A stretch of DNA of 34,048 nt from Methylotenera sp. (GTDB lineage Bacteria > Pseudomonadota > Gammaproteobacteria > Burkholderiales > Methylophilaceae): positions 1 through 34,048 of the forward strand of contig JAURWJ010000109.1 in NCBI GenBank assembly GCA_030655015.1, read 5' to 3'. Both the position numbers and the translations under genes were made by a program. The notes under the pieces are model-generated. The model did not search any database. It was not told where the DNA came from and was given only the letters and a program-made list of their open reading frames with translations. The first letter of the stretch is position 1. The number at the start of each line of letters is the position of its first letter. Shown here in pieces: positions 1 to 34,048 of this stretch.

Positions 1-911
1 TAGGCGTGGGTGGCAAACAAACCATCTTTAATCTATGCCTAGCCGTGCTTAATAAAGGTGATGAAGTTATTATTCCCGCACCTTATTGGGTCTCTTACGC
101 AGATATTGCGCTGGTCGCTGAAGCTACACCAGTGATTGTCCAATGTGGCATTGAGCAAGGCTTTAAGCTCTTGCCAGCACAGTTAGAAGCGGCCATTACG
201 CCCAACACTAAAATCTTTATGATTAACTCGCCATCTAACCCAACAGGTGCGGTGTACAGCTTGGCTGAGTTGCAAGCCTTGGGCGAAGTGTTACTTAAAC
301 ATCCGCATGTATTGGTCGCCACAGATGACATGTACGAACACGTGAATTTAACCGGCGATAAGTTTTACAACATTCTTAACGCTACCCCAGCACTTAAAGA
401 TCGTTGTATTGTACTCAACGGCGTTTCTAAAGCGTATTCAATGACCGGTTGGCGCATAGGCTACGCCGCAGGCCCGGCTTACATTATTAAAGCCATGGAA
501 ATTTTGCAATCGCAATCTACCAGCAACGCAACCTCCATTTCGCAAGTGGCCGCACAAGCCGCGCTAGAAGGTTCACAAGATTGCATCACCCCAATGGTAA
601 CGGCATTTAAAGAACGTCACACTTATGTAGTTAACCGCTTTAACACCATGCCCGGATTAAGTTGCTTAATGGCGGGCGGAGCATTTTATGCATTTCCTGA
701 TGCCCGCGCTGCGATTGATCATTTATTTAAAGCAGGCAAAATCAAAGCAGCTACAGACATGGCTTTAGCTGAATACTTACTTGAAGAATTTGATGTAGCG
801 GTAGTACCGGGCTCAGCCTTTGGTGCTGAAGGCTATTTCCGCATTTCATTTGCTACATCAATGGATAATCTTAAAAATGCGTTGGATCGTATTGAACGCG
901 CGCTTAACTAA
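1..911 (+). CDS. Class I aminotransferase (aspartate aminotransferase-like), 5' truncated
   Basis: PLP-dependent fold-type I aminotransferase, most likely aspartate/glutamate:oxaloacetate transamination in the cytoplasm. The reading frame is open from base 3, so the window edge removes the N-terminal quarter to third; the GTG at 6 is not the real start. Visible hallmarks are the glycine-rich GVGGKQTIFN cofactor segment, the NSPSNPTGAVYS motif, the ATDDMYEH segment with the PLP-ring Asp and Tyr, and SKAYSMTGWRIGY, whose Lys (residue 142 counted from base 6) forms the Schiff base. The carboxylate-binding Arg near YFRISFATS is also present. It ends in TAA and is followed by a stem-loop at 1055-1082. 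The family assignment is secure. The exact substrate (aspartate versus a related amino acid) is inferred from overall similarity to the AspC type Ib group. Confidence 0.93.
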   Translation, partial: GVGGKQTIFNLCLAVLNKGDEVIIPAPYWVSYADIALVAEATPVIVQCGIEQGFKLLPAQLEAAITPNTKIFMINSPSNPTGAVYSLAELQALGEVLLKHPHVLVATDDMYEHVNLTGDKFYNILNATPALKDRCIVLNGVSKAYSMTGWRIGYAAGPAYIIKAMEILQSQSTSNATSISQVAAQAALEGSQDCITPMVTAFKERHTYVVNRFNTMPGLSCLMAGGAFYAFPDARAAIDHLFKAGKIKAATDMALAEYLLEEFDVAVVPGSAFGAEGYFRISFATSMDNLKNALDRIERALN

Positions 912-968
912 GCGCATAAGTTAACCTATAAAAAGGAAATAAATTCTAAATACACCATTTGAATGGAC

Positions 969-990
969 TTACGTGTACAGTTACACGTAA
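969..990. repeat. Perfect 9-bp inverted repeat with 4-base loop
   Basis: TTACGTGTA and TACACGTAA are separated by CAGT, forming a perfect 22-base palindrome about 60 bp behind the aminotransferase stop codon. It has no T-run, so it is not a canonical terminator. It could be an operator or an RNA hairpin stabilising the 3' end of the aminotransferase transcript. Confidence 0.6.
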
Positions 991-1054
991 AGTATCGCTC
1001 AAAAGTGAGCAAAAAATACCAACTAAAAATTACTACTAAAACTTCTAAAAACAG

Positions 1055-1082
1055 CCACTGTATTGCTTTGCAGTGGTTTTTA
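1055..1082 (+). terminator. Rho-independent terminator after aminotransferase
   Basis: CCACTG and CAGTGG (1055-1060 and 1071-1076) form a 6-bp stem with a 10-base loop, followed at once by five T. A-rich sequence on the left (AAAACAG) allows weak function on the other strand too. It lies about 145 bp downstream of the aminotransferase stop. Confidence 0.7.
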
Positions 1083-1126
1083 CTCTTCAAAAATAAGATG
1101 TAAAGTAGGGCGCAAAATGCAAAAAA

Positions 1127-1135
1127 TTATCCACA
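1127..1135 (+). other. Isolated perfect DnaA box
   Basis: TTATCCACA matches the high-affinity DnaA box exactly and sits in an A-rich context. Only one copy was noticed here, so it is not an origin by itself. It may be chance or a remnant of the replication region of the decayed mobile element next to it. Confidence 0.4.
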
Positions 1136-1462
1136 GGCACCTAAAATCGCTGAAACCCTTATGGAATATGGCTTCTAGCTGTTTTTAAGGTTAGGGCGGT
1201 TATTCTCGTAAAATTGCTATTTTTCTAACTCTAGCACTATCGGAAAAAATTTCCTACGTTCCTAACATTTCACAAGTAGCACTTTTGAGCAAAAAAACGA
1301 ATTTTCGCCCGCCCGCAGCGAAGCGAGGACAGACGAATAATTAAGATTTTATGCATCAATCTATCCATTACGCCGCTATACCGAGTTCACGTAGAAACTT
1401 CTCAAACTCAGGTGGTTTTTCCTGCAAGCTAAGCGGCAATAAAGCCTCTTGCGACATGTTTT

Positions 1463-1532
1463 GGAGCGGTGCTGCGCCGCACGATGGCAGGGTACCTGCG
1501 CGAAGCGTAGGTGAGCCGTCGCTCGCCGCTCC
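1463..1532. repeat. 70-bp imperfect palindrome inserted in the xafT-like gene
   Basis: Outer arms GGAGCGG (1463-1469) and CCGCTCC (1526-1532) enclose inner pairing segments: GATGGC with GCCGTC, and ACCTGCGC with GCGTAGGT. A GAA loop lies at 1502-1504, so the whole unit folds into one long hairpin. Its length (70, or 1 modulo 3) is exactly what is needed to explain the frame change between the two coding halves of the surrounding gene. That makes it look like an inserted REP- or MITE-like unit. Confidence 0.6.
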
Positions 1533-1776
1533 ACGCTCTAAGCTCATGAGGCTTAAATCCTCGCCCCTCAGGTGACCATAACGTATCGTCACGTACAAAC
1601 CAATCCCCAAAGTAGGCATCGTCAAATACATACCCTACTTTTATTTTCAATACACGATAAGCAGTGTAGGGGATACGTACACGCCCTTTTTCCCAGTTTT
1701 GTAATGTTCTATGTGTTACGTCTAGTAATTTAGCTGCTTGTTGAGTTGTTAAATGAGCTCTACGACGCATTAAATA

Positions 1777-3278
1777 GTCGACCCTGAACAACTCAGTTCA
1801 ATCAGTTTTTAGCCGATTGAACTGAGCAATATTTAAATACTGCTGTATAGCAACGACGATCAATCGCAATTGGCTTGCAAAACACCGCCCGTAAAAAAGC
1901 CGGATGGCTCTCAGAATCATCCGTAAGTTGTGACCTGCGCCACACAGCATGGCATGCAATGCATCTCCCAAAGCCCCTTTAAGCCAGTTGCGCCGTAATC
2001 TTCCATCATTTTTCATATGCCAGATCGCCGGCTCTATGGCACTTCGCCGGTGTATGGCTTTTTTAATGCTCGGTGTTACGCCGCGCATCTGCCCACTGCG
2101 CCAGATTGTCACATGAGGGACTTCAATGCCGCGGTAACCTCTGTCCACAAACACTGCTTTCGGGGTGCGATTGGTTAGCATGAGGATCTGCTCGACTGCC
2201 AAGGGTAAGGTATGCCCATCATACGGGTTGCCTGGCATGCTCTTGATACCCACCACCAAGCCTTCTTTGTGTGTCGTTGCGATACTGACTTTCACGCCAA
2301 ATTCATAGGGCTGACGCACTTTGCCTTTGGCGATGCATTCGACTTCAGGCGCATGCAGGCTGTAGAGCTTATTCTTATCTGTGCGTTGTTGCATCATCAG
2401 ACGTTGCACTTTTGCCAGTATTGTTTTTACCGCGTCTGTGTCACCTTGATCAGCACTTAACTTGCGTTGAATATCCCGCCAGACACGACCGAGTATCGTA
2501 CGCTGTGTTTTAATCACGGCACGCATCCTGCGGTATTGCTTGGCATGGGCGTAGCGTGCCACTTGTGCCGCAAGTCTTAGTGCTTCACGGTTGTAGTTCT
2601 GCCGTAATGCAATGCCTAGTGATGCGGCTAGTCTGACCAAGTGTTGGCGGCCTTTCTCCAGCAACTGACTGTCGGTTGGGAAGGCAATGGCTTTTTCCAT
2701 TACGGTCGTATCCATGATCACTTTGTCGAAACTCTTTTCTTTGACCACCTTGCCGCGACGCGCAGCGTCGATGCTTTCACTAAGTAGCCGCTCAACCCCG
2801 GCTTCACCAATGCGCTTACGCCAGCGGGTGAGTGAGGATGGGTCGATTGGCGGTTCATGCTGGAAGTGGATCTCACCACAGAAATGCTGCCAGTAGGGAT
2901 TCTCCACCCAAGTCCAGATCAGTGCTTCATCGGACAAGGCAAAGGTATGCTGCAGATACAGCAATCCGGCAATCAGCCGTGGTGGTGTGGCGGGACGCCC
3001 GGTCTTGGAGGGGAAGAACCCGGACCATTGCGTTTGAAAGACTTCCCAGTCAATCAAAGCTGCCAGCTTGACTAAGGGATGTTCAAGATTGATCAGCTCG
3101 GTCAACACTTGCTGAAATAACTCACCGGAGGCGGGTAACTGATGTTTAGGTCCCATAAAAACACTCTGAAATTTGCAAGAAATCAAAGCGTTATTATTGC
3201 ATTTCTGGCAAATTCACACCACAAAAATATGCGTATTAACCAATAAAATCAATTGCTTGGGAGTTGTTCAGGGGCGAC
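1777..3278. mobile_element. IS5-type insertion sequence with terminal inverted repeats and 6-bp target duplication
   Basis: The ends read GTCGACCCTGAACAACTC (1777-1794) and, on the other strand, GTCGCCCCTGAACAACTC (3278-3261). These are 18-bp inverted repeats with one mismatch. They are flanked by direct repeats TAAATA at 1771-1776 and 3279-3284. The element is 1502 bp and holds one transposase gene. Insertion lies exactly between TTA and ATG codons of the xafT-like gene. The intact ends, duplication and open transposase frame suggest a recent, possibly active copy. Confidence 0.85.
1798..3156 (-). CDS. IS5-superfamily DDE transposase
   Basis: A 452-residue transposase if started at ATG 3156 (MGPKHQLPASGEL); an in-frame TTG at 3186 would add ten residues but has no better ribosome site. 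The N-terminal part has the IS5-type substrate-recognition segment (KTGRPATPPRLIAGLLYLQ and SSLTRWRKRIGEAG). Catalytic acids fit a DDE triad: Asp in KVIMDTTVMEKAI, Asp in AVFVDRGYRG, and Glu in HRRSAIEPAIWHMK, which is the IS5 YREK-like block. The central region is a basic helical insertion. The gene fills the element, ending 17 bases from the left boundary. Family placement is confident at superfamily level. The subgroup (IS1182-like or other) is not resolved from sequence alone. Confidence 0.88.
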   Translation of the reverse strand: MGPKHQLPASGELFQQVLTELINLEHPLVKLAALIDWEVFQTQWSGFFPSKTGRPATPPRLIAGLLYLQHTFALSDEALIWTWVENPYWQHFCGEIHFQHEPPIDPSSLTRWRKRIGEAGVERLLSESIDAARRGKVVKEKSFDKVIMDTTVMEKAIAFPTDSQLLEKGRQHLVRLAASLGIALRQNYNREALRLAAQVARYAHAKQYRRMRAVIKTQRTILGRVWRDIQRKLSADQGDTDAVKTILAKVQRLMMQQRTDKNKLYSLHAPEVECIAKGKVRQPYEFGVKVSIATTHKEGLVVGIKSMPGNPYDGHTLPLAVEQILMLTNRTPKAVFVDRGYRGIEVPHVTIWRSGQMRGVTPSIKKAIHRRSAIEPAIWHMKNDGRLRRNWLKGALGDALHAMLCGAGHNLRMILRAIRLFYGRCFASQLRLIVVAIQQYLNIAQFNRLKTD

Positions 3279-3438
3279 TAAATAGAAGTCGTCAGGGTCT
3301 ATATATGCGAGGTGATTTTAACGCGTTTAACCTGGCTTTATTTTTGCCTGCTTTTTTGATTGAGCACTCAGTCATGAAATGCTCCTTTGTGCTTAATTGC
3401 TCCTAGAACGTGAGATTTTTCGTGTGGGTGCAATACTG

Positions 3439-3609
3439 CTAAAAATTATCTAGTAGTTGTAAGTGACGTAGCAAAAATTCACTGGGCATAAAATCTTCGG
3501 TACAGCCTATATCTGATGCGAGAGATGTTGCTATATTTAACACTTGCTCATGAGAGAGCGAAAAGCCATAAAAAGCCTCTGGAGGCGTTATTACGGTTGT
3601 GTGTGACAT
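3439..3609 (-). CDS. Small 56-residue protein of unknown function, between dif and xafT-like gene
   Basis: ATG at 3609 is preceded by AGGAG (3616-3620) at ideal spacing, and the frame runs 56 codons to TAG at 3439. The product starts MSHTTVITPPEAFYGFSLSH and ends LLRHLQLLDNF. It is neutral to acidic, has no membrane segment or signal peptide, and matches no family I recognise. It lies 63 bases upstream of the ATG of the xafT-like gene on the same strand, so the two were probably one operon reading away from dif. Its start codon and ribosome site lie within a 9-bp inverted repeat, which suggests control of its expression. It may be a cargo or regulatory gene of the decayed Xer-dependent element. 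Confidence 0.6.
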   Translation of the reverse strand: MSHTTVITPPEAFYGFSLSHEQVLNIATSLASDIGCTEDFMPSEFLLRHLQLLDNF

Positions 3610-3632
3610 ACTTGACTCCTTGCGTCACACAC
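3599..3632 (-). promoter_or_regulatory. Inverted repeat enclosing ribosome site and start codon of the 56-residue gene
   Basis: GTGTGTGAC (3599-3607) and GTCACACAC (3624-3632) are perfect 9-bp arms around a 16-base loop. In the minus-strand mRNA the AGGAG ribosome site lies in the loop and the start codon touches the second arm. It could be a translational hairpin or a DNA operator for a small repressor. Confidence 0.55.
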
Positions 3633-3650
3633 CAAGTAACTACATACTTC

Positions 3651-3678
3651 ACTTCGTATAATGTATATTATGTAAAAT
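3651..3678 (+). other. dif: dif-like XerC/XerD recombination site
   Basis: The left (XerC-side) arm is ACTTCGTATAA, the 6-bp centre is TGTATA and the right (XerD-side) arm is TTATGTAAAAT. Compared from memory with E. coli dif, the centre is identical, the XerD arm differs at one position, and the XerC arm keeps the conserved inner bases. The XerC arm is even closer to the Neisseria form (AGTTCGCATAA). In a betaproteobacterium this marks the chromosome-dimer resolution site at the replication terminus. It lies 20 bp beyond the stop of the TPR gene and 42 bp from the 56-residue gene. Confidence 0.85.
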
Positions 3679-3697
3679 TATACAATTACCCGTGTCG

Positions 3698-4600
3698 TTA
3701 AAATAAATGTTGGGTCTCTTTGTTGATTTCCTCGTCCAAGGTTTTGTCATTAGTATTTTTAGCTATTAGTTTTGCATGTGCTATTAAGTCTTTAGCCGAT
3801 GAAGTATCACCCATCGCAAGTTTAAGTTGAGCTAGCACGACGCTTCCTTTTGCTTCAAAATAAGCACCACCCTGCTTTTTAGCAAAGTTAATAACTTTAT
3901 TGAGTATTCGTTCTGCACTCGCGTAATTTTTTTCAATTGTGTAGTAGCGACCAAGCTCAATACTTGAATGTGCATATTGGTCTAATGTACCCGCTTTTTC
4001 ATGCATAAAGTAAGCTCTGAGCTGAGACTCAAGTGCTAAATCATGTTGATTAAGTTCATGGTAAGTCAGCGCAATTTTTTCATGGCTTTCGCCGCGCTCA
4101 TTATCATTAGCATCCAATTTATTGGCGGATGTAAAAACTTCAAGTGCCTGAGTATATTGCTTATCCTGAAAGTAAATATCACCAATGGCAACAAGGCTCA
4201 TACGTTCAAACCCTTTATGCTTTGCGGTTTGTGCAAATTTAATTGCTTGCTGATAGCTTGAAATAGCTTGAGGGAGTTGTTTTGCGGCCTTGTAGGCATG
4301 GCCCATGACTAAAGCAATAACAGTTTTATCAAAAGCATCCGTTGAAAATTCATCTGCAGCTTTAAACTCGGCTAAAGCACCATTTAGATCATCTTTGGCG
4401 CTTAATAGTCGTCCTTGGCATATCAAGGCATCGCGGTCATTTTTATCAATACCTAATGCTTTTTTTGCAGCGGTTGTTGCCATGGTTATGTCACCGTGTT
4501 CAAAGGCTTTATTACAATCTGCTGCATCAGGACTTATGGCATAAACATGATTAAAAAACAATGAAATAAAGATTGAAGTTAAAGTAATTTGTAGTTTCAT
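3698..4600 (-). CDS. Exported tetratricopeptide-repeat protein
   Basis: A 300-residue protein with an N-terminal signal peptide (MKLQITLTSIFISLFFNHVYA, cleavage likely after VYA). The rest consists of helical TPR pairs: A-x-KALGIDKNDRDALICQGRL, a unit with FKAADEFSTDAFDKTVIAL, ISSYQQAIKFAQTAKHKGFE, QYTQALEVFTSANKLDAND and more to about residue 280. TPR arrays hold other proteins. A periplasmic scaffold role is plausible but no specific partner is shown. It is last in the smc-zipA-ligA-cysQ run, 84 bases after cysQ. The next landmark is dif, 20 bases past its stop codon. No terminator is evident between them. Confidence 0.8.
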   Translation of the reverse strand: MKLQITLTSIFISLFFNHVYAISPDAADCNKAFEHGDITMATTAAKKALGIDKNDRDALICQGRLLSAKDDLNGALAEFKAADEFSTDAFDKTVIALVMGHAYKAAKQLPQAISSYQQAIKFAQTAKHKGFERMSLVAIGDIYFQDKQYTQALEVFTSANKLDANDNERGESHEKIALTYHELNQHDLALESQLRAYFMHEKAGTLDQYAHSSIELGRYYTIEKNYASAERILNKVINFAKKQGGAYFEAKGSVVLAQLKLAMGDTSSAKDLIAHAKLIAKNTNDKTLDEEINKETQHLF

Positions 4601-4684
4601 TTTGTTTATTTTTCTCTATTGCTGGTGGTTAAAGTACTCAGGGTTTAATAAAAATCGGTAGTCATAAAAATCGAAAAAATAAGT

Positions 4685-5500
4685 TTATAAATAAGCTTCC
4701 CAGCGTTGTGAATTTTTGCCGGATGCGAAGAACATTGGATTTAGTAATGATCGTTTAGTGTTATAGCGCAATGCACTGCCTGACACCTCAACAATATCTC
4801 CACCTGCTTCCTGCAAGATACAATGCGCTGCTGCGGTATCCCACTCTGAAGTTGGCCCTAATCTAGGGTATACATCAGCCCGCCCTTCGGCCACCAAACA
4901 TATTTTTAGAGAGCTTCCCATATTGATAAGTTCAGGCATCAAGCCCGTATGATTTTTAATGTTGTGCAAAAAACACTGCATTTTTTCATCACTGTGCGAG
5001 CGGCTACCCGCGATTATGGGTCGCTTGGGGTCTAATGCTTTAGTGTGGATTTTAAATGCGGGACTTGCCCCAGCTTGCTTATAGGCACCATGTGTAGCTG
5101 TAGCGAAATAAAGCAAATCATCCACGGGTGCATAAACAACACCAAGCACTGAAGTGTGCTTGTCGATTAACGCAATATTGACCGTAAACTCCCCGTTTCG
5201 CTTTACAAACTCACGGGTGCCATCTAATGGGTCAATTAACCAATATTGAGCCCATGATCTTCGTATTTCTTCATCAATCCCCTCTGACTCTTCTGAAAGA
5301 ATTGGGATGTCAGGGGTAAGCTGCTTTAATGCATTGACGATTACATGATGCGCTGCCAAATCAGCTTGCGTAAGCGGTGAATTGTCATCTTTGTTTTCAA
5401 CGCTGAAATCTGTGGCATAAACTTGCATAATGGCTGCCCCAGCAGATTTGGCAATTGTAATCACTGATTCTAAGTATTGATGATAGTTTTGAGTATCCAT
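4685..5500 (-). CDS. cysQ: 3'(2'),5'-bisphosphate nucleotidase CysQ
   Basis: A 271-residue member of the inositol monophosphatase superfamily. It removes the 3' phosphate from PAP (and PAPS), the by-product of sulfate assimilation and of acyl carrier protein transfer. Metal-site motifs are present: the glutamate of ILSEESE near residue 80, then WLIDPLDGTREFVKRNGEFT (the DPxDGT box and the CysQ-type REF continuation), and near the C-terminus SEWDTAAAHCILQEAGG (the WDxAAG-type box). Length is slightly above E. coli CysQ (246). It starts nine bases after the ligA stop on the same strand, so co-transcription with ligA is likely. Confidence 0.9.
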   Translation of the reverse strand: MDTQNYHQYLESVITIAKSAGAAIMQVYATDFSVENKDDNSPLTQADLAAHHVIVNALKQLTPDIPILSEESEGIDEEIRRSWAQYWLIDPLDGTREFVKRNGEFTVNIALIDKHTSVLGVVYAPVDDLLYFATATHGAYKQAGASPAFKIHTKALDPKRPIIAGSRSHSDEKMQCFLHNIKNHTGLMPELINMGSSLKICLVAEGRADVYPRLGPTSEWDTAAAHCILQEAGGDIVEVSGSALRYNTKRSLLNPMFFASGKNSQRWEAYL

Positions 5501-5509
5501 ATCTATAGT

Positions 5510-7516
<2,007 letters not shown>

Positions 7517-9013
7517 TTATGAAAACAATCTATGCGCACTCTCAGACCCTGGAACAATCCCACGCACTAACATCGTGGCATGAATCACCTTGAGTTGTTG
7601 ACGGATTTTTTCAATCTGCATATCACCTAACACTCTATTATTATCATCCACCAATATTGCGCTCAAGCCAGTCTCCATTTGCTTCGCAACTTGTACCATG
7701 TGGTTAAAGGCTTCTGCACAATGCTTAACATGTGGAATATCTAATTGAAAGCTGACAGCTTTCACGACAGATGTTCTTAACATTTCAGGGCTAAAGGGGT
7801 GTTGATCGCGATTAAACATGATGAAAGAAGGCTGTGGTGTGATAGCTGGATTTTGTAGCGCTTGCTTACTGGCCGCTTCATCAAAATATTTAAAAGTACC
7901 GTCTGCTGACAGTAGCAACCCTTGCGACTCTGCTAAGCCCCTTAATTTAGTGCCAGTAAACGCGCCATTATCACCATGCGTAAGGTGAAATCCCATGGTT
8001 TTATCCACATCAATACAAAACGCATCAAGCGCGTTGGCTGCTGTTAAAGCATCACCTGTACTTTGCCACTCTACATGGGCATTTATATCTAAACCTAACG
8101 TTTCTACCGCTAATTGAAAGCGATTCAATATATTGCGTGAAACCGGCCCTGCACGGTCAGCTAGTTGTAAACTGCAAGCAAGTCTTGATACCGACTGATT
8201 CAGTAATTGTGGTTTTGATATGGCATCACTTAGTAATAACCATTGTTTATTTGAATCCAACACATGGGTATATGCAGGCTTTTCATAGCCCTCAAACAAC
8301 CCGTTTAGCACTTTATTCAGTTCACTGAAAGTGGATTCAGAGGCCAAATATAAAATTGCGGTTAAATCCATTTGCGCATGCAACATGGGCGGTAAACTCA
8401 GTACCGGCTCTTCAAATGAATGTCGTGTTGAAGGGCTGGGTGAAACTTCTTCGATATTATTATTTATATCTAACGCATCATTGCTAGTGTGGCTAAAAGC
8501 TTCATCGAAAATAGCCTTAATTTCATCACGTTGCGCTGGTCTAATTTCAGTGGTTGGATTTGTTTTCTGAACTTCAACCTCAACTGAAGTAATTTTGTGA
8601 GGTTTGTTTACCAGCTCCGCATAGGCGGTATCAATAGAATCCTCATCTGCTAGGTCATCGTTTAATGGCTCATAACCAGCTAACGAAACAAAACGATCAT
8701 CATCATGCAAGGCTGTGTCTGTCGTAGATATATTTGCAGTTGAGACAAAAGGTTCGTCAATTGCCACCTCCAATTCATCTTGCCCAGTAGAGAAATTACT
8801 GTTAACAGAACCGTCCGGAATACTATCAAATTGGCTCATATCAAGTTTGCTGATATCCAGCTTGGGATCATCAAGTAGCGCATCACTTTTTAATTGAGAG
8901 AAGCTACTTTCGACTTGTTGATGAAACCGCCGCTCTTGCCACCAGTTAAGAATGAGCACGGCGGCAATAATTAACACCCCAATGACAATCAATACTATTT
9001 GCAAATCACTCAT
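7517..9013 (-). CDS. zipA: Cell division protein ZipA-like (FtsZ membrane tether)
   Basis: A 498-residue protein from ATG 9013; GTG 9016 and TTG 9019 are alternatives in frame. The N-terminus has one transmembrane helix (LQIVLIVIGVLIIAAVLILN) with the short periplasmic end typical of ZipA. A basic WWQERR follows, then a long acidic, low-complexity linker (about 35-220). The C-terminal globular domain (about 230-490) carries the ZipA FtsZ-binding fold pattern: DLTAILYLASESTFS, GPVSRNILNRFQLAVETLGL and MGFHLTHGDNGAFTG. It is longer than the E. coli protein (328). Position between smc and ligA is the usual betaproteobacterial arrangement and supports the call. Confidence 0.85.
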   Translation of the reverse strand: MSDLQIVLIVIGVLIIAAVLILNWWQERRFHQQVESSFSQLKSDALLDDPKLDISKLDMSQFDSIPDGSVNSNFSTGQDELEVAIDEPFVSTANISTTDTALHDDDRFVSLAGYEPLNDDLADEDSIDTAYAELVNKPHKITSVEVEVQKTNPTTEIRPAQRDEIKAIFDEAFSHTSNDALDINNNIEEVSPSPSTRHSFEEPVLSLPPMLHAQMDLTAILYLASESTFSELNKVLNGLFEGYEKPAYTHVLDSNKQWLLLSDAISKPQLLNQSVSRLACSLQLADRAGPVSRNILNRFQLAVETLGLDINAHVEWQSTGDALTAANALDAFCIDVDKTMGFHLTHGDNGAFTGTKLRGLAESQGLLLSADGTFKYFDEAASKQALQNPAITPQPSFIMFNRDQHPFSPEMLRTSVVKAVSFQLDIPHVKHCAEAFNHMVQVAKQMETGLSAILVDDNNRVLGDMQIEKIRQQLKVIHATMLVRGIVPGSESAHRLFS

Positions 9014-9056
9014 CACCAATAAACCTTTAACATTATTTAACTCGCTAGTAGCCTAC

Positions 9057-12000
9057 TTAAGCTTCCGCCATCCTCACGGCGGCTTCCATATCGACATCAA
9101 CAATACGTGAAACACCAGATTCCTGCATGGTAACACCTATCAATTGCTGCGCCATCTCCATGGTAATTTTATTATGACTTACGTATAAAAACTGCGTTCT
9201 TTCAGACATTTTTTTTACCATGGCACAAAAACGCTCAGTATTACTGTCATCAAGTGGTGCATCTACCTCGTCCATCAAGCAAAATGGCGCAGGATTGAGC
9301 CTAAATAAGGCAAACACTAATGCCAATGCAGTTAAGGCTTTTTCGCCACCAGACAGCAAATGGATCGTGCTGTTCTTTTTGCCTGGCGGCTGTGCAAATA
9401 CTTGCATGCCTGTATCTAATATTTCCTCACCAAGCAACTCCAGCCTTGCCTGACCGCCGCCAAATAAAGTGGTAAAGAGTTCATTAAAATGTCGATTTGC
9501 CTCATCAAAAGTGGCTTGCAGACGGCTACGCGTTTCGCGGTCTATTTTACGAATAGCATCCTCAAGTGTTTGGCTGGCCTCTAATAGATCGCGGCATTGG
9601 CTATCTAAATAATCCTTGCGTGATTGCTCGCTCGCAAGTTCTTGAATGGCTGCCAGATTAACCGCGCCTAATGACTCAATATCAAATTCAAGCTTGCTTT
9701 TCTTTTTTTCCAAGTCAGACACTTTAGTATCCGTAGTCATTGATTGGGCTAAATGACTAGCGAGCAAGGATTCTTCAATATTTGTAGCGATTAGTTCAGC
9801 CTGACACTGCTCAAAATATAAACGTGACTCTTGCTCGTTCAGTCGGCTTGTTTCCAACTTATCGCGCAAAGGGTGTAAAAGCTGCTCATGCTGTAGCCGC
9901 AACCGCTCTTGTTGCTGCAATATAGACTCACAGTCACTCATCGTGTTACGGGCGCTTGCTAACACCAATTCATTTTGATGCTTGACGTTAAGCGCTGTTT
10001 CCAAGTTGGCTTTTAAAGCCTCCATTTTAGTGGCCGCCAAGGTGGTTTCACCCTCGTTGCAACGTAATTGAAGCGAGGTTTTTTCTTCATGTAAGAATTC
10101 AAGTTTAGAATTTAACTCATTGATATTATTTTGAATAAATTTAATATTAAAACTTTTTTCCTGATGCGCACGCTCTGCGGTTTGCAACTGCAGACGAACC
10201 TCGTTTAACCATACCTCCGCCGATTGCTTTTCAGTCTCTTTGGCAGATTTTTCAGATTGCAATAAAGATAGGCTCGCGGAAATTTCACTGACCAGCTGTT
10301 CTTTTTGCGTACTTTCATCCTGAAGTTTACTAAGTTTTTCTTCTGCTAAAGCACAATCTGCATGCAGAGACTTTTGTCGCTGTATTGCATTAGACTGTTG
10401 CTGCTTAAGCTGTTGTAAGTTCAAATTAAGTTGATGCGCCTGCTGAGTAGCAGTTTTTAATTGCTGTTGAAGCAGATGTTGTTTAGCTCGCAATGCTTGA
10501 AGCGCACTTTCAGCATTGGTTAGCCGACTATTAGTATCTACCAAATGCTTTTTAACTTCTGGCAGTTGCAGCTCCAATTGCTCCAAACGTGTTTGTCGCT
10601 CCAATACGCCATGCAATAGTGATTGTGTACCAAAATACGTGACGCTGTGTCGAGTATAAATATCACCTTGTTTATTGACTAAGCACTCACCGCGATTAAG
10701 GGTATGGCTCGCAGGAATAGCATCTGTACCGTTCTCTAGCAAATAAACGCCTGCTAGCCAATCATGCAGTACCGCCTGATGGTTAGGCTCAACATGGTCA
10801 ATACGTGAATATAAAGGTGTAAAAGCCAATGATTGCGGCTTAACATCCAACACAGAATCCAGCGCTGTTAACGCTAAACTTAATGCTGCTGGCGGCCTAC
10901 TTTCAACCAATAACTCTTGATGTGTAATTGCGTTAAGCCTTGCGCCAAGAATAGCCTCAAATGCTGTTTCCCAGCCTGGTTGAATGCGCACAGCCTGCCA
11001 AATACGCGCCTTATCATTTAAGCCTGATTTTTTTAACCAAGCAGTCAGTGAAGCTTCATTGTTGCCATCGCGCATAGATTGCTGAATTTTGGATAAAGAA
11101 CTAATTTCTGCTTCAAGTAAATGCAATTCACGTTGCCGCACATGCACATCCTCTCTACATGTTTTTATATCAGCATGAATCGATTGCTCATTTTGCAGCG
11201 CCTCAGCATTTTGCGTCTCTAGCATGACAATTTCAGCGTTTAATGCGGTTAACTGCGCCTGCATCTCAATAAGCGCATCATCTGCTGGTATTAACAAGCT
11301 AGCGTAACTTTGTTGCAAGCGCTTTAGTTGGTCTTTAGTTTCATTGATAGCACGCGCAATATGTCCAATACCAGCTTGCTCTAAGCGTAAGCGTTGCTCT
11401 GCATTTAACCACACGGTTTGACTGGCATTAAATGCTGCAAGTGCGGCTTGATAGCTTTGCAATTGAGTTGGCGCAGCCTCTCGCGCAGTTTTAACTGCAT
11501 CATCTGCAATAGCAAAGTTAGCATTTGCCTCAAGTAAATCCGCCTGCGCTTTTGCCAGTGAAACTTCAATAAGACCCTGCTGACTAGTATTTTTTTCTAC
11601 TTGCACAACAAGCTGTTGTAATTGTAATTGCATACGCTCGCGCGCTTCAGCAGTATTCTTCACTTGATTTTCAAGATTAGAAACTACTGCATTGGCTTCG
11701 TAATAGCCAGCTTGCGCTGCATTAACGGCCTCGCTTGAGGCAATATGCTGCTGCCGTGCAGTTTCCAATGCTGCTTCACTGCTACGCAAACTTGCCATTT
11801 GCGCTTCGAGATCAATCACCAACTTTTCAACCGTCCGCTGTGATTTTCCCCAATGAGCGCTCGCATCACGTTTTTTTAATAACCAAACCTGACCTTTGGT
11901 GATGTTTAAAGCCTCTTGCATCCGATGATATTGCTCGGTAACCACCGCTTGCGATTGCAACCGTACAATCTGTTTATCAAGCTCACGAGTAATATCTTCC

Positions 12001-12581
12001 ACACGCGTTAAATTTTCACGCGTATCACGCAAACGCAATTCAGTTTCACGGCGACGTTCTTTATATTTACTAATACCAGCCGCTTCTTCTAAAAAAATAC
12101 GCATCTCTTCAGGCTTGGCTTCCACAATTCGGCTAATGGTATTTTGCCCAATAATGGCGTATGCGCGTCCACCCAAACCCGTGCCCAAGAATAAGTCCGC
12201 CACATCACGCCGCCGCACTACACTATTATTGATGTAGTAAGTTGAGCCTTTATCTCGCTCAATCACACGCTTAACAGAAATCTCAGCATATTGCGACCAC
12301 TCACCTGATGCGCCGCCTAAGCTATTATCAAACACCAACTCAACACTGGCACGAGAGATAGGTTTGCGGTTACCAGAACCATTAAAAATCACCGCATCCA
12401 TCGCATCGGCACGCATCTCTTTAGCTGACGACTCGCCCAATACCCAACGTACGGACTCCATTACATTGGATTTTCCACACCCATTGGGACCAACCACACC
12501 CACGCGCTGCCCATGAATATGCAGCGTTGTTGGGTCAACAAACGATTTGAAACCAGCAAGTTTTAGGTGAGTTAAACGCAA
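9057..12581 (-). CDS. smc: Chromosome segregation protein SMC
   Basis: The 1174-residue condensin ATPase. Walker A is GPNGCGKSN (31-39), within [18 protein letters not shown]. Two long coiled-coil arms (about 170-490 and 670-1000) flank the hinge (about 500-660, from [16 protein letters not shown] on). The C-terminal head has the signature [15 protein letters not shown] and Walker [14 protein letters not shown], then a FLYVSHNK switch. The start is TTG: upstream in-frame ATG is absent and the protein begins exactly at the family's conserved first residues. No clear ribosome site precedes it. It diverges from queF with 88 bases between start codons. zipA follows after 37 bases, so it probably heads a maintenance operon. 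Confidence 0.97.
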
Positions 12582-12606
12582 AGTGGGTTTTGAAATTTAT
12601 GACAAA

Positions 12607-12635
12607 TTTTGGTTTGAATTTTTAAGCGTTATAAT
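12607..12635 (+). promoter_or_regulatory. Probable sigma-70 promoter of queF
   Basis: A perfect -10 hexamer TATAAT (12630-12635) lies 34 bases before the queF ATG. The -35 at 17-bp spacing is weak (TTTTGG, 12607-12612). The divergent smc start is only 49 bases to the left, so the two genes share a compact control region. I found no preQ1-type riboswitch in this short leader. Confidence 0.5.
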
Positions 12636-12669
12636 AACGGTTTTTAAGACAAAAGCCGCATTTTCTATC

Positions 12670-13116
12670 ATGACAGAACAATCTTTAGGTGCAAAACCTA
12701 CCGCACAACCTTCTAAAACATTAGAAACATTTGAAAACCCAAATACAGCACGTGACTTCCATATTCACATGGAAATCCCCGAGTTCACCTGCTTATGCCC
12801 AAAAACAGGTCAGCCAGATTTCGCTGTCATTTATTTAGACTATATTCCAGACCAATCCTGCGTAGAGTTAAAAAGCCTAAAACTCTATATGTGGTCATTT
12901 CGCGATGAAGGCTGCTTCCATGAAGCAGTGACCAATCAAATTTTAGATGACTTAGTTGCTGCAACCCAACCAAAATTTATGCGCGTAACCGCTAAATTTT
13001 ATGTGCGTGGAGGGGTATTTACCAATGTGGTGGCTGAACATCGCAAAACAGGCTGGCAACCCCTGCCTCGCGTAGATTTAATGCATTTTGAAAGCCAATC
13101 TAATATTCGCGGTTAA
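12670..13116 (+). CDS. queF: NADPH-dependent 7-cyano-7-deazaguanine reductase QueF
   Basis: A 148-residue tunnel-fold enzyme that reduces preQ0 to preQ1 in queuosine synthesis. Key residues: the catalytic Cys in [13 protein letters not shown] (Cys43, with Asp50 as proton donor), the QueF-specific ELKSLKLY block (66-73), and the substrate His-Glu in [10 protein letters not shown]. Length matches the short (type I, YkvM-like) form. I chose ATG 12670 because the protein then begins with the usual poorly conserved leader. An ATG at 12583 in the same frame would lie upstream of the TATAAT promoter and overlap smc control sequence. The gene sits alone between smc and the tRNA pair. Other queuosine-related content in the window is gluQ at 21466. 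Confidence 0.95.
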
Positions 13117-13183
13117 CTTGCACGGTTTTAATGCTATAAATTTCAGGTTGAAACATAAATTAAGCAAAATATAATGAAAATCA

Positions 13184-13212
13184 TTGACAAGCGCCCTGCC
13201 CATCTTTATTAT
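13184..13212 (+). promoter_or_regulatory. Strong sigma-70 promoter of the tRNA-Ala/tRNA-Glu unit
   Basis: A perfect -35 TTGACA (13184-13189), exactly 17 bases of spacer, and -10 TATTAT (13207-13212), followed directly by the GC-rich discriminator GGCGCC. That combination is typical of stable-RNA promoters under growth-rate and ppGpp control. The first tRNA base is 49 bases beyond the -10 element. Confidence 0.8.
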
Positions 13213-13261
13213 GGCGCCTCGCTGATGACGCAATTGATTGAAAGCGAAAGGGTCTAGGTAC

Positions 13262-13337
<76 letters not shown>

Positions 13338-13417
13338 AAATAGTTAAAATTTAACTTTAAGTTAAACCGTAAGTTGTAGTAAAATGTCGCACTTGTAACA
13401 AAGCAGTAAATTCTTAG

Positions 13418-13493
13418 GTCCCCATCGTCTAGAGGCCTAGGACACCTCCCTTTCACGGAGGCGACCCGGGTTCGAATCCCGGTGGGGACGCCA
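13418..13493 (+). tRNA. tRNA-Glu (TTC)
   Basis: Acceptor GTCCCCA pairs with TGGGGAC. The D arm contains CGTCTAGAGGCCTAGGACA, and the anticodon stem CCTCC/GGAGG has loop CTTTCAC, giving TTC. The T arm CCGGGTTCGAATCCCGG follows. CCA is encoded. The only tRNA-Glu gene in the window; a strong terminator follows 26 bases later. Confidence 0.97.
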
Positions 13494-13519
13494 ATTATTA
13501 TCAAATTGGCAACGTAAAC

Positions 13520-13546
13520 AAGGCCTTGTATATCAAGGCCTTTTTT
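13520..13546 (+). terminator. Rho-independent terminator of the tRNA unit
   Basis: AAGGCCTTG and CAAGGCCTT form a perfect 9-bp stem around the loop TATAT, with the T-run to 13546. It works for transcripts leaving tRNA-Glu. Confidence 0.9.
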
Positions 13547-13809
13547 GTTTTTGGCAACTACACAAGCAACCAAGTAATTGCCACGGTTCTGTAACAATTT
13601 CAAATACTTAAATACACCTCAATCCAGTTGCTTACAATTTATGTGATACCACTATTGAATACAAGTAAAAATAGCATTGCGTAAACAGTATTAAAATTGA
13701 GCGTAGCTTGCTTTTTAATTTCACGATTCTAGTTGTAATACTTAACATTACGCTTTAAATTAAACAAGATAAACACACTGCTTTTCAGCATTGAATTTGG
13801 CGGATAAAA

Positions 13810-14091
13810 TTGAAAGATTACTACGCAATTTTAGGTGTTTCAGCGAATGCTACCTTAGCTGAAATAAAAACGACTTACCGCAGAATGGCCTCTCAATTCC
13901 ATCCTGACAAAAACACATCAGTTGATGCGCCTACAAAATTCAGAAAAGTGCAGGAAGCTTATGAAGTGCTTTCTGATATTGATAAAAGAAAAGCATTTGA
14001 CGAAAACCGCAGGCGTAGCTTATTGGATAGCCCGATAGACACGGCTCATGAAATTTGGCAGCACTACTTAAATGGAATATTAAAAAAATGA
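13810..14091 (+). CDS. Minimal J-domain (DnaJ-like) protein heading an orphan operon
   Basis: A 93-residue protein that is almost only a J domain: KDYYAILGVSANATLAEIK (helix I-II), the essential HPD tripeptide at 31-33 in SQFHPDKNT, and FRKVQEAYEVLSDIDKRKAFDE (helix III-IV). A short tail (IWQHYLNGILKK) replaces the Gly/Phe, zinc and substrate domains of true DnaJ. It should stimulate an Hsp70 ATPase and recruit it to a particular client or complex. The start is TTG with a GGCGGA ribosome site. An upstream in-frame TGA at 13792 rules out a much longer protein. Its stop overlaps the next start (ATGA), so translation is coupled. A weak promoter (TTGTAA, 17 bases, TAAATT; 13733-13761) may serve the operon. 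Confidence 0.9.
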   Translation: MKDYYAILGVSANATLAEIKTTYRRMASQFHPDKNTSVDAPTKFRKVQEAYEVLSDIDKRKAFDENRRRSLLDSPIDTAHEIWQHYLNGILKK

Positions 14092-14579
14092 GAATATCGC
14101 GCTACTTTACCGACTTAATGGCTACTTATGTGGCAGATATTGATGACTTAAAGACTGATTCAGGCGGTGACGATGTCCTGACTGAGCGCCTTGTAGAAAA
14201 ACGTTCACAGATATCAGATTTAATGCCTATGATTAAAACTAACCCTGAAATGTTGGCGGTTATTTTTCATAGAAGCGTGGTAGTGAAAAAGCCAGAAATT
14301 ATCTTGAGCTATCTTGATAAGGAGCCTGCTAAGTTTCCTGCGTGGGAAACCATATCTTCCAGCGTTCAGTTTGCCCCTTGGGCAATCGACCTGGTTGCTA
14401 AACTAAAAACTGAGGTTGGCGGTGAGCATTGCTTGTTAACCACCGTGATGCTCGAACATCTGTATGCGCTGTATGAGGTGAGTGAAGATGCAGTGGACGA
14501 AATGGAAACAGAAGAGTCGGATGACCTAGCTGAATCAGGTGGTGAATGGCTATCTGAGCATGGGTTCGACAGCCATTAA
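14088..14579 (+). CDS. Unknown helical protein, second gene of the J-domain operon
   Basis: 163 residues from ATG 14088, which overlaps the J-domain stop by ATGA; I chose this start over the in-frame TTG at 14055 because of the overlap. I do not recognise the family. It is predicted soluble and mainly helical. A hydrophobic core (ISDLMPMIKTNPEMLAVIF, PEIILSYLDKEPAKFPAWET) precedes a strongly acidic C-terminal third (VSEDAVDEMETEESDDLAES). No signal peptide, metal motif or nucleotide-binding motif is visible. Coupling to a J-domain protein suggests it is either the client or the adaptor for Hsp70. That is inference from position only. Confidence 0.8.
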   Translation: MRISRYFTDLMATYVADIDDLKTDSGGDDVLTERLVEKRSQISDLMPMIKTNPEMLAVIFHRSVVVKKPEIILSYLDKEPAKFPAWETISSSVQFAPWAIDLVAKLKTEVGGEHCLLTTVMLEHLYALYEVSEDAVDEMETEESDDLAESGGEWLSEHGFDSH

Positions 14580-14636
14580 AGCGCCGCGTCAGTCAATTTT
14601 AGTAAATGGCCCCTGTATTTATTCAATAGGATAAAA

Positions 14637-15308
14637 ATGACAAATTTAGTCGTCGTACAAGCAACCAGCCTTATTCAGTCTGGCGATATAGTAAGCGCAG
14701 AGGCCTTACTCACCGCCCTAGTGGAAACCGATGGTGATCATGCATTGGTAGAAGTGCTTGATGAAATGCCATCAAAAGACCTGTTAGCGGTTATCCGTGA
14801 ATATGATTCATCTAAACAATCGCTTTTAAATTTGTTGATTACTCCTGAACAATTTGCACGTGTTGTTGTTTTAGATCGACTCTATAAAGATATGTCACAC
14901 GAGCATCTGCGTGGCATGATCAACTCTGTCCTGTTTCGAGAAGATGCCGATGCTAACGAGTTTATTGAAGCAATAGCCGAACTTGAATTTGGTTATGAGA
15001 CCTTGGCAGATTATCTTTCAGATCGTGCTGAAGAAGTGACGGGAGAGACTTTTGCGGCACTGGATACAGAGGATATCACTCGCGCGGAAATTAGTGATCA
15101 TGACTGGAAAGAACTTACTTGGTTGCTACGCCATAACCATGCAGATATTTACAATATTGTTTATGCCTTATTGAAGACGAAACTTCAGGATAATCTAATT
15201 CCTGAAGTTGTGCATGTTACTGAAAGTGAAGATGAAGTTGTTGTAGATACGGATCCAGTAGCAAAAGTAACCAGGGGCGATGATGAGGATGAGGATTCTG
15301 CGATTTAG
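14637..15308 (+). CDS. Unknown acidic helical protein, third gene of the J-domain operon
   Basis: 223 residues with a good ribosome site (AGGAT, 7 bases before ATG). No family recognised. The sequence is a series of amphipathic helices of about 20-35 residues with LL/VL pairs (ALVEVLDEMPSKDLLAVIRE, PEQFARVVVLDRLYKDMS, EFIEAIAELEFGYETLADYL). This resembles the helical-repeat N domain type of scaffold and has no catalytic motif. The tail is very acidic (RGDDEDEDSAI). It begins 57 bases after the previous gene and ends 47 bases before the next, all same strand, so one operon is likely. The acidic tail and repeats argue for protein-protein interaction. A function cannot be given. Confidence 0.8.
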   Translation: MTNLVVVQATSLIQSGDIVSAEALLTALVETDGDHALVEVLDEMPSKDLLAVIREYDSSKQSLLNLLITPEQFARVVVLDRLYKDMSHEHLRGMINSVLFREDADANEFIEAIAELEFGYETLADYLSDRAEEVTGETFAALDTEDITRAEISDHDWKELTWLLRHNHADIYNIVYALLKTKLQDNLIPEVVHVTESEDEVVVDTDPVAKVTRGDDEDEDSAI

Positions 15309-15355
15309 GTAATATTCTTGATACGCGCAACTTTTTCATCACTAAACTGCCACTT

Positions 15356-16600
15356 ATGACATCTGCTAAAAGCACACAATCTATTACAGCTTATGATAAT
15401 GCGCCTTTTTTTGAAAAAGCGTTTACGCATGCCGTTCAGCACAACTACATTGGTCAAACACGCATTGATGAAATCATCAATGAAGCTGCCACAGGATCTA
15501 TTCAAATAGCAGATTATTTTGGAGAATCTTCGCACTTAAGAAAAAACCTGGAAGTGTCAATGACACGCATGGTGAGTCTGGTCAGTTTATATCTTGAGAA
15601 TACAACGGATGCTCAACCGGACAAAGCCGCACAGTTATTAAAAGAAAAACCTTTTCGCGCACTGTCACGCGGTGGATCGCAAATGCTAAAAGCACTGTAC
15701 AGCCTACCAGAAGATGATTACTTTGGTTCACCTCGGCTTGATTCTGAGCGTGAGTTTCTAAAAAAGTGTTTAAGCAAAAATCTGTCTAGCACTAAATACA
15801 GACAAATGTTGACGGACTGTGAACGATTTAAAAGAAATATTGATTTTGCCACCCTCTTAGCCAAGTTGATTGGGGCGACTATCAATCAACCAAATGAGCA
15901 TCATGCGTCGGCTGAACATGTCATTCGCACCTCTTTATTATCTTTGGCGTATGGCACGAAAAAAATAGCGGCGAAAAAAGCGCATCCTTATAATGAAGCT
16001 GGCTTATTTGAAATTTTCAGCACTATTCGCAAAGAGTATGGGTTTTTAGGCGACGTGACTTGCAAAGCCAGTTTTATCGAAGAATTACCGCTAGAGTTTC
16101 GCAATGATGCGATCAGCATACTCTCAAGTATCAACAAAGATGATATTCCAAAAATAGTTAATCAATCCGTAACACTAGAATCTGCTTTTCGTGACCTGAA
16201 AGACCGTAAATACTTTTACGTTCGTGACCAGTTAAATGAAGTAAGTCGATTCGATCAAAGGCTAGCTGCAGACTGGTTTGCACTTACGGGAGGGACTGAG
16301 GATGATGCGTTGCTACTTACAGTATTCCTATGTACAGCCGCAGGCGTCCCACAAAAGACTACTTTAAAAAGAAATGAAGTTAAAAAAGCAGTATTAAGCA
16401 TTCGTGAAAATGGTCTTATGCAAAATGCTGTGCTTAATCTAATTAAAAAAGCGCCTCATGATGAAATGGAGCAACTTAGATCATTGTGGGATGACTTTAT
16501 TGAAGAAGCCACGCCGTTTTTATTAGATGATTCAGATGAGAAACTGAATGAGGTCATGACGTATCTAGCTGATCGTTGTAGTCTCCAAAAACTACAGTAA
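15356..16600 (+). CDS. Unknown 414-residue protein, fourth gene of the J-domain operon
   Basis: The largest member of the operon, soluble, with no signal peptide or membrane segment. Recognisable local features only: the conserved-looking block EKPFRALSRGGSQMLKALY (about 98-116), a Lys-rich stretch GTKKIAAKKAHPYN (about 200), the segment YGFLGDVTCKASFIEELPLEF, and a charged C-terminal helix bundle (MEQLRSLWDDFIEEATPFLL). No known enzymatic motif was found. The RGG-containing block and the surrounding helices resemble, faintly, the DUF6178 type of uncharacterised proteins, but I cannot confirm this. The ribosome site is weak. The next gene, pagP, is convergent 81 bases on. Confidence 0.8.
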   Translation: MTSAKSTQSITAYDNAPFFEKAFTHAVQHNYIGQTRIDEIINEAATGSIQIADYFGESSHLRKNLEVSMTRMVSLVSLYLENTTDAQPDKAAQLLKEKPFRALSRGGSQMLKALYSLPEDDYFGSPRLDSEREFLKKCLSKNLSSTKYRQMLTDCERFKRNIDFATLLAKLIGATINQPNEHHASAEHVIRTSLLSLAYGTKKIAAKKAHPYNEAGLFEIFSTIRKEYGFLGDVTCKASFIEELPLEFRNDAISILSSINKDDIPKIVNQSVTLESAFRDLKDRKYFYVRDQLNEVSRFDQRLAADWFALTGGTEDDALLLTVFLCTAAGVPQKTTLKRNEVKKAVLSIRENGLMQNAVLNLIKKAPHDEMEQLRSLWDDFIEEATPFLLDDSDEKLNEVMTYLADRCSLQKLQ

Positions 16601-16681
16601 TAATATGGCAAAGGTGTGTTTATAAAACCGATAAAGCACAGCTAGGCACACCAATAATTCACAAACAAACTATTTTTTCAA

Positions 16682-17227
16682 TTATTGCAATTGCCAGCGT
16701 AACCATGTGAACAAGATATTTCCATTGCCGTTACCGCCTGGAATATAAGTGGATTGTAGCGCTATCCGCTTATAGTCTACAGAAAATAGTGGTGCAAGTA
16801 TTGGCAAAGGTAAGTAATTGAAATCTTTACGTAACGTTAGCCCTACGCTGTAACCAAGACCCAAACTTAAATCATTCATTGGCCGCCATGTTTTTTGAAA
16901 GCCATAACCTAAGATAGGTTCTATGTCGTTATGTGAGTCTTGGAATGCCATGACATAGAGCGCATGCCAATCACCATCCTCATCAAATCTAGACTTGCCG
17001 AACCCTAAGCCCCACGGGTGCTCATTAAACGTATCAATTTTTTCCGAGCTATAGTAACTTCGGTTATGCCAGGTATTGATAGGAATATAAAGTTCATAGT
17101 CGGTAGCGTTCCACGTTTGCGATAAAGAATCTTGCACACGCGTCCAAACACCAGGGCTGAGCGGTTCCTCTGCATGCGCGGTTGCAACCTGCAGAAACAT
17201 GCTAATTACGATAAGCCAATATTTCAA
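16682..17227 (-). CDS. pagP: Lipid A palmitoyltransferase PagP
   Basis: An outer-membrane beta-barrel enzyme that moves a palmitoyl chain from phospholipid to lipid A, protecting against cationic peptides. 181 residues, the usual size. A signal peptide (MKYWLIVISMFLQVATAHA) precedes the mature protein with the N-terminal amphipathic helix WTRVQDSLSQTW. Catalytic residues are in place: His54 in YIPINTWHNRS, and Asp97-Ser98 in AFQDSHN. The barrel continues through ILGYGFQKTWRP and GNILFTWLRWQL. The start is TTG with AGGAA at good spacing. Neighbours (YqjD-type and a secreted protein, same strand) suggest an envelope-stress group. Convergent with the J-domain operon. Confidence 0.93.
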   Translation of the reverse strand: MKYWLIVISMFLQVATAHAEEPLSPGVWTRVQDSLSQTWNATDYELYIPINTWHNRSYYSSEKIDTFNEHPWGLGFGKSRFDEDGDWHALYVMAFQDSHNDIEPILGYGFQKTWRPMNDLSLGLGYSVGLTLRKDFNYLPLPILAPLFSVDYKRIALQSTYIPGGNGNGNILFTWLRWQLQ

Positions 17228-17496
17228 TACGTTTCCTACGTCTAGATTTAAGCTGTTGATACTAAAGATGTAACCAGCACTCTATCAATATTAGGAGTCT
17301 TTCAATGGCTGCCGGTTCCTTTTTACAACTGAATGCCAAGAAGTGATTAAGGCAGTCCAGCATAAAGCACCTTCTATCGCTATGGCACGGTTAAGCGTAA
17401 ATTTCCGTTCGGCCTAAGCCTGTCTGGTTTAAAAGCTCAGCCTTGTCATTCCTACCCATAAGACATGACATCTGCAGAAATATTTTGCAGGTCTAA

Positions 17497-17811
17497 TTAA
17501 CGGCGACCTATCAGTAAACCTATCACCACACCAACACTTGCGGCTAATCCAATAGAACGCCATGGGTTTTCATGCACATAAACATCAGTCACTTTGGCGG
17601 CTGCTTTAGTTTTAGCAAGCATTTCATCTTGCGCATCTGCCAGTTTGGCTTTCGCTATATTGAGCGACTTTTCTGCTTTAGCACGTACCTCAGCTATTTT
17701 ATCACCACTAGTATTTGCAGTAGCTTTCAGTAAGGCCTCTGCATCAAAAACCACGGATTTAAACTCATTGATGAGCTGATCTTTATTGAATTGATCATAA
17801 AATTTGGTCAT
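17497..17811 (-). CDS. YqjD/ElaB-family (DUF883) inner-membrane protein
   Basis: 104 residues from ATG 17811, chosen because GGAG stands seven bases upstream (the in-frame GTG at 17823 covers that site). A long coiled, Ala/Lys-rich helix (AEVRAKAEKSLNIAKAKLAD) leads to the signature C-terminal anchor ENPWRSIGLAASVGVVIGLLIGRR, here from about residue 80. In E. coli the homologues YqjD, ElaB and YgaM bind ribosomes at the membrane in stationary phase and are stress-induced. The gene is monocistronic or ends a transcript starting at the secreted-protein gene 52 bases upstream. Confidence 0.88.
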   Translation of the reverse strand: MTKFYDQFNKDQLINEFKSVVFDAEALLKATANTSGDKIAEVRAKAEKSLNIAKAKLADAQDEMLAKTKAAAKVTDVYVHENPWRSIGLAASVGVVIGLLIGRR

Positions 17812-17863
17812 ACTTTTCTCCACTGATATCTAACGTTGATTGATGCTTTTCTAGATACATTTT

Positions 17864-18310
17864 TTAGTGCTTACTCCCATGACCCTTACCATTTTTCTGG
17901 TGCTTATCATCATGGGATTCTCTGTGGTTATCGTTGTAATCATAATACCCATCACCACGACTACGTTGTCGCTCTTGGTAACGTGGCGCGTATTCATGGT
18001 TGTACCAACTGTCCTGCACAAAGTAAACGCGCTCGCCACAGGCATTATATTTACGACAGTGTTTACTCCAGTTTTTAGCGTGGCCTGGGGGTACTCGTAA
18101 ATAGATTGGTTCGCTTTCTATATAAACACGCTCCACTACCCTTGGTTGACGATAGATCACTCGTGGTTGTGGGTAAGGGTAATCTCCGATATCAATTCGA
18201 CCGTAAAAGCCCGGTTGACCGATGCTGACTGAAACCCCGACATCCGCAGCTATTGCTGGAACATTAAGTAGTGAGGAAGCTACTGCCGCTACAAACAAAA
18301 AACGTTTCAT
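17864..18310 (-). CDS. Small secreted Tyr/His/Arg-rich protein of unknown function
   Basis: 148 residues from ATG 18310 with GGGAG ahead of it; the longer frame to 18373 reaches into the promoter and is unlikely. Signal peptide MKRFLFVAAVASSLLNVPAIAA. The mature part starts DVGVSVSIGQPGFYGRIDIGD and continues with a Pro/Arg/Tyr-rich segment (YPQPRVIYRQPRVVERVY). A two-Cys block (HCRKYNACGERVYFVQDSWY), possibly disulfide bonded, follows. The tail is rich in His, Asp, Asn and Lys (HRESHDDKHQKNGKGHGSKH). Similar small periplasmic proteins are common in betaproteobacteria but lack an assigned role. The His-rich end suggests metal binding, which is inference. Confidence 0.75.
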   Translation of the reverse strand: MKRFLFVAAVASSLLNVPAIAADVGVSVSIGQPGFYGRIDIGDYPYPQPRVIYRQPRVVERVYIESEPIYLRVPPGHAKNWSKHCRKYNACGERVYFVQDSWYNHEYAPRYQERQRSRGDGYYDYNDNHRESHDDKHQKNGKGHGSKH

Positions 18311-18354
18311 ATTAATCTCCCATTGAAATATTAGGTTTGACTTTTTGTTGTGCC

Positions 18355-18383
18355 TATATAGAAAATAAGGCACCCCACGACAA
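18355..18383 (-). promoter_or_regulatory. Sigma-70 promoter for the secreted-protein gene
   Basis: On the minus strand: -35 TTGTCG (18383-18378), 17-base spacer, -10 TATATA (18360-18355), 45 bases before the ATG at 18310. An inverted repeat GTGCCT/AGGCAC (18350-18373) brackets the -10 and could be an operator. Confidence 0.55.
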
Positions 18384-18720
18384 GGAGCGCGGCATTAACT
18401 GCACCTAAACTTACTGCCTTTCTGTCAGCATCTGCTTAAGGAGTCGTGAATTAGAATTGAAGGGATTAAAACAGACTTCTTTGTGTTATGTCATATTGAT
18501 TCACAATAAGCTGGACTCGCATTACCATTAAATCAACAATTTCAATTCATATTCACTCACTTGATCAGCTTTATGTGCGAATACGCATAGATAAATACCT
18601 CTATTGATGTGCAAGTGAAATACGCGCACTACAGCGTTTTAGCTACAATAAAAAGTACTATCAAGCTTAGATACTACTCTTGTTTAGGCAATAGGTGCTA
18701 AGTGAATTGAAATCGAATCA
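18384..18720. other. Intergenic stretch behind amtB
   Basis: No credible gene on either strand. The only structure seen is the probable amtB terminator at 18650-18678. No glnK-like gene is present here or on the other side of amtB. Confidence 0.6.
18650..18678 (-). terminator. Probable terminator of amtB
   Basis: On the minus strand AGTAGTATC and GATAGTACT form a 9-base stem with one mismatch and a 7-base loop, followed by TTTTTATT. It is 42 bases after the amtB stop. Confidence 0.55.
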
Positions 18721-19911
18721 TCAATCATCCGTGGAGGCTACAATTTTATGAATACTTAAATCTGCCCCATCAAACTCTTCTTCTGCGCTCAAGCGGATAC
18801 CGACCGATTTTTTAAGTACGCCATAAATAATAACGCCGCCAACCAGTGCGATACCAACACCTAACGCTGTTCCGATTAGCTGTGAGATGAGACTGACGCC
18901 CCCCATGCCACCAAGTGCTTTTGCCCCAAAAATACCAGCGGCAATTCCACCCCAAGCACCACACAAGCCATGCAATGGCCACACACCAAGTACGTCATCA
19001 ATTTTCCAACGATTTTGTGTTAGTGTAAACGTCTTTACAAACAATATACCAGCGATCAATCCAGTCACTAACGCACCTAATGGATGCATAACATCCGACC
19101 CCGCGCAGACGGCTACTAACCCTGCAAGCGGGCCGTTATGTACAAATCCAGGGTCATTTTTACCCATGACTAACGCAGCTAATGTGCCGCCTACCAATGC
19201 CATGAGTGAGTTAACAGCCACTAGGCCAGAAATGCCTTGCACTGATTGTGCTGACATCACATTAAAGCCAAACCAACCGACAGTGAGTATCCATGCACCA
19301 AGTGCCAAAAATGGAATATTTGAGGGTGGATGAGCATGTAACCCTCCGTCCCTACTATAACGGCCTCTGCGAGCGCCTAATAAAAGCACAGCAGTTAATG
19401 CAATCCAGCCGCCCATCGCGTGCACCACAACCGAGCCGGCAAAATCATGAAAATTAGCGCCAAAACTAGCATATAACCAATCTTGCAAACCAAAGTGGTT
19501 ATGCCAGGCAATGCCCTCAAAAAATGGATACACGAAACCTACCAATAAGAAGGTCGCCGCAAGTTGGGGGTTGAATTTAGCACGCTCGGCAATACCGCCA
19601 GAAATAATGGCAGGAATTGCCGCTGCAAAGGTGAGTAAGAAAAAAAACTTAACTAATTCAAAGCCATTTTTTGCCGCCAACGTTTCTGCACTACTAAAAA
19701 AGTTAACGCCATAGGCAATACTGTAGCCGATAAAAAAGTAAGCGACAGTCGAAACAGAAAAATCAACCATGATTTTAACCAAAGCATTGACTTGGTTTTT
19801 CTTACGCACGGTGCCTAATTCTAAAAAAGCAAAGCCCGCATGCATCGCCAGCACCATAATCGCGCCGATCAACACGAACAATGTATTGCTAGCTGAGATT
19901 GAAGCGTCCAT
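18721..19911 (-). CDS. amtB: Ammonium transporter AmtB
   Basis: A 396-residue Amt/Rh channel protein with about eleven membrane helices; it conducts ammonium into the cell at low external supply. The twin pore histidines are visible as H164 (SVVVHAMGG) and H314 (WPLHGLCGAWGG). Other Amt signatures are FFEGIAWHN, FHDFAGS and WFGFNVMSA. The C-terminal cytoplasmic tail (IRLSAEEEFDGADLS) has the RLxxEEExxGxDxxxH pattern that interacts with PII proteins. There is no cleaved signal sequence. RBS AGAGGA precedes ATG. Regulation is clear: a sigma-54 promoter (19947-19962) and two NtrC-like sites upstream. Unusually for the family, no glnK gene is adjacent. Confidence 0.96.
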   Translation of the reverse strand: MDASISASNTLFVLIGAIMVLAMHAGFAFLELGTVRKKNQVNALVKIMVDFSVSTVAYFFIGYSIAYGVNFFSSAETLAAKNGFELVKFFFLLTFAAAIPAIISGGIAERAKFNPQLAATFLLVGFVYPFFEGIAWHNHFGLQDWLYASFGANFHDFAGSVVVHAMGGWIALTAVLLLGARRGRYSRDGGLHAHPPSNIPFLALGAWILTVGWFGFNVMSAQSVQGISGLVAVNSLMALVGGTLAALVMGKNDPGFVHNGPLAGLVAVCAGSDVMHPLGALVTGLIAGILFVKTFTLTQNRWKIDDVLGVWPLHGLCGAWGGIAAGIFGAKALGGMGGVSLISQLIGTALGVGIALVGGVIIYGVLKKSVGIRLSAEEEFDGADLSIHKIVASTDD

Positions 19912-19946
19912 TGATAATCCTCTAATTTTAAGAAATAAGGAAGTTA

Positions 19947-19962
19947 AGCAAAGATTGCGCCA
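19947..19962 (-). promoter_or_regulatory. Sigma-54 (RpoN) -24/-12 promoter of amtB
   Basis: Minus strand reads TGGCGCAATCTTTGCT: GG, exactly 10 bases, GC, matching the RpoN consensus (TGGCAC-N5-TTGCW) at nearly every position. The expected start gives an untranslated leader of about 25 bases before the amtB ATG. Confidence 0.85.
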
Positions 19963-20013
19963 ATTACTAACTCATTGTTTTTTATAAATTATAAAAAATT
20001 AAAGGTTAAAAGA

Positions 20014-20060
20014 TGCACCTTATTGATGCGCTGGTGCGTGCAATGCACCTTATTTGTGCA
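20014..20060. promoter_or_regulatory. Two tandem NtrC-like enhancer sites for amtB
   Basis: TGCACCTTATTTGTGCA (20044-20060) has perfect TGCAC/GTGCA half sites. TGCACCTTATTGATGCG (20014-20030) has one good half and one degraded. Their starts are 30 bp apart, three helical turns, and they lie about 50-110 bp upstream of the sigma-54 promoter, where NtrC enhancers belong. Confidence 0.75.
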
Positions 20061-20097
20061 AATTAGTAGAGGTGTCTTATTTAAAGATAGGCAGAAC

Positions 20098-20772
20098 CTA
20101 GAGTATAAAATTATCCGAGCCTTCTTTAAATACCATCTTTGCCGCTTCTGGGTTGCCAGACCAAAAATGATAAAACTCGCGCACGATTACTAAAAATAAG
20201 CGTCTATTTTGCTTGAGGTTAAAAAGTGGTAGCGTCAGATCAACCGCCGTGCGATAAGCCTTGTTATTTTTTTCTGGAGCGTTTCTTAAGCGTATCAGTA
20301 TAATTTTGACCAGTTTAACGCGGGTTTCTACAACAGACTGCTCCGCACCCTCATGACGCAGTGCCTGCGCGTAAGCCTTTAGCGGCCAATTTTCAGAGGT
20401 GTCAAACTTCTCAGTGACTAAACTATCCGTTAATGCCTTTAAAGTTATTTGATCTGGCTTCCACTGTGCAGGGATAATATCAAAACCAGGGTTGATGTTC
20501 ATAGCGGCTATCGCCTTAATATCCTTTAGCCAAAATGGATAAAACTCACGCGCTACCGTCAGGCTTTCATGCCAGTCATCCGTGGGAATAGTCTCCATCA
20601 CATCTTCTATCACCGTACGATATTCACTACTGTCTCGTGTTTTACTAGTGAGACGGCTGCTTAATTGGTCTAAAAATAATGCGCGCTTATGCAATGTTGC
20701 ACTAACAGCACCTTTTGCTTGCAGAAGTTTCAAATAAGCACTGATGGCTTCTTTTTCACGCATTTCATTCAT
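20098..20772 (-). CDS. Unknown 224-residue protein with an internal repeat
   Basis: A soluble helical protein, start ATG 20772 (a second ATG nine bases later is possible); the upstream ACGGAAA is only a fair ribosome site. I do not recognise a family. It contains a duplicated motif: AREFYPFWLKDIKAIAAM near residue 85 and VREFYHFWSGNPEAAKMVF near 200. Each ends a block of about 100 residues that includes a basic helix (RALFLDQLSSRL; RVKLVKIILIRLRN), so it may be two copies of one domain. No membrane or catalytic motif. It lies upstream of amtB on the same strand, separated by the NtrC/sigma-54 region, so it is probably not co-transcribed from that promoter. Confidence 0.75.
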   Translation of the reverse strand: MNEMREKEAISAYLKLLQAKGAVSATLHKRALFLDQLSSRLTSKTRDSSEYRTVIEDVMETIPTDDWHESLTVAREFYPFWLKDIKAIAAMNINPGFDIIPAQWKPDQITLKALTDSLVTEKFDTSENWPLKAYAQALRHEGAEQSVVETRVKLVKIILIRLRNAPEKNNKAYRTAVDLTLPLFNLKQNRRLFLVIVREFYHFWSGNPEAAKMVFKEGSDNFIL

Positions 20773-20910
20773 TTTCCGTAATAATTGACCCTAATAACTT
20801 GAGATACTATCGGTAACAATTAGAATCTTTAGCTTACAATTCAATATAAAATAACTTTAGCATTGCTATCATTCAGGCGGTATTGTAACCCTAATGTATG
20901 AGGTTTTTGA

Positions 20911-20964
20911 ATGACCGATGAACAAGCGCTTAATTATGTGCATAACGTTTTAAGTGATATGTAA
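20911..20964 (+). CDS. Candidate 17-codon leader peptide
   Basis: ATG with GAGG eight bases upstream, reading MTDEQALNYVHNVLSDM and TAA. It could be a leader peptide ahead of the stem-loop at 20978-21000, or the stump of a degraded gene. There is no run of one amino acid to suggest classical attenuation. Confidence 0.25.
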   Translation: MTDEQALNYVHNVLSDM

Positions 20965-21018
20965 ATATTTGACCAAGCCTTGTTTATATAATTAACAAGG
21001 TCGCGTTGCGCCGACGCG

Positions 21019-21147
21019 ATGAAGGAATTACGCTTACGATTCAATTTACATGGTAAGCATGCTGGTACTAGAACAGACGAATCAAAAACTGACAGCTTAC
21101 CGTTGCATGAAGATGAGCCCACAAAAACTATGATTGAAAGTGAATAA
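21019..21147 (+). CDS. Candidate 42-residue small protein
   Basis: ATG at 21019 gives MKELRLRFNLHGKHAG followed by a polar tail ending TMIESE. Its TAA stop (21145-21147) directly abuts the ATG of the DUF3301 gene, which favours translational coupling over chance. The ribosome site is not convincing. Basic N-terminal and acidic C-terminal halves; no known family. Confidence 0.35.
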   Translation: MKELRLRFNLHGKHAGTRTDESKTDSLPLHEDEPTKTMIESE

Positions 21148-21459
21148 ATGGAATTAGCATTATTATTTATATTAATGGCGCTTGCTTGGTTTTGGCTCGA
21201 TAGCCTTGATAAGCGTGAACGCGCTATTTTGCTAGGCACTGAACTGGCCGCTCGCTTTAATTTACAACTATTGGATCAAACCGTAGTGTGTAGCAAATTG
21301 TGGATGGGTAGAAATCAACGTGGTCACATGCAGTTGTTACGCACTTATGAATTTGATGTCAGCGCTAGCGGTGATGATCGTTTGCGTTGCCACTTAATGC
21401 TATTGGGCAACCAGCTAGGTTCGTGGCATATCCCACCTTACTTACAACCTATGGATTAA
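21148..21459 (+). CDS. DUF3301 membrane-anchored protein
   Basis: 103 residues: an N-terminal single membrane helix (LALLFILMALAWFWLDSL), then a basic region (DKRERAILLGTELAARFNLQLLDQTV) and a beta-rich part (LLRTYEFDVSASGDDRLRCHLMLLG). This matches the DUF3301 family seen across beta- and gammaproteobacteria, with no known role. The gene is six bases upstream of gluQ on the same strand, so co-expression is likely. The family call rests on the pattern of the first 60 residues. Confidence 0.8.
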   Translation: MELALLFILMALAWFWLDSLDKRERAILLGTELAARFNLQLLDQTVVCSKLWMGRNQRGHMQLLRTYEFDVSASGDDRLRCHLMLLGNQLGSWHIPPYLQPMD

Positions 21460-21465
21460 ACCCTC

Positions 21466-22359
21466 ATGGTTATCGGCCGCTTCGCGCCCTCACCTACTGG
21501 ACCGCTCCATTTCGGCTCATTAGTAGCAGCCGTCGCAAGTTATCTTGAAGTTAAAACGCACCGAGGTCAATGGTTGTTGCGTATAGAGGATCTTGATAAA
21601 CCACGTGAAATCAAAGGTGCAGCAGATAATATCTTACATAGCCTTGAGAAATTTGGGTTTGAATGGGACGGTGAAGTGCTGTACCAAAGCCAGCGTAACG
21701 ATTTATACGCAGATGCTTTTAACTCACTAAAAAACAAACAGCTCATTTACCCTTGCACCTGCACACGTAAAGAGATTACCGACACTAGCAATCAATTTGG
21801 CATTGATGGCATTATCTACCCTGGAACCTGCTTAAGCCATCCACTTAAACCCAATGTGGCCAATGCCTGGCGTATTAAAACAAATACGCTTGAAATCGGT
21901 TTTGTCGATGCGATTCAAGGTGAAATCAAACAAACATTAAACCAAAATGTAGGCGACTTTATTTTAAAGCGTGCAGACGGCTTATTTACTTACCAATTAG
22001 CCGTTGTCGTAGATGATGCAGCGCAAGGTATCACACACATTGTGCGCGGTGCTGATTTGCTAGACTCCACACCTAGGCAAATTTACTTGCAACAATTATT
22101 AGGCTTTAGCACGCCTCGCTATGCCCATGTACCTGTGGCAAGTAATGCTGAAGGTGAAAAGCTAAGTAAACAAACGCTGGCTAGGCCCATAGAGGCTAGT
22201 GTAGCTAATCGTCACTTGTATGATGCTTTATGTTTTTTGGGACAAAAGCCACCTGCCACAATAAAAAGCGCCACATTAAATGAAATGTGGCGCTGGGCAT
22301 TTTTATATTGGAACCTAGAAGCCGTCCCTAAAACCAGACAGATGCTGGCGGATCATTAA
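21466..22359 (+). CDS. gluQ: Glutamyl-Q tRNA(Asp) synthetase GluQ-RS
   Basis: A 297-residue truncated class I glutamyl-tRNA synthetase that attaches glutamate to queuosine in the anticodon of tRNA-Asp. It has the HIGH-like motif in RFAPSPTGPLHFGSL, the LLRIEDLDKPRE block, and Cys ligands of the zinc site (PCTCTRKE and YPGTC). The catalytic VDDAAQGITHIVRG region and a KMSKS-type KLSKQT loop follow. The anticodon-binding domain of normal GluRS is absent, as expected. It acts after QueF in the same modification pathway. Its TAA overlaps the stop of the convergent TonB-receptor gene by a few bases. Confidence 0.94.
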   Translation: MVIGRFAPSPTGPLHFGSLVAAVASYLEVKTHRGQWLLRIEDLDKPREIKGAADNILHSLEKFGFEWDGEVLYQSQRNDLYADAFNSLKNKQLIYPCTCTRKEITDTSNQFGIDGIIYPGTCLSHPLKPNVANAWRIKTNTLEIGFVDAIQGEIKQTLNQNVGDFILKRADGLFTYQLAVVVDDAAQGITHIVRGADLLDSTPRQIYLQQLLGFSTPRYAHVPVASNAEGEKLSKQTLARPIEASVANRHLYDALCFLGQKPPATIKSATLNEMWRWAFLYWNLEAVPKTRQMLADH

Positions 22360-24419
22360 AACTTATAACTTGCACCAACCTCTACATTACGCTCAACACC
22401 AGGGAAAATACCATCCGGGTTGCGGCTAGCAATATATTTTTTATCCGTTAAATTGCGTACTGTACCGAACAAAGACAGGTGTTTATCAACATCGTAATAA
22501 GCGTTTAAATTAAATGTTGTATAACTAGATATTTCACCGAGCGTACCGATATCATTCTGCACACGTGTGTTCGCTGCATCTACATACTGACGTGAAACAT
22601 GATAAGCACCCAGGCTTGTTCTAAAACTGCCTAATTTATAATTCAAATTCATATTGCTCGTTAATTTAGGTGCGTAAGGCAAACGGTTACCCTCTGGCCC
22701 AAGTGTGTCATTTTTAAACTCAGCCACAGCCACATAGGTTGCATTACCATCCATACTCCAACCATCACCAATTTCGTAACCTAGTCCTAGTTCAAGCCCT
22801 TGGTTTAAAGTTTTACCGCCGTTGGCTTTATCAACACCACCAGACAAACTTTGATTCACGATTTGATTATCAAAGTCCATATGAAACACTGTTGCTTCAT
22901 AGGTTAATCGTTGCATTGCGCCGCGCAGACCAATCTCATAATTAGTTGAACGCTCCGCATCTAACTGCTGATCAACACCGCTTCCTGAAATGGCTGTCGC
23001 CACCATTGCTGGTGAAAAGCCCTTAAACGCGCCAGCAAATAATTGTGCTTCAGGCACCACTTGCCATGTAGCCCCAATACCTGGCATCACCTCAGTATTG
23101 TTCGTTTTACCTTTAACACCAGTTAATTCATTTTTACGTCTTTGATCATAAGACTCTACACGCAAGCCAGGCGTTACCGCCACCTTATCATTTAGCTCAA
23201 ATCTATTTTGAGCGTACAAAGCAACGCCTTCTGCCTTTTGCGTTTCATCTGCAGTTAATGCACCAGATCTAGCATCTGGGTCAGTTTTAGAGCGGACTGT
23301 TTTATTGCTTAATGAGTCTGAATGCAAACGCACACCGATTTCAGTTTCATTTTTTATACCGAAACTATTGTGATTAATAAACAAACGAGAATCAACACCC
23401 GCCATCTCAAACTCACGGTTACGACCAGTCATACAATTGCTTGCACCCGTACAAGCAACAAAAGTGGTGCTATCTACAGTTCTAGCGGCAATATCACGAC
23501 GCCAGTAATCACGATTCAAATTACTCCAGTACAGTAATGTATTCAACTTAACGCCATTGGCGATTTCCCACTCGTGGTTAATATCAAACGATTTACGATC
23601 CGTTAAGAAATAATCATTCGGTGCTGGGTTTTTAGTTGGGTTATTTTTATATTCATTTGGTCTCAAGCCCACATATGAAGTATTCACCTCATTATCATAA
23701 TATGAAAACTTTGCGCTAATCCATTGGTTATCATTAATCTGCATTCCGCCTTTTGCAACGACATCATTTAAATCAAACTCATTATTTCTAAAGCCATCGC
23801 CACGCGATGTAATCACGCTGATACCTGCAACTGCCTCACCTGACGGGGAGGCACCGCCCGCATCCAAACCTAGCAATCTAAAACCATTACTGCCGACTCT
23901 TGTTGTTAACTTAACACCATCTTCCGGGTCTTTAGTTTTGTAATTGATGACACCGCCAATGGTTGTTGGGCCATAACGCAAACCTGCAGCACCTTTCAAT
24001 ACTTCAATACTTTGCATACGTTCAATGCGAGGGCTGTAGTAAGACTCATTTGCTAAAAATAAACCTGGGGCGACTGGCACACCATCTTCTAACACCAGTA
24101 ATTTTTGACTTCGATTAGGATTTAACCCACGCATGCCAATATTAGGGATAAAACCAAACCCCTCTTCCTCTCGTATAACAATACCAGGTACCGATTTAAG
24201 TGCATCCTGAGTAGATAGTGGTTGCAAGAGCGCTAACTCTTCTTCCTTAATAATTGCCACTGAACCAGGTTGTTTAGCAATGGCTTGCTCACCAATACCA
24301 ATCACATCAATACGCGGCAAGAGAATTTCTGTAGCCATTGCCGGTATCTGATAAAACAATAAAGAAGCGACTGCCAATGCAATTTGATTTGGCTTTAGTT
24401 CTAATTTAATTTTTGACAT
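22356..24419 (-). CDS. FecA-like TonB-dependent outer-membrane iron receptor
   Basis: 687 residues from ATG 24419 (ribosome site AAGGG). Signal peptide of about 40 residues ending IPAMA. It then has a TonB-box-like IDVIG segment, a plug domain (about 55-165: QDALKSVPGIVIREEEG, MRGLNPNRSQKLLVLEDGVP, IEVLKGAAGLRYGPTTIGG) and a 22-strand barrel ending in aromatic VGASYKF. A loop carries a Cys pair (ACTGASNC). The plug is closest to FecA-type receptors for ferric citrate or similar small chelates. The FecA signalling extension and the fecIR regulators are missing, so transport without surface signalling is expected. A Fur box lies inside its promoter. The substrate is inferred, not shown. Confidence 0.9.
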   Translation of the reverse strand: MSKIKLELKPNQIALAVASLLFYQIPAMATEILLPRIDVIGIGEQAIAKQPGSVAIIKEEELALLQPLSTQDALKSVPGIVIREEEGFGFIPNIGMRGLNPNRSQKLLVLEDGVPVAPGLFLANESYYSPRIERMQSIEVLKGAAGLRYGPTTIGGVINYKTKDPEDGVKLTTRVGSNGFRLLGLDAGGASPSGEAVAGISVITSRGDGFRNNEFDLNDVVAKGGMQINDNQWISAKFSYYDNEVNTSYVGLRPNEYKNNPTKNPAPNDYFLTDRKSFDINHEWEIANGVKLNTLLYWSNLNRDYWRRDIAARTVDSTTFVACTGASNCMTGRNREFEMAGVDSRLFINHNSFGIKNETEIGVRLHSDSLSNKTVRSKTDPDARSGALTADETQKAEGVALYAQNRFELNDKVAVTPGLRVESYDQRRKNELTGVKGKTNNTEVMPGIGATWQVVPEAQLFAGAFKGFSPAMVATAISGSGVDQQLDAERSTNYEIGLRGAMQRLTYEATVFHMDFDNQIVNQSLSGGVDKANGGKTLNQGLELGLGYEIGDGWSMDGNATYVAVAEFKNDTLGPEGNRLPYAPKLTSNMNLNYKLGSFRTSLGAYHVSRQYVDAANTRVQNDIGTLGEISSYTTFNLNAYYDVDKHLSLFGTVRNLTDKKYIASRNPDGIFPGVERNVEVGASYKF

Positions 24420-24456
24420 TACAACCCTTTTTAATTTAAAAATTTTCAATAATATG

Positions 24457-24486
24457 ATTCTACATGATAATCATTATCGTTTACAA
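24457..24486 (-). promoter_or_regulatory. Fur-controlled promoter of the TonB receptor
   Basis: Minus strand: -35 TTGTAA (24486-24481), 18-base spacer, -10 TAGAAT (24462-24457). Within the spacer GATAATCATTATC (24466-24478) is a perfect 13-base palindrome matching the core of the Fur consensus, so Fe-Fur would block polymerase directly. The first codon is 38 bases beyond the -10. Confidence 0.88.
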
Positions 24487-24540
24487 GTAATTTTTTATTG
24501 GGGTCATTTATGAATTGGTATCCAATGTTAAAATATAAAC

Positions 24541-25452
24541 ATGGAAAACAATCAAGACACATTACAACGCTTTGTATTTGAAAATACGCCAGTACGAGGC
24601 AATCTGGTTAATCTTACAACTACATTTCAACTTGCACTCAACAAACAATCATTGCCTGCAGGCTTGAGGCGCGCATTAGGTGAGCTGATGGCAGCAAGCG
24701 CCCTACTCACAGCCACGCTTAAAATGAACGGTTCTCTAGTTTTGCAAATTCAAAGCAAGGGTTTATTAAAGCTATTGGTTGTTGAATGCAATTCAGATTT
24801 TGGCATACGCGCCACGGCAAAATGGACGGGAGAGGTTAATGACCAGCAAAGTTTGTTTGATCTCATTGAACACGGCCAGTTTATGATTACATTAGATCCT
24901 AAAGATGGCGGCCAAGCGTATCAAGGTATTGTGCCGTTAGAAGGCGATAATATTAGCGCAATACTCGAAAATTACATGTTGCGTTCAGAGCAAATAGACA
25001 CCAGAATTTGGTTATGTTGTGATGGAAACTCAGCTGCTGGGATGTTGCTACAAAAGCTACCAGACACCATGAATCAGGAAACACAAAGCCAGGAACACTC
25101 AGACCATGACTTAGATATCTGGAACCGCGTTGGTCACTTAGCCAGCACGATTACCGATGATGAGCTGCTGAATTTACCCACTGAAACTTTGCTTAAGCGA
25201 TTATTTCACGAAGAAGACATTCGTCTGTTTGATGCTAGTCATACTGCGTTTTTTTGCAGTTGCTCACGTGAAAGCGTAGCCAATATGTTGCGGATGTTGG
25301 GTAATGACGAACTCAACAGCATTATTGAAGAACAAGGTAAAATTGAAGTGAACTGTGATTTTTGCAATACGCACTACAAATTTGACAAAATAGATGCGGC
25401 ACAATTGCTCGTCGCTGAAGTCACAGCGCCAAGCAGTGCTAAGATACATTAA
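24541..25452 (+). CDS. hslO: Redox-regulated chaperone Hsp33
   Basis: 303 residues. Hsp33 is an inactive zinc protein that becomes a holdase when oxidised and unfolded. The core domain shows the expected pattern (FENTPVRGNLVNLTTTFQ, LGELMAASALLTATLKMNG, GMLLQKLP). The zinc switch has CxC at 239-241 (FFCSCSRES) and CxxC at 272-275 (NCDFCNTHY), all four Cys present. The ATG is preceded by no Shine-Dalgarno. Instead a -10-like TAAAAT (24529-24534) ends six bases before the ATG, so the transcript may be leaderless. It diverges from the Fur-controlled receptor, with 54 bases between its start and the receptor's -35. The role fits oxidative stress. Confidence 0.95.
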   Translation: MENNQDTLQRFVFENTPVRGNLVNLTTTFQLALNKQSLPAGLRRALGELMAASALLTATLKMNGSLVLQIQSKGLLKLLVVECNSDFGIRATAKWTGEVNDQQSLFDLIEHGQFMITLDPKDGGQAYQGIVPLEGDNISAILENYMLRSEQIDTRIWLCCDGNSAAGMLLQKLPDTMNQETQSQEHSDHDLDIWNRVGHLASTITDDELLNLPTETLLKRLFHEEDIRLFDASHTAFFCSCSRESVANMLRMLGNDELNSIIEEQGKIEVNCDFCNTHYKFDKIDAAQLLVAEVTAPSSAKIH

Positions 25453-25477
25453 TTACACAAGTATTTTTTGATGCTGA

Positions 25478-25990
25478 TTATTTGCACAAATACGGCAAAT
25501 ACTCAGCTGCAACGTTGGTTTTATTTTCACCCTTTACCGTCATCTTTTCAGGCGCTTTGGCATTACCGCACACCCAAGTCACCGGCACGATTTGCGACTC
25601 TTCAATCACCGCAGGACGTATTGAAAGCACTTTATCCTTAATTTGCGGATGTGCTTTATTGCCAAAAGTCATGTGAATTGCACCACTCTCAACCAGTACG
25701 GAACGCACAAAATTACTGACGATTTTGTCATCACTAGGCAACCCTGCCTCGGCATTGTCGGCCAGTAAAGTTTTTGATGTTGCCCAACCTGCCGCAATGG
25801 GTGCCTTAGCGATATCGGTTAAGGGCATCGCCGCTACAATCTGCTCTTTAATAATGCGATGCATGCTTGAAGGGATCGCAATCATTGCCAAAATACCCAA
25901 TATCGCGACGACCACCATCATCTCTATTACCGTAAAACCTTGTTCAAGGTGTTTAGATTTCACGTATGGTTGTATCAGGGTAAATTGCAT
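25478..25990 (-). CDS. Type IV pilin-like protein (prepilin)
   Basis: 170 residues with a class III prepilin signal: a 17-residue leader ends in G, cleavage before FTVIEMMVVVAILGILAMIA (Phe1, Glu5 kept). This is the hydrophobic helix that packs in the pilus core. The C-terminal globular domain has one Cys pair (VTWVCGNAKAP and LPYLCK) that would close the D-region loop, as in PilA-type pilins. The globular part is small and the other pilus genes are not in the window, so it is either a pilin of an unlinked locus or a minor pilin/pseudopilin. It is convergent with hslO. It lies 16 bases downstream of the TrmH gene and could be co-transcribed with it. Confidence 0.85.
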   Translation of the reverse strand: MQFTLIQPYVKSKHLEQGFTVIEMMVVVAILGILAMIAIPSSMHRIIKEQIVAAMPLTDIAKAPIAAGWATSKTLLADNAEAGLPSDDKIVSNFVRSVLVESGAIHMTFGNKAHPQIKDKVLSIRPAVIEESQIVPVTWVCGNAKAPEKMTVKGENKTNVAAEYLPYLCK

Positions 25991-26006
25991 GTCTAGTCCT
26001 ACATTT

Positions 26007-26813
26007 TCATCTTAAAGATATTTGACGCATGCGCTCAAACAAACAAACCGCAGTTGCCGCACCCGCGTTTAAAGATTCAACTGAACCCAGCGAAGTTTCT
26101 GCCATCGGGATAGTGATACGCTTGGTTGCAGCCGCAATCGTTTGATTACGCAACCCGGCGCCTTCATTACCAATCACAAAAGCGGTAGGCTGCGATAAGT
26201 CTTGTGCATAAAGTGACTCACCAACCATCGTGGTTGCGTAACTACACCCCTGAAAATTTTGCAATTCCGCTATTAAATCCGCACGTTCCACAATCGGCAA
26301 TACAAACTGCGCGCCCTGCCCGCCACGCAATGCCTTGGGTGACCATGCATCGGTGCAACTAGTGCTCAAATAAGCTACTTCAACGCCAGATGCTGCCGCG
26401 GTACGTAACATGCTGCCAATATTACCCGGGTCTTGAATATCTTCTAACATTAAGACAAATGAAGGATTCTGTGGAATAGGTAATTGCGGTATTTTTACCA
26501 AGGCCAAAATGCCAGTGGCGTTGGCAACAGGTGTGAGTTCGGCAAACATCAGGGTAGGCAACATCACGGTAGAGACATCCACCAGACTTTGGATTAAACC
26601 TGTCGCTTCCACACTGCTTTTACCTTCAGGAATGATGATCAACTCAATCCCAGCAACATCAGGCGCACCAAAAGTTGCCATATAAGACTCAATTAAATGC
26701 ACACCATCTAACAAGGTTTTACCCTCACTGCGCCGCTCGCGTGCATTATCTGCAAACTTCTTGAGTTGCTTAAAAACTGGATTGTCACGTGAAACGATGT
26801 GCTTAAAAGACAT
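26007..26813 (-). CDS. TrmH-family (SpoU) 2'-O-ribose RNA methyltransferase
   Basis: 268 residues, knotted SPOUT fold, methylating a ribose in rRNA or tRNA with SAM. An N-terminal substrate-binding domain (about 1-100) is followed by the three SpoU motifs: EDIQDPGNIGSMLRTAAASG, AFVIGNEGAGLRNQTI and ITIPMAETSLGSVESLNAGAA. In motif 3 the usual SLNVSVA core is here SLNAGAA, a common variant. The target cannot be told from sequence; the nearest named relatives are RlmB- and YsgA-type enzymes for 23S rRNA. The ATG at 26813 has a poor ribosome site. Confidence 0.88.
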   Translation of the reverse strand: MSFKHIVSRDNPVFKQLKKFADNARERRSEGKTLLDGVHLIESYMATFGAPDVAGIELIIIPEGKSSVEATGLIQSLVDVSTVMLPTLMFAELTPVANATGILALVKIPQLPIPQNPSFVLMLEDIQDPGNIGSMLRTAAASGVEVAYLSTSCTDAWSPKALRGGQGAQFVLPIVERADLIAELQNFQGCSYATTMVGESLYAQDLSQPTAFVIGNEGAGLRNQTIAAATKRITIPMAETSLGSVESLNAGAATAVCLFERMRQISLR

Positions 26814-26898
26814 ATAACGATTGTTTACAATTTAAAGCGTTAGTTTAACTGAAACTAGCTTATGAGCGCATAAGGATTACAGTAAATTAGCAAGGCAG

Positions 26899-26967
26899 TT
26901 ATTGATGTGTCCCGATGATATTTGAAGTCAGAACGGAAGTTGATACTTCGTCGAGTCACATCAATAA
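26899..26967. repeat. 11-bp inverted repeat enclosing an inner hairpin
   Basis: TTATTGATGTG (26899-26909) and CACATCAATAA (26957-26967) are perfect complements. Inside, GAAGT-TGAT-ACTTC (26936-26949) forms a second stem. It lies between the MCP stop and the TrmH start, without a T-run. It could be an operator, a 3'-end RNA structure or a short repeat element. Confidence 0.45.
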
Positions 26968-27021
26968 GTCACTCGATTGGTTAAACCTGACAATTAATTA
27001 AACGTGTTGACAATCAATTTA

Positions 27022-27058
27022 GTTTGGGAACCGTTCTAATGCAAAACAGCCCCCAAAC
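27022..27058 (-). terminator. Weak stem-loop behind the MCP gene
   Basis: GTTTGGG and CCCAAAC (7 bp) enclose 23 bases, just after the MCP stop codon. The loop is long and the following minus-strand sequence (TAAATTG) has no T-run, so it is a poor terminator candidate. Confidence 0.3.
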
Positions 27059-27071
27059 ATAACCCTATTAC

Positions 27072-29765
27072 CTAAAACTCTTCCCAGTCGCCGTCATTTG
27101 AACCAGACTTTGCAGATAGTTTTAATGGCTTAACAGGCTCCAGTTTTGCTACCTTACTCGATAAACTTCCTCCCGGATGCCTCATTGGGCTGCTGGGTGC
27201 ACGTTTATCTTGATTGCCAACAACTTCGAGCTTAAACACGCTGATAACATCAGTTAAGGCATTAGCTTGATCTACCAATGATTCAGCTGCCGCTGCCGCT
27301 TGCTCTACCAATGCAGCATTCTGCTGAGTGACCTCATCCATACTGGTCACAGCGGTGTTAACCTGATCAATGCCCACACTTTGCTCCACAGAGGCCGCAG
27401 CAATTTCACTAATAATATCTGCAACGCGCTTGACCGAAGTCACTACTTCATCCATGGTCTTACCCGCATTCTCAACCTGTTTTGTGCCTTCAGTAGTTTT
27501 AGCTACAGAATCAGTGATAAGTTCTTTGATTTCTTTAGCCGCACTGGCTGAGCGCTGCGCAAGGTTACGCACCTCACCTGCTACCACAGCAAAACCGCGG
27601 CCTTGCTCACCCGCACGTGCGGCTTCAACCGCAGCATTGAGCGCAAGAATATTGGTCTGGAAAGCAATGCCGTCAATGACACTGATAATATCTTCTATCT
27701 TGCGCGCACTTTCATTAATGGCACTCATGGTGCTAACCACCCCAGAGACGACCTCACCGCCTTTGACGGCAACCCCTGAGGCCGCCACTGCCAGTTGATT
27801 CGCCTGCTTGGCATTCTCTGCATTCTGTTTTACTGTAGATGCCAGCTCCTCCATGCTGGCTGCCGTTTCTTCCAGGCTGGAAGCTTGCTGTTCCGTACGG
27901 CTTGAAAGGTCAGTGTTGCCAGATGAGATTTCGCCTGCAGCGGTATTGATGGTTTCTACCGCCTCTTTTACGGCTATAATCGGTGCGACGATAGTTTCCA
28001 GGGTTGCATTGACACCCTCCACCACTTTACGGAAATCTCCCTGGTGTCGTGTTGCATCAGCACGCGTAGTGACACGTCCTTCACTGGCTGCATCTGCCAG
28101 CATATTTGCATCATTTACCAGCGCATTAACCGCATCAATACACTGATTGAGGTTGTTTTTAATGGTGTTAAAGTCACCGTAATAGCTATCTGTAATTTTT
28201 ACGGGGATGTCGCCATTGGAAATACGCTCCACATATTCAGCAGCCACGTTAAGGGGGCCAATCACATCATCCAGCGTACTGTTGACACCATCAACCACTT
28301 TACGGAAGTCGCCATGATGCTTGCTGGCATCAGCGCGGGTTGAGAGCAACCCTTTCTTGGCTGCATCAGCCAACATAGAAGCATCCGTCACCAATAGAGT
28401 TACCGCATCAATACACTGATTAAGGTTGTTCTTGATAGTGTTAAAGTCGCCATTGTAGGTATCAGTAATTTTAGACGGGATATTACCTTTTGAAATATCA
28501 TCCACATATTTGGCTGCAACATTCAGCGGGTTGATAACGGCATCGAGGCAACTGTTAACGCCAACAACTACCTTACGGAAATCGCCTTGATATTTGCTCG
28601 CATCGGCACGGGTAGCAAGACGGCCTTCGATGGCTGCTTTTTCAAGATTCACAGCTTCTTCCACCATATTGTTCACAGCATCAATACACTGGTTCAGGTT
28701 ATTTTTAATCGTGTTGAAATCTCCGTTATAACTGTCGGTGATTTTGTCAGGAATGTCGCCCTTGGAGATACGTTCTACGTAGTTAGCAGCCACATTAAGT
28801 GGGCCGATAACAGAATCCAGGGTGGCGTTTACGCCTTCTACCACCTTGCGGTAATCGCCTTTATGTTGTGTTGCATCAGCGCGTGTTGACAAGCGTCCTG
28901 ACACTGCGGCCTGTGCTAACACGCCAGCATCAGCTACCAGCAACTTGATAGCGTCCTGCATGGCAACCATGGCTGCCATAGCACTACTGCGATCGTCAGC
29001 TGCAAGTGATACGGCAAAGTTTAAATCGCCAGCAGCAATACGGGCAGCGGCTTTGTTAATCTGGTCAGGTTCGCCGCCTAGCGCACTAGAGATAGAACGC
29101 GTCATAGAAAATCCGATCCAGATCAGAATCACGATAGCCCCGCCAAGCGCGCAAAACGAAATCAAGCGCGTGTTTTCATAGCGTGTAACAGCGATATTAT
29201 ATTCTTCTTGTGCTATATCAAATTGTAATTTGCTTAACGCATTTATATCGGGACCAGCTTCTGCAAATAGTCTGCGCGCTTGGTCTGCGTATCTTTTAGT
29301 TGCAATATGGTTTCCTGCCCGCATTGTGGCCACAGCTGGTTTTAATGCGTCATGGACAAACTTGCCACGACTCTCTGCAAACTTTTCTGCCAATTTTTTT
29401 TCTTCTGGCGTTAAGTAGGTTGCCATGTACGTTTTCCACAACTCACCGATAGTAACAATATTATGCTCAATAGCGTCAGCTGCTCTAGTAGCAGCCCCTG
29501 GATCCATAACCAGCACCATATCCTCCCCAATACCACCAATACTTACTTCGCTGAGTGCAGTTCTTAATAACGCTCGGCTCTCCACCATGAGGTTAGATAT
29601 TTTATCTAAATCACCTGTAGGTAACATTCGGTCTTCATAAACGGTTTTAAGGCTGTCTTTGGAGGCTGATAGCCCGTAAAGGCCAAGCCCGGTTAGCATT
29701 GCCGCCACTAAAACTGCCAAACCAATAATGCCAAATAAACGTTGCCCTATAGTTAGTGCTTTCAT
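27072..29765 (-). CDS. Methyl-accepting chemotaxis protein with tandem HAMP-like repeats
   Basis: 897 residues. TM1 is about 11-32 ([21 protein letters not shown]). A helical ligand-binding domain of the 4HB type reaches to about 195, and TM2 is about 200-222. A HAMP domain follows (about 225-280), then three tandem 91-residue units each containing a HAMP-like [20 protein letters not shown] segment. The signalling domain (about 610-840) has the hairpin tip [27 protein letters not shown] (partly quoted by region). The last residues DWEEF match the CheR/CheB-tethering pentapeptide (NWETF in E. coli Tar). It is the third gene of a minus-strand set: GGDEF-EAL, cheW (82 bases upstream), mcp. Ribosome site AAGGA precedes ATG. 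A large array of poly-HAMP units makes it unlike simple receptors. Confidence 0.93.
28054..28872 (-). repeat. Three tandem 273-bp units in the MCP gene
   Basis: Exact spacing of 273 bp between equivalent codons (starts of the RADA motif at 28054, 28327, 28600 and 28873). The units encode RADAS-x-GDFRKVV, GVNxxLDxVIxPLNVAAxYV, the [20 protein letters not shown] block and a connecting helix. DNA identity is high but not complete, so the duplications are not new, although unequal recombination could still change copy number. Confidence 0.9.
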
Positions 29766-29846
29766 CGCTCAATCCTTCTGTTGAAAATTAGTTTATATTT
29801 AAATACTTATTAGAAACATGCCCTAACAACATGCGTAATATCTTGA

Positions 29847-30356
29847 TTAATGCACGACCACATCATCAATCAAAACCATTTCTTGACTGCTCATCAACTG
29901 CTCAATATCCACCAGAATCAGCATCTGCGACTCCACTGTGGCTAAACCCACGATGTACTTAGTATCAATGCTGGTGACTAATGCCGGCACTTCACGAATC
30001 TGCTCTTCCTTTAGCGCTGTTACGTCCGAAACACCATCAACTACAATGCCAATTACACGGTCACTTAGGTTCAGAATAATCACTACGGTAAACTCGTTGT
30101 ATTCCACCTTACTGAGATGAAACTTGATGCGTAGATCTACAATCGGCACAATCTTGCCGCGTAAATTAACCACGCCTTTGATGAAGTCTGGTGTATTGGC
30201 GATTTGTGTAACAGCGTCATAGCCACGGATCTCCTGCACTTTTAAAATCTCCAACCCGTATTCTTCAGTACCTAATATAAAGGTGAGATATTCGCCTGCC
30301 GCGCTTTTTTCCTTAGTATTGATTGTGCTGATGGCAGCACCTGTATTCAGATTCAT
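29847..30356 (-). CDS. cheW: CheW chemotaxis coupling protein
   Basis: 169 residues from ATG 30356 (AGAGGA site), preferred over the upstream ATG at 30380, which would overlap that site. CheW links receptors to the CheA kinase. The double SH3-like barrel shows [63 protein letters not shown] and a final [11 protein letters not shown]. Between the 30-base gap to the GGDEF-EAL gene and the 81-base gap to the MCP it forms a signalling operon with both. CheA is not in the window. Confidence 0.94.
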
Positions 30357-30385
30357 ATTGCATCCTCTTTCATCTATCATTAAAT

Positions 30386-32512
30386 TTAGTTTTCATTAGT
30401 TGAGTGATCTATTTTTATAAACTTGCTAATGAGTTTTTCAAACTCCGCCAACAGAACCGGCTTGCCAAACAAATAGCCCTGGAAAGTAAAACAGCCCTGA
30501 CGTTCAAGGCAATCACGTTGCGCCTCGGTTTCTACACCTTCGGCAATCACATTAAAACCAAAATTATTAGCCATGCCGATAATGGTCTGCGTAATGATGG
30601 CATCACTATGATTAGTATCGATTTCGCGCACAAAGCTCTGGTCAATTTTCAGCTGGTTAATTGGTAGCTTTTTCAGATAACTTAATGAAGAATACCCCGT
30701 GCCAAAGTCGTCTATTGAGAAGTGAATCCCAAGTAGCTTCAGCGCCTCCATCTTTTCAATAGTGTCGGCAACATCCTTCAGCACTAAACTTTCTGTGAGT
30801 TCGATTTTAAGCAGTGTCGCCTTGGCACCGGTTTCTTCCAGCACCCTGCACACCTGCTCAACAAAATCAGATTGGCCAAACTGCCGCGCACTTACATTAA
30901 CAGCAAGAATCAAATGTTGAGTGAGTGGATTTGCTTCCCATGTTTTGAGCTGCATACAGGCGGTAACCAGCACCCAGAGACCAATCGGAATAATCAAGCC
31001 AGATTCTTCAGCCAGTGGAATAAACTCAGCCGGAGACACCAATCCACGTTGTGGATGCTGCCACCGCAGCAACACCTCTGCACCTAGCACTTTACTTTCG
31101 CGATCAATCTGCACGACTTGAACCTGGAAATACAGCCTGAGTTGATCTTTAGGCAAGGCCTGATGCAGCTCAGCTAATATAGTCTGACGTCGTTCAAGTG
31201 ACGCATGCACTTCCGGATCAAAAAAACTCATGGTATTGCGGCCCGCAGATTTAGCCTGATACATGGCTATATCTGCACGTTTTAGCATTTCTTCACTCGA
31301 AGCCATAGGTATGGTAAACAAACTGATGCCAATGCTGAGCGTGCAATGCAGTTCTTCTCCGGCAACCAAGAGAGGTTGACTGCTAATATCGAGTATTTTT
31401 TTGCTTAATGCTTCTGCTTGCAAAGCGGCCTGATTGGCATCCTTACTCAAAATCTCCAGCATGATGACAAATTCATCACCGCCCAGCCGCGCCACGGTAT
31501 CGCCTTCACGCACGCAGGATTTTAAACGCTTTGCCACCTCTATCAGCAACAGGTCGCCAATGGCGTGCCCTCTGGTATCATTAATAAACTTAAAATTATC
31601 AAGATCGATCATGAACACTGCGCCGTGGTGCAGGCTACGTGCACTATTATGTAAAGCGATATCCATGTGATCTCGAAGTAGCCTGCGATTTGGCAGATCC
31701 GTCAGCGGGTCGTAGTAGGCAAGACGGTAAATGGCCTCTTTGGCCTCTTTATGTTCACTCAGGTCAGTAAAAGTGCCAATGTAATTATGAACTTTCCCGT
31801 CAGGCCCAGTCACGGCGGTGATGGTCAGCCACTTGAGGTAGATCTGGCCATTCTTGCGCCGATCCCAAATCTCGCCCTGCCAGAATTTCTTTTCTGCTAA
31901 AGCTTTCCACATCGCCTGATAAAAGGCTTTGTCATGGCGACCAGACTTCAACATCGCTGTGGTTTTACCAATGGCCTCCTCTGTGCTATACCCTGTCATT
32001 CGCGTAAAGGCACCATTGATGCGCAAGATACGGTTATTGGCATCAGAAATCACAATCGCCTCTTGCGATTCTATCGCCGCATCGGCAACACGCAAATCAC
32101 GCTCAGCCAATTTTCGGTCAGTGATGTCGCGACCCATAATAACAATACCTTTACGCGTACCATCTTCATTGAATGTTGGCTTCTTGCGCACCTCATACTC
32201 ACGCACATTGCCTGCGGCATCAATGGTGCGTTCTTCAAACACCAGTAGCTGCCCCGCATTCCAGGTGGCTTCATCATCCGCAAAGCACTTTATATGTATT
32301 GATTGCATGTCGGGGCGCTCGGCAGCAAGCTCTTTATCCGTCTTACCTTGCCAGTCAAATCCATGTAGCTGAAAAAGCGCTTTGGCAGCCTCGTTAGTAA
32401 TGAGCCAGCGCCCTGCGCCATCTTTGAGAAAAATCGCGTCAGGAATTGCCTCAATCAGGCAAGTGAATTCCTCATCCAACACGGCGGGGAATTCGTAAAT
32501 TTGCCTCATCAT
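30386..32512 (-). CDS. PAS-PAS-GGDEF-EAL cyclic di-GMP enzyme
   Basis: 708 residues, no membrane segment. PAS 1 is about 15-130 and PAS 2 about 145-255; both are followed by PAC-like ends ([25 protein letters not shown]). The GGDEF domain (about 265-430) has an intact RLGGDEF (344-348) and an inhibitory I-site REGD (335-338), so it can make cyclic di-GMP and be feedback-inhibited. In the EAL domain (about 448-695) the motif reads EVL at 479-481. The metal and catalytic residues ([23 protein letters not shown]) are kept, so phosphodiesterase activity is likely. Two consecutive ATG codons begin it. A (TTGAC)6 repeat is 40-70 bases upstream. It leads the cheW-mcp operon, tying cyclic di-GMP to chemotaxis. 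Confidence 0.94.
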
Positions 32513-32551
32513 GACTTTCTCACTTTCGCATCAACCATGTCAGCAGGTTGA

Positions 32552-32581
32552 TTGACTTGACTTGACTTGACTTGACTTGAC
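32552..32581. repeat. (TTGAC)6 pentanucleotide repeat
   Basis: Six perfect copies of TTGAC (GTCAA on the coding strand), 40-70 bases upstream of the GGDEF-EAL start codon on the minus strand. Slippage would change spacing in the promoter or leader by five bases at a time, as in phase-variable promoters. Confidence 0.9.
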
Positions 32582-32798
32582 TAAGAAACTGACGCGCAAA
32601 AATGCATATGCGCATCATCAGCAATGAGATGAACAAAAAATAGCAAATGGCTAAGCCAAAGGGAGTATCAGAAAAATTATCAAGCGACCCAAACATTTAT
32701 GCACCTTCCTGTGCAGGGAAAACCATCGTTTCTTTCCGTAGTTGGCGTAAAAACCACTTGCGAGAAATTAAACGAGGCATGTTCGGGGCCTCAGAGAC

Positions 32799-32823
32799 TT
32801 GGTGCCAAGGTCAGGGGCACCAA
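32799..32823. repeat. 8-bp hairpin TTGGTGCC/GGCACCAA
   Basis: TTGGTGCC (32799-32806) and GGCACCAA (32816-32823) are perfect arms around 9 bases. It has no T-run. It could be the end of a degraded mobile element or an operator. Confidence 0.5.
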
Positions 32824-33020
32824 AGTTGAACTTAAATATTACACTTAATTACTGATATCTTTACAAAATAATTTCTTACAACATATACAAAAATAGCTTA
32901 CACACGTTGTGTATCGGCAGCAATTTAACAATCTTTAGGGTAACTTTATAAAATCAATTCAATTAGAGACCTTTGCGCGAAACCTAAAATGATCTAAATT
33001 CCAATAAAAACACGCACATT

Positions 33021-33151
33021 CGTCATTCCCGCGTAACCGTAAAGGTCATCCCCATAGAATATATGCGCTAAAGCGCATTATTCATACGAGATAGGCGGGA
33101 ATCCAGCTAACTGGTTGATTTTACTAGATTTCCGCCTGCGCGGGAATGACG
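33021..33151. repeat. 131-bp nested palindromic (REP-like) element
   Basis: Outer 13-bp perfect arms CGTCATTCCCGCG (33021-33033) and CGCGGGAATGACG (33139-33151). Inner arms GGCGGGAATC (33094-33103) and GATTTCCGCC (33127-33136) have one wobble. A further hairpin ATGCGCT-AA-AGCGCAT lies at 33063-33078. GTCATTCCCGC sequences are a familiar dispersed repeat in many proteobacteria, so this is probably one copy of a genome-wide family. Confidence 0.75.
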
Positions 33152-33230
33152 GCCGAAGGGTGCTTTTAATAAAAATAGCTATATTTATCACTTCATGCAA
33201 AAGTCTCAATTACGTAAAAAAAATATAGTT

Positions 33231-33863
33231 TTATCCGCCATTCCCAAGATTTAAAATCTCGCGTGAGCTCACAATTCTCATGGCAAGATCTACCAGTTTA
33301 ATGTGCTGGCTGCGGGCAGTCTTACGTAGCAACTCCATTGCCTCAGCCCGCCCAATGTTGCGTTGGTCCATAATGATTCCCACAGCCACGCAAATTGAGC
33401 GGTCAGCATCCAGCGCCGTTTGTAATTGCTGTTTGTCTCCCCGCAAACCCTGAAAGTCATGAGACCGAGATAACGCAGTCTCAATCGCTGGAATCAGCTG
33501 CGTAATATCTACCGGCTTGACCATGTAACCCATCGCCCCTGATTGCGTGGCCTGTTTAATAATTTCCTGTTCACTGTGCGCTGTTAACAAAATGAACGGA
33601 ATATGATGCAGCTCTTCCAGCCGCTTGGTTAATTCCAGCCCATTGCGGCCTGGCATACGTATGTCCAATAGAACCAAGTCAGGTCGTTCGTTATTTTCGA
33701 GCCATACTTCCGCCTCATCCACTGACTCTACAGAGCTGACCAGATAACCTGCTCTAACAAGCCCGCTAGTCAGTGTGGATATAATCAGGCGATCATCTTC
33801 CACCAACAGCAGGTGTCGTATAGCGGGCGTGAGCTCAAGATTAGCGTTCTGTTGCGGCGTCAT
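33231..33863 (-). CDS. Response regulator with receiver and ANTAR RNA-binding domains
   Basis: 210 residues from ATG 33863; this start overlaps the upstream kinase stop (ATGA), which decides it over the longer frame to 33950. The receiver has the acidic pair ED in LLVEDDRL, the phosphorylation Asp67 in LVLLDIRMPG, the Thr in LLTAH, and Lys116 in MVKPVD. The C-terminal ANTAR domain (about 144-202) shows LQTALDADRSICVAVGIIMD and EAMELLRKTARSQH. ANTAR domains act as antiterminators that bind paired hairpins in leader RNA (AmiR/NasT type). Its partner is the truncated kinase at the window end. Target transcripts are unknown. Confidence 0.92.
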   Translation of the reverse strand: MTPQQNANLELTPAIRHLLLVEDDRLIISTLTSGLVRAGYLVSSVESVDEAEVWLENNERPDLVLLDIRMPGRNGLELTKRLEELHHIPFILLTAHSEQEIIKQATQSGAMGYMVKPVDITQLIPAIETALSRSHDFQGLRGDKQQLQTALDADRSICVAVGIIMDQRNIGRAEAMELLRKTARSQHIKLVDLAMRIVSSREILNLGNGG

Positions 33864-34048
33864 AATGTTTCCATTTCTTCTTGTTCCAATGTAATGATGG
33901 GCGGTGCCAGTTCCAACTGGACAATCACATTGCCATCCTGTTGCTTCCAAGACAGCGTCGCGGACTTTCGTGGTAATAACGATGCTACCAGTTGTAGCCC
34001 TGCACCGGTAGTGGGCAAATGAGGAAAATCGAAATCTGGCGGTAGCTG
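33860..34048 (-). CDS. Sensor histidine kinase, C-terminal end only
   Basis: The last 62 codons of a gene running off the window. The visible part (TTGAGLQLVASLLPRKSAT, LSWKQQDGNVIVQLELAPP) has the G-x-GL-x-LV segment and the closing strand pattern of a HATPase domain, most like HWE or HisKA_2 kinases. The stop TGA overlaps the ATG of the ANTAR regulator. The overlap supports a two-component pair with the kinase made first. Confidence 0.8.
   Translation of the reverse strand, partial: QLPPDFDFPHLPTTGAGLQLVASLLPRKSATLSWKQQDGNVIVQLELAPPIITLEQEEMETL

What the first reader, a model, noticed from the sequence alone, without database searches (positions are those of the whole stretch)
1368..3678. 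Decayed Xer-exploiting element (IMEX/TLC-phi-like) next to dif
A gene with the pattern of VC1465/XafT Xer activators and a 56-codon gene read away from dif within 2.3 kb (about 0.8 kb without the IS). XafT-type factors let elements integrate at dif by activating XerD. The association of such a gene with dif in this organism would be a new case of this lifestyle. The remnant is unusually small.
Basis: partly seen in the sequence, partly recalled or inferred. Interest (0 to 1): 0.8.

Follow-up and report, generated by a model that had tools for sequence, protein, structure and literature searches.

The report
Dead mini mobile element at dif
Beside the site where bacterial chromosome dimers are resolved lies the broken remnant of a very small mobile DNA element of a kind that borrows the host's own enzymes to insert itself there; related bacteria carry complete copies about 1.4 to 2.7 thousand bases long, some of which may be hitch-hikers of filamentous phages.

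Summary
In this Methylotenera draft genome a perfect dif (3651-3678) is followed leftwards by a truncated small gene and a VC1465/XafT-family gene (NF040522, 81.5 bits, cut-off 70) broken by a frameshift, an IS5-family insertion and a deletion. Searched apart, its pieces match four consecutive parts of one intact relative. The element reaches left to about 969; its left attachment site is unrecognisable. In relatives, 19 of 19 genes over the cut-off (18 genomes) lie within 1.9 kb of a dif-like site. In 12 of the 18 genomes the unit is bounded on both sides: intact dif right; left, a site with XerC arm and centre conserved and XerD arm degenerate, the TLC-phi layout. One unit has an exact empty-site counterpart. 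Units are 1,433-2,716 bp, so the remnant is not unusually small. Four units share all or half of an origin-like hairpin motif that filamentous phages carry just upstream of their replication gene; in two viral arrangements a mini-unit sits in tandem with such a phage. Verdict: dead remnant of a compact TLC-phi-like Xer-exploiting element, perhaps of a class of replicase-less phage satellites.

The parts
3651..3678 (+). dif site, XerC arm on the left, XerD arm on the right; right boundary of the element
   Evidence: exact, 0 expected; only site in the genome; conserved right flank with G107, 777 of 900
3439..3609 (-). 56-codon ORF, a truncated copy of the small gene next to dif (73 codons in L111)
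   Evidence: no Pfam, NCBIfam or PHROGs match
3380..3445 (-). trace of the lost end of the small gene in another frame
   Evidence: E 0.004
3301..3375 (-). VC1465-family gene, piece 1 (residues 1-26 of the L111 homologue)
3276..3305 (-). VC1465-family gene, piece 2 in another frame (residues 26-35)
1777..3278 (-). IS5-family insertion sequence inside the VC1465-family gene (transposase 1798-3186), flanked by TAAATA at 1771-1776 and 3279-3284
   Evidence: transposase; inverted repeats; ends read by inspection; further partial, diverged copies in the genome
1540..1776 (-). VC1465-family gene, piece 3, the helix-turn-helix and core
   Evidence: (HMM match 1522-1767)
1371..1544 (-). VC1465-family gene, piece 4 in another frame (residues 140-197, the tail)
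   Evidence: 84% identical to L111
1127..1135 (+). TTATCCACA box (DnaA-box-like, name recalled); lies 98-110 bp inside the left site in the four unit ends that have it
1018..1057 (.). place where the lost left attachment site is expected; nothing dif-like remains
   Evidence: spacing to the box and to the right-end block; negative searches
969..1015 (+). block with palindrome TTACGTGTACAGTTACACGTAA; 978-1015 is identical to the right end of unit L031; read as the right end of an older element

Best explanation
The feature is a dead remnant of a compact integrative element that exploited the host's XerC/XerD at dif in the manner of TLC-phi. In working relatives a small circle is inferred to carry a half-dif (XerC arm and centre intact, XerD arm degenerate) and a XafT-like protein. 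That protein would activate XerD in place of FtsK, XerD would exchange the first strands and XerC the second, and the circle would end up inserted at dif with a degenerate site on its left and an intact dif on its right. The intact dif can take up further elements, which explains tandem units. In this copy the activator gene has a frameshift, an IS insertion and a deletion, the small gene is truncated and the left site is gone, so it should not be able to excise. Shown: dif, family membership of the gene, its decay, bounded units and an empty site in relatives. Inferred: XerD activation, the circular form and the order of strand exchange.
For: NF040522 over cut-off. Four pieces of one intact homologue in order. 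19 of 19 genes over the cut-off in 18 genomes lie within 1,884 bp of a dif-like site; 12 of 18 genomes have both sites. Two or more sites in 14 of 15 genomes with the gene and 3 of 135 without (p 6e-16). Exact empty site: G027 against G090, 969 of 1002 and 968 of 1003 identical left and right, control comparisons about 50%. Transfer: VC1465 proteins of G084 and G131 97.2% identical, LigA 82.8%. Tandem units in G131. The published TLC-phi site has the same layout (PMC4246890 and PMC5357621, passages). A XerD-family recombinase is present in the genome (288.5 bits; curated cut-off 329.6 not reached) with a second, weaker one.
Against: The window itself has no second dif-like site. DUF3653 falls just short of its cut-off in the window piece. 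No activity was or could be tested. Three genomes without the gene also have two sites (G137, G146, G059).
Confidence: 0.87

Rival explanations
1. Refinement rather than contradiction: the mini-units are replicase-less satellites of filamentous phages. They carry only the attachment site, a XafT-like activator, small regulators and, in some, a copy of the helper's origin; the helper's replication protein and coat would move them. The window would be a dead member of that class.
For: Double-hairpin motif in units L032 and L035, its second half in L043 and L134; the exact full motif in 4 viral contigs, of which L161, L162 and L164 hold Zot and Phage_CRI genes, with the motif just upstream of the replication gene. 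L162 has one copy there (second half changed) and one in an adjacent 1,798-bp unit with the VC1465-family gene. L134: 1,569-bp unit in tandem with a Zot phage. G163: Zot phage directly left of dif. No replication family in the unit proteins scanned.
Against: Zot in only 2 of 52 genomes of the genus, one of which (G175) also has a unit gene. The motif is absent from the window and from most units scanned. In L134 I saw no copy of the motif before the phage's replication gene. IMG/VR is a set selected for viruses. That the motif is the origin is inferred from its place.
Confidence: 0.42
2. The gene is a resident dif-neighbouring regulator, inherited vertically and not mobile, that happens to belong to the VC1465 family.
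For: It is found beside dif in several genera of one family.
Against: Patchy presence (18 of 178 genomes surveyed), an exact empty site, tandem copies, near-identical proteins in hosts that are far apart, degenerate sites on the far side.
Confidence: 0.05
3. The two genes are a toxin-antitoxin pair or a repressor pair of a decayed phage, with no role in Xer recombination.
For: Nearest solved structures by profile are HigA-2 antitoxins and other helix-turn-helix proteins; HTH families score in Pfam.
Against: Linkage to dif-like sites in 19 of 19 cases over the cut-off and the specific family model over its cut-off; an HTH part is expected in both readings.
Confidence: 0.06

Closest known systems
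TLC-phi of Vibrio cholerae with XafT (TLC-phi-type IMEX)
   Same: A VC1465-family gene; integration at dif; in relatives XerC arm and centre of the element's site like dif and XerD arm degenerate, as described for TLC-phi (PMC4246890, PMC5357621, passages; XafT named in PMC9765430, passages); tandem arrays beside filamentous phages.
   Different: TLC-phi is described as a satellite with its own replication module; the units here are 1.4-2.7 kb and no replication family was found in the proteins scanned. The window copy is broken and has no left site.
RS1 satellite of CTX-phi
   Same: Small satellite-like element in tandem with a Zot filamentous phage at dif.
   Different: CTX-type sites differ: two att sites folded from single-stranded DNA, XerC only. 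RS1 encodes its own replication protein (recalled).
Gonococcal genomic island and other large IMEX
   Same: Integration at dif with one site diverged on the XerD side.
   Different: Tens of kilobases (a 29.1-kb example; the size of the gonococcal island is recalled), and FtsK-driven integration is described for the gonococcal one.

Membership tests
VC1465 / XafT family (NF040522) | Score over the curated cut-off of the family model | tested here: met
   81.5 bits against 70 for the open piece 1429-1791; intact homologue L111 76.5 bits
VC1465 / XafT family (NF040522) | DUF3653 domain (PF12375) | tested here: inconclusive
   window piece 22.3 bits, cut-off 22.4; L111 homologue 24.7 bits, over it
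VC1465 / XafT family (NF040522) | Activates XerD catalysis | not testable with these tools
   needs biochemistry; the window copy is broken
TLC-phi-type IMEX | Inserted at the chromosomal dif | tested here: met
   window: gene and dif adjacent; relatives: 19 of 19 within 1,884 bp of a dif-like site, empty site
TLC-phi-type IMEX | Second, dif-like site with XerC arm and centre kept and XerD arm degenerate | tested here: not met
   not found in the window; met in 12 of 18 genomes of relatives. The window is therefore filed as a remnant related to this kind, not as a working member
TLC-phi-type IMEX | Own replication module | tested here: not met
   none of the unit proteins scanned matches a replication family; not every small ORF was scanned
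TLC-phi-type IMEX | Excision and integration by XerD then XerC without FtsK | not testable with these tools
   needs experiment
Filamentous-phage satellite | Shares a helper's origin and uses its replication and coat proteins | tested here: inconclusive
   motif shared by four units in whole or half with phages; absent in the window and most units; helper use not testable here

The most novel reading that the evidence does not exclude
The dif-bounded units of 1.3-2.7 kb in Methylophilaceae and Comamonadaceae are a class of minimal, replicase-less satellites of filamentous phages. Each carries half a dif, a XafT-like activator and one to three small genes, and some carry a copy of a helper phage's pre-rep origin. 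The helper replicates and packages them, the host's Xer enzymes insert them, and so they pile up beside dif and beside the helper. The window shows such an element at its end point, killed by an insertion sequence.
Probability: 0.42. Interest if true: 0.72.

Novelty: new variant of a known kind. Interest (0 to 1): 0.55.

Why it matters
It suggests how little DNA may suffice for an element that lives off the chromosome-dimer machinery: in some relatives two or three small genes between two dif-like sites. Such natural units in harmless methylotrophs would make two open points testable: how a XafT-like protein lets XerD act on a site without a proper XerD arm, and whether phage satellites can do without a replication gene of their own. 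It also marks the left side of dif in Methylotenera as a place where mini-elements, filamentous phages and insertion sequences gather.

Tried and rejected
A second dif-like site at the left edge: not found with up to 3 mismatches for the whole site or 2 for half sites; the XerD arm alone gives only chance matches (24 found, 24.6 expected). Known RNAs: none in window 1-8000 at E up to 1; in seven loci with units only a tmRNA elsewhere in L043. Homology of the 56-codon gene with the first gene of other units: the profile comparison gives no support (probability 1.8%); only the position agrees. 'Unusually small': rejected. VC1465-like proteins in the phage and plasmid collections: 1 phage and 5 plasmid records, all Vibrio, covering 48-57% of the query. 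TnsA identity of the ORF beside the L111 unit: below any cut-off (none, none relevant, 14.1 bits against 110). Papers: the listings of searches showed no paper on such mini-elements or on dif elements of Methylotenera; only listings were seen, and two key papers on TLC-phi and XafT are not held, so absence from print is not shown.

Full report
What was checked. The window is a whole contig (G000:C146) of a draft genome of 2.34 Mb in 156 contigs, 85% complete. Its genus is Methylotenera: the same-genus genome G117 has a contig of 2,803,787 bases, the length of the record named Methylotenera mobilis 13 in the genome collection, and several other same-genus contigs match Methylotenera records in the same way. 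A single perfect dif lies at 3651-3678. On its right follow the TPR, inositol-monophosphatase and ligA genes, which also lie right of dif in many of the loci compared. On its left, reading away from dif, come a 56-codon ORF, a VC1465-family gene cut by an IS, and a non-coding stretch up to an aminotransferase gene that ends at 911.

The gene. The open piece 1429-1791 (-) scores 81.5 bits against NCBIfam NF040522, 'VC1465 family Xer recombination activation factor', cut-off 70; DUF3653 gives 22.3 bits, cut-off 22.4. Genome G175 of the same genus has an intact pair: a 197-aa VC1465-family protein (76.5 bits) and a 73-aa small protein (L111). With these as queries the window shows four pieces of the large gene in order and in two frames, with the IS between the second and third and roughly 27 codons without good counterpart between the third and fourth. 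The small gene is cut short too. So both genes are broken. The pieces were searched apart and never joined.

The left side. Window 969-1260 aligns with L111 2640-2940, so element DNA goes on beyond the end of the gene. Window 978-1015 is identical over 38 bases to L031 4370-4407, which ends 13 bases before the dif of that unit. A TTATCCACA box at 1127 lies 98-110 bp inside the left site in the four unit ends that have it (L031, L033, L036, L096; ten other complete units scanned lack it). Both spacings put the lost left site at about 1018-1030. Nothing dif-like is left there. L111 shows the same composite layout but has a degenerate site further out, at 1961. My reading (inference): the right end of an older element and a younger element became fused when the site between them was lost, and the window later lost the outer left part as well.

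Relatives. NF040522 was sought in 150 genomes of the family and in the 52 held of the genus, together 178 of the 187 held of the family. 18 genomes hold 19 genes over the cut-off. For each of the 19 a dif-like site (TTCGYATAATGTATA) lies within 1,884 bp of the match. In 12 of the 18 genomes (13 units) there are sites on both sides: an intact dif on the right and on the left a site with XerC arm and centre kept or nearly so and XerD arm degenerate (in G174 with 2 mismatches). Unit lengths: 1,433, 1,694, and 1,509, 1,519, 1,527, 1,706, 1,720, 1,721, 1,729, 1,908, 2,106, 2,578 and 2,716 bp. In the other six only one site lies beside the gene: G095, G096 and G083 run into contig ends, G175 runs into other genes, G117 has its other site 70 kb away in opposite orientation, and G000 is the window. 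Of the matches under the cut-off I examined six loci, 47.5-65.1 bits; none has such a site within the 12-16 kb fetched. Other weak matches were not examined. Over the 150 genomes, two or more sites occur in 14 of 15 with the gene over the cut-off and in 3 of 135 without (Fisher p 6e-16).

Empty site and mobility. G090 has an empty dif where G027 has its 2,716-bp unit: left flanks 969 of 1002 and right flanks 968 of 1003 positions identical, up to the site itself, while control comparisons with the unit's inside give about 50%. G131 has two units in tandem. The VC1465 proteins of G084 and G131 are 97.2% identical over 143 aa although their LigA proteins are 82.8% identical over 667 aa; the other three small proteins of these units are 68-93% identical, so the units are mosaic. 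Outside the family, Rhodoferax L127 has two tandem units of 1,392 and 1,332 bp and Hydrogenophaga L130 one of 1,810 bp, with their own dif sequences; of the seven other-family loci the remaining five showed no second site or no dif in the stretch scanned.

What the units carry. From dif inwards: a small gene, in several a helix-turn-helix-like gene, the VC1465-family gene, and in several a further small HTH gene; L034 and L037 have extra genes. Pfam found no replication family in the unit proteins scanned; not every small ORF was scanned.

Link with filamentous phages. Units L032 and L035 have a double hairpin between the VC1465 gene and the distal HTH gene, and L043 and L134 keep its second half. 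In the fetched loci L031-L050 and L081-L100 (923,206 strand-bases) the second half occurs 3 times, which are the copies in units L032, L035 and L043. The exact full pattern occurs in 4 viral contigs. L161, L162 and L164 hold Zot and a Phage_CRI-type replication protein; L163 was not scanned, but its stretch L133 gave the same match and hairpin as L132, which is part of L162. In L161 and L164 the motif lies within about 80 bases upstream of the replication gene. L162 has one copy there, with a changed second half, and one in an adjacent 1,798-bp unit with dif-like sites at both ends that holds the VC1465-family gene. L134 has a 1,569-bp unit in tandem with a Zot phage, and in Methylotenera genome G163 a Zot phage lies directly left of dif. 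Against a simple helper story: Zot is found in only 2 of 52 genomes of the genus, the motif is missing in the window and in most units, the phage of L134 shows no copy in the intergenic stretch printed, and the viral collection is a selected set.

Comparison with the known. PMC4246890 and PMC5357621 (passages seen) describe the TLC-phi site as having XerC arm and centre like dif and a degenerate XerD arm, and integration begun by XerD without FtsK; PMC9765430 (passages) names XafT as the XerD-activating factor. The paper on XafT (Midonet et al. 2019) is not held; that it reports such elements widely in gamma- and beta-proteobacteria is recalled. The window is therefore a remnant of a known kind of element. 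What differs in its relatives is the small size and the lack of a recognised replication gene.

How it most likely worked. By inference: XerC/XerD pair the circle's half-dif with the host dif, the VC1465-family protein activates XerD in place of FtsK, XerC completes the exchange, and an intact dif remains on the right, so dimer resolution is kept. A XerD-family recombinase (288.5 bits, under its curated cut-off of 329.6) and a second weaker one are present in the genome. The window copy has lost the activator, the end of the small gene and the left site and should be immobile; the dif it leaves is intact.

Noticed in passing
L156 1506-5109 (G163:C32): A filamentous phage with Zot lies directly left of dif in another Methylotenera genome, in the place taken by mini-units elsewhere.
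   Followed up: partly
L111 4400-5795, L041 8560-9600, L112 about 1690: Beside the right ends of three related elements (G175, Methylotenera mobilis 13, G122) lie ORFs that look by eye like Tn7-type transposition genes, or (in L112) an end sequence like that of L041; the family searches do not confirm it.
   Followed up: partly
L127 (Rhodoferax), L130 (Hydrogenophaga): dif-bounded units of 1.33-1.81 kb with VC1465-like genes also in Comamonadaceae; their genes hold long overlapping frames.
   Followed up: partly
window 1462-1538; L111 about 3460-3535: A GC-rich palindromic stretch lies in the tail of the VC1465-family gene, readable in frame in the intact copy; in the window's genome it is single-copy.
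   Followed up: partly
L088 5300-5434 (G107): The dif of a close relative (LigA 91% identical to the window's) has no VC1465 gene over the cut-off, but its left flank is like the right end of the G131 units, which suggests a remnant.
   Followed up: no
G090, G145, G001, G146, G062, G021: Longer proteins scoring 47-65 bits on the VC1465 model are not linked to dif (six loci examined); they may be a separate subfamily.
   Followed up: no
window 13181-13603 (-): A 140-codon ORF lies over two tRNA genes (Ala, Glu) on the other strand and is probably not a gene.
   Followed up: no
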